55,854 bases of DNA from positions 1 to 55,854 of the forward strand of contig CALHCI010000030.1 in NCBI GenBank assembly GCA_937931165.1. The letters are read 5' to 3'. This document shows positions 1-55,854 of this stretch, one piece after another (the first letter of the stretch is position 1; each line of letters begins with the position of its first letter). The notes below the pieces were generated by a model that was given only the letters and a program-made list of their open reading frames with translations, searched no databases and was not told where the DNA came from. The position numbers and the translations under genes are program-made. Origin of the DNA: an uncultured Granulosicoccaceae bacterium. Lineage in GTDB: Bacteria; Pseudomonadota; Gammaproteobacteria; Granulosicoccales; Granulosicoccaceae.

Positions 1-101
1 ACTAAAACGTCGATCAAACCAACACGGCGCGTTCTGTCGGGGTCCGGATACACGTGAGATTTTATTGCTTATTTAAGGAGTGATTTTTCGGTTGATAAGG
101 C

Positions 102-126
102 GGCGGGTCGCATAAAACGACCCGCC
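102..126 (-). terminator. Perfect 9-bp hairpin downstream of the ABC transporter genes
   Basis: GGCGGGTCG (102-110) and CGACCCGCC (118-126) are exact inverted repeats separated by a 7-nt loop. The hairpin starts 22 nt past the stop codon of the minus-strand binding-protein gene, where a terminator is expected. On the minus strand no T-run follows, so it may be an RNA 3'-end stabiliser or a Rho-assisted site. Bases 1-101 hold nothing else I can support. Confidence 0.5.
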
Positions 127-148
127 CCTCGCAGACTATTCGGGCGAC

Positions 149-955
149 TTATTCGGCAATCTGGTCTGCCCAGTCTCTGCCGCCAAACCAGTACTGGTGA
201 CGCTCGTCCAGAAAGCCGTTTTTGGTGTTTTCCATAATCCAGTTACTGAAATACTCCAGTGAGTCCGGATCGTCTTTGCGTAACGCAAATGCCTCATTAC
301 CTGGATCAATCTTTTCATCGGTAGGTGAAAAAACAATCTCAGGGTTGTCAAAAATTGTGTGAGCCGGGAGTGGCTGTGACGAGATCATTGCGTGAGCATT
401 GCCGTTAAGTACTTCTTGTAGTGTCTGTCCCTGATCATCAAACTGTCTGAGTTGTGCTTTGGGGAACTCGGTTTGTATGTAGTTGCAGGGTGTGGCGCCA
501 CGGCGGCATACAAAGGTGACATCAGTGCTGTTGTAACCGTCAGGCCAGGCAAGAGATTCAGCAACCTTTTTGTTGGCCATGACACCCAGTGAAGAGTGAG
601 CATAAGGCTCAGTGAAATCTACTGTTTTGGCGCGTTCTTCAGTAATTGACATGCCACCTATGATGACATCGAACTTACCTGCCAGCAGGGCCGGGATAAT
701 ACCGTCCCATGCGGTGGGTACAAATTCGATATCGACTTCCATATCACTGGCGAGCTTCTTTGCTACATCAATTTCAAAACCGATCAGTTCGCCCTTTTTG
801 TCACGCATTGCCCATGGGACGAAGGTAGACATTCCAACGCGCATGCTGCCACGTTTCTGAATAGCATCTACGGCGGGCTCGGCGGCCATGGCGGGCGCGA
901 TTGCTGTTACAGCAGTCGCTACAATCCCGGTGATAAATTTCCCGAATATATTCAT
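149..955 (-). CDS. Amino-acid ABC transporter substrate-binding protein (SBP_bac_3 family)
   Basis: This 268-aa periplasmic protein should capture a polar amino acid and deliver it to an inner-membrane permease. Residues 1-25 form a signal peptide (basic MNIFGK, hydrophobic core, AMA-AEPA cleavage site). The mature part has family features: RVGMSTFVPWAMRDKKGELIGFEID near the N terminus, then the FDVIIGGMSITEERAKTVDFTEPY block that precedes the lobe hinge. The length is usual for the family. The start is supported by a GAGGAA ribosome site six bases upstream. The permease gene lies 84 bp upstream on the same strand, so the two probably form one operon. Which amino acid is bound cannot be told from sequence alone. 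A pair of cysteines (VCRRGATPC) may form a disulfide. Confidence 0.93.
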   Translation of the reverse strand: MNIFGKFITGIVATAVTAIAPAMAAEPAVDAIQKRGSMRVGMSTFVPWAMRDKKGELIGFEIDVAKKLASDMEVDIEFVPTAWDGIIPALLAGKFDVIIGGMSITEERAKTVDFTEPYAHSSLGVMANKKVAESLAWPDGYNSTDVTFVCRRGATPCNYIQTEFPKAQLRQFDDQGQTLQEVLNGNAHAMISSQPLPAHTIFDNPEIVFSPTDEKIDPGNEAFALRKDDPDSLEYFSNWIMENTKNGFLDERHQYWFGGRDWADQIAE

Positions 956-1039
956 GGTAATTCCTCAAGATTTAAAAAAAACGGTACAGTGGAACAGTGA
1001 ATTACAAGGCGCGTTGATGCGATGCAATGGGTCAATGTA

Positions 1040-1897
1040 CTATTCCTTGATTCGTCCACGCCGCACACGCGTTTCCAGCCAGGCGGCAAAAGCAGACAAA
1101 CTGATAGTCATCGTAAGGTAGACGGCTGCAACAGTAAACCAGATTTCGAAACTCATGAAGGTATCCGCAATGGCGTTACGGCCTTCGTTTGTTAGATCAA
1201 ACACGGCGATTGTCGAAACAATCGCGGAATTTTTTAACAGATTAACCACGGCTGATGTCAGCGGTGGCAGCATAATGGGTACAGCCTGCGGCAACACTAC
1301 CAGCGCGTAGACCTTCCATTGTTTAAGGCCCAGTGAAGAAGCGCCTTCCCATTGACCTTTGGGAACAGACAGAATGCCACCCCGTATGATTTCGGATATA
1401 AATGATGCTTCAAAGAATGCCAGGCATAGTACGCCTGTCCAGAACCGGTTAATGCCAAGTATTGGTGACAGGATGAAGTAAAAAAGATACATCTGTACCA
1501 GCAGTGGTGTATTGCGAACCACCTCGAGATAGATGGTCGATACCAGATGCCCGGAGTACGAACGCGAAAGTCTGAGCAGTGCCGTAAGCAATCCAATCAA
1601 CAGGGCGAATAGCGTGGCCCACAGGGTGATCTCTATGGTGACGCCTAAACCGCGCACCAGTGTGCCCCAGATTAGCTCACCATCAATAACACGATAAATA
1701 TACTTTGGCACCCGATGCCATTGCCACGTGTAGCCCATGGCCGTCGCACCGTTGTATACAAGCCACAGAATAAGCCCCATGCCGAGCAGAAACAGAATGA
1801 CATCGGTGGCGTTTCTGGTTTGTTGTTGTCTAACTGCACGTAGATCAACCGGCGGGGCATCACCCGGGTGCTGGTGCTGTGCAGTTAAGTCTGGCAC
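1040..1897 (-). CDS. Amino-acid ABC transporter permease (HisM/GlnP type)
   Basis: This 285-aa inner-membrane permease has a cytoplasmic N terminus of about 30 residues, then several hydrophobic segments. It carries the ABC-permease EAA loop near residues 185-205 (EGASSLGLKQWKVYALVVLPQ), where the ATPase docks. The segment GLGVTIEITLWATLFALLIG is typical of the His/Glu/Gln permease family. The start is GTG with no strong ribosome site, so it could lie slightly further in. It is followed by the binding-protein gene. No ATP-binding subunit is encoded next to it, and neither neighbour is a second permease, so it probably works as a homodimer with an ATPase encoded elsewhere. Confidence 0.92.
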   Translation of the reverse strand: MPDLTAQHQHPGDAPPVDLRAVRQQQTRNATDVILFLLGMGLILWLVYNGATAMGYTWQWHRVPKYIYRVIDGELIWGTLVRGLGVTIEITLWATLFALLIGLLTALLRLSRSYSGHLVSTIYLEVVRNTPLLVQMYLFYFILSPILGINRFWTGVLCLAFFEASFISEIIRGGILSVPKGQWEGASSLGLKQWKVYALVVLPQAVPIMLPPLTSAVVNLLKNSAIVSTIAVFDLTNEGRNAIADTFMSFEIWFTVAAVYLTMTISLSAFAAWLETRVRRGRIKE

Positions 1898-1967
1898 TCG
1901 ATTGTGTTATCCGTAAAAGCCCGTCAGTGGTAACGATATCATAAACAATCCGGGGTAGCCTGTGACA

Positions 1968-4900
1968 TCAAGTGTTCTGTTGTTGATTTTGCCAGTGCCG
2001 GTACCAAACTTCGCCGGTGTCATCCATTAACGTTTGTGCTTCTTGTTGCAAGCGCTTTGCGATAGCGTTTTTTGGTGTGTCTGTCAGTGTCTCTGCAACA
2101 ATCGACTTAAAGTAGGGGATTTCGATCTCATCTGCTCTCCAGAAGTCCAGTGCCTGCAGGAGTTTGTCGAGCGCCTCAGTGGATTTGTCAGTCTGACATT
2201 GTTGCCATTGATCAAAAAACTCGGCTACCGCATGCCAGACCGGAAACCCCTTTTCGATCGAGTATATTTTTAATTCATTGGTGAGTTGCGCCAATGCGAC
2301 CGTGTCTCGTCCAAACTGGTGCAGATAACAGGCATTAGTCATTGCCAGTGCACGGTTGTAAGTGGATACGGCTTCGGACTCTTCTATTGCCCGCTGAGAC
2401 AGTGCCAGCGCTTCCTGTGGGTTGCCGGTCAGGTACAGTGTCCATGAAAGATAACACTGGCTCAGCACCGGGAATTGAATATCAAATTTGTTATCAATGG
2501 CGTTGACAGATTGCAGTGCCAGTTCAAATTCCTGCTTTGCTGAGGCGAAATTACCTGTTGCAAAATCACACATGCCAATTGCCTGATGGCCTGCCACAAT
2601 ACCGGTTTGGTTATCTTCGACTTTGGCGCGAGACAGCAGAGCCTCGGCAACACTGCGTGCCAGTTTGAGTTTTGCCGAGGTAAAGTAAGCGGTAAATTCA
2701 CCGTAGGATGCACGCACATATAAGTCCGTGTCGTTAAACTTTGCGCACAGCTTAGTGGCTTTACTAAATGCTGATATTGTGTCTGAGGCGCTGCTGCCAC
2801 TTGCCGCTCTTAGCGCATCGCCGAGCTCAAGCAGCAGGGTTAGTTCAAGTTGTTCATTGCGTTGAGGGCTTTCAATGTCGGACAGTTCAGCAAGTGCGTT
2901 GTTGTAGCGCTTTACTGCTTCTCCATTGGCCCAGATCGATGTCGCATAGCGCGCTGCCTTGTGCCAGTACTCAACGGCTTTGTGGTGATTTCCGGCTTTG
3001 CTCCAGTGATAGGCTAATTGCTCATCGGATGGTGTGTGGTGATTTTCAGCTTCCAATGTCTCTGCAATTTTTGCATGCAGGACGCGGCGGTTTTTCTTGA
3101 GCAGACTTTGATAAGCCGCATCCTGAATTAGGGCGTGGCGAAACGTATACACTGATGTTGGCAGAACGCCCGACTCAAACACCACCTCTGACTCGACCAC
3201 TGCATCGATGGCTTTTTGGAGTTCTGCGTCTTCCTGTGAAGTAACTGAGGCTAGTATCTGAAACGCAAAGTCCCGACCAATGGCAGCACCAATTTGCAGT
3301 ATATTCCTGATTGACGGGTTTTGATCTATTCGCGACATTAACAGATCGTGCAATGTTTCCGGTATCTGAAAAGCTGCATTCGATGATCCGGGATTACTCT
3401 GGTTTATGACACCGGATTCAATAATTGACTTGGTAAGCTCTTCAACAAACAACGGCACGCCATCTGTTTTTTCTAAAATTGTGTCTATTACGTGCGTAGG
3501 CATAGCAACCGGGCTTGCGACTTTTTCGATAATTGCTATACCCTGCGCTCGTTGCATTCGGTTTAGGGTCATCGGTGTGGCAAGGCACCTGTGGTTTTTC
3601 CACGGTGTATTAAATTCCGGACGTGCGGTGATGATTAGCAATACCGGGTAGTCATGCAGTCTGTTGATCAGTTGCGTAAAGAGCTCAATCGATGTGGCAT
3701 CAAGCCAGTGCGCATCTTCGATGATGATCACTGTTGCTGCTTCTTTAGCGCGTGACAATAGATTTTCTACCCAGGCGCTGAATGCGTGTTGCCTTAGAGT
3801 TTGTGGCAGTACGTTTTTAAATTGATCAGCATTGATTGCCGGCAGTCCGAGTTGTTGTCCAAAGTAATGAATCGCTTCATTCTGATGTACCGAAGCTTCA
3901 TTAAAGAACAAAGTCAGAGCATCATTCGTGAACAGCGTGCTGTTGCTTACGTTTGCTGTATTTTGTAATTGTTGTAACACCGGCTGTAGTACTGAACCCG
4001 TGTGGTAGGGAGAGCACTGGAACAACACACTGTTTGCATCGGTTATATTGCTTTGGGCCAGAAAGGACTCGATCAGGTGTGATTTACCAATACCTGCTTC
4101 GCCTTTGACTTCAACTATATGACCTTCCGCATGCTGCACAGACTGCCACCGTGTAATCAACACTTGCAGTTCTTCATCACGGCCGATAAGTGTTGCTGCG
4201 CCATCCGGACGTGTGGCTCGGAAACGACTGGTTTGTTGTTGCTCACCGGCGACTCGCCATATTTGCACCGGTTCTGCGATGCCTTTGATCAAATGAGCGC
4301 CATGATCAGAGAATTGGAATGCGTATTGGCACAGCTTTCTGGTGGTTGGTGAAACAGTCACGGTGTTGAGTGGTGCAAGACTTTGAATGCGAGCCGCCAG
4401 GTTTGCTGCATCGCCAACCACAGCATTCTCTGTCGATGCGCCGGATCCGATAATGTCACCTACAACAACATGACCGGTGGCGACACCAATGCGAACGCGG
4501 ATGTCTATCTGATAGCGAGCCTGGTAATCGGCATCGAGGGTTTTGGTCTGTTCTATAATGTGAAGACCGGCACGAATGGCTCGCTCGGCATCCTGTTCGT
4601 GCGCCTGCGGGTACCCGAAGTACACGAGAATGCCGTCACCCAGATATCGGGCTACATAGCCGCCATAGCGATTGACTGCCGTGACACACATTTCCTGATA
4701 ATCCCGTAGCAGGTCCTGCATGTTTTCAGCGCCAATGTTGCGACCAATCGCAGTCGAGTCGACCAGATCGCAGAACATCAGGGTGAGCAGTCGCCTTTCA
4801 GAATGGATTTCGGGTAGTGGTGGACTGTCGGAAGTTGGCGCGGTGTCGACTAGACCCTCAGGTGAGTCGCCAATGGCTTTAAAAAATCGTTTACGATGAC

Positions 4901-5099
4901 CAAGCGATAAGCCCAGCTCTCGAAGGTCGTTTTGATCAAGGTCGGGCAGCAGGTCGAGCGTAAGATCGTTTTCGTTGAATACGTCAATGTACTTTTCCAG
5001 TCCGTGGTGTGAAAGCCACGAGGCCAGCGCTTCCATAGGGTTGGCATTCCTTGTTGAGCGGTGTGCCGGTTTTACCGGCAATGGTGAGTAGCTTTCCAT
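1968..5099 (-). CDS. SAM domain-class III adenylate/guanylate cyclase-AAA ATPase-TPR protein
   Basis: This 1043-aa multidomain signalling protein shows, in order: a SAM-like domain at about 22-77; a class III nucleotide cyclase domain at about 100-285, with metal-binding aspartates D111 (FCDLVDST) and D155 (LGDG); an ATPase module with Walker A GEAGIGKS at 334-341 and a Walker B stretch ending IIIEDAH; and a long helical C-terminal half resembling TPR repeats. Known relatives make cAMP (or cGMP) from the nucleotide triphosphate and use the ATPase/TPR part for regulation or partner binding. There are no membrane segments, so it should be cytoplasmic. An internal Met at residue 22 just before the SAM domain is an alternative start. 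It lies 70 bp upstream of the permease gene. The product nucleotide is not settled by the sequence. Confidence 0.9.
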   Translation of the reverse strand: MESYSPLPVKPAHRSTRNANPMEALASWLSHHGLEKYIDVFNENDLTLDLLPDLDQNDLRELGLSLGHRKRFFKAIGDSPEGLVDTAPTSDSPPLPEIHSERRLLTLMFCDLVDSTAIGRNIGAENMQDLLRDYQEMCVTAVNRYGGYVARYLGDGILVYFGYPQAHEQDAERAIRAGLHIIEQTKTLDADYQARYQIDIRVRIGVATGHVVVGDIIGSGASTENAVVGDAANLAARIQSLAPLNTVTVSPTTRKLCQYAFQFSDHGAHLIKGIAEPVQIWRVAGEQQQTSRFRATRPDGAATLIGRDEELQVLITRWQSVQHAEGHIVEVKGEAGIGKSHLIESFLAQSNITDANSVLFQCSPYHTGSVLQPVLQQLQNTANVSNSTLFTNDALTLFFNEASVHQNEAIHYFGQQLGLPAINADQFKNVLPQTLRQHAFSAWVENLLSRAKEAATVIIIEDAHWLDATSIELFTQLINRLHDYPVLLIITARPEFNTPWKNHRCLATPMTLNRMQRAQGIAIIEKVASPVAMPTHVIDTILEKTDGVPLFVEELTKSIIESGVINQSNPGSSNAAFQIPETLHDLLMSRIDQNPSIRNILQIGAAIGRDFAFQILASVTSQEDAELQKAIDAVVESEVVFESGVLPTSVYTFRHALIQDAAYQSLLKKNRRVLHAKIAETLEAENHHTPSDEQLAYHWSKAGNHHKAVEYWHKAARYATSIWANGEAVKRYNNALAELSDIESPQRNEQLELTLLLELGDALRAASGSSASDTISAFSKATKLCAKFNDTDLYVRASYGEFTAYFTSAKLKLARSVAEALLSRAKVEDNQTGIVAGHQAIGMCDFATGNFASAKQEFELALQSVNAIDNKFDIQFPVLSQCYLSWTLYLTGNPQEALALSQRAIEESEAVSTYNRALAMTNACYLHQFGRDTVALAQLTNELKIYSIEKGFPVWHAVAEFFDQWQQCQTDKSTEALDKLLQALDFWRADEIEIPYFKSIVAETLTDTPKNAIAKRLQQEAQTLMDDTGEVWYRHWQNQQQNT

Positions 5100-5183
5100 G
5101 CTACCCGGGCTGTTAGGGAGTATACCGTGTTCGGCACTTCAATTACCGAGGCAGTAGCGACTTTGATCCGGTGACTCTGTGGA

Positions 5184-5792
5184 TTATGGCGTGGGTTTAT
5201 TAATCTGTGTGCCACCGTTGATCTGCAGTTTTTCGGTTAACGCGCCTAAATCGGTTTTCGGCACCTGCAGTGTCAGGACGACGGCATCGGTGAAGGCTTT
5301 TTCGGAGACGTCGATGCCGGTCGATTGCAACCAGTGTTCAAACGTTGCCAGAGCCTCGTACGGCAATTTAACCAGGATGGTGTCTTTCCTGATAATGAGC
5401 TGTGTTTTGATTTCTTTAAGTGGTTCTGAAACGGAACGGGTGTATGCGCGCACCAGCCCACCGGCACCGAGTTTGATTCCACCAAAGTAACGGGTAACCA
5501 CCACCACAACGTTACCCAGCCCGGAGTGCTGCAGTACGTTTAGCATAGGTTTGCCGGCGGTGCCTTTGGGTTCACCGTCGTCATTTTGGTCTTGCTGGTA
5601 CCGATCATCGGGTGCGCCAGCTACCATCGCCCAGCAGTGATGATTGGCATCGGGGTATCGCTGCCTGATCTCTGCAATAACGGTTTTTGCCTGGGCTTTG
5701 TGTTCAACATAGCTGATGCCGGTGATAAAACGGCTGCGCTTAAATTCGCATTCAAACTGCTGATTGCCGAGTGGTGCCGGGTATTGCTCCAT
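5184..5792 (-). CDS. IMPACT/YigZ family protein
   Basis: This 202-aa protein belongs to the UPF0029/IMPACT family (E. coli YigZ, yeast Yih1). The N-terminal half holds the signature: FITGISYVEHKAQAKTVI, then HHCWAMVAG, NDDGEPKGTAGKPML and VVVVTRYFGGIKLGAGGLVRAY. The C-terminal ~70 residues match the small ferredoxin-like DUF1949 domain. Length is typical. Eukaryotic relatives regulate the eIF2 kinase Gcn2; the bacterial role is unclear and may involve ribosome or RNA binding. It sits 84 bp upstream of the cyclase gene and is divergent from thrS. Confidence 0.93.
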   Translation of the reverse strand: MEQYPAPLGNQQFECEFKRSRFITGISYVEHKAQAKTVIAEIRQRYPDANHHCWAMVAGAPDDRYQQDQNDDGEPKGTAGKPMLNVLQHSGLGNVVVVVTRYFGGIKLGAGGLVRAYTRSVSEPLKEIKTQLIIRKDTILVKLPYEALATFEHWLQSTGIDVSEKAFTDAVVLTLQVPKTDLGALTEKLQINGGTQINKPTP

Positions 5793-5910
5793 TCGTCAAA
5801 GTAACCCCATGGTGGACTGGTAATGCATAATATCAGTGTGCACTGCGTTTGCGGCTCTGTGTGATTGGCGTTTACCTGAGGGCACGGCTATACTCCGGTG
5901 ATAAGGTATA

Positions 5911-5936
5911 CCTCCGCGATTTTCCTCCGCGATTTT
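5911..5936. repeat. 13-bp tandem duplication in the thrS leader
   Basis: CCTCCGCGATTTT occurs twice head to tail (5911-5923 and 5924-5936) in the 223-bp divergent intergenic region between the IMPACT gene and thrS. Nothing else in that gap is firm. I see no clear threonyl-tRNA-like operator by eye. Confidence 0.9.
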
Positions 5937-6015
5937 GGCTCTCCAGATTAACCCGAATTTTTTGATCACTCATGTGGCCTTGCGTATGGGTCACCACTGA
6001 AGGACTACACCCCTC

Positions 6016-7941
6016 ATGCCTACTATTACCCTCCCTGACGGCAGTCAAAGAAGCTTCGAACAACCAGTCAGCATTGCTGATGTGGCAGCGGACATTGGTC
6101 CCGGCCTCGCCAAAGCAACGCTTGCCGGCAAAGTGAATGACACCCTGGTTGATGCCAGTACCGTACTCGACAATGATGCGACGCTTGCCATCGTCACATC
6201 ACGTGACGATGAAGGGTTGCATTTAATCAGACACTCCACCGCGCACTTGATGGCGCAGGCTGTCAAGCAACTGTACCCGGGCGTGCAGGTCACGATTGGT
6301 CCGGTGATTGAAGACGGCTTTTACTACGATTTTGCTTTTGAACGCACGTTTACACCCGATGACCTCACCGCGATCGAAAAACGCATGGCAGAACTTGCCA
6401 AAGAAGCGTTTCCGATTGTTCGCAGTGAGATCGCACGAAACGATGCAGTGAAGTTTTTTACCGATTTGTCTGAAGAATATAAAGCCGAGATCATTCGCGA
6501 TATTCCGGAAGACGAAGTACTTTCTCTGTACGAGCAGGGTGACTTCACTGATTTATGCCGTGGACCGCACGTGCCGCACACCGGGCATCTCGGGCACTTC
6601 AAATTGATGAAAGTTGCCGGTGCTTACTGGCGTGGTGACTCTGATAACGCGATGCTGCAGCGCATCTACGGCACAGCGTGGGCATCGAAAAAAGATTTAA
6701 AGGCGTATCTGCATCGATTGGAAGAAGCGGAAAAACGCGATCATCGCAAAATCGGCAAGCAGCTCGATCTCTTCCATTTGCAGGAAGAAGCACCGGGTAT
6801 GGTGTTCTGGCACGCAGACGGCTGGACTATCTATCAGCAAATTGAACAGTACATGCGGCAGCGCCAGAAGGAAGAGGGCTATAAAGAGATCCGCACCCCG
6901 CAAATAGTCGATATGTCACTGTGGGAAAAGTCCGGTCACGCCGACAAATTTGGCGACGACATGTTTGCGGTGAAGTCGGAAGATCGATCCTATGCAATCA
7001 AACCGATGAACTGCCCGTGTCATGTTCAGGTGTTTAATCAGGGGCTGCGCAGTTATCGTGAGTTGCCACTGAGACTGGCGGAGTTCGGCTCTTGCCATCG
7101 CAATGAACTTTCCGGCGCACTGCACGGCATTATGCGCGTTCGCGGATTTGTGCAGGATGATGGCCATATTTTCTGTGGCGAAGACCAAATCCAGGAAGAA
7201 TGCTCAACCTTCATCGATTTCCTGCACTCAGTTTACGAGGATTTCGGTTTTACTGAAGTGATTTACCGGTTATCTACCCGGCCTGCCAATCGCGTTGGCA
7301 GTGACGAAAGCTGGGATAAGTCCGAAAAAGCGCTGGCAGATGCACTGGATGCGAAAGGGCTGGATTGGAAAGAACTGCCTGGCGAGGGGGCATTTTATGG
7401 TCCCAAGGTTGAGTTTTCTCTGAAAGATTGCATCGGACGAGTGTGGCAATGCGGTACGATTCAGGTAGATTTTTCAATGCCAGGTCGGCTGGATGCGACT
7501 TATGTCGACGCCAAAGGCGAAAGACAGACCCCTGTTATGCTGCACCGAGCTATACTAGGCTCGTTCGAGCGCTTTATCGGGATTTTGCTTGAAGATCATG
7601 AAGGAAAAATGCCTTTGTGGCTGGCGCCGAATCAGGTGCGTATCATGAACATTACGGACAAACAGCAGGATTTTTGCAAAAAACTCGAAAAAACCCTGAC
7701 GGATCAAGGCCTCAGAGCACAATGTGACTTGAGAAACGAGAAGATTGGCCTTAAGATTCGCGAGGCAACGCTGGGACGGGTACCTTATATGCTTGTCATC
7801 GGCGACAAAGAAATCGAATCTGGACAATTTTCGGTGCGCACCCGCGACGCATCTGAAAAAGGCCCCATGGACCTGGACACTCTGTTGTCAGGACTGAAAG
7901 CCGAAATTACATCTCGCGGTCGTAACCCACTGGAGGGCTAA
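6016..7941 (+). CDS. thrS: Threonyl-tRNA synthetase
   Basis: This cytoplasmic enzyme charges tRNA-Thr with threonine. At 641 aa it matches bacterial ThrRS length. The N-terminal TGS domain spans about 1-60. The editing domain carries the H-x3-H pair (H73, H77 in [10 protein letters not shown]). The class II catalytic core follows, with the zinc cysteine in MNCPCH (C333), motif 2 around [22 protein letters not shown], and motif 3 near the [13 protein letters not shown] segment. The C-terminal ~100 residues form the anticodon-binding domain. Start: ATG, with GAAGGA 11 nt upstream. It is the first gene of the translation cluster, and its last codons contain the ribosome site of infC. Confidence 0.98.
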
Positions 7942-7947
7942 TCCATA
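7932..7947 (+). promoter_or_regulatory. infC ribosome site and AUA start, overlapping the thrS end
   Basis: GGAGGG at 7932-7937 lies inside the last thrS codons. Seven bases later comes ATA at 7945-7947, in frame with the InfC homology. No ATG, GTG or TTG precedes the conserved IF3 N terminus in this frame after the thrS stop. A non-standard start is the known basis of IF3 autoregulation, because IF3 rejects such starts. Confidence 0.8.
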
Positions 7948-8463
7948 GCTGCACCAAAAGCGAATAGGCGGAACCACGAAATCGAGGTCCCGCAAGTCAG
8001 ACTGATACGTCAGGACGGAGAACAGGTCGGTGTTGTCGGCATTGAAGAGGCCATTAAGGCCGCTGAAGAAGCCAGCCTTGACCTTGTCGAGATATCACCC
8101 AACGTTGACCCACCCGTGTGTAAAATCATGGATTACGGGCGGTTTAAATTTGAGCTGAGTAAAAAGAACCATACTGCAAAGAAAAAGCAGAAGCAGGTTC
8201 AGCTTAAAGAAATAAAATTCAGACCGGGTACCGAAGAGGCGGATTATCAGGTTAAACTACGCAATCTGGTGAAGTTTCTGGAAAACGGAGACAAAACCAA
8301 AATTACCCTGCGTTTCAGAGGCAGAGAGATGGCACATCGCGATCTTGGACTTAAGCTTCTGCAGCGTGTGGAGAAAGACCTTGAAGAGCTGGCTGCTGTT
8401 GAACAGTTTCCAAAACTTGAAGGCAGACAAATGGTGATGGTGCTCGCACCCAGAAAGACTTAA
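7945..8463 (+). CDS. infC: Translation initiation factor IF-3 (AUA start)
   Basis: IF-3 binds the 30S subunit, keeps it apart from 50S and checks start-codon pairing. Reading from ATA gives 172 aa beginning M(I)[20 protein letters not shown], then the family block [23 protein letters not shown] and the C-terminal domain ([45 protein letters not shown]). The first in-frame ATG (8116) would remove the N-terminal domain and cannot be the true start. E. coli infC uses AUU; AUA is rarer. The gene starts 3 nt after the thrS stop and precedes rpmI and rplT. Confidence 0.93.
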
Positions 8464-8585
8464 AAATAGCTCAGCAGGCTGTTTTTGCCTGACTGACTAA
8501 TCACCATGACCCGCGCCGCAGTACAACTCCGACTCGGCCGGGCATTACTTATTATTTTCAAATTAAAATTGAACGGGAGTTCACT

Positions 8586-8783
8586 GTGCCAAAAATGAAG
8601 AGCAACAGCGGCGCTGCAAAGCGCTTTAAAAAGACGGGCGGGGGCGGCTTCAAGCGCAAGCAAAGCCATCTGCGCCATATCCTCACCAAGAAAAGCACCA
8701 AGCGCAAGCGTCACCTGCGTAACAAATGCCAGCTGCACGAAGCCGACAAAGGCCTCGTGACGCAAATGTTGCCGTACGCCTAA
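8586..8783 (+). CDS. rpmI: 50S ribosomal protein L35
   Basis: This 65-aa, highly basic protein has the L35 signature: [24 protein letters not shown] at the N terminus and RKRHLRNK in the middle. It belongs to the large ribosomal subunit. Start: GTG at 8586 with GGGAG seven bases upstream; the alternative ATG three codons later would lose the conserved MPK start. The 122-nt gap after infC is AT-rich near its end and holds a small hairpin (CAGGC 8475-8479 with GCCTG 8487-8491). In E. coli this part of the transcript carries the L20 repressor site, but I cannot show that site here. Confidence 0.97.
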
Positions 8784-8795
8784 GGGAGCGCTGAG

Positions 8796-10279
<1,484 letters not shown>

Positions 10280-10291
10280 GAGGGGTAATCG

Positions 10292-12667
10292 ATGAAATTC
10301 AGTGAAGCGTGGGTGCGTGAGTGGGTTAACCCGCCAGTAAGCAGTGATGAGCTTGCAGAGCAGTTAACCTTACTTGGTCTGGAAGTCGATGATATTGCCG
10401 CCGCTGGTGGTGAATTTGAGGGTGTGGTTGTCGGTCGAATCGCGAGTGCTGAACAGCATCCGGATGCTGATCGCCTCAGAGTTTGTCAGGTAGACGATGG
10501 CAGTGGCGAGATACATAACGTTGTCTGCGGTGCACCCAATGCTCGTGAAGGTATTTGTGTGCCGTTTGCTCGTATTGGTGCGCGGTTGCCGGGCAACTTC
10601 AAAATTAAAAAAACCAAACTGCGCGGTGTTGAGTCGAATGGCATGTTGTGTTCGGCTGCCGAGCTGCAGTTGTCAGAAGAGTCTGACGGGTTGCATGAGC
10701 TACCTGTTGATGCGCCGCTTGGCACAGTTTTGCAAGAGTACCTGGGTCTTGATGATCGGGTTATTGAAATTGATCTGACGCCCAATCGCGGTGATTGCTT
10801 GAGCATCCGCGGTGTGGCGAGAGAACTCAGTGCACGAAATAACATTGCTATGCAACCACCGGAGTTCACTCCGGTTGCGATATCACATGAAGAGACTTTC
10901 CCGCTTGAGATTGCCGCCGACAGTTGCTGTGCAAATTATGTTGGCAGAGTGATTAAAGGGATTAACCCGAATGTTGCCACGCCATTGTGGCTGGTTGAAA
11001 AGTTGCGACGCTGCGGTATCCGGTCAATCTCACCTGCGGTTGATGTCACTAACTATGTGATGATGGAATTCGGCCAGCCCATGCATGCGTTTGACCTCGA
11101 CAAACTCAACAGTGGTATTCGCGTTAGGCTGGCGGAGCAGGGAGAGAAAATCACCTTGCTCGATGGGCGTGAGCTCGAGATGGACAACGACACAACGATG
11201 ATTACCGACCATGCAGGGCCAGTGGCCATTGCCGGCATTATGGGGGGGGATGCTACCGGTGTGACCAGTGAGACCAACAATGTGTTGCTTGAAGCGGCGT
11301 TGTTTACGCCGTTGGGAATTGCCGGCAAGCCTCGTCGCTATAATGCTTATACCGATTCTGCGCAGCGCTTTGAGCGAGGTGTAGACAGTGGTTTGCAACA
11401 GCAGGCTATTGAGCGTGCTTCGCAAATCCTCATGGACATGGTCGGTGGACAAGCCGGTCCGGTATTCGAGGTGCGCAACGACAACCTGAATCGTGACTTT
11501 AACGAAGTGCCGCTGCGGCGTGAAAGGCTGGATAAATTCCTCGGTGTGGCGGTGTCTGACGACACCGTGAATGATGTTCTGAGTCGCCTGGGCATTGAGC
11601 TCACCAGAAACGCAGATGGCTGGGTTGCGCGCTCCCCGAGCTATCGCTATGACATTTCGATTGAAGAAGATCTGATCGAAGAAATTGCACGTGTCCATGG
11701 TTACAGCAACATCCCTCGCACCAATCCGGCTCATACTCCTGAAATCTCATCGGTTGCAGAAAGTGTTGTGCCTAAGAGCCGTATTCAGCAGGCGCTGGTA
11801 AATCGAGGGTATCAGGAAGCTGTCTGTTACAGCTTTGTTGATGAAAAGACACAAAAGCTATTTGACCCGGAAATAAACGCGCTGCCACTGGCGAATCCTA
11901 TCTCGGCGGATATGGGGGTCATGCGTACCTCACTGTGGTGCGGACTTTCCGAGGTCCTCACCAGCAATCTAAATCGGCAGCAAAGTGAAGTCAGAGTATT
12001 TGAGACTGGTTTGAAGTTTGTGCCGCAAGGCGCTGAATTAAAACAACAAAATGTACTGGCTGGTCTGGTTTTTGCGCATCGATCTCCGGAGCACTGGAGC
12101 GGAACTGCCCCGGCAGCTGATTTTTATGATGTTAAATCTGATGTAGAAGCACTGCTGGCACTGGCAGATTCCGGCGTCTATACATTCGAAAAGGCAGAGC
12201 ATGCTGCGCTGCATCCAGGCATCACAGCAAGGATCAAGTGTGATGGAAATTGGGTCGGCTGGATTGGAGCAATGCACCCGAAGCTTCAGAAAACGTTGGA
12301 TTTGTCGCAAAGTCCAATATTGTTTGAGTTAGAAATGTCGACTCTGCAGTCAGCGAAGATTCCGGCATTCGCCGAATTTTCCAAGTTTCCGACAGTCCGT
12401 CGGGACCTGGCAGTCACGGTAGACGAATCTGTCTCTTACATGGCCATTGAGCAATGTGTAAAGACAAACGCGCCAGAGGCGTTGAAAGACGTCAAAATCA
12501 TTGATGTTTATACTGGCGAAGGCATTACAAAAGGTCTAAAAAGCGTCGCTTTAGGGTTGATTTTACAGGATTTTTCCAGCACCCTAAGCGAAGAAGAAAT
12601 TGACTCGGCGATGTCGCAAATACTTAACGGTTTAACCGCTGAGTTAGGAGCGGCACTCAGGAACTAG
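10292..12667 (+). CDS. pheT: Phenylalanyl-tRNA synthetase beta subunit
   Basis: This 791-aa beta subunit is of normal bacterial length. Order of domains: N-terminal B1, EMAP-like tRNA-binding domain at about 39-150 ([24 protein letters not shown]), B3/B4 editing domain, B5 domain, catalytic-like core, and a C-terminal anticodon-binding FDX-ACB domain from about 695 ([17 protein letters not shown]). The editing domain hydrolyses Tyr-tRNA-Phe in known enzymes. The AGGAGGGG ribosome site lies between the pheS stop and this ATG, 12 nt apart, so the two are co-translated. Confidence 0.98.
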
Positions 12668-12671
12668 AACC

Positions 12672-12974
12672 ATGGCGTTAACCAAGGCATCAATGGCAGA
12701 AATGCTGTTTGATGAACTCGGGCTCAACAAGCGTGAAGCGAAAGAGTTCGTAGAACAGTTTTTCGAAGAAGTCAGAGCCGCTCTTGAAGAGGGTGATGAC
12801 GTGAAGCTTTCCGGCTTCGGTAACTTCATTCTGCGCAGCAAAAGTGAACGTCCTGGTCGCAACCCGAAAACCGGCGAAGAGATCCCCATCACTGCTCGCC
12901 GTGTAGTGACGTTCCGGCCTGGTCAGAAATTAAAAGCTCGAGTAGAGGCCTATGCTGGAAACCAGCAACAATAA
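12672..12974 (+). CDS. ihfA: Integration host factor alpha subunit
   Basis: This 100-aa HU/IHF-family DNA-bending protein pairs with IhfB to bend DNA at specific sites in recombination, replication and promoters. Alpha-subunit features are [31 protein letters not shown], the DNA-binding signature [26 protein letters not shown], and [13 protein letters not shown]. It starts 4 nt after the pheT stop and overlaps the next gene by 23 nt. Position after pheT is conserved in gammaproteobacteria. Confidence 0.97.
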
Positions 12975-13308
12975 CGAATTACCGGCGATCCCCAACAAGC
13001 GCTACTTCACCATTGGTGAGGTTAGTGACTTGTGTGACGTTAAGCCGCATGTGCTGCGTTACTGGGAACAGGAATTTCCTGATCTGAAGCCGGTAAAAAG
13101 ACGTGGCAACCGACGCTACTATCAGCGTCATGATGTCATGTTAATTCGCACCATTCGAGATCTGCTGTATCAGCAGGGTTACACTATCGGTGGTGCCAGG
13201 CTGCAACTTGCCGGAGAAAGTGGCAAGGAAGACGTCGGTCAGACCCAGCAGGTCGTCAAGCAGCTACGCGTAGAGCTTGAAGAGGTGCTAAAACTCCTCA
13301 AAGCGTGA
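12952..13308 (+). CDS. MerR-family transcriptional regulator of the pheST-ihfA cluster
   Basis: This 118-aa protein has an N-terminal MerR helix-turn-helix ([40 protein letters not shown] at about 17-58) and a C-terminal helix ([16 protein letters not shown]) suited to dimerisation. No metal-binding cysteines are present in the C-terminal part. This gene is a common companion of ihfA in gammaproteobacteria and its targets are not well known. It overlaps ihfA by 23 nt and is followed 49 nt later by tRNA-Pro. Confidence 0.93.
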
Positions 13309-13357
13309 TACCCTTTCGACCTCTCTGAATCACCGTTCAGAGTTGATTTGCATATGT

Positions 13358-13434
13358 CGGGGCGTGGCGCAGTCTGGTAGCGCATCACACTGGGGGTGTG
13401 AGGGTCGCAGGTTCGAATCCTGCCGTTCCGACCA
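13358..13434 (+). tRNA. tRNA-Pro (anticodon GGG)
   Basis: The acceptor stem CGGGGCG (13358-13364) pairs with CGTTCCG (13424-13430), including two G-U pairs. The anticodon stem is TCACA/TGTGA, and the loop holds GGG at 13392-13394. The T-arm has GGTTCGAATCC, and CCA is encoded at 13432-13434. It resembles E. coli proL. Its place after the ihfA-merR pair is conserved. tRNA 3' ends are frequent integration sites, but no repeated copy of this end is seen nearby. Confidence 0.97.
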
Positions 13435-13746
13435 ATTAAATCAATAATTTAGTGTGGATTACGGTCTGCGGGAATTTGTTGAACAATATTGTGGCGCATT
13501 TTTCGAAAAACAGATAGAGAAAAAACCGCACTGGGGCCTGTCATAGTCCAGTGGATGTATCAGCAGACATCAGCCTTTGAGAGACAGCGGTAACCTAGCG
13601 TGCAATGTTGGTTACTGTTTCTTAGAAGGTATGCTTACGAGACTGCCGGGAGGCATTGTATCACTGGAGAAAGTCCCAACCTTCCTATACTGTGGTCCGT
13701 ATCGTGACTGCACTGACACTATATTCAGAATTTCTCGGACGCAATC
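13435..13746. other. Intergenic region between tRNA-Pro and the unknown three-gene cluster
   Basis: These 312 bases hold no convincing gene. An AT-rich stretch just after the tRNA and a TATATT motif near 13719 could serve as promoter parts for the genes downstream, but no clear -35 partner is visible. No direct repeat of the tRNA end was found here. Confidence 0.6.
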
Positions 13747-14352
13747 TTGAGTTTACCCACAGCCTCTCAACATTATGAACTGCGAATTGAGGGAAACCTT
13801 AACCCCTCTATTCTTACTTCGAAATGGTATTCGAAGCACTTCGCGGAACTGGAAGCAAAAGGCTCATCAACCCCAGCTCACTCGTTTACTACACTCGGTA
13901 ATCTCAGCATCAATTGTGATTTTGAGTCGTGGGTCGCCGGGTTTTCGTCTGAAGATCAACTTCAGGAGGCAATCTCGGTCGCAGACAAAGTGTTTTCTGA
14001 ACTTTTAGCCCATACACCGATACACGAAGCCAGCTTGGTTGTTTTCTCAAAATGGGCGAATGACTCTTGGCACTCCAAGGACTTAGTCGCAAAATTATTT
14101 GCTGACGGATTAGTCGAAAACGCCGCCGATACAGCTAATTTTCACTTGCACTGGACGGAGTCTGGTAACCCGGTGATGAATGTGCTTTTTTGGACCTGCA
14201 AACACCCAACGCACCTGCACACCCGTCACACATTTGCATTTCCTTTGAGCGCAGGTGAGTCAATCAAAAACATTATTGCGGATGCCGATAATTTAAGTGT
14301 ACTGGCATCCGATTCAGCGGGCCGTATTGTTCAGAAGATTTTCGGGGAGTAA
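13747..14352 (+). CDS. Unknown protein, first gene of a compact three-gene cluster
   Basis: I do not recognise this 201-aa protein. It starts with TTG. It has no signal peptide or membrane segment, so it should be cytoplasmic. Visible features: a histidine-rich stretch (WTCKHPTHLHTRHTF) at about 155-170, and a hydrophobic/aromatic pattern suggesting a folded globular domain. The stop is 3 nt before the next start, so it is almost certainly co-transcribed with the two genes after it. Base use looks more AT-rich than in the translation cluster. A metal site is possible from the histidines, but that is a guess. Confidence 0.7.
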   Translation: MSLPTASQHYELRIEGNLNPSILTSKWYSKHFAELEAKGSSTPAHSFTTLGNLSINCDFESWVAGFSSEDQLQEAISVADKVFSELLAHTPIHEASLVVFSKWANDSWHSKDLVAKLFADGLVENAADTANFHLHWTESGNPVMNVLFWTCKHPTHLHTRHTFAFPLSAGESIKNIIADADNLSVLASDSAGRIVQKIFGE

Positions 14353-14355
14353 CTA

Positions 14356-14946
14356 TTGAGCGTTTGTGCTGCCACATTAGATGGCAAAGCGGGTTACTGG
14401 CCCAAGTCAAGCTACCCGGCTCCGAACAAAACTGCTCTGTGGGTGCAAGCGGGATGCACGATCTCGAGCATTCCGAGGATATTAGTACCGGCTAGTGAAC
14501 ACCCAGTTCAATTAATTCGAGATATTTTGGACAGTAAACCCTCAGACCAGGTTCAACAGATTGGCTACTTGAGACGGCACGTTCCAGCTGTGGAACTTGT
14601 CAAAGCTGCTACAGCGCTAGGAACCGGATCGGCAAGGATGATGGTCGGGTCAATTGTTAGTGAAATGGAAGACGCTTGGACTGCTTGGCATTTTGTTGCA
14701 AAGGGAGATTTCGGTGCTGACGTCATCAGCTACATCGATAGCATTTTCGAGACTCCCGATCATGGCGGAAAAATAAAATCACAGACTTTGGTCGATATCG
14801 TGCAGAACTACTCTGTTGAGGTGAAGGAGTATTTACTAGACGAATTAGCAGCACGAGATGCTTTGTCGGTATTTCCAGAGTTATTGAAGCTGTTGGAACA
14901 AGACCACAGTGAGGAAATCCGCGATTACGCTTTATCCTTGGGCTAA
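14356..14946 (+). CDS. Unknown protein, second gene of the cluster (possible helical repeats)
   Basis: This 196-aa protein is not recognised. It starts with TTG, preceded by GGGGAG at the end of the previous gene. The C-terminal part (VDIVQNYSVEVKEYLLDELAARDAL, then LPELLKLLEQDHSEEIRDYALSLG-like helices) looks like short alpha-helical repeats of HEAT type, judged only by spacing of leucines and acidic residues. No membrane segments. It lies 3 nt after gene one and 3 nt before gene three. Confidence 0.68.
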   Translation: MSVCAATLDGKAGYWPKSSYPAPNKTALWVQAGCTISSIPRILVPASEHPVQLIRDILDSKPSDQVQQIGYLRRHVPAVELVKAATALGTGSARMMVGSIVSEMEDAWTAWHFVAKGDFGADVISYIDSIFETPDHGGKIKSQTLVDIVQNYSVEVKEYLLDELAARDALSVFPELLKLLEQDHSEEIRDYALSLG

Positions 14947-14949
14947 CGC

Positions 14950-15573
14950 ATGATTCTTTGCCGATCTATCAATGACAAGAGCAGTGTCAATGCATGGATC
15001 AGGACTGGCCCAAAAGCGGACGTGCTATACAAAGGATTTGAGCCCGCCAAAAATGAAAATGGTGATTTCGAGGTTAGTGTCAATCGTTGTCACGATTTTC
15101 AGGACTTTCTACTGTCCGCTATGGCCGTGCGTGCATCGCGTACTGAAGGCATGAAAAACACCCCTGTCATTATTGCTGTGGCTATCGGCGAAGAGCTGCT
15201 TGCTAAGCACGGCATACGGCATAAGCATACCCCTGATAACGGTAAAACTGGCTTCTCTGAGGTGGATAAGCTCCACTTTGACCTAGTGGCGGGTTCCGAA
15301 GAAAGCTTCAAGAATTTAGCATCACATTTGTACCTCTCCCACACCGAGCGTGGAAACATTATCCACATGCTCAACAACGGGTGTCTCCTGCGCGGCTGCA
15401 AATCACTGCTGGAACTCTGTGATTCACCTGATAGAGAGGCAGCAAACCGTATCCGCGCAGCGGCTCAATGGCTTGACGACATGTCAGATTCTCTTGGTAG
15501 CATTACTGCGTGTCCGCGTCCAAGATTGTGGGACGTCGACCCACAGGATAAGCTTGAGGACGATAACGCCTAG
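14950..15573 (+). CDS. Unknown protein, third gene of the cluster
   Basis: This 207-aa protein is not recognised. It starts with ATG 3 nt after the previous stop. The middle part has a hydrophobic strand (TPVIIAVAIGEELLAKHG) followed by a polar loop, consistent with an alpha/beta fold. Three cysteines cluster near residues 149-160 (NNGCLLRGCKSLLELC). The C terminus is acidic. No signal peptide or membrane segment. All three genes form one operon beside a tRNA gene, a common place for accessory or defence genes, but no known defence domain is visible. Confidence 0.68.
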   Translation: MILCRSINDKSSVNAWIRTGPKADVLYKGFEPAKNENGDFEVSVNRCHDFQDFLLSAMAVRASRTEGMKNTPVIIAVAIGEELLAKHGIRHKHTPDNGKTGFSEVDKLHFDLVAGSEESFKNLASHLYLSHTERGNIIHMLNNGCLLRGCKSLLELCDSPDREAANRIRAAAQWLDDMSDSLGSITACPRPRLWDVDPQDKLEDDNA

Positions 15574-15988
15574 GCGACGACCGCGGACTAACTGTAGCTC
15601 CGCCAGAATGCTCTGCGCTGTTTTGCTCCCACATCTACAGTAAGCGGCCACAGGGCGCACAGACGGTTGCACGGCACTGCTCCTATACTGACCGGGCTTT
15701 TTGGCCAGATTGCGCTGGTAGCTGCGCCTGCGCTTGCTACCTGGTACCTGGTACCTGGTACCTGGTACGACAAGTGATGCGACAAACACAGGTTGTTGCC
15801 GGCTGATTTGATCTGCGATGCACATCGACAGATTTGTTTTACCGACCAAGCAAAATCTACCCCTAACGCCAACCTTCTGTTTGCGCTGAATCCTCTCATC
15901 ACGATTCCGTAGTGTACACAACCTGCTCCTCGCCTGAGCGGTGGCATGATATTGTCATACGCTGTCGTTTTAGTTTTCCGGAAGTTCG
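15574..15988. other. Non-coding stretch after the unknown cluster
   Basis: 415 bases with no gene I can support. An open frame on the minus strand runs through the 7-bp tandem repeat at 15738-15765, but its translation there is repeat-driven and unlike a protein. A minus-strand T-rich or hairpin terminator was not seen. The right part (about 15900-15988) must hold the promoter of the next gene. Confidence 0.6.
15738..15768. repeat. Heptamer tandem repeat (TACCTGG)x4
   Basis: Four exact copies of TACCTGG run from 15738 to 15765, followed by a partial TAC. Each junction creates the palindrome GGTACC. It is an intergenic simple repeat, possibly variable in copy number between strains. Confidence 0.95.
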
Positions 15989-16972
15989 GTGAATTCAGAG
16001 CAACTGTTTGCTTGTTCCCAGGGGGTTTTGCAGGTGTTACAGCGCAGTGCGCTGGTGCCAGCGCTGCAAGCCTGCCTGTCTGGCGAGGGGGTGGAGGAAA
16101 ATGCTGCCCTTTTCACCGAGTTGTCCCAATCTTCTTCTCGCTATCTCGATATGGCTGCCGGCTATTCCGAATCTGAGTCTGTGGTCGCATCGCATGCGGG
16201 GTTGTCGGACCTGCAGTCTCCAAGTTTCTGGTTTGATCTCGATACCGGGAGTGTCAGTGAGAAACGTCGTAAGCGATTGAGGTGTCTAAAGCTGGTGTTG
16301 CAAGGTCAGTCTTTCCTGTCGCATATCGGAACTCTGGTGCAGGATCAGGCAGATCCGGTAGATATCAGAGACACTGCCGGGGATATAAAAATTCGCATTG
16401 TCGATGCTACAGACCGCGCCAGTGATCCTGACAGAATTTCCAGACTGATCGATGGCGTTGATCTGATTTATCGCGCTTGTGCGCGGTTGGCCGGTACCGA
16501 CGAGAATAACCTTAAAGTGATGCGCCTGGGTGGCAGCTGGGGACGTACCGTCGTGTTTAACGGTGACGCTGAGCCAGCTACGGCGACGCGCAGAATCGTG
16601 CGGGCAGCCAATGATCTGGCAAGCAACAGCATGCAAACCGAAGACTACTCGGTGGAAGAGATCGCCGACAACAATCCGTTTCTGCTGGCACTTGATGACC
16701 TCTTTCGAGTGGGTGCAGTAAACGCTGACGACGCAGAGGACATTCGGCAGGGTGTGCTGGGTGGTTCGATCATGTTACTCGAGTGTGGTGCACGCTTGTA
16801 TGGCGTAGATGCCAGCGGTGATCCGATGGAGTTCAGATCTGCGAAAAAATCAGCCTCAGCTAAATCGGCTAATCAACCACCATCTCACTCAGCCAATAAC
16901 GATGTTGAAAAAGATGAAGCTGACGATCTTGAGTATCTGATACTTGATCTGAAAGAAAAGTATTTGAAATAA
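15989..16972 (+). CDS. Unknown cytoplasmic protein
   Basis: This 327-aa protein starts with GTG. I do not recognise its family. It has no signal peptide or membrane segments. The body is mixed alpha/beta with an arginine-rich central part (KRRKRLRCLKLVLQG near 93-107). The C-terminal ~50 residues form a low-complexity linker rich in Ser, Ala, Lys and Asn, ending in an acidic helix (DEADDLEYLILDLKEKYLK), which may bind a partner. It converges with the DUF922 gene, leaving only 13 nt between stops. Confidence 0.75.
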   Translation: MNSEQLFACSQGVLQVLQRSALVPALQACLSGEGVEENAALFTELSQSSSRYLDMAAGYSESESVVASHAGLSDLQSPSFWFDLDTGSVSEKRRKRLRCLKLVLQGQSFLSHIGTLVQDQADPVDIRDTAGDIKIRIVDATDRASDPDRISRLIDGVDLIYRACARLAGTDENNLKVMRLGGSWGRTVVFNGDAEPATATRRIVRAANDLASNSMQTEDYSVEEIADNNPFLLALDDLFRVGAVNADDAEDIRQGVLGGSIMLLECGARLYGVDASGDPMEFRSAKKSASAKSANQPPSHSANNDVEKDEADDLEYLILDLKEKYLK

Positions 16973-16985
16973 GAAGCCGTCAGGC

Positions 16986-17585
16986 TTACGGAAAAGATGC
17001 ACCGGTGTTGCGACCATGATTGGTTTCTATATCGAATACCTGATGCCGTTTTTCCAATTTAGTGATCACGGCTTGTGCGCGCTCATTGGCAAGTTCTTGT
17101 AGTTTTTTGCAGTCTGGTGGTGCGTATGTGGTGTCATCTGCGGTCAGTATTCTTCTTTCTACTTCAAGCGTTGCTGCTTTGACAAACGCGCCATGATGTT
17201 TCTCATGTGCGAGTAGCTGACTGCTATATCGCTGCCACTGTGCCACCAGATTTTGATCGGGGTGTTCTGATGATTCAGGCCATCTTGGCAACACGTAGTC
17301 TATTGTTGCATCAATAATGACTTCGGTGATTTTGCATTTTTTCTGCCGTGGTTTGAAACCGAAGTGCCAGGTGATTTTCCACTTCGTGACGGCGTCAAAG
17401 CGGTTAGTAATATGTTTCTTGTAGTTATTGATTGATCGCCTGAGCTCAGTCGCTGTATTGCCACTGACATCGTAATAGGTAAACCGCTCTTCCGTGGTCA
17501 CGCCCGCCGCTACACTGGTAGCAATCGAACCTGTCAATACGGCTGCAAGAGTAGCTTTTAGGGTTTTTTTAAATGTGTCGATCAC
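16986..17585 (-). CDS. DUF922-family secreted protein (putative zinc protease)
   Basis: This 199-aa protein has a signal peptide at about 1-26 (basic start, hydrophobic core, SVAAG). The mature part matches DUF922: an N-terminal TYYDVSG block, the motif HFGFKPRQKKCKITEV, and an HExxH-like site LLAHEKHHGAF near 126-136 that probably binds zinc. A cysteine pair (C83 area and C153 area) may form a disulfide. Its first codon overlaps the end of the enoyl-CoA hydratase gene by 4 nt (ATGA), so the two are one transcript. Activity of the family is inferred, not proven. Confidence 0.85.
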   Translation of the reverse strand: MIDTFKKTLKATLAAVLTGSIATSVAAGVTTEERFTYYDVSGNTATELRRSINNYKKHITNRFDAVTKWKITWHFGFKPRQKKCKITEVIIDATIDYVLPRWPESSEHPDQNLVAQWQRYSSQLLAHEKHHGAFVKAATLEVERRILTADDTTYAPPDCKKLQELANERAQAVITKLEKRHQVFDIETNHGRNTGASFP

Positions 17586-18373
17586 TTGCCGGTAAATGTC
17601 GGTTTTCGTTTCTCCGTGAATGCTTTAACACCTTCAATGCCATCTGCGGTGGTGCTCATGTCAACAATGCAGCGGGTCTCGCGTTCCATTTGTGATTCCA
17701 GTGTGTCATTCAGTGACATTTGCAGGAGCTTCTTAATGCCGCCATGTGCCCGTGTCGGTCCATTGGCCAGTTGTTCGGCAAGCTCATCGACAGTGGTATC
17801 GAGATCTTGTGGTTCTACAACCTGATTGACCAGCCCCCAGTCCAGCGCTTCTGCGGCAGTTAATGTACGGTTGGTCAGGTACAGTTCCATTGCCCGTCGC
17901 GTGCCGATCAGCCGTGAAAGAAAGTACGTTGAGCTGCCGTCTGGTGTCAGGCCGATAGCAGTGTAGGCGCTGGTAAATTTGCTCTTGGTGGTACAGATGG
18001 CCAGATCACTACAGGCTGCCAGGCTGAGGCCGGCACCGGCGGCAACACCGTTCACACGTGCGATCAGTGGTGCATTCATGCGTGCAAACCTGGAAACGGC
18101 GGTATGCATGCAGGTTGTCATTTCCTTTAGCAGCACGGTGACGCGCTCGGCGTTGGATTCAAAATCAGCAACATCGCCCCCGGCACAGAATGCTTTGTCG
18201 CCTTCTCCGGTAAGAATGGCAGCACGAATTTCCGGATCGCTGCCGCAATGGTTGGCAATATCCATCAATTCGCGCATTGCCTGCAGGTTTAACGCGTTGA
18301 AAACCGTGCCACGTTTGATAGTGATTCGCGCGATCTGGTTCTGAACCGAAAAATCGATAAGTTCGTTGTTCAT
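17582..18373 (-). CDS. Enoyl-CoA hydratase/isomerase family protein
   Basis: This 263-aa crotonase-fold enzyme acts on CoA thioesters, most likely hydrating an enoyl-CoA or isomerising the double bond. The oxyanion-hole strands are visible: DKAFCAGGDVADF near 60-72 and ARVNGVAAGAGLSLAACSDLAI near 103-124, followed by FTSAYTAIGLTPDGSSTYFLSRLIG. At the hydratase glutamate positions the protein has Asn109-Gly110 and, in TPDGSS, Asp in place of the second Glu, which suggests isomerase-like chemistry rather than classic hydration. The ATG-TGA overlap joins it to the DUF922 gene. Confidence 0.88.
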   Translation of the reverse strand: MNNELIDFSVQNQIARITIKRGTVFNALNLQAMRELMDIANHCGSDPEIRAAILTGEGDKAFCAGGDVADFESNAERVTVLLKEMTTCMHTAVSRFARMNAPLIARVNGVAAGAGLSLAACSDLAICTTKSKFTSAYTAIGLTPDGSSTYFLSRLIGTRRAMELYLTNRTLTAAEALDWGLVNQVVEPQDLDTTVDELAEQLANGPTRAHGGIKKLLQMSLNDTLESQMERETRCIVDMSTTADGIEGVKAFTEKRKPTFTGK

Positions 18374-18495
18374 GTGTTGCCCGTCTCAGAGTGAATTGTC
18401 ACCGGGTAATCTGTCGCTGAAAGTATACAGCGCGTGCATGTACGACAAGTTAATATCAGGGGTTGCAACAACGCAACTTCCGGGGTGCCACAATT

Positions 18496-19032
18496 ATGAT
18501 TGATTTACAGAATGACAGCCTCGATGCATTGGTCAGGCAGTATGCAGATCGGGACTTGCCACCGGTGGCTAACTGGCATCCTGAAACCATAAGAGAAAGC
18601 GATATCAGGATAGATTCTGCAGGCCGTTGGCATTATCGCGGAAGCGAGATCGAGCGCGCGCGCATGGTCGCACTTTTCTCAACCATCCTGCGGCTAGACG
18701 GTGACGACTATTTTCTGGTCACGCCGCAGGAGAAACTGCGTGTCGATGTCGAAGATGTGCCGTTTGTCGTGCAATTGATGGAAGTCACCGGCAGCGGCGC
18801 AGATCAGAGGTTGAGTTTTACTGATAACACAGGCAACCGCTTCACCGCCGGATCTGAAAACAGGCTTTGGGTTGAGCATGATGCCAACGAATCAAAGCCC
18901 TATTGTATCGTTCGCGAAAATCTCGCTGCATTGTTGGCACGGCCGGTCTATTACCAGTTGGCAGAACTCATTGTTGATGTGAATACGCTGAGCGGTGTTT
19001 ACAGTGACAGCGTGTTTTTCCCACTCGAATAG
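18496..19032 (+). CDS. DUF1285 family protein
   Basis: This 178-aa cytoplasmic protein matches DUF1285: PPVANWHPETIRESDIRIDSAGRWHYRGSEIERARMVALFSTILRLDGDDYFLVTPQEKLRVDVEDVPFVV. The family is widespread in proteobacteria; its structure resembles small-ligand-binding folds, but its function is unknown. Start: ATG 18496 is preferred over an in-frame TTG 33 nt upstream, because it fits the family N terminus. It is divergent from the enoyl-CoA hydratase gene and lies upstream of the CueR promoter. Confidence 0.88.
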   Translation: MIDLQNDSLDALVRQYADRDLPPVANWHPETIRESDIRIDSAGRWHYRGSEIERARMVALFSTILRLDGDDYFLVTPQEKLRVDVEDVPFVVQLMEVTGSGADQRLSFTDNTGNRFTAGSENRLWVEHDANESKPYCIVRENLAALLARPVYYQLAELIVDVNTLSGVYSDSVFFPLE

Positions 19033-19064
19033 ACTGTCGTTTGTCGGCGTATGAATCTCTGCCC

Positions 19065-19095
19065 TTGACCTTCCGGTTACTGGAAGCAATATAAA
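19065..19095 (+). promoter_or_regulatory. CueR-type promoter/operator (19-bp spacer)
   Basis: -35 TTGACC (19065-19070) and -10 TATAAA (19090-19095) are separated by 19 bp, the long spacer that MerR-family activators require. Between them lies the dyad CCTTCC-N7-GGAAGC (19069-19087), matching the known copA/cueO operator pattern CCTTCC-N7-GGAAGG at 11 of 12 positions. Transcription would start near 19102, about 64 nt before the CueR-like start codon. Confidence 0.88.
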
Positions 19096-19165
19096 CAGAG
19101 TGAAAGTATTTGGCGGTGTGGGTGCAGTCTGTGCCTTGTCAGACACCCTTCACCAGGAGAGAGCA

Positions 19166-19579
19166 TTGAGTGACATTGATGTAAACATCGGGATAGCAGC
19201 GCACGCGTCAGGGCTTACCGCGAAAACCATCCGCTATTACGAAGATATCGGGCTGGTGACTCCAAAACGCAATGAAAATGGTTACAGAGTCTATTCCAGG
19301 CTACAGGTGAACAAGCTCAAGTTCTTGCAGCGAGCCCGTGCGCTTGGTTTTACCATTGTCGAGTGCCGACAGTTGTTGTCATTGTATGAGGATAAACGTC
19401 GCGCCAGCGCTGATGTCAAAGCGATTGCAACAGACAAAATCGAGGCGATCAGTTTGAAAATCAAAGAGCTCGAATCACTAAAAGAAAGTCTGTCGGTGCT
19501 CACTGAAGGGTGTTCGGGTAACGATCTGCCTGACTGTCCGATTATCGATTGTCTGGCGGGTGCTGATCTGTCCGATTAG
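19166..19579 (+). CDS. cueR: CueR-like copper/silver-responsive MerR regulator
   Basis: This 137-aa activator has an N-terminal MerR winged helix (GIAAHASGLTAKTIRYYEDIGLVTP, residues 9-33), a dimerisation helix, and a metal loop with C116 and C124 in C-x7-C spacing (EGCSGNDLPDCPIID), as in E. coli CueR C112/C120, which binds Cu(I), Ag(I) and Au(I). Start: TTG at 19166 with AGGAGAG nine bases upstream. An upstream in-frame GTG at 19100 would sit at the transcription start and is unlikely. The operator stands in front of this gene itself and no copper ATPase or oxidase gene is adjacent, suggesting autoregulation. Confidence 0.9.
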   Translation: MSDIDVNIGIAAHASGLTAKTIRYYEDIGLVTPKRNENGYRVYSRLQVNKLKFLQRARALGFTIVECRQLLSLYEDKRRASADVKAIATDKIEAISLKIKELESLKESLSVLTEGCSGNDLPDCPIIDCLAGADLSD

Positions 19580-19822
19580 GCCGCCACGGCTTTGACAGAA
19601 TGGTTGTTATTGATTTTGCAACAACGGGTGTTTCAGTGCTGACAAAATCGTCGGCTGTCACCTGTGATTGCATTTTGCTGTAGTGTCCTCAGGTTTGAAA
19701 ACGCGGTATGCATCACAATACTGTGCAGGTAGAAACCGGTTTTGCCAACGCTGAAACTGGCTATGCGATCAAGAAACGATGAGCGACGCCGATCTGAGTG
19801 AGGTAGTGGAGGATACTTGAGC

Positions 19823-20254
19823 ATGCGTTTTGCTCACATTGTCCGAATTGCGAATCACAGATCGAGCGAGAGCAGGCTTTTGATAGAACAAGGCGTCAGC
19901 CGTGATATCGAAGAATTGAATTTTGTAGCGGCGAAATTCCAGACTACCGAGTACGAACTTTTCGGTTTGGCGTTCTACGATTGCCATGGCTACAAAGCAG
20001 ACGAATTCTCCCTGCAGGATATGTTCATGGAACTACTGCAGTCCGGAGAAGCACCACAGTGGCTTAAAACCTACGTGAAGAGAAGAGTTTGCGGAGACCA
20101 GACGCCAACAGAAACTATACGGCAGTCAGCAATGATATCCACAGGTGCAAACTCGGCCATTGTTAAATGGCGACCCAGTGTTGATATCTTTTCTTTTACG
20201 CTGATAAGCGCAGTCGCCAGTAATGACTACCAGTACATTTCTGACGAAGGATGA
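19823..20254 (+). CDS. Unknown small protein
   Basis: This 143-aa protein is not recognised. It is predicted cytoplasmic. The N terminus MRFAHIVRIANHRSSESRLL looks like a first strand and helix, and the body is mixed alpha/beta. I considered BLUF or similar sensor domains but found no supporting motif. Start: ATG 19823 has GGAGG ten bases upstream; the in-frame TTG at 19817 is too close to that site. It may be read through from cueR, although 243 nt lie between them, without a clear gene. Confidence 0.65.
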   Translation: MRFAHIVRIANHRSSESRLLIEQGVSRDIEELNFVAAKFQTTEYELFGLAFYDCHGYKADEFSLQDMFMELLQSGEAPQWLKTYVKRRVCGDQTPTETIRQSAMISTGANSAIVKWRPSVDIFSFTLISAVASNDYQYISDEG

Positions 20255-20255
20255 T

Positions 20256-20765
20256 TTAATCCGTCGGGATCAAATTTGCGAGCCCGTCAACTACCTCTGA
20301 ATTTGGCAGTTTTAACAACCCCTCCGGTGGCAACAACAGCTTTGACGAGCGGTTACCGCCTCCTAGAATAATCTTTTCACATTGCATTACGCGGCTGTCG
20401 ATCCAAAGCGGCAGTGACTCCGGTAAGCCGATCGGGGTTACCCCGCCAAGCTCCATACCAGTCAGCTCTTTAGTAACATCCGGGTTGGCAAATGACACGC
20501 GCCGTGCCCCGAGTTTTTTTCTGACTACCTTGTTGACGTCCAGCCTGCAATTAGCAAGCACAACGCAACAGGCAAACACGGGTTCACCCTTGGTAGATCC
20601 AACGACTAAAGCATTGGCCGATTGTTCTGGCGCGTAGCCATACTCCCGACAGAATTCTGCAGTATCGGCCAGTGCTGGATCACACGCTAGTGCTTCGTGT
20701 TCGATGTGTTTATTGGCTAATATAGCGAACACATCAGGATGAAGTAACGTTTCACTTGTTGTCAT
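20256..20765 (-). CDS. YbaK/EbsC-family aminoacyl-tRNA deacylase-like protein
   Basis: This 169-aa protein fits the YbaK/ProX fold: IEHEALACDPALADTAEFCREYGYAPEQSANALVVGSTKGEPVFACCVVLANCRLDVNKVVRKKLGARRVSFANPDVTKELTGMELGGVTPIGLP. Relatives hydrolyse misacylated tRNA-Pro or free aminoacyl-tRNAs. The conserved Lys (in RLDVNKVVRKKLG) and the GG-x-P-x-G motif are present. The protein stands alone and converges with the unknown gene at 19823-20254 (1-nt gap). Substrate is not evident. Confidence 0.87.
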   Translation of the reverse strand: MTTSETLLHPDVFAILANKHIEHEALACDPALADTAEFCREYGYAPEQSANALVVGSTKGEPVFACCVVLANCRLDVNKVVRKKLGARRVSFANPDVTKELTGMELGGVTPIGLPESLPLWIDSRVMQCEKIILGGGNRSSKLLLPPEGLLKLPNSEVVDGLANLIPTD

Positions 20766-20895
20766 AGTATTGCTGCCAGGTTTATCAACAGTTTGACTGT
20801 GCCAGTTTCGCTGGCCTTACTCAAGATACGTGGCTCAAGATAAAGGCATCGTGGTCGTTCAACTGCGTTATTGCGCAAATTTATTTGGAAAAAAG

Positions 20896-21084
20896 ATGCT
20901 TAGATTATTTTTTGCTTTAGCACTTATTGTGTCGATGACGTCAGGCTGCACTGCCGTTGCATTGGTTGATGCCGCTGCCAGCACCGCAGTTGGTGTAGGC
21001 AAAGTCGCCGCAAAAGGTGTTACGGCCACCGCCGGTGCGTTAATCCCTGACGGTGACGACGAAAAGAAAAAAGACAAGAAGTAA
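20896..21084 (+). CDS. Small lipoprotein (NF038104-like)
   Basis: This 62-aa exported lipoprotein starts MLRLFFALALIVSMTSGC, with lipobox MTSGC and a lipidated Cys at position 18. The mature part is Ala/Val/Gly-rich (DAAASTAVGVGKVAAKGVTA) and ends in a charged DDEKKKDKK tail. The family of such tiny lipoproteins is common in gammaproteobacteria, with unknown role. Start: ATG 20896 with GGAAAAAAG upstream; the frame is open for 22 codons further but those are not protein-like. Confidence 0.82.
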   Translation: MLRLFFALALIVSMTSGCTAVALVDAAASTAVGVGKVAAKGVTATAGALIPDGDDEKKKDKK

Positions 21085-21122
21085 GCTTTCTGTTGTCTCG
21101 TAAACCTGGTTTACACTAAATT

Positions 21123-21938
21123 CTAATAGTCAAACTCGCTCCAGACCGGAGCGTGATCAGAAGGTTTTTCCATTCCTCGAATATCGTAGTCCATACCGCT
21201 GTCAGTCAATGTGTTGGTCAGGGGCTTTGTGGTAAGAATGTGGTCGATTCTTAAACCGCTTTTCGGGCTGCGTTCAAAACCACGTGTGCGATAGTCAAAC
21301 CAGCTCAGGTAATCGGTTGAGTCCGGATATTTGATCCGGTAGGTATCGTCGAGTCCAAATTGACTGAGCTCTGCAAACCACTCGCGTTCTTCCGGCAGGA
21401 AGCTGACGTGTCCCTGCTTCAGCCACGTTTTTCGTCGTGAGTCACTGATACCGATATCTTCATCGACGGGCGCGATGTTAAAGTCGCCAATGATCGCAAT
21501 AGGGTCACTATTGTTGTAATCCGAATTCAGATAACTGATCAGGTCGGCGTAGAATTTTTCCTTACCAGGAAACTTTACCGGGTGGTCACGCTTTTCACCA
21601 TTTGGGAAGTAACCGTTAAATACGGTAAGCGGTTTGCCTTCTTTGGTTTCAAAAACGCCACCAATCAGTCTTCGCTGTGCGTCATCTGTGTCATCCGGAA
21701 ATCCCTTGATCACAGACTTAAACGGATACCGGGACATCATTGCCACGCCGTAGTGTGTTTTCTGTCCGTGAAACTCTACGTGGTAACCCATGTTGCATAT
21801 TTCTTCAATGGGAAACTCTGCATCTGGAACCTTGGTTTCCTGAAGACCGATAATGTCCGGTGCGTGTTTTTCTATCAGTGCTTCAAGCTGGTGGAAGCGC
21901 AGTCGCAGGCTGTTGACGTTAAAAGATACAATTTTCAT
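21123..21938 (-). CDS. xthA: Exodeoxyribonuclease III
   Basis: This 271-aa DNA-repair enzyme cuts at abasic sites and removes 3' blocking groups. Endonuclease/exonuclease/phosphatase motifs are all present: MKIVSFNVNSLR at the start, DIIGLQETKVPD (metal-binding Glu), the YHVEFHGQKTHYGVAMMS segment, IGDFNIAPVDEDIG (catalytic Asn and Asp), the RIDHIL motif and the C-terminal SDHAPVWSEF (catalytic His). Start: ATG 21938, two codons after an in-frame GTG, because the family begins with MKIVSFN. It lies 30 nt downstream of rapA, on the same strand, so it is probably co-transcribed with it. Confidence 0.95.
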   Translation of the reverse strand: MKIVSFNVNSLRLRFHQLEALIEKHAPDIIGLQETKVPDAEFPIEEICNMGYHVEFHGQKTHYGVAMMSRYPFKSVIKGFPDDTDDAQRRLIGGVFETKEGKPLTVFNGYFPNGEKRDHPVKFPGKEKFYADLISYLNSDYNNSDPIAIIGDFNIAPVDEDIGISDSRRKTWLKQGHVSFLPEEREWFAELSQFGLDDTYRIKYPDSTDYLSWFDYRTRGFERSPKSGLRIDHILTTKPLTNTLTDSGMDYDIRGMEKPSDHAPVWSEFDY

Positions 21939-21974
21939 GGTCACGTTACCGGATAGTATTAACTCTTTGGGTAT

Positions 21975-24683
21975 TTAGGCAATGCCAAAGACACGCACCG
22001 CATCGAGCACACAGCGAAGCTGCGTCAGTGCCCGGATGGTATCGTTTTGTTTGTCTTTTAATGCCTGAATTTCATCTTCACGCACCGATTGATTGCGCTG
22101 TGCAAGATTAGTCAGTCGCTGCAATTGCCCGCCAATTTTGTTTTCGGCGTTGGTCAGTGCCTGCTGCTTAATTGCTTCCACCGCATTGCTGGCCACTTCT
22201 TCGGCGCGAACCAGTTGTTGCTGCAGTGCGGGGCGTTTGACGGTGACAACTTGTTTGGCGAGCGGTTTTTTGATTGAACGGAATGCTTCGTTTAACAACT
22301 CGTGCGTGAACTGTGGTGTAACATCTTCACAGTCTTCGGTTAAGACAACCCGCAGTAAGTCATCACCGAAGTATTGCTCCACTGCCAGAGCTTTCGGGGC
22401 CGGGCAATCGAACACGTAGTGCGCTTCCAGTAGCACACTGCCTTTTTTCAGCGTTTCATCCTGCATTGCTCCAACCAGTACTTGTCCGAACCCGCCGGAA
22501 ATGATTTGGTCCATGGTGGTCTGTACCAGCGGGTGTTCCCACGAAAAGAACTGTACTTCTTCACGCGCAAGTGCGATGTGGCGTCTGAAAGTCATTGTCA
22601 GGCCCTCATCGGGCAGGCCGGGTAATTCGCTGACGGCCATATGTTCACCAGCCGTCACGATATAGGTATGTGCAGACTGATCTTCTATATCAATCCCCAG
22701 GTTATCGAATGCCTGATCAATGTACTTACGTAGTGTGGTGTCGCTGTCATAGTCGACTATCTCTTCAATGATTGGACTTGAGATTTCTTCTCTGTGTGAA
22801 CTCAGCTCCAGTAATCTGTCGCGCCCTTGTTCTATTTTTTCAGCCTCTTTGGCAGCCATGATGGCGGCCTGATCAATCAGACTGTTGACAGCAGATGGAT
22901 CTCGCGTTGCTGCACTCAACAAGGTGTCGAACGCTTCAGCAAGTTGCTTTCGAACAATTTCACCAACCTGACAAGTGTGTTCAAAAGCGTTTAGACCATC
23001 ATGATACCAGTGTTGCAGAAAATCATCGGTTGATCCGGCTTCATACGGAACATGCACATTGACGGTATGTGTTTGACCAATCCGGTCGAGCCGGCCGATA
23101 CGCTGTTCCAGCAAGTCAGCATTTTCAGGCAGATCAAGTAACACCATATGATGTAAAAACTGAAAGTTTCTGCCTTCACTGCCTATCTCTGAACAGATTA
23201 ATATCTGGCTGCCGGTTTCATCGTCGGCAAAGTACTCTGCTGCACGGTCACGATCAACGATAGACATTTCTTCGTGAAATACGGCCGCATGTAATCCAAA
23301 TTGGTTTTTAAGCGATTCGCGCAGTGATTCTACCCGGCGGACGCTTTTGCAGATTAAAAGCACTTTTGCCGGCGTCAGCTCTAACAGTTTTTCATTAAGC
23401 CAGTCATTGAGACCACCCGCCTGTAGCGCGTATGGATGAAATACCCGATCGGGGAATCCGCTGACCGCACCGCGGGTGTTGCGAAACATCACCCGGCCTG
23501 TACCGTGCAGGTCAATCAGTTCACTGACAATGTCGGCTTGATCTTCGGCGGTTATATCCAGTTCTTTGAGTTGTTGCTGTTGATCAGCAGTTAATGGCGT
23601 GTTGTTATTCAGGGCAGTGGCAATATCTGCCATGGAGCGATAGCCGGCTTCCTCTTCACGAAATTTTTCAAGTGAGTTGAAGCGGTGCGGGTCGAGCAGT
23701 TGCAGTCGCTCGAAGTGCCCTTCATTACCTGATTGTTCCGGCGTTGCGGTAAGCAACAATAAAGACGGCACAGACTCGGCGAGTGTAGAGATACCGGGTG
23801 TGTCATCTTCTTCGGTGCCGAGGTCGAGGTGGTGAGCCTCGTCTATCACCAGAGTATCCCAGCCTGCCGATATTGCCTTTTCGGTCACAGCAGGGTCTGA
23901 CAGTAAAAATGACATTGATGCCAGCACCAGCTGTTTGTCGAGAAACGGGTTGCCTTCTGTGGCAGATTGCATTGACTCCTCGTACAGCAGGTCGTCGATT
24001 ATGCTGAAGTGCAGGTTAAAACGGCGTCTTAATTCAACCAGCCATTGATGCAGCAGGGGTTCTGGAACCAGAATCAAAACACGGTTTATCGTACCCCGTG
24101 TTAACTGGTGCTGGAGTATCAGTCCGCTTTCAATGGTCTTGCCGAGACCGACTTCATCAGCCAGCAAAACACGCGGGTGAGGGCGATTGGCAACTTCGTT
24201 GGCAATAAACAACTGATGCGGGATCAGGTCAACGCGCGCACCACATAAACCGTGGACTGGTGATCCTGAAAGTTGTTGCTGCATCTGCCGCGTTTGCAAG
24301 CGCAGATGATAGCGGCGTTCTTTGTCGAACTGTGCATTTAACAGTTTGTCGGAGGGGCGGTTGAACTGCGTGAAGTTATCGAGCTGGGTTTCTATTAATG
24401 TTGTCTCTTCACCGGTTTCAGTGGTGCCGGTATAAATAATGAGCCCGTCGAGTTCTTCTACTTCGGTAATAATTATTTCAACGGCTTCTGCACTTTTTAT
24501 GCGGTCACCGACACCAAAAATCACACGGGTCAATGGAGCGGTTTCGCTGGAGTAGTTGCGTACTTCTCCGCTGGCCATATAGACAACGGTGACAAGCCGA
24601 CTTTCAGTCTTGAGTATGGTTCCGAGACCGAGATCGGTTTCGGCGTCGCTAATCCAGCGCTGGCCGGGAGAAAATGTAGGCAT
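21975..24683 (-). CDS. rapA: RNA polymerase-associated SWI2/SNF2 ATPase RapA
   Basis: This 902-aa protein recycles RNA polymerase under stress in known cases. N-terminal Tudor-like domains cover about 1-110 (FSPGQRWISDAETDLGLGTILKTE). The SNF2 ATPase has Walker A LADEVGLGKT (about 173-182) and the DEAH box VIDEAHH. The second RecA lobe has [23 protein letters not shown], and the C-terminal RapA domain follows. Length is near the E. coli protein (968 aa). Start: ATG 24683 rather than the TTG just before. It is followed 30 nt later by xthA. Confidence 0.95.
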   Translation of the reverse strand: MPTFSPGQRWISDAETDLGLGTILKTESRLVTVVYMASGEVRNYSSETAPLTRVIFGVGDRIKSAEAVEIIITEVEELDGLIIYTGTTETGEETTLIETQLDNFTQFNRPSDKLLNAQFDKERRYHLRLQTRQMQQQLSGSPVHGLCGARVDLIPHQLFIANEVANRPHPRVLLADEVGLGKTIESGLILQHQLTRGTINRVLILVPEPLLHQWLVELRRRFNLHFSIIDDLLYEESMQSATEGNPFLDKQLVLASMSFLLSDPAVTEKAISAGWDTLVIDEAHHLDLGTEEDDTPGISTLAESVPSLLLLTATPEQSGNEGHFERLQLLDPHRFNSLEKFREEEAGYRSMADIATALNNNTPLTADQQQQLKELDITAEDQADIVSELIDLHGTGRVMFRNTRGAVSGFPDRVFHPYALQAGGLNDWLNEKLLELTPAKVLLICKSVRRVESLRESLKNQFGLHAAVFHEEMSIVDRDRAAEYFADDETGSQILICSEIGSEGRNFQFLHHMVLLDLPENADLLEQRIGRLDRIGQTHTVNVHVPYEAGSTDDFLQHWYHDGLNAFEHTCQVGEIVRKQLAEAFDTLLSAATRDPSAVNSLIDQAAIMAAKEAEKIEQGRDRLLELSSHREEISSPIIEEIVDYDSDTTLRKYIDQAFDNLGIDIEDQSAHTYIVTAGEHMAVSELPGLPDEGLTMTFRRHIALAREEVQFFSWEHPLVQTTMDQIISGGFGQVLVGAMQDETLKKGSVLLEAHYVFDCPAPKALAVEQYFGDDLLRVVLTEDCEDVTPQFTHELLNEAFRSIKKPLAKQVVTVKRPALQQQLVRAEEVASNAVEAIKQQALTNAENKIGGQLQRLTNLAQRNQSVREDEIQALKDKQNDTIRALTQLRCVLDAVRVFGIA

Positions 24684-24746
24684 CAAGTAACTATCAGAGT
24701 CCGGTGAAAAGTGGTGGGTACTGGTGTCGGAGTGCAGTGTAAAGGG

Positions 24747-26276
24747 TTATGAAGCGAAAGTGTCCTTTACCTGTTCGCGCAGGATATTTTTCTGGACTTT
24801 ACCCATTGCGTTTCGTGGTAGTTCCGGCACAACAACATATGACTTTGGTTGTTTAAATTTTGCCAGATCGGTTGTAACGGCTGATTTGATCGCTTCCACA
24901 TCGATACTGCTCCCCGGATTGGCAACCAGTATGGCTACAACACCTTCACCAAAATCCGGATGTGGTGCGGACACTACAGCAGATTCGAGCACACCATCAG
25001 AATCGTCAAGCAACAGTTCGATTTCTTTTGGGTAGATATTAAATCCACCGGAAATAATCAGGTCTTTGTCGCGGCCAACAATACTGATGTAACCATCTGC
25101 ACTTTTTATCGCGAGATCACCGGTAATAAAGAACCCGTTGGCACGTAGTTCTTCAGCGGTTTTTTCCGGCATTTGCCAATAGCCTGAAAACACATTCGGA
25201 CCACGAACCTCGAGCATGCCGATCTCGCCTTCACTGAGCTCTTTGCCGGTTTCCGGGTCACATATTTTAATGTCGACACCGGGCAGCGCGAACCCCACGG
25301 TGCCGGCTTTGCGAGCGCCATCGTAGGGATTAGAGGTATTCATGTTGGTTTCTGTCATGCCGTAGCGTTCGAGGATGCGCTGTCCGGTGCGGTGCTCGAA
25401 TTCCTCGTGGGTTTCGGCAAGCAACGGGGCGCTGCCGGATATAAACAAGCGCATGTGTGCGACCAGATCGTGAGTCATACGCGCATCAGAAAGTAGCCTT
25501 GTGTAGAACGTTGGCACACCCATCATGCTGGTGGCATTTGGCAGATGTGCGATCATGTCGTCGACGTTGAACTTTGGTAAAAATATCATCGATGCACCGC
25601 ACAGCATGATGGTGTTAGTGGCGACGAATAGTCCGTGGGTGTGATAGATAGGCAGTGCATGCAGGAGTTTGTCATCGCTGCTGTATTGCCAGTAGTCGAC
25701 CAGAGTTTGAGCGTTTGACAGCAAATTGCTGTGTGTCAGCATTGCCCCTTTGGAGCGACCGGTGGTACCGGAGGTATATAGAATTGCTGCGATATCCGTT
25801 GCTTCTCGCGGGACCGTGTTATAAGTGCTGCTATGGCCCTGTGCGGCCTGAATAAGTGATCCGTCACCATCGGTACCCAGTGTCACTACAGCTGCGTCTG
25901 TCAGCGCACTGATACTGTCAAACACTTGTGGATCGCAGACAACGACTGATGGTTGGGCGTCTGAAATAAAGTACTCGACTTCCTTGCTGGTGTAAGCCGT
26001 ATTCAGCGGGATGAAAATACTGCCGCTTTGCACACAGGCTGCATACAGTGCCAGTGCTTCTGCAGATTTATTTACCTGTGCCAGTACTCTGTCACCGGGT
26101 TTTGCACCTAGTGCGGTCACTGTATTTGCCAGCTTCGCTACGTTGCCGATAAACGCGCTGTAAGAAAGCGCCGTACCGTCCTCCAGATGCAGGAAGGTTG
26201 AAGGATTGTCTGTGTGAATTTTAAACAGAGCGTCATAAAGCACGTTTGGAAGCACGTTGGGCAACACGTCAGGCAT
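24747..26276 (-). CDS. Malonyl-CoA synthetase-like acyl-CoA synthetase (MatB type)
   Basis: This 509-aa ANL-superfamily enzyme activates a carboxylic acid with ATP and joins it to CoA, most likely malonate. It has the phosphate loop YTSGTTGRSKGAML, the A5-type motif YGMTETNMNTSNPYDGARKAGTVGFALPG close to MatB enzymes, the ITGDLAIK hinge region, and the catalytic Lys near the C terminus (LPRNAMGKVQK). A malonate decarboxylase is not encoded nearby, so methylmalonate or another short diacid cannot be ruled out. The gene stands 63 nt upstream of rapA on the same strand. Confidence 0.88.
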   Translation of the reverse strand: MPDVLPNVLPNVLYDALFKIHTDNPSTFLHLEDGTALSYSAFIGNVAKLANTVTALGAKPGDRVLAQVNKSAEALALYAACVQSGSIFIPLNTAYTSKEVEYFISDAQPSVVVCDPQVFDSISALTDAAVVTLGTDGDGSLIQAAQGHSSTYNTVPREATDIAAILYTSGTTGRSKGAMLTHSNLLSNAQTLVDYWQYSSDDKLLHALPIYHTHGLFVATNTIMLCGASMIFLPKFNVDDMIAHLPNATSMMGVPTFYTRLLSDARMTHDLVAHMRLFISGSAPLLAETHEEFEHRTGQRILERYGMTETNMNTSNPYDGARKAGTVGFALPGVDIKICDPETGKELSEGEIGMLEVRGPNVFSGYWQMPEKTAEELRANGFFITGDLAIKSADGYISIVGRDKDLIISGGFNIYPKEIELLLDDSDGVLESAVVSAPHPDFGEGVVAILVANPGSSIDVEAIKSAVTTDLAKFKQPKSYVVVPELPRNAMGKVQKNILREQVKDTFAS

Positions 26277-26663
26277 TTTCTGCGGTCCGATGGCCGGTCA
26301 GAGGAACCGCGAATTATACCTAATTCCTGACACTGGAGCCGATCAGAATGTGTTTGCTATGCGTTGCGGGAATATTGAGCACTTGCGGGCACAGTGTCAG
26401 CTATTTTCAGGTTTTGACGAATCTCTGACACCGGACCGGACAAGTCCGCTAAAAGCTGCGTCTATGGTGTCAATATTTTATTAGTAACAATGGTTTGCAG
26501 TGTCTTTTTCAAATAAATTTAAATACTTTTTCAACACTGACGCTAGTCATTTAAGGCCGGTTTCACGATGCTGAAAATTGTATGGCGACGATTGCTATGT
26601 CGGCCTCAAAGCTGCTTTAGAGACGGTGTTACCCCTCGATCAACCAACACGTAGACGACTGAC
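26277..26663. other. Intergenic region upstream of the coiled-coil gene
   Basis: 387 bases between divergent genes. It must hold both promoters. A 75-codon open frame on the plus strand begins inside the start of the MatB-like gene and looks random. A short palindrome CCGGACCGGACAAGTCCG lies near 26431. The stretch about 26480-26550 is AT-rich. No gene is supported. Confidence 0.6.
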
Positions 26664-27365
26664 ATGCATGCACGACTCACCAATAGTGAAAGGCAAAAAA
26701 TAGAAAAAGACATTGGCTCCCTGGTTCACAACCTGAACGAAGCTATCGGTTGTGGCGAAAACCAGATTGCCCAACTGGAAAAACAACTCGAGCAAACCAG
26801 AAAAGAACTGGCAGCGGCTGCTGCTTCGGCCAGCGACTCCGCCGGTCAGGTCAAAGATCTGCAAGCGCAGATTGCGGCTCTTAAAGACGAACTTGGTGCC
26901 CGTAACGCGGATATCTCCGTGCTCAAGCTCGAAGTAAAATCACTGACTAAAGACAACGAATCTCTGCAAAAGCAACTCGCTGGCAACGCTGATGAAAACC
27001 AGCGCCTGCGTGACAAGCTGGAAGCGGTTACTCGTGAAAAAGATCAGGCCGCTTCTGCCGGTGCTGACTTTGAGCGCGAGATCACCTCTTTAATGACCAC
27101 CATCACCGAGTTTGAATCTACCGATGCGGAGCTTCGCGCGCGCATTGAAGAACTCGAACAACTGCTGATTATTGAGAGACGCAAGTCAGGTCAGGAGCTG
27201 ATGTCCCGTATTCTGGAACTCGAAGCAATGCTCAGTGCTGAGCGTGCACGTGTTCAGGATATTCCTGATCTTGCAGAAATCACCAAGATCGACAACAAGG
27301 TTAAGGCAGCAAACAGCAAGTCTGTTAGTCAGACCAAGCAAAAGCTTGCCAAGAAAATGGGCTAA
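26664..27365 (+). CDS. Coiled-coil protein of unknown function
   Basis: This 233-aa protein is almost entirely predicted coiled coil from about residue 20 to 205: regular heptads such as ENQIAQLEKQLEQTRKELAAAA, LQAQIAALKDELGARNADISVLKLEVKSL and RARIEELEQLL. It lacks a signal peptide or membrane segment. The C terminus is basic (KQKLAKKMG). Family not recognised; it could be a scaffold or cell-structure protein. A hairpin follows 18 nt after its stop. Confidence 0.8.
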   Translation: MHARLTNSERQKIEKDIGSLVHNLNEAIGCGENQIAQLEKQLEQTRKELAAAAASASDSAGQVKDLQAQIAALKDELGARNADISVLKLEVKSLTKDNESLQKQLAGNADENQRLRDKLEAVTREKDQAASAGADFEREITSLMTTITEFESTDAELRARIEELEQLLIIERRKSGQELMSRILELEAMLSAERARVQDIPDLAEITKIDNKVKAANSKSVSQTKQKLAKKMG

Positions 27366-27383
27366 CTGCTCTTGAGTGAACTA

Positions 27384-27411
27384 GCTACTGTCGGCATTTG
27401 CCGGCAGTAGC
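27384..27411. terminator. 13-bp hairpin between convergent genes
   Basis: The arms at 27384-27396 and 27399-27411 pair fully, with one G-U, around a tight centre. It sits between the coiled-coil gene and the DUF2799 gene, which converge here. No U-run follows on either strand, so it is a weak or Rho-aided terminator. Confidence 0.55.
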
Positions 27412-27442
27412 CACTTAGTTAGTGCCTGTCTGGAAACAGAGG

Positions 27443-28021
27443 CTAATTGTTTTCCAGACGTGCTGTCCATAGCGCGATTTTCCTGTTGATCTGAAACCTG
27501 GTACTGCGCAGGTGATCCAGACGGTTGTCGAGCCGGTGTATGCGTCGCTCCAGGCGTTTTACATGTTCATCGTTATCGCTTCTGGTTCGGTGAAATCTCG
27601 CACTGAACAGATCATTCTCAAGCCAGAAAAAACGTTGAGTCACGTCATTGCGGGCGATTTGCAAACCGTTGATGTACTGGCGTACAAAAGCGACTTCTGT
27701 ATCGACCGGGCAGATACCCCGGTAGTCTCCGTTTCTGCTCCCCTCGTATAATGCGCGCTCCGGTGTACAGTAGTCAGCCAGCCCGTCTTTGTATCCCAGT
27801 TGATAAGCGATCTTGTTTGCCGACTGTCCGTGTTTTGCGCAGGCATTGATGCGCGGTGTCAGTCGTGAGGATGTGTGTCCGCGTGTGGCGTCGCTGTAGC
27901 CCGCTGATCGCCAGTCTCCCTCAATACAATCTGCCTTGCTCATAATGGCGCAGCCAGATGTGGTCAGTGCCAGCAAGGCAATTGCCAGCATGCTGAAAGC
28001 GGATTTGCCGTATTTCGTCAT
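27443..28021 (-). CDS. DUF2799 family lipoprotein
   Basis: This 192-aa exported protein has a lipoprotein signal (LALTTSGC, Cys at about 24). The mature N-terminal half fits DUF2799: CIEGDWRSAGYSDATRG, CAKHGQSANKIAYQLGYKDGLADYCTPERALYEGSRNGDYRGICP. The C-terminal half is a basic, helical coiled-coil (HVKRLERRIHRLDNRLDHL). Function unknown. It lies downstream of a long regulatory region that contains DnaA boxes. Confidence 0.87.
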   Translation of the reverse strand: MTKYGKSAFSMLAIALLALTTSGCAIMSKADCIEGDWRSAGYSDATRGHTSSRLTPRINACAKHGQSANKIAYQLGYKDGLADYCTPERALYEGSRNGDYRGICPVDTEVAFVRQYINGLQIARNDVTQRFFWLENDLFSARFHRTRSDNDEHVKRLERRIHRLDNRLDHLRSTRFQINRKIALWTARLENN

Positions 28022-28483
28022 TGTTACAAACTCTGGACGTTAACAAATTGGTGTTGTACCACAGTACACCGACACTGCGCTGAATGCGGAATCACCAGAT
28101 GCAACTATCAGTTTCTTCTCAAATTGTCACAAAAGTGAATCACTGAAAATGACACTGTTCATTATCCACAATTTCTGTGGATAACTTAGTGGATAAGTCG
28201 CGGAATAAGGGTTTTTGAGGGCGTCTAATCAAGGAGTTATAACAAAATGGTCATTTTTTAAGCAGCCTTATTATTTGTTAGAAAACATAGACATACGTGA
28301 TTTGCAATGATTTTTTAGGGTAAGTCAGGTGTTTCGTGTTGTGACGCAGTTGTCAATAGTCAGTGTACTGTGGAAAACCTGCGTCAAAATTCTGCTTTTG
28401 GCAATTTCGTCAAGGGTTTTTTTATGCAATTGTGACTTTTTTTGTTGTGATTTACGGGTTGACAATGTCTGGATTTCCGGGAA
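28022..28483. other. Long AT-rich intergenic region between the DUF2799 and dnaE2 genes
   Basis: 462 bases without a gene, visibly AT-richer than the surroundings. It holds the DnaA-box cluster at 28162-28196 and T- and A-rich tracts further right. As both flanking genes run leftwards, it is the upstream region of the lipoprotein gene and the downstream region of dnaE2. Confidence 0.7.
28162..28196. promoter_or_regulatory. Cluster of three DnaA boxes
   Basis: TTATCCACA at 28162-28170 and its reverse TGTGGATAA at 28176-28184 are exact consensus DnaA boxes. AGTGGATAA at 28188-28196 differs by one base. Three boxes in 35 bp within AT-rich DNA is more than chance spacing suggests. A DnaA-regulated promoter or titration site is more likely than an origin, as no dnaA, gidA or par genes are near. 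Confidence 0.75.
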
Positions 28484-31400
28484 TCAATGAAAGTCGCGAG
28501 AGTGTGTCGCCAGGCTGCCCAGCATTGCTGTGTTGTCTTCGACTGATCGTGCTACCAGATGTACGACTTGCCCTTCGCGCTGGGTGGTGCCGGAAATAAC
28601 CACCAGCCTCGAGCCGATCACCGCTTTGCGATATTTCTCTGTGACGTTCTGCCAGATAACAATATTGGCCAGGCCGGTTTCGTCTTCGGTGGTCATGAAG
28701 ATCACGCCCTTGGCGCTGCCGGGGCGCTGGCGCACTTTTACCAGCCCTGCAATACGTGCAAACTGCCCGTCGGCGCGGGTTTCCAGCCATTGCTTTGTGG
28801 TGAGTATCTTTCGCTTACTGAGTTGCTCGCGCAGCAGCGCCAGCGGGTGGCGCCCCAGGGTAAAGCCGACGCTCTGATAGTCGGCAACAATATCTTCACC
28901 TTCGCTGATCAGTGGCAACTGTTGTGGGATGTCTTCTGCCGAGGCGTCCTCGAGCATGCCCGGTAAGCGTTCAACTCCCAGCAAATCCCAATGCGCCCGG
29001 TGGCGATTACCACTGATTGATTTAAGCGCGCCGGCGGCAGCAAGTGCCTGTTGATCGCGAACGTTAAGACGAGTGCGTGATAGCAGGTTACTAATAGAAG
29101 TGTATGGCCCGCTTTGTTCGCGCTCGTGCACCAGACGCTCTATGCTGTTTTGCGAAAGGTTTTTTACCAGCCTGAAACCGAGCCGTACGGCAAAATCTTT
29201 TTTGTATGGCTGCAGGTGATGATCGGCCAGGCTTTCATTGATATCTATTTCATGGATTTCGACACCATGGCGTCTGGCATCGGCGACAAGATCTGACGGT
29301 GCATAGAAGCCCATTGGCAGGCTATTCATGATGGCGCAACAGAACGCCGCCGGTTCGTGGCATTTGAGCCAGGCCGACACATAGACCAGCAGTGCAAAGC
29401 TGGCGGCGTGTGACTCAGGAAAGCCGTATTCGCCAAAGCCGCGTATTTGTCGGAACACTGCATCGGCGAAGGTGTCGTCGTAGCCGTTGTCTTCCATACC
29501 CTGCATTAGCCGCTGACGAAACCGTTCTACGGTACCGACTCTGCGCCAGGCTGCCATCGAGCGTCGTAATTCATCGGCCTCACCCGGGCTGAAGCCTGCG
29601 GCCACCATGGCAAGCTCCATGACCTGCTCCTGAAACACCGGTACCCCGAGCGTGCGTTTTAATACCTTTTTCAAAGCGGCGTTGGGGTAGGTAACCGGTT
29701 CCAGTCCCTGACGACGTTTCAGGTACGGGTTAACCATGCCGCCCTGAATCGGGCCCGGCCGTACAATAGCCACTTCGATCACCAGATCGTAGAAGTTTTT
29801 TGGCCGGAGCCGTGGCAGCATGGACATCTGCGCACGTGACTCTATCTGGAAGACACCAATGGTGTCAGCGTTTTGAATCATTTCGTAGGTGCGGTGATCT
29901 TCTGCAGGCACGGTGGCCATGTTGTATTGCACGCCGCGATGTTTCTCAAGTAACGCAAAGCACTTTCTGATCGCCGTTAACATACCCAGTGCTAACACAT
30001 CGACTTTTAATAGTCCGAGTTCTTCGAGATCGTCTTTATCCCATTGAATCACTGTGCGGTCAGGCATAGAGGCATTTTCAACCGGCACCAGTGACGAAAG
30101 CGGCTGGTGTGAAATGACAAAGCCGCCTACGTGTTGTGACAAATGCCGGGGAAAGCCCATGATCTGCTCCAGCAACCAGGTAAAGCGTTTCATTAACGGG
30201 CTGTCAGCAGAGAAGCCCATTTCGGCGAGTCGCTCCGGCATGACATCAGTACCATCCCACCAGGCCATGGACTTGGACAGTGCATCGATCTGATCTTCCT
30301 GCAGGCCGAGCACTTTGCCGACATCACGTATGGCACTGCGGCGCCGGTAACTGATCACCGTGGCTGCCAGTGCGGTGCGATGGCGGCCGTACTTGCTATA
30401 GATGTACTGAATGACTTCTTCGCGGCGCTCGTGCTCGAAGTCGACATCGATATCCGGTGGTTCGTTGCGCTCTTTTGAAATGAAACGCTCAAACAGCATA
30501 CTCATGCGCATGGGATCGACTTCGGTGATCATCAGGCAGAAGCACACCGCAGAATTGGCGGCAGAGCCACGGCCCTGACACAAAATGCCGTTTTCACGGG
30601 CGAAGCGTACGATGTCCTGAACAGTAAGAAAGTAGTGTTCGTAGTTGAGCGCTTCGATGAGCTCGAGCTCTTTTTCAATCTGTTGATGCACTGACTCACT
30701 GGCACCATCCGGCCAGCGTTGTGCCATACCGTGATAAGTCAGCTGGCGCAGATAGTCGATGGGTTTCTTTTTGGCCGGCACCAGCTCGTGCGGATATTCA
30801 TAGTGCAGTTCAGCAAGGCTAAAGTGGCAAAGTGCTGCAATGTTGCTGCTTTCCTGCAATGCCTGCCCCGGATACAGCGAGGCCAGTGTTTCTATGCTTC
30901 GCAGGTGGCGCTCACCATTGGCATAGAGCTTTCGCCCGGCATTATTAAGTGTGCAGTTTTCTCTGATGCAGGTAACAACGTCCTGCAGAGCGCGGCGCAT
31001 CCGGCAATGCATGTGCACATCGCCACAGGCGACGACAGGCAGCTGGTGACGCTGGCCCATGTCGTACACTCGTTGCAATTGCGCGTCGTCGGTGCGTTCG
31101 TGCAGCAGGGTCAGTGCCAGCCAGGCGTGCTCAAAATTTGATCTGAACCATGCCAGAATATCATCGCAGCTGTCTTCAGCAATGACCCGTGGTGCAGACA
31201 GAATGGCAATGCAATGATCGGATTCGAGGCGTTCGATTCGTTCCCGGTTAAGCAGGTATTCGCCTTTCGGGGCGTTGCGCCGTGCGTCAGTAATGAGGCT
31301 GCACAGGCTGGTGTAGCCCCGATGATCACGTGCCAGCAAAATGAGTTTAAAACCGTGCTCCAGCAGTAACTCGGTACCGATGATCAGTTTGAGCTGCTTA

Positions 31401-31609
31401 CCCGTCTGCTTGTTGTTTTGGCCATCGCTCTGGTATTTTCTGGCCTGAGTGTGGGCGCGTACAATGCCTGCCATAGAACATTCGTCGGTAATGGCAATGG
31501 CCTCGTAGCCCAGCGAAGCCGCCGTTTCTATCAGTTCTTCCGGGCGCGAAGCCCCGCGCAGGAATGTAAAGTTGGAAATGCAGTGCAGTTCAGAATAAGA
31601 GGTCGTCAT
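28484..31609 (-). CDS. dnaE2: Error-prone DNA polymerase DnaE2 (ImuC)
   Basis: This 1041-aa C-family polymerase performs mutagenic lesion bypass. An N-terminal PHP domain begins YSELHCISNFTFLRGASRPEELIE. The polymerase core has CQGRGSAANSAVCFCL, the catalytic aspartates in EPPDIDVDFEHERREEVIQYIY, and the helix-hairpin-helix and OB parts follow; the beta-clamp-binding tail is not identified. DnaE2 normally works with ImuA/ImuB (or ImuA'), but neither is next to it. Start: ATG 31609 fits the family N terminus. No ribosome site precedes it; the LexA box lies only 2 bp upstream of the start codon. Confidence 0.95.
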   Translation of the reverse strand: MTTSYSELHCISNFTFLRGASRPEELIETAASLGYEAIAITDECSMAGIVRAHTQARKYQSDGQNNKQTGKQLKLIIGTELLLEHGFKLILLARDHRGYTSLCSLITDARRNAPKGEYLLNRERIERLESDHCIAILSAPRVIAEDSCDDILAWFRSNFEHAWLALTLLHERTDDAQLQRVYDMGQRHQLPVVACGDVHMHCRMRRALQDVVTCIRENCTLNNAGRKLYANGERHLRSIETLASLYPGQALQESSNIAALCHFSLAELHYEYPHELVPAKKKPIDYLRQLTYHGMAQRWPDGASESVHQQIEKELELIEALNYEHYFLTVQDIVRFARENGILCQGRGSAANSAVCFCLMITEVDPMRMSMLFERFISKERNEPPDIDVDFEHERREEVIQYIYSKYGRHRTALAATVISYRRRSAIRDVGKVLGLQEDQIDALSKSMAWWDGTDVMPERLAEMGFSADSPLMKRFTWLLEQIMGFPRHLSQHVGGFVISHQPLSSLVPVENASMPDRTVIQWDKDDLEELGLLKVDVLALGMLTAIRKCFALLEKHRGVQYNMATVPAEDHRTYEMIQNADTIGVFQIESRAQMSMLPRLRPKNFYDLVIEVAIVRPGPIQGGMVNPYLKRRQGLEPVTYPNAALKKVLKRTLGVPVFQEQVMELAMVAAGFSPGEADELRRSMAAWRRVGTVERFRQRLMQGMEDNGYDDTFADAVFRQIRGFGEYGFPESHAASFALLVYVSAWLKCHEPAAFCCAIMNSLPMGFYAPSDLVADARRHGVEIHEIDINESLADHHLQPYKKDFAVRLGFRLVKNLSQNSIERLVHEREQSGPYTSISNLLSRTRLNVRDQQALAAAGALKSISGNRHRAHWDLLGVERLPGMLEDASAEDIPQQLPLISEGEDIVADYQSVGFTLGRHPLALLREQLSKRKILTTKQWLETRADGQFARIAGLVKVRQRPGSAKGVIFMTTEDETGLANIVIWQNVTEKYRKAVIGSRLVVISGTTQREGQVVHLVARSVEDNTAMLGSLATHSRDFH

Positions 31610-31611
31610 GA

Positions 31612-31656
31612 TACTGTATAAGAATACAGTATAATTTCCGGTTTTGTGAAATTCAA
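31612..31656 (-). promoter_or_regulatory. LexA box and sigma-70 promoter of dnaE2
   Basis: TACTGTATAAGAATACAGTA at 31612-31631 is a perfect 8-bp dyad and fits the LexA consensus CTGT-N8-ACAG. On the minus strand, -35 TTGAAT (31656-31651), a 17-bp spacer and -10 TATACT (31633-31628) form a good promoter that overlaps the box. The start site would fall about 11-14 nt before the ATG, leaving nearly no leader and no ribosome site. Confidence 0.9.
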
Positions 31657-31760
31657 TTTAAGTGTTTGATTTTTATCAGTTTCGGATTTGTGCTGATAAG
31701 CTGTTATGATGGATTTAGAACCACATCTATCGCTTAACCGGGCTCCAAAGGTTAAATCAC

Positions 31761-32948
31761 GTGCAATTTGAAATCGAATTTGAAACACCGCCAAAACAGC
31801 ACAGGCCCAAAACCAGGACAAGTGCAGTTGCGCCTGACAATGCGCAAATGGTACGGCTTGATCAAAAGCCGTCGGACCGCCCACAGACAACACTGGAAAA
31901 GCGATTCCACAAGTTGTGGAAACAATTAGAAAACAAGCAGCTGCGCAACACAGACTTCGAAACGATTTTTGAAAAAGCCAGAACCTACATCCAGACAGAG
32001 CTTAATGAAAACCGGGTGGCGTATCATAAGGCGTTATTCCAGCAAACCGAAAAGCTCATCGGCCACCTAAAGAAGAAATCTCTGGCCAAGTGGCAGCGTG
32101 CTGAATTAAGCGACTGGATAACGCAAAATTTTTCCATGCTTGAAATGTATGGCGCAGAAGAATTACATGCGCTCTCGGCGCAATTCCTTGAAGCAAAAAT
32201 GTCTCAATTCACCGACGCTGAAAAATCGATAATAGAAAACGAACTCAATATGAGTATCGAAGAGTTCGCCGCCACAATAAATGATCTGGATGCTGAAGAT
32301 CTCGATGAGCCGGATGAATTCGACTCAGACTTTTTTGACGAATTTTTTGAAGAAGAACCTGCCAAAGACGACTCACGTTATTATCGGGAGGATGATGTAA
32401 CAGATTCCGATCAGCACGAGTCGCGACGCAATCACGAGTCACGCGCCTACTTTGATAAAACCATTCTGAATAAACTGTTTCGTCGTGCGGCAAAAGCACT
32501 ACACCCGGATCACGAACCCGATCCGGTCGCCCGTGAAGAAAAACAGGCCCTGATGAAAGTTTTACTGCAGGCAAGAAAATCGGGTGATATTGCCACCATA
32601 TTTAAACTATATAGTGAGCACGTGTCTGCAGATGCGCTGGAGTTTGAAGCGCCTGCGCTAAAGCCGATGATCGAACTACTGTTGCACCAGATTGAAAACC
32701 TCGATCTGCAATACAAAGAGCTGATCTTTCAATCACCCACGCACCAGTGGGTCAGTGATCATATGGTCGGGAAAAGCGAAAAGCAACAGAGCAAAGCGCT
32801 GTTAACAATTAAGCAGGATATAGAGACTGATCTTAAAAATATACAGTCCATGCTGCCTCATCTGAAAAGTTTAGCAAAGCTCAAGCCTTTGCTTGAGGCG
32901 CGTTACGAACAAAGCAGGTTTGCTTTTTCAGCAGAATTTTATAACTAA
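31761..32948 (+). CDS. J-domain-like protein of unknown role
   Basis: This 395-aa protein starts with GTG (AAAGG ten bases upstream). It is helical and soluble. A highly acidic central part (DLDAEDLDEPDEFDSDFFDEFFEEEPAKDDS, about 175-205 region, quoted in pieces only) is followed by a segment with HPD at 248-250 (FRRAAKALHPDHEPDPVAREEK), the hallmark of J domains that stimulate Hsp70 ATPases. A full J-domain fold is plausible but short. It is divergent from dnaE2, sharing a 151-bp intergenic region, so the LexA-bound promoter may influence it. Confidence 0.75.
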   Translation: MQFEIEFETPPKQHRPKTRTSAVAPDNAQMVRLDQKPSDRPQTTLEKRFHKLWKQLENKQLRNTDFETIFEKARTYIQTELNENRVAYHKALFQQTEKLIGHLKKKSLAKWQRAELSDWITQNFSMLEMYGAEELHALSAQFLEAKMSQFTDAEKSIIENELNMSIEEFAATINDLDAEDLDEPDEFDSDFFDEFFEEEPAKDDSRYYREDDVTDSDQHESRRNHESRAYFDKTILNKLFRRAAKALHPDHEPDPVAREEKQALMKVLLQARKSGDIATIFKLYSEHVSADALEFEAPALKPMIELLLHQIENLDLQYKELIFQSPTHQWVSDHMVGKSEKQQSKALLTIKQDIETDLKNIQSMLPHLKSLAKLKPLLEARYEQSRFAFSAEFYN

Positions 32949-32986
32949 CTAGCTGTATCGTTTGCCGCGTAGCAAAAAAGGAGACA

Positions 32987-33012
32987 GCAGACGACAAATG
33001 TCAGTCGTCTGC
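32987..33012. terminator. 9-bp hairpin between convergent genes
   Basis: GCAGACGAC (32987-32995) and GTCGTCTGC (33004-33012) pair perfectly around an 8-nt loop. It separates the J-like gene from the SnoaL-like gene that converge here. No U-run follows, so its strength is uncertain. Confidence 0.55.
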
Positions 33013-33028
33013 CAGATCCGGAACTTAC

Positions 33029-33505
33029 TCACTTCATTTTTAATTTTGAACCATCGAAAGTCGTCACCTGCGCGTACATAAACCCGTCTTTTGTGACGTA
33101 TGCGTCAGCGCCCTTATAAGGTTCGGAGAGGAAGTCTGCATCGGCCTCCCAGATTACGTTCAGTGTGCCGTCCACCGTAAAAGTTTCCAACGTTGTAAAA
33201 GTAAGGCCGTTAAGCCCACCTTCCTCAACGGGTTTGCAGAACCCGGCAAACAATTCGCCAACTGCTTCGCGACCACGAAACGATGCGCCATCTGCAATGA
33301 TAATCAATACCTCGGGTGGATACTGGGCCATCAGACGATCCCAGTCACAAACGTTTAGTGCTTCAAGATGCTCGTCAACAACCTGCTGGGGACTGGGCTG
33401 TGGTACCAGTTTCGGTAACTTCATATGGCCGTCTGCCAGGGACATTGATGAAAACATTGAAAAGCGTAAAGTAATAAATAGTGATACGACAGATTTTCTT
33501 AGCAT
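33029..33505 (-). CDS. Exported SnoaL/NTF2-like protein
   Basis: This 158-aa protein has a signal peptide (about 1-24, ending SMSLADG). The mature part resembles the NTF2-like/SnoaL-like cone fold: VVDEHLEALNVCDWDRLMAQYPPEVLIIIADGASFRGREAVGELFAGF, then beta strands. Such proteins bind small molecules or act as enzymes with few conserved residues; the role is not clear here. It has a single cysteine in the first helix (C53 area) and another in the second (C88 area). Confidence 0.8.
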   Translation of the reverse strand: MLRKSVVSLFITLRFSMFSSMSLADGHMKLPKLVPQPSPQQVVDEHLEALNVCDWDRLMAQYPPEVLIIIADGASFRGREAVGELFAGFCKPVEEGGLNGLTFTTLETFTVDGTLNVIWEADADFLSEPYKGADAYVTKDGFMYAQVTTFDGSKLKMK

Positions 33506-33579
33506 GAAACACCCCCCGCTGTCTTAATGCCGGTTGCAGCGGAGTGGTGTTCATATTACCGGAAGACGCGTGTTCTACC

Positions 33580-33678
33580 ATGAGCGCAGACTGGCACCGC
33601 GCATCAATTGACTATGCGATGACCAATGTGGCCGAAGTCACTTCGGTGCAGGATGTCCTGTCACGCATACAATCGTAG
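33580..33678 (+). CDS. Possible 32-aa small protein
   Basis: ATG at 33580 opens a 32-codon frame ending TAG at 33676-33678: it begins MSADWHRASIDYAMTNVAEV. The composition is protein-like, with a helix-forming end. The ribosome site (GGAAG, 14 nt upstream) is weak. It could be the remnant of a longer gene. No family recognised. Confidence 0.3.
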   Translation: MSADWHRASIDYAMTNVAEVTSVQDVLSRIQS

Positions 33679-33703
33679 TTAACTGCGGCGAATTTACTTC
33701 GCA

Positions 33704-34387
33704 TCAGGACTTGGATAGGCGGCTTTTTACGGGCTCCCCAGCCCGAAGCATGTCAAGAACATCGTGCATTGAGGTGCAAACATCGATACCGAGGGCCAAT
33801 ATTTCATTTGAGGGTTCAACGACATTTGGCACTTGAATAACATTCAGGCCTGCAGCATGGGCAGACTTAACACCGTTGGCAGAGTCTTCAAGTCCGATTG
33901 AACGTGACATATCTGCGCTGATCGTTTCGCCGGCACGAATATAAATATCCGGGTACGGTTTACTACGCGACACATGATCGCCGCAGGTGACCGAATCGAA
34001 GTAATGATGAATATCCGTTTCTGTGAGCTTCTTCTTTGCAGCGTCACTTGTAGATGATGTAGCTACCGCTGTCTTGATTCTTTCTTGTTTGAGCCATTCC
34101 AGTGTTTCACTAACACCGGGCAGCAAGGGAACAGGGGCTTCGTTGACCATTTGCAGATAAGCTTCTACCCAGGTTTTTCGAAAAGCGACCGGGTCAGTAA
34201 ACTCTGTCAGTTCACTGGCAAGCCGCTCTGTATGCTGCCTGTCATTGGTACCGACCAGGGAAAGAAAAAGATCAGTATGTCCGCTTAGCCCGTGTGCTTC
34301 TTCGGCCTGGTGAAAGGCGAGTTTGGAGAATCGTTCGGTGTCTACCAGCAGGCCGTCGAGGTCAAAAATAACTGAGTCAATAGTCAT
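33704..34387 (-). CDS. HAD-superfamily hydrolase (beta-phosphoglucomutase-like)
   Basis: This 227-aa phosphatase has HAD motif I DLDGLLVDT (nucleophile D9 and D11 in VIFDLDG), motif II ATSSTSD, motif III KPYPDIYIRAG, and motif IV GLEDSANGVKSAHAAG. The cap domain lies after motif I, typical of subfamily I. Relatives act on sugar phosphates. Start: the ATG at 34387 overlaps the stop of the GrpB-like gene (ATGA), fitting translational coupling; an earlier in-frame ATG would extend into that gene. Confidence 0.9.
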   Translation of the reverse strand: MTIDSVIFDLDGLLVDTERFSKLAFHQAEEAHGLSGHTDLFLSLVGTNDRQHTERLASELTEFTDPVAFRKTWVEAYLQMVNEAPVPLLPGVSETLEWLKQERIKTAVATSSTSDAAKKKLTETDIHHYFDSVTCGDHVSRSKPYPDIYIRAGETISADMSRSIGLEDSANGVKSAHAAGLNVIQVPNVVEPSNEILALGIDVCTSMHDVLDMLRAGEPVKSRLSKS

Positions 34388-34950
34388 ATAGGCAGGTCTT
34401 TGTTGGTGGCTTGCAGATTCGATTGCCACTCCAGTGCATCCAGCTTGAGTTCGGTGATAAAAGAATCTTTTGCAGCGGAGTAGGGTAGCAGCGAAGTGTT
34501 TCCATTGCTGATGATTTTTTGTTTCAACCTGCTGTATTGATATCTGGCCCGAGCATGTACCCGTAGATAGTTTCTGATAGCTATGTTGTTGTACCAGTGA
34601 TCACCATCGGGTGGCACGACATGCAGATTAATCGCATAAGGTTGTCGTCGTATATAGTACTGACGTTCAACAATACCCGCGTCACCCATGTGTCGGTATC
34701 CGGAGTCGATCAGTCCCTGGTGTTGGCATGTGTCGGGAGAATAGTCGGCTAAGCCAGCCATAATATCAATGATTGGTTTCGCTGCCATACCGGCAACCGA
34801 AGTACTGCCAATGTGTGCTATTTGGCTGAATTTTACCGCAAGAATCCGCATTAGGTTTTTTTGTTCATCCGAATACAGCGTGCTCCACTGCTGATCGTAC
34901 GGTACGATGGTCACCGGCTCGTTAAGATCGCTGGCAGAGGGGATAGTCAT
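34384..34950 (-). CDS. GrpB/UPF0157 family nucleotidyltransferase-like protein
   Basis: This 188-aa protein has the GrpB/UPF0157 pattern: VPYDQQWSTLYSDEQ, IAHIGSTSVAGMAAKPIIDIMAGL (GS motif and paired Asp of a nucleotidyltransferase fold), QPYAINLHVVPPDGDHWYNNIAIRNYLR and a C-terminal helical part. Related proteins may be nucleotidyltransferases; a substrate is not known. The stop overlaps the HAD gene start by 4 nt. Confidence 0.9.
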   Translation of the reverse strand: MTIPSASDLNEPVTIVPYDQQWSTLYSDEQKNLMRILAVKFSQIAHIGSTSVAGMAAKPIIDIMAGLADYSPDTCQHQGLIDSGYRHMGDAGIVERQYYIRRQPYAINLHVVPPDGDHWYNNIAIRNYLRVHARARYQYSRLKQKIISNGNTSLLPYSAAKDSFITELKLDALEWQSNLQATNKDLPI

Positions 34951-34999
34951 GTGTCAGGCGTTCCGTTCGTAAGGTGACTTCTTACCTGGCCGGTAGGCT

Positions 35000-35031
35000 A
35001 TATTGCATTAAGCATATATTGCATTAAGCAT
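35000..35031. repeat. 16-bp tandem duplication over a stop codon
   Basis: ATATTGCATTAAGCAT occurs at 35000-35015 and again at 35016-35031. The second copy covers the stop codon of the histidine-phosphatase gene (35024-35026), so duplication may have happened at the gene end without changing the protein. Confidence 0.93.
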
Positions 35032-35602
35032 CAGGGCCTGAGCGAGAATAAACCCGGTAACTCCAGTGTCCTGATGCTGACCCATGCAGTGTAGTACTTG
35101 ACCATCCGAGTTTCCGGAGTGGCTTGTGAAGGAAGTTGTTGAGTAGTCCGTGACCACAGAGTACAACACTGCGGTGAATCCCTGCTAATGCGTTTAATTC
35201 ACTGGCACATTGCTTAGTACGCGAGCGGAAATCGCTCAATGACTCGGCGTTAGCATGGATGCCAACGCATTGTGCCGCCCGCATTGATGTCATCCAGATA
35301 TTTACCGGGAGTTTAATTCGCTCGCCGGTAAAACGGGGCATCTCGCATTCTCTGTACAACGCGTTAACTAAATCTACTTTGCGATTTAGCAGTTCTGCTG
35401 ACCGGATTGATCTTTTCAGGTCACTGCAGATGACAAACCTGGCCTGACCGACAGCACCTAAGAGAGCAGCCGGCGGGACGGAAGCAGCGTCGATATTTGC
35501 CTCATCGTATCGGGACACCCAGTCACCAAATTCTTTTGAGGTAATGGCTGCAGTAGGTGGTTGCAAATCAACCGGGCCGTGACGTAATACAGTAATGTTC
35601 AT
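35024..35602 (-). CDS. Histidine phosphatase family protein
   Basis: This 192-aa protein has the branch-1 phosphatase start MNITVLRHGPVDLQ (RHG with catalytic His8), the conserved Arg in ICSDLKRSIRSAELL, and the second His in SVVLCGHGLLNNF. It is short but complete. Relatives include SixA, phosphoglycerate mutase-like and cobalamin pathway phosphatases; no specific substrate can be assigned. It starts 9 nt after the DUF349 gene, so it is in the same transcript. Confidence 0.87.
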   Translation of the reverse strand: MNITVLRHGPVDLQPPTAAITSKEFGDWVSRYDEANIDAASVPPAALLGAVGQARFVICSDLKRSIRSAELLNRKVDLVNALYRECEMPRFTGERIKLPVNIWMTSMRAAQCVGIHANAESLSDFRSRTKQCASELNALAGIHRSVVLCGHGLLNNFLHKPLRKLGWSSTTLHGSASGHWSYRVYSRSGPDA

Positions 35603-35611
35603 AACCTGAAA

Positions 35612-38419
35612 TCAGGCCGTCTTTTTACCAAGCGCTGTCAGGAACCTCGTATTGAGTTTCTCTCTCTGGTCGGCTTCTGCAGGGAAAGATGTCAGCCATT
35701 TTACCTCCAGTGCCTGCACCTGTTCGGTCTTTGAACTCACGGAACGTGAAGTCATTCCCTGCTGTAGTTGTTCCAGCTGATGTTGCATACGTAGTGGTTT
35801 GTCCTCTGCCGGAGTGTCTTGCTCCAACAGGATTTCAAGGTCAATACACAACAGTCGTCGGGCCAGGGTGTTTCCTTCAAAGTCCGGTATTGATCCGGCC
35901 TGCAGGTGCGCAACAATAGAGTCCTTGCGAAGATTCATGGATTTCTTCCACTCTATATTGTCTGATTTGTCACCGTCATCCCATTGATCCAGCAAGCGTT
36001 GAAGGTCTACAGAAACCGCGTCCGGGGTTTGCCCGGCCAGTGCCTCAAGTTGATCGCAGATTGTGGCATTGTGATGGAGCCGCTGTATCTCCTGGTTGCG
36101 CGCCGAGTCAGAATGTTTTTGTCGTTGTTTGTCTAATCCATCTACGGCTCGATTAAAGTCTCGAAACAGGAACTTTTGTTCTTTTTCCGGAAATTCCGGC
36201 AACGATTGAAATTCGTCTTGTAGTTGTTGTAGCGCTTTTTCATCGAAGGTACCGTTGCTGCCGGACTGCTTTAGCTCCTTGATGATCTCCCTGGCGCGAG
36301 TAACGTGTTCAACACTGGCTTTGTACTGCTCACGCTGGTGACCACGGTGTATGCTGTAGATTTCAGAACAGGCCTCGTTAAATTCCTTCCAAAGTCGTTG
36401 GTCATCAGCACGTTTTACTATGCCGGTTCGTCGCCACATGGACTGCAGTCGTTTGACCTGATTAATGCAGTGCTGATTAATCTCTCCTTCGCCAAGCACT
36501 TTAACCTTATCGATGAGATCCTGTTTTTCGCGGTTACCTTCCTCGTAAGCGGGTTCGAGCTTTTCATTGAGGGTTACCAGCACTTCGGTAAATTTTTGTT
36601 CCTGATCAGTGGTCGCTTTACGGTCAAAAACTCTGAGCTTGCGCCACTCGGTTTTTGCCGTACGAATGGTTTTTTCTACCAGTTTCCAGTCAGCGTTTTC
36701 CCAGTCAGTTTTTTCGCTGTAGTCACGCAGCATTTGAAGAATCTCATCGCGAGCGGCGAGCTTTGATTCTTTTTCTGCGCGTTTGTTGGCAAAATATTTT
36801 GCACAGGGTTCAAAGGCGGTGTCAGCGGCGGTTTTAAATCGCGGCCAGTGCTTCTCCTGTGCGGGGCTGGCACCCATGGCTTTCCATTGAGTTTGCAGTT
36901 CTTTTATTCTGTCTGCCTGATCTTTTGGCGCAAGGTTGAGTGCCGGCAGATTTTCCATTTGCTCGCATAAAGCTTCGAGTTTAGGGTCAGTGGCAAATTG
37001 CTTCCAGTCACCCAGATCTGACAGGCGTTTTTCCAAACGCTGCAGTTTCTCGGACAGCGCTGTTTGGTCTTTCGCTGGCAGGCGTGCAATTTTCTTCTGC
37101 AGTCTTTCGTGTATTGATTTTGCAGGCCCCCACTTGTTGGTAGTGATAGCGCTGTTTAGCGAGCCAAATTGCTTGTGGATACTGTTTTTAAGTTCGGTGT
37201 CTGCCTGTGTTTGTTTTTTTACCAGGCTCTCGATGTTTTGCAGCAGGTTAGGCAACTCTGCTGCGTATTGTGGTTGGGATTTGCCGGCTTTGGTCTGTTC
37301 GATCGCTTTCTTTAGCTGCTTTTGAGATTGAATCAGTTGTGCGGTGTTGCTGCCAGTGGTGTCCTGCACAGACGCGTAGGCGCTATGCGCTGCACCGGCG
37401 TTTGCCAGTTGTTGTTCCAGCTTTTTCTGTGTTCGAACGTAGTCCTTTTCAAGGGTTTCGTCGATAGCGGCAGCGTTAGCGTTTAACTGTTGCCACGATT
37501 CTTTGGACTTTTGTAGTTGTGCTTTGGATTTTTCGAGATGTGCTGGTAGCGACTGAACGTCACTTTGCAGAAGTGATTGTTCGGAGGAGGTTAGTTCCCT
37601 GATGCAGGTTTCCAGCGCTGCATGCTGTTCTGCCAGTGCGCGGTTGCTTTCTACTTTTTCAAAAGCCTGCTGTCTGAGCGTTTCATAGTTATTCTTTTGT
37701 TCTGCATCTATTGCAAATTCAATAGCATTCCACTTACTAGCGAACAGATCGTAGCGGTTTGCAAAATTGGGTGACCATACACCATTAGCGAGTTTGTCCA
37801 TCTCATCGATGAGCTTGCTGACTTCCAGTTGCTGTTCTTGTTTTTGCTGCTGATTTTGCTGATGTTCTGAGAGTCTTTCTTTTAATTTTCTGGCAACGAC
37901 TTTGTCTTTGCTTTTGATGCTGCGCCACACTGTATCGACAGCCTCCAGTGATTGCAGCTTCTGAGTGACGATGTCGCGAGTGTCGTGAAAGCGCGTTTCA
38001 ATGGCGATGTCGCTGTAGTCTTCGTCACTGCTGAATTGTGTCAGACCAAACTCGCGTATTGTTGCGTCGTTGTGTAATGCAGTAATCAGTCTGGCGAGAT
38101 GTCGGTTTTCGTTATCTCCAAGGTACTTTGTGATAAGCGCTTTGGTGTCTTCTCCGTCCGGTAGGTGCCTTGCATACTGCCTGGCAGCGGTTTGTTTTAC
38201 TTTGCTACTCGTGTCTTTTCGGCTGGTTTCAAGCAGCAGTGCTGTGTTTTTAATGTTAAGGCATGCGGCGAGGCGTTTTTTTTCAGACGGATCTTTGAGC
38301 AGATCAATATCAGCGTTAAGAGTAACTGTTTGCGATTGTTGTTGTGGCGGGGGGCTGGTAGTAGTTTCCGGCTCCTGCTTCTTATTGCCCCACTTAAGTT
38401 TCTGCAATTTGTTTAGCAT
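35612..38419 (-). CDS. Large DUF349-repeat protein
   Basis: This 935-aa, mostly helical protein carries several copies of the DUF349 domain (for example EKHWPRFKTAADTAFEPCAKYFANKRAEKESKLAARDEI and RRTGIVKRADDQRLWKEFNEACSEIYSIHRGHQREQY). N-terminal residues 55-150 look HEAT-like (LLETSRKDTSSKVKQTAARQYA). Long coiled-coil sections lie between. Relatives in proteobacteria and actinobacteria are large scaffold proteins, and some are linked to stress or envelope control, but the role here is unknown. It begins 33 nt after leuB, so it may be read with the leu genes. Confidence 0.88.
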   Translation of the reverse strand: MLNKLQKLKWGNKKQEPETTTSPPPQQQSQTVTLNADIDLLKDPSEKKRLAACLNIKNTALLLETSRKDTSSKVKQTAARQYARHLPDGEDTKALITKYLGDNENRHLARLITALHNDATIREFGLTQFSSDEDYSDIAIETRFHDTRDIVTQKLQSLEAVDTVWRSIKSKDKVVARKLKERLSEHQQNQQQKQEQQLEVSKLIDEMDKLANGVWSPNFANRYDLFASKWNAIEFAIDAEQKNNYETLRQQAFEKVESNRALAEQHAALETCIRELTSSEQSLLQSDVQSLPAHLEKSKAQLQKSKESWQQLNANAAAIDETLEKDYVRTQKKLEQQLANAGAAHSAYASVQDTTGSNTAQLIQSQKQLKKAIEQTKAGKSQPQYAAELPNLLQNIESLVKKQTQADTELKNSIHKQFGSLNSAITTNKWGPAKSIHERLQKKIARLPAKDQTALSEKLQRLEKRLSDLGDWKQFATDPKLEALCEQMENLPALNLAPKDQADRIKELQTQWKAMGASPAQEKHWPRFKTAADTAFEPCAKYFANKRAEKESKLAARDEILQMLRDYSEKTDWENADWKLVEKTIRTAKTEWRKLRVFDRKATTDQEQKFTEVLVTLNEKLEPAYEEGNREKQDLIDKVKVLGEGEINQHCINQVKRLQSMWRRTGIVKRADDQRLWKEFNEACSEIYSIHRGHQREQYKASVEHVTRAREIIKELKQSGSNGTFDEKALQQLQDEFQSLPEFPEKEQKFLFRDFNRAVDGLDKQRQKHSDSARNQEIQRLHHNATICDQLEALAGQTPDAVSVDLQRLLDQWDDGDKSDNIEWKKSMNLRKDSIVAHLQAGSIPDFEGNTLARRLLCIDLEILLEQDTPAEDKPLRMQHQLEQLQQGMTSRSVSSKTEQVQALEVKWLTSFPAEADQREKLNTRFLTALGKKTA

Positions 38420-38452
38420 AGCCGGAGTCTTCCGTTGTACATCGATAAATTT

Positions 38453-39562
38453 TTACGCAGCAGTCTGCAGGTTGCCGAGCGCCGTTACGATAGCATCACC
38501 CATGTCACTGGTGGATACCGGGTTAACACCCTTTGCTGCGATATCGACAGTTCGAATGTTTTGATCCAGCACGTTGTCTACAGCTTGTTCAAGCAGGTCT
38601 GCGTTTTCGTTGTCATCAAATGAGTATCGTAAACACATAGCAAATGAGAGCACAGTGGCCAGTGGATTAGCCTTGCCCTGGCCGGCAATATCCGGAGCGG
38701 ATCCGTGTACCGGTTCGTACAGGGCTGCGCGCTTTCCGTTAATCGCAGCACCTAGTGATGCTGATGGCAGCATGCCAAGTGAACCGGTGAGCATCGCGGC
38801 GCAGTCAGACAGGATGTCACCAAACAGGTTGTCGGTGGCGATAACATCAAACTGTTTTGGCTGCCGCACCAGTTGCATGGCACAGTTGTCTGCGTACATG
38901 TGTTCGAGTGTGATGTCCGGGTATTCCTTACCAACACGCGTTGCAATTTCTCGCCAGAAAACACCAGACTCCATTACATTGGCTTTCTCTACGGAATGTA
39001 CTTTGCCATTGCGTTTGGCCGCAAGTTCGAAGCCTGCATGTAGCAGACGTTCAATTTCACTTTCAAAGTAAACCTGCGTGTCGAAGCCTCGCCGGCGACC
39101 GTCGGGCAGGGTTTCTATGCCTCTGGGTTCTCCAAAATACACACCGGCGGTAAGTTCACGGAGGATCAGAATATCAAGCCCTGACACCAGATCTTCGTGT
39201 AGTGATGATGCTGAAGCCAGTGCAGGGCGACAGGTAGCCGGGCGCAGATTGGCAAACAGATCCAGTTCTTTGCGCAGCGTCAGCAGTCCTGCCTCGGGGC
39301 GCAGGTGCCTTTCCACGTTATCCCACTGTGGTCCACCGACTGAACCCATGACGATGGCATCCACTGATTTGGCTGTGGTGAGTGTTTCGTCGGCCAGTGG
39401 TTTGCCGTAGCGTTCATAGGCAGCGCCGCCAAGGTCGTCTTCGGTGATATTAAAGTTGTAGCCACGGTTATTCCCGAACCAGTCAATGACTTTGCGAAGT
39501 TCAACAACAACTTCCGGGCCGATGCCATCGCCGGGCAGCAGCAATAGTGATGCGTCTTTCAT
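38453..39562 (-). CDS. leuB: 3-isopropylmalate dehydrogenase
   Basis: This 369-aa cytoplasmic enzyme oxidises and decarboxylates 3-isopropylmalate with NAD in leucine synthesis. It has [15 protein letters not shown] at the start, the substrate-binding [21 protein letters not shown]-type [16 protein letters not shown], the [10 protein letters not shown] motif, [29 protein letters not shown], and [17 protein letters not shown]. Length is standard. It lies 10 nt after leuD. Confidence 0.97.
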
Positions 39563-39572
39563 GTGTTTTCTC

Positions 39573-40193
39573 TTAACCTGCGGCAGGGTTCAGCCAGCTA
39601 TGCGCATTGTTGGTGTTGGTTTCGTATTGATCAATTGATTGCGCTTTTTCGAGTGTCAGGGCAATTTCATCGAGCCCGTTCAGCAGACAATGTTTGCGAA
39701 AATCGTCTATTTCAAAAGTGTGTTCTTTGCCGTCCGGTGCCGTGACTGTTTGTGATTCAAGGTCGACTGAGAATACCGCGTTAGAACCGAATTCGGCTTG
39801 CTCGGTGAGTTCATCAATTTGTTCTTGTGGCAGTCTGATGAGGAGCATGCCGTTTTTAAACGCATTGTTGTAAAAAATATCTGAAAAGCTCGGTGCGATA
39901 ACGCAACGGATGCCAAAGTCTTCAATTGCCCAGGCCGCATGTTCACGGGAAGAGCCACAACCGAAGTTGTCACCGGCAATAAGAATTTTTGCGTCTTTGT
40001 AAGCTTCTTTATTCAGTACAAAATCCGGGTTGTCTGTACCGTCATCGTTGTAACGCATGGAGTGGAACAGTCCTTTGCCAAGACCGCTGCGTCCGATCGT
40101 TTTCAGGTATTGCTTGGGAATGATCATGTCGGTGTCAACATTGATCATAGGCATTGGTGCTGCCACGCCGGATAACTCTTTAAGTGCCTTCAT
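39573..40193 (-). CDS. leuD: 3-isopropylmalate dehydratase small subunit
   Basis: This 206-aa subunit completes isopropylmalate isomerase with LeuC. Family pattern: [25 protein letters not shown], then [50 protein letters not shown]. Its ATG overlaps the leuC stop by 4 nt, so it is translationally coupled. Confidence 0.97.
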
Positions 40194-41611
40194 GCCGGCG
40201 CTCCTGCAGTGTCGAGCGTGCGGACATCAGTAAGACGCCCGGTGACTGCCGCCGCTGCTGCCATTGCCGGAGACATCAGATGGGTGCGACCACCGTGCCC
40301 CTGCCGCCCCTCGAAGTTTCGATTAGAGGTAGATGCACAGCGTTCTCCGGGTTCCAGGCGATCAGGGTTCATACCGAGGCACATACTGCAACCGGGCTCT
40401 CTCCAGTCGAAGCCGGCTTCTTTAAGAATGGCTGCAATGCCTTCTTCTTCGGCTTGTGACTTTACCAGTCCTGAACCGGGTACCACCATCGCATCCACGT
40501 TGGGTGCAATCTTGCGGCCTTCCACCACACGCGCGACTTCACGAAGGTCTTCAATGCGGCCATTGGTACATGAACCGATAAAGACTTTGTCGATGGGGAT
40601 TTCAGTCATTGGCGTGCCAGCGGTTAAACCCATGTATTCCAGCGCCCGCGCAGCCGAGGACTGTTTGTGTTCGTCTGAGAAACTCATCGGCTCCGGCACG
40701 CTATCAGTAATGGCGATGGCATCTTCCGGTGAGGTGCCCCAGGTCACGATTGGCGCAATACTCGTGGCGTCTATCTCTATTACTTTATCGAAATGCGCAC
40801 CTTCATCACTATGCAGTGTTTTCCAGTAGGCGACGGCGGCATCCCAGTCGGCACCCTTTGGCGCTTTTGGTCGACCTTTCAGGTAGGCATAGGTTTTTTC
40901 GTCCGGGGCAACCAGCCCGGCTCTTGCACCACCTTCGATGGCCATGTTGCATAGCGTCATACGGCCTTCCATTGAGAGATCGCGTATGGCCTCGCCACTG
41001 TACTCAATGACATGCCCGGTACCACCAGCCGTGCCGGTGTGTGCAATGATCGCCAGTGTCAGGTCTTTTGCGGTGATGCCGGCGGGTAGTTTGCCGTTAA
41101 CCTTCACCAGCATATTTTTTGATTTGTTTTGCAGCAAAGTTTGCGATGCGAGCACGTGCTCTACTTCGGAGGTGCCAATGCCATGTGCCAACGCACCAAA
41201 CGCTCCGTGAGTTGCGGTGTGTGAGTCACCGCAGACTACGGTTGTGCCGGGTAGTGTGAACCCTTGTTCGGGGCCGATGATATGCACAATTCCCTGGCGC
41301 TGATCGAGTTCGTCGTAGTATTCGACGCCAAACTCTTTGGTATTTGCAGCAAGTGTATCCATCTGCAGCTTGCTTTCAGGGTCGTCGATTCCCTGGCTGC
41401 GATCAGTGGTAGGGATGTTGTGATCTACTACTGCAAGCGTTAGCTCCGGTCTGCGTACCGGTCTGTCGTTGAGGCGCAAGCCTTCGAACGCCTGCGCGCT
41501 GGTCACTTCGTGCACCAGGTGTCTGTCGATGTAGATAAGGCAGGTGCCGTCGGGCTCAGTGCTTACAACATGAGCATCCCATATCTTGTCGTAAAGTGTT
41601 TTTGATGGCAA
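40190..41611 (-). CDS. leuC: 3-isopropylmalate dehydratase large subunit
   Basis: This 473-aa iron-sulfur enzyme isomerises 2- to 3-isopropylmalate. It has [63 protein letters not shown], the cluster cysteines in [14 protein letters not shown] and [11 protein letters not shown], and the [30 protein letters not shown] tail, all family signatures (quoted in short parts). Start: TTG 41611 is chosen because the family begins near [11 protein letters not shown]; an open frame 35 codons further upstream is low-complexity and unsupported. GAGG lies nine bases upstream. Confidence 0.95.
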
Positions 41612-41749
41612 AGAAGGAGGCCTCTTGAGACGTCGGAAAGCGCGCACTGCACAGTGGCGCCATTCAAAAGGCTTATGGTAGTTGGCAGCAGCGGGCGCTG
41701 CAATGCCCGAGGGCACTTAGTCAGTCTGCGTGGCAGATTTGTCGAGTGG

Positions 41750-41793
41750 ATTATTCATGGTTTGGCGTGTAACCACACCAAACCGTGAATAAT
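41750..41793. other. Long hairpin in the leuC upstream region
   Basis: ATTATTCATGGTTTGG (41750-41765) pairs with CCAAACCGTGAATAAT (41778-41793), one mismatch or G-U, and the loop adds GTGT/ACAC-like pairing. It lies between the 43-aa ORF and leuC on the minus strand. It could be a terminator of that ORF or part of leu regulation. No T-run and no leucine-rich leader peptide are seen. Confidence 0.65.
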
Positions 41794-41824
41794 CAGCGTT
41801 GTTAAATAAAGTGCGCTGTGTTGG

Positions 41825-41956
41825 TTAGCTTAGGGTGCCAAGGTAAAGCATCACTGCGACGGCCAGAATAGTGATGGTTCCGCCGGCAATAGCAACCAGT
41901 TGCATACTGTTGCTGGTAGACCGTCTTTGCGCTCTCAGCGCGTCTGCGTTTCTCAT
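41825..41956 (-). CDS. Small single-pass membrane protein (43 aa)
   Basis: ATG 41956 to TAA 41825 encodes a 43-aa peptide beginning MRNADALRAQRRSTSNS, basic, then one hydrophobic helix (QLVAIAGGTITILAVAVMLYLG). A perfect AGGAGG is seven bases upstream, strong evidence of translation. Positive-inside rule gives N-in, C-out. It is upstream of leuC but separated by a long hairpin. No family recognised. Confidence 0.75.
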   Translation of the reverse strand: MRNADALRAQRRSTSNSMQLVAIAGGTITILAVAVMLYLGTLS

Positions 41957-42289
41957 TAGATACCTCCTGAAGTGCCGTGGAAAATTAAATTAACCACAGG
42001 CCCTGGTGAGCCATCGAACGAGTGTGAACGGAAATTACGGAATGGTTTGTAAAGTGTTGCACATTTTAAACAGTTTCTATCACATTGGTTCAAATTCTAC
42101 GACGAGAGCCAGTGGATTCGGGCAATTACGGAGTGTTGGGAAACTGTACGATTTTTAAACGGAATTATGTCCGATGGAATACCGTCAAATCTGTGAATCA
42201 GATTAGTGACAAATAATTAGGCTTCAGTTAAGGTGTGGGGAATTTACAACACCGATACGATTTTTGTATGGGTTTCAGGAGCTTTTAGA
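41957..42289. other. Intergenic region between two divergent small ORFs
   Basis: 333 bases without a gene. It contains an inverted repeat AATCTG-N5-CAGATT (42188-42204), and two loosely similar stretches starting AATTACGGA at 42033 and 42124 (91 bp apart). A TACGAT (42256-42261) upstream of the next ORF could be a -10. These are only hints of promoters and operators for the flanking small genes. Confidence 0.5.
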
Positions 42290-42361
42290 ATGTCTTTGCT
42301 TATCTGTGCCGCGATAGCATTTCTGTGCCTGACCGCAATATCGAGACGGTCAGACCCCTAA
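42290..42361 (+). CDS. Very small hydrophobic peptide (23 aa)
   Basis: ATG 42290 to TAA 42359-42361 encodes MSLLICAAIAFLCLTAISRRSDP. An AGGAG site lies eight bases upstream. The peptide looks like a single membrane-spanning helix with a basic, polar C terminus. It may be a type I toxin-like or regulatory micropeptide, or a leader, but no antisense partner was identified. Too short for a firm claim. Confidence 0.45.
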   Translation: MSLLICAAIAFLCLTAISRRSDP

Positions 42362-42490
42362 TGACCGCCCAAAGACGAGCGGTGCAATTGTAAACTAATG
42401 TGTACGAACTTTGATTGCACAACTCCCAAATACCGTCTTTCCAAGCGCTTGTGAAATCAAAGGAACAGCATTTCCTGATCTGGCTAGCGC

Positions 42491-42592
42491 CTAGGAGCCG
42501 ATAATTGGCATCCCTTCAACAAACCAGAATGTGATAAACAGTAATACAGCCAGAATGGCCAGTGTTGTGATGACTTTCGCGTCAGTTAGCAT
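42491..42592 (-). CDS. Small single-pass membrane protein (33 aa)
   Basis: ATG 42592 to TAG 42491 encodes 33 residues: MLTDAKVITTLAILAVLLFI then TFWFVEGMPIIGS, one clear hydrophobic helix with a short C-terminal tail. GAGGA lies six bases upstream. Function unknown. With the other two tiny hydrophobic ORFs it forms a cluster within 770 bp. Confidence 0.65.
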   Translation of the reverse strand: MLTDAKVITTLAILAVLLFITFWFVEGMPIIGS

Positions 42593-42681
42593 TTTACGTC
42601 CTCGAGCAAAATCGATAGGGAATGGTCAGCATTCGGCTGACATAATAGAGTCTTAAGCAGCTTTAAGACCAAAGACCCCCG

Positions 42682-44118
42682 ATGACACCAGACGAATTTA
42701 GACAAGCCGGTCACGAAATCATTGAATTGATCGCAAAATATCGGGAAGAAATAGAGAAGTATCCGGTTCGCAGCAATGCCGCTGTTGGTGAAGTTTTACA
42801 GAAACTTCCGGAAAATCCGCCCAAAGACGGCGAATCTGCGGCAAAAATCATCGAAGACGTTAAACATTTGCTAATGCCGCATCTGACCCATTGGCAGCAT
42901 CCGTCGTTTCATGCCTACTTTCCCGCCAATGCTGAATTATCTTCGGTTTTAGGCGATTTACTAAGCTCCGGGCTCGGGCAACTTGGCCTGAACTGGCAAT
43001 CCAGCCCTCCGCTGACTGAGGTAGAGCAACTCACCTGTGACTGGATGAGGCAGGCGCTCGGATTGTCTGAAGAATGGCACGGTGTTATTCAGGATACCGC
43101 GTCGACAGCCACCCTGGTGGCGTTGCTGTCAGCACGGGAAAAATCATCGCAGTTCGCGCAAATGGGAAAAGGGATGCGCAGCGCTGAAGATCTGATGGTT
43201 TATTCGTCGTGTCAGGGGCACAGTTCTATCGTTAAAGCGGCGCTGCTGGCGGGTTTTGGGCAGGAGTCAGTTCGGTCCTGTAAGGTAAATACGGATTTTT
43301 CCATTAACATCGATGCGCTGCGGGAGTCGCTTGCTGCTGATGTTGCCGCTGGTCGAAAACCCTGTGCCATTGTGGGGTGCACCGGCACAACGGCAACCAC
43401 CGCCATGGACGATATCACCGCGCTGGCAGCGCTTGCGAAAACCTATGACTGCTGGCTGCATGTAGATGGGGCGATGGCAGGGAGCGCCATGATACTTCCG
43501 GAGATGCGTTTGCTTTGGGATGGCGTCGAGCAGGCAGATTCCATCGTTTTTAATCCCCACAAATGGCTTGGGACGGTGTTTGATTGTTCGGTCTACTACG
43601 TGAAAGATCCGGAGCATCTGATTCGAGTGATGAGCACTAATCCCACTTATCTGCAAACCAGTGCTGATGGTGAAGCACCTAATTACAGAGACTGGGGGAT
43701 CCCGTTGGGGCGGAGATTCCGTTCCATGAAGCTTTGGTGGCTGCTGCGTTCTGAAGGTATTTCCGGATTGCAGGCACGGTTGCGGCGCGATATTGCAAAC
43801 GCGCAGTGGCTTGAACAGCAGATCATCGACGCAGTGGACTGGCGGCTGGTTGCACCGGTTGCGTTGCAAACGGTTTGCGTTGTTCATCAGCCGCCGCATA
43901 TCACCAACCCGGAGCAACTCGATGATCACACGCAACGCTGGTGTGAGGCAATCAACAGCAGTGGTAAGGCGATGTTAACACCGGCGAAACTCACCCGGGC
44001 CGATGGGCAATCATTATGGATGGTGCGTATATCGATTGGTGCGCTCGCCACTGAGCGCCGTCATATTGAAAAGCTATGGCAGGTATTGCAATCGGCAGTG
44101 GCAGACCAGCCACACTGA
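42682..44118 (+). CDS. PLP-dependent group II amino-acid decarboxylase
   Basis: This 478-aa protein belongs to the aromatic-L-amino-acid/histidine decarboxylase type. PLP lysine is in FNPHKWLG (about 292-299); the PLP ring/Asp region is WLHVDGAMAGSAMILPE; the conserved HPSFHAYFPAN and QDTASTATLVAL segments are near the N terminus. It decarboxylates an aromatic or related amino acid; which one is not decided. Start: ATG 42682 fits the family N terminus (PDEFRQAGHEIIELI). No operon partner is close. Confidence 0.92.
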   Translation: MTPDEFRQAGHEIIELIAKYREEIEKYPVRSNAAVGEVLQKLPENPPKDGESAAKIIEDVKHLLMPHLTHWQHPSFHAYFPANAELSSVLGDLLSSGLGQLGLNWQSSPPLTEVEQLTCDWMRQALGLSEEWHGVIQDTASTATLVALLSAREKSSQFAQMGKGMRSAEDLMVYSSCQGHSSIVKAALLAGFGQESVRSCKVNTDFSINIDALRESLAADVAAGRKPCAIVGCTGTTATTAMDDITALAALAKTYDCWLHVDGAMAGSAMILPEMRLLWDGVEQADSIVFNPHKWLGTVFDCSVYYVKDPEHLIRVMSTNPTYLQTSADGEAPNYRDWGIPLGRRFRSMKLWWLLRSEGISGLQARLRRDIANAQWLEQQIIDAVDWRLVAPVALQTVCVVHQPPHITNPEQLDDHTQRWCEAINSSGKAMLTPAKLTRADGQSLWMVRISIGALATERRHIEKLWQVLQSAVADQPH

Positions 44119-44163
44119 ATCACTGCCAGTGTTGAACCAAGTCTGTTGTTTTTACAGAGTATT

Positions 44164-44280
44164 AGCCACGGCAGATACGCTTCCCGGCGCTTAGACGCCG
44201 ACCCTCTCACACATATGGTCACAAGTGGGAGGGTAATATCTTGCGCTTTACGACACCCTCATTGCGTTGCAAGTGTCGTA
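44164..44280 (+). other. Repeated structured element, copy 1 (upstream of mltA)
   Basis: Shares AGCCACGGCAGA and AAGTGGGAGGGTAATATC with copy 2 in the same order. Two hairpins: ACCCTCTCAC (44201-44210) with GTGGGAGGGT (44225-44234), and TACGACAC (44249-44256) with GTGTCGTA (44273-44280). It ends 40 nt before the mltA start and lies on the coding strand. Likely a 5'-leader RNA or dispersed intergenic repeat. Confidence 0.7.
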
Positions 44281-44320
44281 TCGTGCGTAAACGTTTTACA
44301 CTAGCCGTCTTACAGTCACG

Positions 44321-45454
44321 TTGAACTTGCTGATGTTAATCTCAGACTTTCCGCTCCGCCGAATTGTTGTTGCCTTTTTACTACTCTGCTTAAGCGGATG
44401 CGGTTTTTTGTTTCAGCGCGAACCCGGTATCGGTAAACCGGTAACATGGAACAAACTCGATGCCTGGCGGCAAGACAACGTACTTGAAGCGTTGCCCGCG
44501 TTGCTGCAACAGTGCCCCCGGTTAAAGAAAGAAGCCTCATGGAAAGCGGTCTGTGATGCGGCGATGGCACTTGAAAATCCGACTGCACAGCAAGTTAGAA
44601 ATTTCTTTGAAAGTCAGTTCAGGCCACATCGTATCTACGGTAAAAACGGTACAAAAGAAGGGTTGATCACCGGCTATTACGAGCCATTGCTGTCGGGTAG
44701 TTTTACGCGATCTTCACGCTATGCGTATCCACTCTATGCACCACCGGAAGATATGCTGACCATAGAGCTGGATTCCTTATACCCGAAGCTTAAAGGTATG
44801 CGTTTGCGCGGGCGTGTGGTCGGAAACAAAGTCGTGCCATATCACTCGCGTGAATCAATAGATGGTGAGGAAGCGCCTCTGGCCGGTGGCGAGATACTCT
44901 GGGTTGACGATCCTTACGGGTCGTTTTTTTTGCAAATACAGGGATCAGGTCGCGTCAAACTCGAGGATGATTCCATTGTCGGTGTTAACTACGCTAACCA
45001 AAACGGCCATCCGTATTTTGCGGTGGGAAAAACACTGGTAGAAAAAGGAGAGTTGCCACTCGATGACGTCAGTCTGTTTACGATTAAAGCATGGTTGCGA
45101 GCTAACCCGGACCGCGCAGATGAAGTACTGAACACCAATCCGAGTTATGTGTTTTTTCATTTGCGTGAAAACGCCGAGGAAAACGCAAGAGGATCATTGA
45201 ACGTGCCTTTAACGGCAATGCGGAGTCTGGCCGTAGATAAGAAAGTTATCCCGCTGGGCACACCGGTTTGGGTGGAAACCACATTGCCTGACGGTTCAAA
45301 GTACCACCGTCTGATGATGGCACAGGATACCGGTGGCGCGATCAGAGGGCCGGTGCGTGCAGATATTTTCTTTGGCGCAGGCGCAGATGCAGAGAGACTT
45401 GCCGGTGAAATGAAGCAGCGCGGTAAGATGTTTGCGCTGCTGCCGGCCAATTAG
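44321..45454 (+). CDS. mltA: Membrane-bound lytic murein transglycosylase A
   Basis: This 377-aa outer-membrane lipoprotein cleaves peptidoglycan. It has a lipoprotein signal ending LLLCLSGC. The MltA domain follows (RNFFESQFRPHRIYGKNGTKEGLITGYYEPLLSGS), then the 3D domain with the catalytic Asp in MMAQDTGGAIRGPVRADIFFGAG. Start is uncertain: TTG 44321 or ATG 44333 (MLISDFPLRR), both without a good ribosome site. The structured element precedes it. Confidence 0.93.
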   Translation: MNLLMLISDFPLRRIVVAFLLLCLSGCGFLFQREPGIGKPVTWNKLDAWRQDNVLEALPALLQQCPRLKKEASWKAVCDAAMALENPTAQQVRNFFESQFRPHRIYGKNGTKEGLITGYYEPLLSGSFTRSSRYAYPLYAPPEDMLTIELDSLYPKLKGMRLRGRVVGNKVVPYHSRESIDGEEAPLAGGEILWVDDPYGSFFLQIQGSGRVKLEDDSIVGVNYANQNGHPYFAVGKTLVEKGELPLDDVSLFTIKAWLRANPDRADEVLNTNPSYVFFHLRENAEENARGSLNVPLTAMRSLAVDKKVIPLGTPVWVETTLPDGSKYHRLMMAQDTGGAIRGPVRADIFFGAGADAERLAGEMKQRGKMFALLPAN

Positions 45455-45514
45455 TCAATGAATAGCTACGGTTTGCGGGCAGGCATAACCTTGAAATCCG
45501 GCGGTTAACACCTA

Positions 45515-45548
45515 CCTTTTAGTGGAGCTTGCCTTTTAGTGGAGGTTG
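45515..45548. repeat. 17-bp tandem repeat downstream of mltA
   Basis: CCTTTTAGTGGAGCTTG (45515-45531) and CCTTTTAGTGGAGGTTG (45532-45548) are adjacent copies differing at one base. They lie just before copy 2 of the structured element. The 321 bases between mltA and the stomatin gene hold no other gene. Confidence 0.9.
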
Positions 45549-45579
45549 AAGTAGTTGGGTGTCGCATAAAACGAGCATC

Positions 45580-45717
45580 AGCCACGGCAGAGGGTGCTCC
45601 GCCGCGGCTCACACGCGTTTCAAACCACACCCGATAATTATCGAATGACTTAACGACACCCCATAAGTGGAGGGTGATATCGTGCCTGTGACGACAGCCT
45701 CTAGGTGGCTCTGTCGT
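45580..45717 (+). other. Repeated structured element, copy 2 (upstream of the stomatin operon)
   Basis: Contains AGCCACGGCAGA (45580-45591) and AAGTGGAGGGTGATATC (45665-45681) as in copy 1. The 3' hairpin ACGACAG (45691-45697) with CTGTCGT (45711-45717) replaces the C-G pair of copy 1 by G-C, a compensatory change. A perfect palindrome CGATAATTATCG (45632-45643) is an addition. It ends 58 nt before the start codon. Confidence 0.7.
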
Positions 45718-45775
45718 AATTTCACAGCCCTGCTGATTAAGGGTAGTTAATAAATATTAAAAGAGGGGAACACCT

Positions 45776-46705
45776 ATGTTTGAAACAATGAGTTTTGCCA
45801 TGCTGGTCGCAGGCGCGGTACTGCTGTTGCTGTTTTTGCGATCGATCGTGCGGATTGTTCCCCAGAATGAAGCCTTCGTCGTTGAACGACTGGGTAAGTA
45901 TAACCGCACACTATTGGCTGGATTTCACATCACCATCCCAATTCTTGAACGAGTGGCTTACAAGCACTCGCTGAAAGAATTTGCTGTTGATGTTGCCTCA
46001 CAACAGGCCATCACCCGAGATAACGTGCCACTTAGTATTGACGGTGTGCTGTACATGAAAATTATGGATCCCAGATCAGCATCTTATGGGGTGGATAATC
46101 TGGAATTTGCGATCACACAGTTGGCGCAAACCAGCATGCGTGCAGAAATTGGCAAGCTCACACTGGATGATACCTTCGAGTCACGGGAGAACATCAACGC
46201 CCGGGTAACCAACGCTATAGACGAAGCCTCTGAAACCTGGGGTACCAAAGTACTTCGGTACGAAGTTAAAGATATATCACCGCCGGCAACCATTCTTGAA
46301 GAAATGGAAAAGCAAATGGGAGCCGAGCGTGAGCGTCGTGTAGCAGTGACCACTTCAGAAGGTTACCGGCAGGCACAAATCAATCAGGCGGAAGGTGACA
46401 GGCAGGCGCAAATTCTGCGCGCGCAGGGTATTGCAGAATCTATGACCATTGAAGCCACTGCCAGAGCAGAAGCCATACGTAAAATTTCCGAGGCAATCAA
46501 TGAAGATGGCGGTACGGCCGCCGTTGCTCAGCAACTGGCAGAACAATATGTAGACGCCTTTGACAAGCTGGCGCGCGAAGGTACGATTGCGCTGATACCC
46601 GGGGACGGTGGAGATATTTCGGGTATGGTTGCTAAAGCGTTTACCGCCTACGATCAACTTAAAGGCACGGTCGACAAGACTGCAAGCCGTACAGGTAGTG
46701 TGTAA
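45776..46705 (+). CDS. SPFH/stomatin-like membrane protein (QmcA type)
   Basis: This 309-aa protein has an N-terminal membrane segment (MLVAGAVLLLLFLRSIV), the SPFH domain (FVVERLGKYNRTLLAGFHITIPILERVAYKHSLKEFAVDV) and a helical flotillin-like C-terminal part (RRVAVTTSEGYRQAQINQAEGDRQAQILRAQGIAESMTIEA). Such proteins form large membrane microdomain rings and help membrane-protein quality control. The stop codon shares one base with the start of the NfeD gene, so the pair is coupled. Confidence 0.95.
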   Translation: MFETMSFAMLVAGAVLLLLFLRSIVRIVPQNEAFVVERLGKYNRTLLAGFHITIPILERVAYKHSLKEFAVDVASQQAITRDNVPLSIDGVLYMKIMDPRSASYGVDNLEFAITQLAQTSMRAEIGKLTLDDTFESRENINARVTNAIDEASETWGTKVLRYEVKDISPPATILEEMEKQMGAERERRVAVTTSEGYRQAQINQAEGDRQAQILRAQGIAESMTIEATARAEAIRKISEAINEDGGTAAVAQQLAEQYVDAFDKLAREGTIALIPGDGGDISGMVAKAFTAYDQLKGTVDKTASRTGSV

Positions 46706-47157
46706 TGGATACCATCACACCGTTCTGGCTATTTCTGATAGCCGGTGTTGTATTGTTGTCTATTGAATTGCTGGTATTTCAGTTCACCACATTCTGGTTG
46801 TTTTTTGTTGGGCTGGGCGCGCTGTGCGCAGCGACATTTGCGTGGGTATCCGGTGGAGCAGGTTATATCTCTACAACAGCTGTTTTTGCCGTTTCATCGG
46901 CGGCGATCACCGCATTGCTTTATGCGCCTATCAAGCGTTGGCAGGATGCACCTACTGCGATATCAGACAACAATGCGGTCGGTCAGAGGGTATCGGTGCT
47001 GGAGCGAATCGCGCCCGGAGTTGGCGGTAAAGTGAGCTGGTCAGGCAGTGACTGGCAGGCTGAACTGATCGATGGTGCAGTGGTTGCACTTGAACCCGGA
47101 CAGCCTGCAGAAGTGGTGTCTGTGGAAGGTATCCGGCTGATCGTGAAACCGGTTTAG
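46705..47157 (+). CDS. NfeD family membrane protein (short type)
   Basis: This 150-aa protein has membrane segments in the N-terminal half (FWLFLIAGVVLLSIELLVF and GALCAATFAWVSGG) and a C-terminal OB-fold domain (AVGQRVSVLERIAPGVGGKVSWSGSDWQAELIDG). It pairs with the stomatin-like protein upstream, as in many bacteria. The serine protease part of long NfeD is missing, which is usual for this short type. Confidence 0.93.
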   Translation: MDTITPFWLFLIAGVVLLSIELLVFQFTTFWLFFVGLGALCAATFAWVSGGAGYISTTAVFAVSSAAITALLYAPIKRWQDAPTAISDNNAVGQRVSVLERIAPGVGGKVSWSGSDWQAELIDGAVVALEPGQPAEVVSVEGIRLIVKPV

Positions 47158-47172
47158 CAGTTACCCGCTGGT

Positions 47173-48417
47173 CTACTGTGGTGCGGTATTTGTGGTACTC
47201 AGCGTGTTTAAAAAAGCAACCAGTGCCCGGATTTCTTTATCGGTTAACGGAAAGGTTCTGATCTCGGATTGTTGGCCGGTATCGGGCACAGTTATGTAGT
47301 GCTGTATTACTCCCTCCAGTGTCGCGAACCGTCCATCGTGAAAATACGGCGCAGTAGCGGTGACGTTGCGAAGCGTTGGTGTTTTATAACCGCCCTGTGT
47401 GTGGATGAGATCTGCGCGGTTCATAAAGTTTAAATGCAGACACTGATCGGAATTCGCGTCGCTGTACCGTCCGTGACAGTTAAATTCGTCAATCATAGCT
47501 GACTGCACACCGAGTACTCTGCCAAAGTCTATGTTGTCACCGGTGAACGTGGCACTACCGATGTTATGGAAATCATTGTTGCTCAGTAGCGGGCCGTTAT
47601 GACATTCAAGACACTGGGTTTTCTTGTCATTCACAAATAGTCTTGCGCCAGTGTATTCCTGTTGACTTAAAACACTCTGGTAGTTGTCTCCGCGCTTAAG
47701 TGCCTGGAGAAACTGATCGAAACGCGTGACGGGTGGTTTCAGTGTTGTCTGATAAGCTGCTATGGCTTTGCCAAGATTTGCAAAAACAGTGTTGATTTCG
47801 GTTTGTAGTGGTTTTGGCAAAGCGTACCAGGCACGCTTTGCTGCCGGGCTGCCCATTGGTGTTGCATCGGTAGTCAATTCTGCTGCGGTAATGTTCAGTG
47901 GTCCGTAGATCTGTTCGTATTGTGTACGGTAGCTTTCGGTGGTCAGAATTTGCCGAACAAGCGCCACCCGGTTATTCGCCATTTCCTGTGGTGCTTCCAG
48001 CGGGGTGAGTGCCTGAGACCACAATGAGTCCCGGCGTCCATCCCAGTATTGCCATGTGCTCCACGCACTACCGACAACCGTTGGTGTATTTCTAAGTGCC
48101 GGGTGTTCTGTATCTTTATTGTGTTTGACTTCGGCGCGCGCCAGTCCGTCAGTGAATCCTTGTTCCGGTATGTGGCACGTGGCACAGGACACCGTGCCTG
48201 ACACACTGAGTTCGCTGGCAAAGAATAACTGCTCACCAAAACGCTGCGCTTGCGGGTCGCTGGCATATCGGTTAGAGGGATCCGTTGCCGGTGGAAGCGC
48301 GTCTATGCCAAGACTTAGCAGCCGTTTTTTTTCCTTGTCACTGAGGTCCGGTTGTTGGCAACCAGCTATCACAGCTACCCCGATAAACAGGCAAGCCAAC
48401 GGTAGTCGGAAAAGCAT
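47173..48417 (-). CDS. Di-haem cytochrome c peroxidase/MauG-like lipoprotein
   Basis: This 414-aa exported protein has two CxxCH haem sites: CATCH near residue 80 and CLECH near 270. The N-terminal signal ends VIAGC (lipobox), so it is probably lipid-anchored. The flanking FGEQLFFASELSVSGTVSCATCH and PTLRNVTATAPYFHDGRFATLEG are typical of the cytochrome c peroxidase/MauG family. It may reduce peroxide or act in oxidative protein maturation. Start: ATG 48417 is preferred over GTG 48459 because it places the signal peptide correctly. No ribosome site is strong. Confidence 0.92.
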   Translation of the reverse strand: MLFRLPLACLFIGVAVIAGCQQPDLSDKEKKRLLSLGIDALPPATDPSNRYASDPQAQRFGEQLFFASELSVSGTVSCATCHIPEQGFTDGLARAEVKHNKDTEHPALRNTPTVVGSAWSTWQYWDGRRDSLWSQALTPLEAPQEMANNRVALVRQILTTESYRTQYEQIYGPLNITAAELTTDATPMGSPAAKRAWYALPKPLQTEINTVFANLGKAIAAYQTTLKPPVTRFDQFLQALKRGDNYQSVLSQQEYTGARLFVNDKKTQCLECHNGPLLSNNDFHNIGSATFTGDNIDFGRVLGVQSAMIDEFNCHGRYSDANSDQCLHLNFMNRADLIHTQGGYKTPTLRNVTATAPYFHDGRFATLEGVIQHYITVPDTGQQSEIRTFPLTDKEIRALVAFLNTLSTTNTAPQ

Positions 48418-48572
48418 GTGACTTTTATTTTTAAATGGATTGAGGGTAGTTGTCAGCACGGTAAATGGCCCGGTGCGATGGTATTGTTAAGTATGAGAAG
48501 ACTTGTCTGCTGGTGGCAGCAGTGGTAGTGCAATGCGGTACGATAGAAAAGTAGCATAGGCAGGGGCAAAAA

Positions 48573-49430
48573 TTGAATTCAACGTGGCAATCTGTTGCAG
48601 AGACAGCGCTTGGGACAAGGTTTGATCGCTTGTCGAGTCTGGGCGGTGGCGACTTCGCCGCGTCGTTTAAGGTGACAACTACTGACGAAACGGTGTTATT
48701 TGCAAAAACCCATTGCAATCCGCCGGCCGGTTTTTTCACTACCGAAGCGACTGGTCTGACCTGGTTGCGACAGATCGGTGCTGTCAACATACCGCAGGTG
48801 CTGTCGGTTAGTGATGAGCCGCCATTTTTATTGCTGTCGTGGATAGATGTTGGTCATAGTGATTCGACAACCGAAAGCACCCTTGGCCGCCAACTGGCTA
48901 TGCTGCATGCACACGCGCAATCACAGTTTGGCCGAAGTGATGGCGCGACAACGGGCAGTCTGGCGGTACCAAACCAGCTTTGCGATACCTGGGTAGAGTT
49001 TTACGCAACGCAGCGGTTGCTGCCGCTGGTGAAAATCGCCGGCGAAAGAGGGGTGCTAAGTACCAAAGACTGCACCGTGCTTGAACGTATCGCTGCAAGG
49101 CTCGGGCAATTTAATGTCCCCGATGAGCCAGCAGCGCTTTTGCATGGAGATTTATGGGCGGGAAATCGCCTTGTCGATCAGCAGGGACAGAGCTGGCTAA
49201 TCGACCCGGCAGCGCACTGTGGCCACCGTGAATTTGAACTGGGTATGATGAATCTCTTTGGCGGTTTCGGAGACGACTGTTTTGATGCGTATAACGAAGC
49301 ATATCCATTGGCCCCCGGCTGGCGAGAGCGGCTGTCACTACACCAACTGGCACCGCTTATCGTACACGCAATCAAATTTGGTGGCAGCTATGTATCAGCG
49401 GTTCGCCAGGTGATTGTGCAATACGATTGA
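48573..49430 (+). CDS. Fructosamine kinase family protein
   Basis: This 285-aa kinase phosphorylates glycated amines on proteins so they fall off. It has the fructosamine/ketosamine-3-kinase pattern: LGGGDFAASFKVTTTDETVLFAKTH, FFTTEATGLTWLR, and the catalytic LLHGDLWAGNRLVDQQGQSWLIDPAAHCGHREFELGMMNLFGGF. Start is TTG with AGGGG seven bases upstream. The deglycation helper genes known elsewhere are not adjacent. Confidence 0.93.
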   Translation: MNSTWQSVAETALGTRFDRLSSLGGGDFAASFKVTTTDETVLFAKTHCNPPAGFFTTEATGLTWLRQIGAVNIPQVLSVSDEPPFLLLSWIDVGHSDSTTESTLGRQLAMLHAHAQSQFGRSDGATTGSLAVPNQLCDTWVEFYATQRLLPLVKIAGERGVLSTKDCTVLERIAARLGQFNVPDEPAALLHGDLWAGNRLVDQQGQSWLIDPAAHCGHREFELGMMNLFGGFGDDCFDAYNEAYPLAPGWRERLSLHQLAPLIVHAIKFGGSYVSAVRQVIVQYD

Positions 49431-49462
49431 TGATTGACCAGTTGGACGCTGAAGCGAGATTG

Positions 49463-50401
49463 TCAGCCTCGCAATGGGATATAGATTTCTGTGATTAAAT
49501 CCTTTGCATCGGTATGTTCGGGATTGTTTAAATAGAGTTCGAAGGGTGGCTGTGACCTGAGCGGCTTTAGTTTGTGGTAGCGTTGGTATGACATTGCAGT
49601 GGCCCAGCCGTTACCAAGATGCGTGTAGCTTCCCTTGTGTACTACTTTAAGCGCTTTGCCAGACGCAATCGTCCCGGTAGACAGGGAGTTGTCAGTAGTG
49701 GCCCGTGACTGTAACGGTATGATCGCCGTGTAACGACATTCGCGGTTATTAAAATCCATGTGATCGTATATTGCACCAGCCGGGATATCGCTTATTTGCA
49801 GCCCTTTATCGTTAACGGCCCCGACTACCTGCCGCATGGTGGTGTCCATCGAGTCTGCGATGTTGTCCATCTGACAACTGGCGCTTTGTCCGGCGTAGTG
49901 AATGTCGTTAATTTCAACAACGCCCTTCACTTCAGTAATGGAATTAACCGAACCTGTCTCTGCGCACTCTTTGAGCATTTTCAGGCCACGCTCATAGTCC
50001 ATGCCAATCATATTCTTGATAGACCTGGTCATAAAAAACAGAAAGAAGGGCAGCGCACTCCACATGTGCCAGGTAACGCTGGTTTGATCTGCACCGACCT
50101 GTTTGATGTCTAGTGTTACTTTGGCGGTTGATTTAAACGGCTTTATGAAGGTCAGATCCATCTTGTGCACACCGTTTTCGTGCGCTGTGGTTTGCATTTT
50201 TCCTTCACCGACTAACGTGCCGGTCCATGAATAGCCGTGATCGACTTCACCCGGGGTGCCGTGCACACTGACGGTTGCTTCGGGTTCCATACAAAGCCAT
50301 GGAGACCACGTTGGCCACTGATTAAAATCTCTGGTGAGTGCATGTACTGAATCGACGGGGGCGTCAATTAACTGGTTTTTTTCTACATGATATTTGGGCA
50401 T
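49463..50401 (-). CDS. SRPBCC and GyrI-like domain fusion protein
   Basis: This 312-aa protein joins an SRPBCC (polyketide-cyclase-like) domain at about 1-150 (KNQLIDAPVDSVHALTRDFNQWPTWSPWL) and a GyrI-like effector-binding domain at about 170-312 (AIYDHMDFNNRECRYTAIIPLQ and KVVHKGSYTHLGNGWATAMSYQRYHKL). Both are hydrophobic-ligand folds. The start ATG 50401 has GAGG nine bases upstream and starts the domain at MPKYHVEKNQLID; 64 upstream codons are open but not conserved in pattern. Function unknown, perhaps binding of a small ligand. Confidence 0.85.
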   Translation of the reverse strand: MPKYHVEKNQLIDAPVDSVHALTRDFNQWPTWSPWLCMEPEATVSVHGTPGEVDHGYSWTGTLVGEGKMQTTAHENGVHKMDLTFIKPFKSTAKVTLDIKQVGADQTSVTWHMWSALPFFLFFMTRSIKNMIGMDYERGLKMLKECAETGSVNSITEVKGVVEINDIHYAGQSASCQMDNIADSMDTTMRQVVGAVNDKGLQISDIPAGAIYDHMDFNNRECRYTAIIPLQSRATTDNSLSTGTIASGKALKVVHKGSYTHLGNGWATAMSYQRYHKLKPLRSQPPFELYLNNPEHTDAKDLITEIYIPLRG

Positions 50402-50541
50402 CAGTGAATACCTCGCATGCGTGTGGTTCGATTCTCGCTGGGGATCCGGTGCGGTTCTGTCAGTGTACTGGTGGCGTTTTATTGGCGACTTCAATACCAT
50501 GGACCCCATAGCCACGATTGTATCAGCCCCGGAGAATTCAG

Positions 50542-52326
50542 ATGTCACAAACAGGCGTATTTGGAAAACGCGTCGCCAGGTGTCTCGTTGCACTTCCCGT
50601 TGCCTTGGCGGGCCTTACCGCAGGTGGCAGCGTGGCGGCGAGTGAGCACAACGCCTTTATTCCGGCAGATACCCCTTTCTATATGGGCACCGGTGAGGGC
50701 ATGCCGATAAAACACCTGATGGCCTTTCAGCCGACCGGTGCGCTGCCTACCTCTGACGATATGGAAGAGGACGTTCGTGAAATGCTGGATTCACTCGGTG
50801 AGGTGCTGACCAATCTTGATGAAGTGCTGCCTGAATGGGGGCTGGAAGAATCTGTTCACTTCAGCACGTATGCGGTGGGAATCTATCCGGTCATGCGGGT
50901 AAAACTGGATGATCCGGAAAAATTCAATACTTCGCTCGCAGCTTTGGAAAAAGAACACGAACTAAAACCGCAGGCACTGGAGCGAGAGGGCTTTAATGTA
51001 CGCTACTACGGTGCTGACAGTTTTCCCGGTAAGTCAAAAAAAGCCGAAGGCGGTGATGCGACAGAGACGGCGAAAGCTGAAACCGGCAACAGCAGCGACG
51101 ACACAGCGCCAGGGGTGATTGTTGCCACCAGCGCAGATGATTTAATTGTCAGTCTGGTGAGTGACACGGCCAATGCAGATCTGGTCAACAGAGTGCTTGG
51201 CATCACCAAGCCTGAAAAATCTATAGATCAGTCCGGCAAGCTTAAAGATATTCGTAAAAAATGGGGCTACGGTGAACTGTACACAGCTTTCTTCGACTTT
51301 GACGTGGTAACCGACATACTGACCACTGAAAGCACGGCTGCTATGCAGGATATTCAGGCGCTGGCTAAGGGAGACAAACAGGAACAACTGGCGATGTTGC
51401 AAACCATGCGAACCGAGCCATGCAAAGCCGAAATCAAGTCGCTCTCTGATAACTGGCCGATGATCGTTATGGGCGCCAGAGAGTTTGATGTTGACGGCGA
51501 TGAGCTGAGTTACATCAGCCATGCTGCGGCGGAGGTCGGTCATGAAAAGCTGCTTGAAACGCTGCAACTTACAAGAGGTGTGTTACCTGCATCACAATCG
51601 TCTGAGCAACCGATGTTTTCCATGGGTCTGGGCGTGTCCGTTGACAGGCTGACTCAGGTGATCGGTCAGATGACAAACATCATTGCGTCGATGAGCTACG
51701 AATGCCCGTTGCTAAGTGAGCTAAACAAAGCCTCACAATCGGATTTAAGTGCTGCATCAATGGGAGTGGTGATGTTCGGCGGGCTGGCGCGAGGTGTTGA
51801 AGGCGTGTCACTGAATATTTTTGATTTGGATATCGACACATCCGGTTCCTCCGATCCTATCAAGGGGGTTGATACTGCTGTCACTATCACCGCCGCGGAC
51901 CCGCAAGTGCTGGTGCAAACACTGCAAATGATGCCTCAGCTCGGAATGCTTGCAGAACTGCCGCTGGACGGCACCGAAATATCACTGAATTCCATGCTGC
52001 CGGTACCTATGCCGCCGGGTGTTGAATTTAAAGCTGCCGTGAAAGAAAAGAATATTGTTTTGTTTAGCGGTGGCAAGGCCGCAGATTTTATCAGTCGGCT
52101 TGGCAGCAACAATGAAGCAGGTTTCTTTCACACTATGATAGATACCAGAAAGATCATCGACAAAGTCACCTCGGTGATGGGCATGCTCGGTCAGGATTCA
52201 GATGAGATAGATGCGGCAATGAAGTACCTTGATTCCTATCCTAAAGGTACCATCGACTACGATCTTGACTTCACTGACAATGGCATAGAACTCGAGGCGA
52301 CAGCGGTTGTCGCCGTACCTGAATAA
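50542..52326 (+). CDS. Large exported protein of unknown function
   Basis: This 594-aa protein has a signal peptide (about 1-34, ending GGSVAAS). The rest is soluble and rich in acidic residues, with a Ser/Ala/Gly/Glu-rich linker near 160-180 (SKKAEGGDATETAKAETGNSSDD). No catalytic motif is recognised. Start: ATG 50542 with GGAGA six bases upstream; an in-frame TTG 24 nt earlier is disfavoured. A relation to DUF3352-like surface proteins was considered but cannot be shown here. It precedes a PuuA-like gene by 29 nt. Confidence 0.75.
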   Translation: MSQTGVFGKRVARCLVALPVALAGLTAGGSVAASEHNAFIPADTPFYMGTGEGMPIKHLMAFQPTGALPTSDDMEEDVREMLDSLGEVLTNLDEVLPEWGLEESVHFSTYAVGIYPVMRVKLDDPEKFNTSLAALEKEHELKPQALEREGFNVRYYGADSFPGKSKKAEGGDATETAKAETGNSSDDTAPGVIVATSADDLIVSLVSDTANADLVNRVLGITKPEKSIDQSGKLKDIRKKWGYGELYTAFFDFDVVTDILTTESTAAMQDIQALAKGDKQEQLAMLQTMRTEPCKAEIKSLSDNWPMIVMGAREFDVDGDELSYISHAAAEVGHEKLLETLQLTRGVLPASQSSEQPMFSMGLGVSVDRLTQVIGQMTNIIASMSYECPLLSELNKASQSDLSAASMGVVMFGGLARGVEGVSLNIFDLDIDTSGSSDPIKGVDTAVTITAADPQVLVQTLQMMPQLGMLAELPLDGTEISLNSMLPVPMPPGVEFKAAVKEKNIVLFSGGKAADFISRLGSNNEAGFFHTMIDTRKIIDKVTSVMGMLGQDSDEIDAAMKYLDSYPKGTIDYDLDFTDNGIELEATAVVAVPE

Positions 52327-52355
52327 AAACAGTCTGTTTGATTGGTGACTAGCTC

Positions 52356-53756
52356 ATGGTGAAACCGGCATCGCCTTACCCGTTGGGCAGGCCTTCGGAC
52401 GGCGCGCAGTCGATAGAACTGCCGGACGCGCTACACGAGTGGCTCGATAGTCGACGTGTGGAAGAGGTCGAATGCGTTGTCTCGGACATCGTTGGCATTG
52501 GCCGCGGCAAAACAATGCCTGCGCGCAAGTTTTTTCGTGCGCAGCGCATGTTTTTGCCATCGTCGATTTTTTATCAAACCATCACCGGCAACTACGCAGA
52601 AGTTGATATTCCCAATGCATGGACTGAATCAGATCTTGTACTGGTGCCGGACTATGCGACAGCGCGGGCAGTTCCGTGGACTTCCGACGTCACCATGCAG
52701 GTGATCCACGATCTCCAGACTCAGGATGGATTACCAGTCGGGTTTGCTCCGCGTAACGTGTTAAAGCGGGTGATCAAGCTATACAACGACAAGGGCTGGA
52801 AACCTGTCGTCGCCCCGGAACTCGAGTTCTACCTCACCAAACGCAACATCAACCCCGACGATCCCATCAGTCCACCGGTGGGTCGCAGCGGCAGACGCGG
52901 TGTCAGCCGGCAGGCGTACAGCATTAGCGGCGTTGATGAATACGAAAAAGTCGTCGACGATATTTACGATTTTGCGGAAGCGCAAGGGCTTGAGATAGAC
53001 ACACTCATGCAGGAAGGCGGTGCAGGGCAGCTTGAAATTAATCTGAATCATGGTGATCCGGTCGATCTGGCAGATCAGGTATTTCTGTTTAAGCGCACCA
53101 TTCGTGAAGCTGCACTGCGACACGACTGCTATGCGACTTTTATGGCAAAACCGATGGAAGATCAGCCTGGCAGTGCGATGCATCTTCACCAGAGTGTGGT
53201 CGATATGGATACCGGTGCCAATATTTTTAACGGCGCCGATGGCCTGCCGAGCGAACACTTTTATCACTTTATTGGTGGCCAGCAAACCTTGTTGCATTCA
53301 GTCGTTTGCATACTGGCACCGTACGTCAATAGCTATCGGCGTCTGGTGCCTGATGCTTCAGCGCCGATCAATCTTGAGTGGGGTACCGACAACCGCTCTA
53401 CCGGTATTCGTGTGCCGGTATCTGATCCGCAAGCAAGACGAGTGGAAAACCGTGTGGTTGGTATGGATGCAAATCCGTACCTTGCTATGGCTGCGTGTCT
53501 GGCCTGCGGCTACCTTGGTATGACTGACAAAATCAAAGCTCGTGAATCTATTGAAACCGAGGCGTACAATCTGCCGCGATCACTGCCGGTTGGTGTGATC
53601 GAAGCGCTTGATCTCTATGAAAACAACGATCAGGTTAAAGAGCTACTGGGGCAGACTTTCAGCAGTGTATATTCTGCGATCAAAAGAGAAGAGTACAAAG
53701 AATTTTTACGTGTGATCAGTCCCTGGGAGCGAGAACATCTATTACTCAATGTGTAG
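52356..53756 (+). CDS. Glutamine synthetase family protein (PuuA-like)
   Basis: This 466-aa protein is of the GS catalytic fold, near gamma-glutamylputrescine synthetase. Metal and substrate residues appear in VAPELEFYL, LQEGGAGQLEINLNHGDP (as QEGGAGQLEINL), GSAMHLHQSV and WGTDNRSTGIRVP. The N-terminal beta-grasp domain covers about 30-120. It ligates glutamate to an amine with ATP, with putrescine the best guess. The next gene, an ABC exporter, is 6 nt away. Confidence 0.9.
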   Translation: MVKPASPYPLGRPSDGAQSIELPDALHEWLDSRRVEEVECVVSDIVGIGRGKTMPARKFFRAQRMFLPSSIFYQTITGNYAEVDIPNAWTESDLVLVPDYATARAVPWTSDVTMQVIHDLQTQDGLPVGFAPRNVLKRVIKLYNDKGWKPVVAPELEFYLTKRNINPDDPISPPVGRSGRRGVSRQAYSISGVDEYEKVVDDIYDFAEAQGLEIDTLMQEGGAGQLEINLNHGDPVDLADQVFLFKRTIREAALRHDCYATFMAKPMEDQPGSAMHLHQSVVDMDTGANIFNGADGLPSEHFYHFIGGQQTLLHSVVCILAPYVNSYRRLVPDASAPINLEWGTDNRSTGIRVPVSDPQARRVENRVVGMDANPYLAMAACLACGYLGMTDKIKARESIETEAYNLPRSLPVGVIEALDLYENNDQVKELLGQTFSSVYSAIKREEYKEFLRVISPWEREHLLLNV

Positions 53757-53762
53757 GGTTGA

Positions 53763-55595
53763 GTGACTGATTCCGCTCCAGTGCACGAAGAAAAGTCTGG
53801 CCCGGCGCTCAACCCCGGTGTGACGCAAACGCATAGTCTGGCGGCACTTCTCAGTCTGTTGCGCTACGCAAAAAAACATCGCCCGAGAATTCTGCTGGCG
53901 GCGCTTTGTTCGGTAATTAATAAAGTTTTTGATGTGATGCCGGAGATACTAATCGGCATTGCCATTGATGTTGTCGTTAATCAGCAGAGCAGTTTTGTCG
54001 CCTCTCTCGGATTTGCAACTGCCGTTTCTCAAATAATGGCGCTTGCAGTGCTTACATTTGTTGTATGGGCAGGGGAATCTCTGTTTGAGTATTTTCATTT
54101 AGTACTGTGGCGTAATCTCGCTCAACGGTTACAGGCCGAGCTCCGGCAGGATGCCTATGACAGCACTCAGCGTCAGGAGCTTGCCTATTTTGAACACCGT
54201 AGCTCTGGTGAACTGGTGTCTATTCTTAATGACGATGTCAATCAGCTTGAACGGTTTCTCGACGGCGGTGTCAATGACCTGATTCAGACGTTCGTTACCG
54301 TGCTACTGGTTGGAGGAGTTTTCTTCTATTTATCGCCGACCATTGCGCTGTTGGCGTTTACGCCTATTCCGGTGATTGTTTGGGGAGCGTTTTATTTTCT
54401 TCGCCGTGCCGCACCATTGTATGCCGATGTTCGTACGCAGGTTGGCCGCCTGGCCAATCGTTTATCCAACAACATTGGTGGCATGACAACAATCAAGTCC
54501 TATACAGCAGAGCAACGCGAATCAGCTGCTTTAAAAGCGCTGAGTGAACAGTATGTGAGCGCCAACCGCAAAGCTATTGCCGTTAGCTCGGCGTTTATTC
54601 CGGTTATTCGCATGGCCATACTTGCCGGTTTTCTATTTACTTTTGTGTACGGAGCGTTTCTGACACTCGAAGGTGAACTTAATGTGGGTGCTTACGGCGT
54701 ACTGGTTTTTCTGACTCAACGATTGTTATGGCCACTCACTGATCTGGCAAAAACCATTGATCTCTATGAGCGGGCGATGGCCAGTACAAGACGCATTCTC
54801 GGTTTAATAAACGACGATACCAGTGCACAGACTATTACAGAAAAGAATGTGTTAAGTACCACAGACGCCGGTGCGCTTGAGTTCAGACATATCAATTTTA
54901 CCTACCGTCAGTCTGGTGCCGGGCTAATTGATTTTGATCTGTCAGTGCCGGCAGGCAGCACGACAGCGCTTGTTGGCACGACAGGGTCCGGTAAGTCTAC
55001 GCTGGTGAAGCTGTTGCTGCGGTTTTATGAGCCTGACAGCGGTTGTATTTTGTTTAACAATATCGCTATTAATTCGATAACCCTGAATAGTCTCAGGCAA
55101 TCGATCGGGCTGGTAAGTCAGGATACCTTTCTGTTTGATGGCAGCATTGGTGAAAACATCGCTTATGGAAGAATAGGCGCCAGTGAACAGGAAATCATAC
55201 AGGCTGCTATTGCGGCTGAAGCATGGTCTTTTATTGAAAAACTGCCGCAACAACTAAACACCGAGGTGGGTGAGCGTGGTGTTCGGCTGTCTGGCGGCCA
55301 GCGGCAGCGAATCTCACTGGCGAGAGCCATACTCAAAGATCCTCCGGTGCTGATACTCGACGAGGCAACCAGTGCGGTGGACAATGAAACCGAAGCGGCT
55401 ATTCAACGATCACTGGAACGTATCTCCCGTAGTCGCACCGTGCTGGTCATCGCGCATCGGCTTTCTACTGTCGTTAATGCAGACAATATTGTGGTGCTTG
55501 AAGAAGGGCGAATAGTGGAGCAGGGAACACACACGGAGCTTCTGGAACTGAGTGGCCACTATGCCAGACAATGGAATGTTCAGACGGGGCAGTAA
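53763..55595 (+). CDS. ABC exporter, fused membrane and ATPase domains
   Basis: This 610-aa protein has an N-terminal membrane domain with about six helices (residues 40-330) and a C-terminal ATPase: Walker A GTTGSGKST (about 405), Q-loop SQDTFLF, signature LSGGQRQRIS, Walker B VLILDEATSAVD and H-loop IAHRLST. It works as a homodimer or heterodimer exporting lipids, peptides or drugs; its substrate is unknown. Start is GTG, 6 nt after the PuuA-like gene, so they share a transcript. Confidence 0.94.
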   Translation: MTDSAPVHEEKSGPALNPGVTQTHSLAALLSLLRYAKKHRPRILLAALCSVINKVFDVMPEILIGIAIDVVVNQQSSFVASLGFATAVSQIMALAVLTFVVWAGESLFEYFHLVLWRNLAQRLQAELRQDAYDSTQRQELAYFEHRSSGELVSILNDDVNQLERFLDGGVNDLIQTFVTVLLVGGVFFYLSPTIALLAFTPIPVIVWGAFYFLRRAAPLYADVRTQVGRLANRLSNNIGGMTTIKSYTAEQRESAALKALSEQYVSANRKAIAVSSAFIPVIRMAILAGFLFTFVYGAFLTLEGELNVGAYGVLVFLTQRLLWPLTDLAKTIDLYERAMASTRRILGLINDDTSAQTITEKNVLSTTDAGALEFRHINFTYRQSGAGLIDFDLSVPAGSTTALVGTTGSGKSTLVKLLLRFYEPDSGCILFNNIAINSITLNSLRQSIGLVSQDTFLFDGSIGENIAYGRIGASEQEIIQAAIAAEAWSFIEKLPQQLNTEVGERGVRLSGGQRQRISLARAILKDPPVLILDEATSAVDNETEAAIQRSLERISRSRTVLVIAHRLSTVVNADNIVVLEEGRIVEQGTHTELLELSGHYARQWNVQTGQ

Positions 55596-55674
55596 TTACT
55601 CACAGCATCACAAGATGAAATTTACTCAATTATGCAATAAGCTCTTGCGGTGTTTTCTCAGAAAGGCTGGAAAA

Positions 55675-55854
55675 ATGAAATTTACGATTGAATATTGCGT
55701 GCAGTGAAATTATAAGCCGACAGCTCTCCGTGTGGGAGACCGACTGATGAGCATCGCAGGCGCTGAAGTAGAACTGATCGAAGGTGGTGGTGGTGTATTC
55801 GAAATTGAACGCAATGGTGAGTTGCTGTTTTCTAAAAAACAGTTAATGCGGTTT
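55675..55854 (+). CDS. SelW/Rdx-family selenoprotein with in-frame UGA (partial, cut by window end)
   Basis: Reading UGA (55705-55707) as selenocysteine gives M-KFTIEYCVQ-U-NYKPTALRVGDRL, then GAEVELIEGGGGVFEIERNG and ELLFSKKQLMRF, a near-complete Rdx/SelW domain: redox motif C-x-x-U at positions 8 and 11, NYKP-x-A, and GGGGVFE. The normal family sequence has Cys where UGA stands. Rdx proteins are thioredoxin-like redox proteins. Start: ATG 55675 with AAGG eight bases upstream; an in-frame ATG at 55615 begins a 20-codon longer form. 60 codons are visible of roughly 85-95. The rest lies beyond the window. Standard gene calling stops at the UGA or begins at ATG 55747 after it. Confidence 0.87.
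55721..55746 (+). promoter_or_regulatory. Candidate bacterial SECIS hairpin
   Basis: CAG (55721-55723) pairs with CTG (55744-55746), and TCTCC (55725-55729) pairs with GGAGA (55735-55739). The apical loop GTGTG (55730-55734) contains GU, the feature SelB recognises. The loop begins 22 nt after the UGA, inside the distance used by known bacterial SECIS elements. The lower stem is interrupted by an internal loop. Confidence 0.72.

Follow-up and report, generated by a model that had tools for sequence, protein, structure and literature searches.

Selenoprotein W-like (SelW-like) proteins of the Rdx family are known from bacteria as selenoproteins. The available text of PMC1088965 describes 48 SelW-like CXXU selenoprotein genes that carry bacterial SECIS elements, and seven Cys homologues, in the Sargasso Sea set; it bears out the premise of a first-pass annotation of the DNA studied here, that bacterial SelW-like Rdx selenoproteins with a SECIS element after the UGA are known. 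In the accessible part of PMC2398784, 427 SelW-like sequences in GOS stand beside 56 Cys homologues, and SelW-like proteins and SelD are given as the most widespread selenoproteins; the SelW-like family ranks with the most abundant ones there. According to the portion of PMC1794560 at hand, Cys homologues are absent or very rare in Sec-containing organisms for several selenoproteins, including the SelW-like ones. A table in the available part of PMC13188914 enters the family as PF10262, with a CxxU motif and one Sec, predicted with high confidence.

We analyzed a stretch of 55,854 nucleotides (the window), which is one whole contig (G000:C30) from the draft genome of an uncultured Granulosicoccaceae bacterium (4.86 Mb, 94.9% complete). 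Judging from sequence comparison, an in-frame UGA at the right edge of the window is, with high confidence, decoded as selenocysteine in a bacterial SelW-like (Rdx) selenoprotein gene whose 3' end is cut by the contig edge. Gene callers that treat UGA as a stop would miss the gene or shorten it. With it, a lineage of uncultured Gammaproteobacteria gains a well-supported selenoprotein; none of the matches listed by our literature search for selenoproteins in this lineage named the lineage.

The Rdx frame and its UGA codon

The features of the locus are collected in Table 1. The Rdx frame is open through the last base of the contig, and its product, with UGA read as Sec, is MKFTIEYCVQUNYKPTALRV...GGGGVFE...LLFSKKQLMRF. 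The first-pass annotation had described one in-frame UGA at the position of the second redox Cys of the family, followed by uninterrupted family-typical sequence (NYKP-x-A, GGGGVFE, LLFSKK), and both points were confirmed: the frame carries the CxxU motif of the family near its N-terminus, with a Cys at codon 8 and the UGA at codon 11, and all three sequence motifs are present. Because the complete genes of nine congeners comprise 70–73 codons, each ending in a stop, the window gene has probably lost 10–13 codons at the contig end. Exact matching of bases 55828–55851 (24 nt) found no other copy in the assembly from which the gene could be continued. A phage origin was rejected, as the protein had no match in 50,697 phage records at an E value of 1e-5. 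Plasmid records were compared with bases 1–25000 of the window, where seven records gave short matches of 60–80% identity.

Table 1. Positions of the selW-like gene, its elements and its upstream neighbor in the window
Feature	Position	Strand	Description
ABC transporter gene	53763..55595	+	Directly upstream of the selW-like gene; ABC_membrane 148.5 bits, ABC_tran 115 bits; conserved neighbor
selW-like (Rdx) selenoprotein gene (predicted)	55675..55854	+	ATG start at 55675; 60 codons present, 3' end lost at contig end; Pfam Rdx (PF10262) 49.9 bits (cut-off 22.6); NCBIfam CXXU_selWTH (TIGR02174) 40.4 bits (cut-off 34.2)
CxxU redox motif	55696..55707	+	TGC GTG CAG TGA (Cys8-Val-Gln-Sec11); TGC of Cys8 at 55696-55698; Cys8 and UGA invariant in 10/10 genus sequences
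UGA codon, putative Sec	55705..55707	+	Codon 11 (TGA); UGA in 14/14 family genes and 40/40 wider loci
Bacterial SECIS-like hairpin core	55724..55738	+	nt 17-31 after the UGA; CUCUC / loop CGUGU / GGGAG; basis: covariation, synonymous freeze, local folds

An Rdx match was found in 10 of the 14 genomes of the genus, and each of these genes has exactly one inner stop, a TGA. Across the family, 14 of 48 genomes have a match; all 14 carry a single TGA at the CxxU place, and none has a Cys there. A wider set was drawn from a scan of named genomes with two search patterns, one of which had C at the codon-11 position; 127 stretches matched a pattern, and the 40 related loci that passed a tblastn check make up the set. 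They come from Granulosicoccaceae, Chromatiales, Planctomycetota, KSB1, Gemmatimonadota, Verrucomicrobiales, Campylobacteraceae, Entotheonella and other taxa; L095, L096, L097, L099, L100, L102 and L104 are recorded as Granulosicoccaceae or Chromatiales. All 40 have TGA at the codon-11 position. The search for Cys homologues aligned at the UGA, which had been proposed as a check, thus returned none among the family genes and the wider loci, in agreement with the scarcity of SelW-like Cys homologues described in the available part of PMC1794560. More distant Cys forms may lie outside the 40 loci, since only 40 of the 127 pattern matches passed the tblastn check. The protein sequence is conserved beyond the UGA, where synonymous changes are numerous outside the hairpin described below. 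Because TGA, and never TGC or TGT, occupies the codon in every family gene and every wider locus, a sequencing error at this position appears very unlikely.

Two of the 40 loci, from two Verrucomicrobiales assemblies (L127:4001-4216 and L132:4001-4216), have a UGA in place of the first Cys as well, giving a UxxU motif, with the UGAs at a distance of three codons. Between the two genes, 20 codons differ, 15 through synonymous changes, and each genome has a tRNA-Sec match of 61.2 bits. The gene is possibly a bacterial two-Sec SelW, which we do not claim as unpublished. The available text of PMC7539508 describes UxxU SELENOW in amphioxus and Ostreococcus, and the bacterial table of PMC13188914, in the part available, gives only CxxU for the PF10262 family. 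A bacterial SelW-like gene with two UGAs would allow one to test how UGAs three codons apart are decoded.

The hairpin downstream of the UGA

The hairpin of the window recurs in relatives as five base pairs between nt 17–21 and nt 27–31 after the UGA, with nt 23–24 (GU) in the loop. In 44 distinct sequences, 201 of 220 cells were paired in this register, some sequences having broken pairs, compared with 90–104 when the register was slid by 1–3 bases. In a count over 40 distinct sequences, 90.5% of 200 cells were paired, and the slid versions reached 38.5–48.5%. Cells changed on both sides numbered 53 against a shuffled mean of 17.9 (40 distinct sequences), and the covariation score was 0.584 against 0.199 in shuffles; two of the five measures of this count were not above the shuffles (two-sided-change pairs, 212/500; further pair types, 405/500). 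The ten sequences of the genus alone contain no two-sided change in the hairpin, so that the covariation stems from the wider set. Position 23 is G in all 44 distinct sequences, and nt 23–24 are GU in 42 and GG in two; nt 17–31 thus contain an apical-loop G shortly after the UGA, as looked for in a bacterial SECIS element. This set of 44 covarying sequences, which spans several phyla, provides a usable alignment for finding more SelW-like selenoproteins.

Within the genus, codon use pointed to the same stretch. At codons +6 to +11 after the UGA, a stretch picked from the position of the hairpin, the same synonymous codon was used in 209 of 227 comparisons (0.92), compared with 835 of 1774 (0.47) elsewhere. 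When six-codon windows were slid along the gene, the two highest values fell at +5 and +6, and a smaller rise (0.83) lay just before the UGA.

The first-pass annotation had placed a short hairpin with a GU loop 22 nt after the UGA. This hairpin is present and covaries in relatives, and the description fits a register one base on from the core in Table 1, with the loop GUGUG; folding an isolated 23-nt fragment picks this register, with 5 bp. Codon 21 (55735–55737) is GGA (Gly) in the window and AGA (Arg) in the nine other sequences of the genus. The A-to-G change turns a U-A pair of the stem into U-G and permits the one-base slip to the loop GUGUG. Single-sequence folds were no better than shuffles (z −0.53 for 61 nt and −0.86 for 23 nt), and the support for the putative SECIS hairpin comes from comparative evidence instead.

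Selenocysteine machinery in the genome and family

It had been predicted that the genome should encode selA, selB, selD and tRNA-Sec. A tRNA-Sec lies at G000:C92:15091-15182; it scores 78.1 bits, over the cut-off, and was confirmed by ARAGORN with the anticodon tca. SelD is matched at 247.9 bits. Of SelB, the assembly has a C-terminal part of 298 aa, which starts directly at the edge of contig C227, contains two SelB winged-helix domains and is 38% identical to a congener SelB over 284 aligned positions. The prediction held to this extent but not for SelA, which had no match in this 94.9%-complete assembly, although both SelA and SelB exceed the cut-off in all 13 other genomes of the genus. 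In 12 of the 13, selA and selB share one contig, selA lying towards the N-terminal end of SelB. Because the SelB fragment is cut on the side that would face selA, an assembly gap at C227 is the likeliest reason for the missing selA.

tRNA-Sec was over the cut-off in all 14 genomes of the genus, and it was found in 26 of the 30 genomes of the wider loci that were searched (all but L095-L104), four having no match. When SelA and the UGA-containing Rdx gene were scored across the 48 family genomes, 12 had both, two had the Rdx gene only (one being the genome studied here), five had SelA only and 29 had neither (Fisher p 6e-6, uncorrected for kinship). Two draft genomes of the family stand out: G016 has a UGA Rdx gene and no SelA match; in G041, the sole SelA carrier among the 27 genomes of its genus (g5), SelA is not accompanied by an Rdx match.

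Several further observations were made on the machinery genes. A second match to the tRNA-Sec family, at G000:C93:3461-3548 (L003), scored 47.9 bits against a gathering score of 47 and is perhaps a long-arm tRNA of another kind. The SelD match (L050, G000:C132:5775-6698; L051-L062 in congeners) lies in an open frame of 723–764 aa in 13 of the 14 genomes. The SelD profile is less than half as long as this frame, so a fusion of SelD with a further domain is probable; the available text of PMC2398784 mentions Ndh-SelD fusions.

In 13 of 13 congeners, selA is flanked by a PrdB/GrdB-like gene (e.g. L020:3486-4718) with an in-frame UGA in the motif LLP[VA]-U-P-[NA]-C. In the 12 congeners with selA and selB on one contig, it is located between the two, and in G002 it lies next to selA at a contig edge. 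The copy in G005 matched PF07355 at 44.6 bits (cut-off 22) but reached the cut-off of no NCBIfam model, the best being TIGR04483 with 96.1 (cut-off 300). This gene is probably a second selenoprotein of the lineage, and it can explain why the Sec machinery is kept in the four genomes of the genus that lack an Rdx match; in the genome studied here, the corresponding stretch would fall beyond the contig break. Formate dehydrogenase-N was considered as a reason for the retained machinery and dropped: TIGR01553 exceeded its cut-off in none of the 14 genomes of the genus, and the 10 weaker matches listed were all free of inner stops. The PrdB-like UGA gene and the UxxU gene are more interesting than the Rdx gene of the window.

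Decoding of the UGA and comparison with known SelW-like proteins

The reading that the gene uses selenocysteine, already put forward in the first-pass annotation, is supported by the conservation of the UGA, the covarying hairpin and the Sec machinery. The UGA at codon 11 would be decoded by tRNA-Sec carried by SelB, which would bind the SECIS hairpin starting 17 nt after the UGA. The product would be a small thioredoxin-like protein with Cys8-x-x-Sec11 between strand 1 and helix 1, and from the family, the Cys8/Sec11 pair most likely works as a thiol/selenol oxidoreductase. The presence of SelA, the actual insertion of Sec, the redox activity and its substrate are what we infer beyond the observed genes and alignments. 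An AlphaFold model of the protein, cut at 60 residues and computed from 27 sequences (the window and 26 of the 40 loci), gave a strand-helix-strand-strand-strand order (E2-8 H14-24 E31-37 E42-46 E49-53) with a mean pLDDT of 86.9. In this model, strand 1 ends with Cys8, and Sec11 lies ahead of helix 1. Among solved structures, a sequence search matched Rdx proteins, namely 2fa8 (Atu0228; E 2.5e-9), 3dex (SAV_2001; E 4.9e-8), as well as Selenoprotein W 2npb (E 0.0013).

The ABC transporter gene adjoins the selW-like gene in nine of nine genus relatives, directly upstream and on the same strand in eight and convergent in one (L088, G004). The glutamine-synthetase-like gene that precedes the transporter gene in the window is present in eight of the nine, once as a contig-edge fragment. 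No close match to the ABC gene was found in the four other loci compared, outside the genus and L098. From this arrangement, the transporter appears to be a conserved neighbor, and we claim no functional link.

Three other readings of the UGA were weighed. A dead or misassembled Rdx gene, with the UGA as a true stop or as a base-calling error for TGC or TGT, might be suspected from the position of the gene at the contig edge of a draft assembly and from the absence of SelA in that assembly. However, the same UGA is shared by all 10 genus loci, all 14 family loci and all 40 wider loci, the protein after it is conserved amid many synonymous changes outside the hairpin, and the hairpin covaries in register, so we give this explanation only a very slight chance. 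The existence of a readable in-frame UGA would also be expected if UGA coded for another amino acid, such as Trp or Gly, throughout the genome. Such a reassignment has a negligible probability: UGA serves as an ordinary stop too, closing 9 of the 26 open stretches longer than 250 aa in the window (measured from stop to stop), the genome has tRNA-Sec, SelD and part of SelB, and the UGA stands at a redox Cys position with a hairpin after it.

A further reading takes the 10-residue peptide that ends at the UGA as the main product, with read-through being minor or regulated (e.g. selenium-dependent). What speaks for it is that release factor 2 competes with recoding, whose level was 30–40% in the work described in the available part of PMC4513850; the conservation at the protein level and the fixed hairpin show that the full protein matters, and a predominant short peptide is very improbable. 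We therefore retain decoding of the UGA as Sec in a full-length SelW-like protein. Since no Cys was found at the UGA in the 40 fetched loci, the short SelW-like clade could be an obligate bacterial selenoprotein clade, with one Verrucomicrobiales branch that uses two Sec (UxxU), both perhaps inserted through the single hairpin after the second UGA; for this broader proposal we see about an even chance.

Among NCBIfam models, the best-scoring was NF041051 (SelTWH_Campy, a SelT/SelW/SelH (seleno)protein equivalog of 70 positions), whose curated cut-off of 88 was missed both by the cut protein (72.8 bits) and by the full-length congener L015 (83.1 bits). The sequence relatives 2fa8 (Atu0228) and 3dex (SAV_2001) differ in having a Cys at the UGA position and longer chains, of 105 and 107 aa. 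Compared with the bacterial SelW-like proteins of the Sargasso Sea and GOS sets, as presented in the available text of PMC1088965 and PMC2398784, the gene shows no difference of substance: it belongs to the same family, has the CxxU motif and is followed after the UGA by a hairpin of bacterial SECIS type. Publication of bacterial SelW-like selenoproteins with a CxxU motif goes back to 2005 (PMC1088965), so the gene is a further member of a long-known family.
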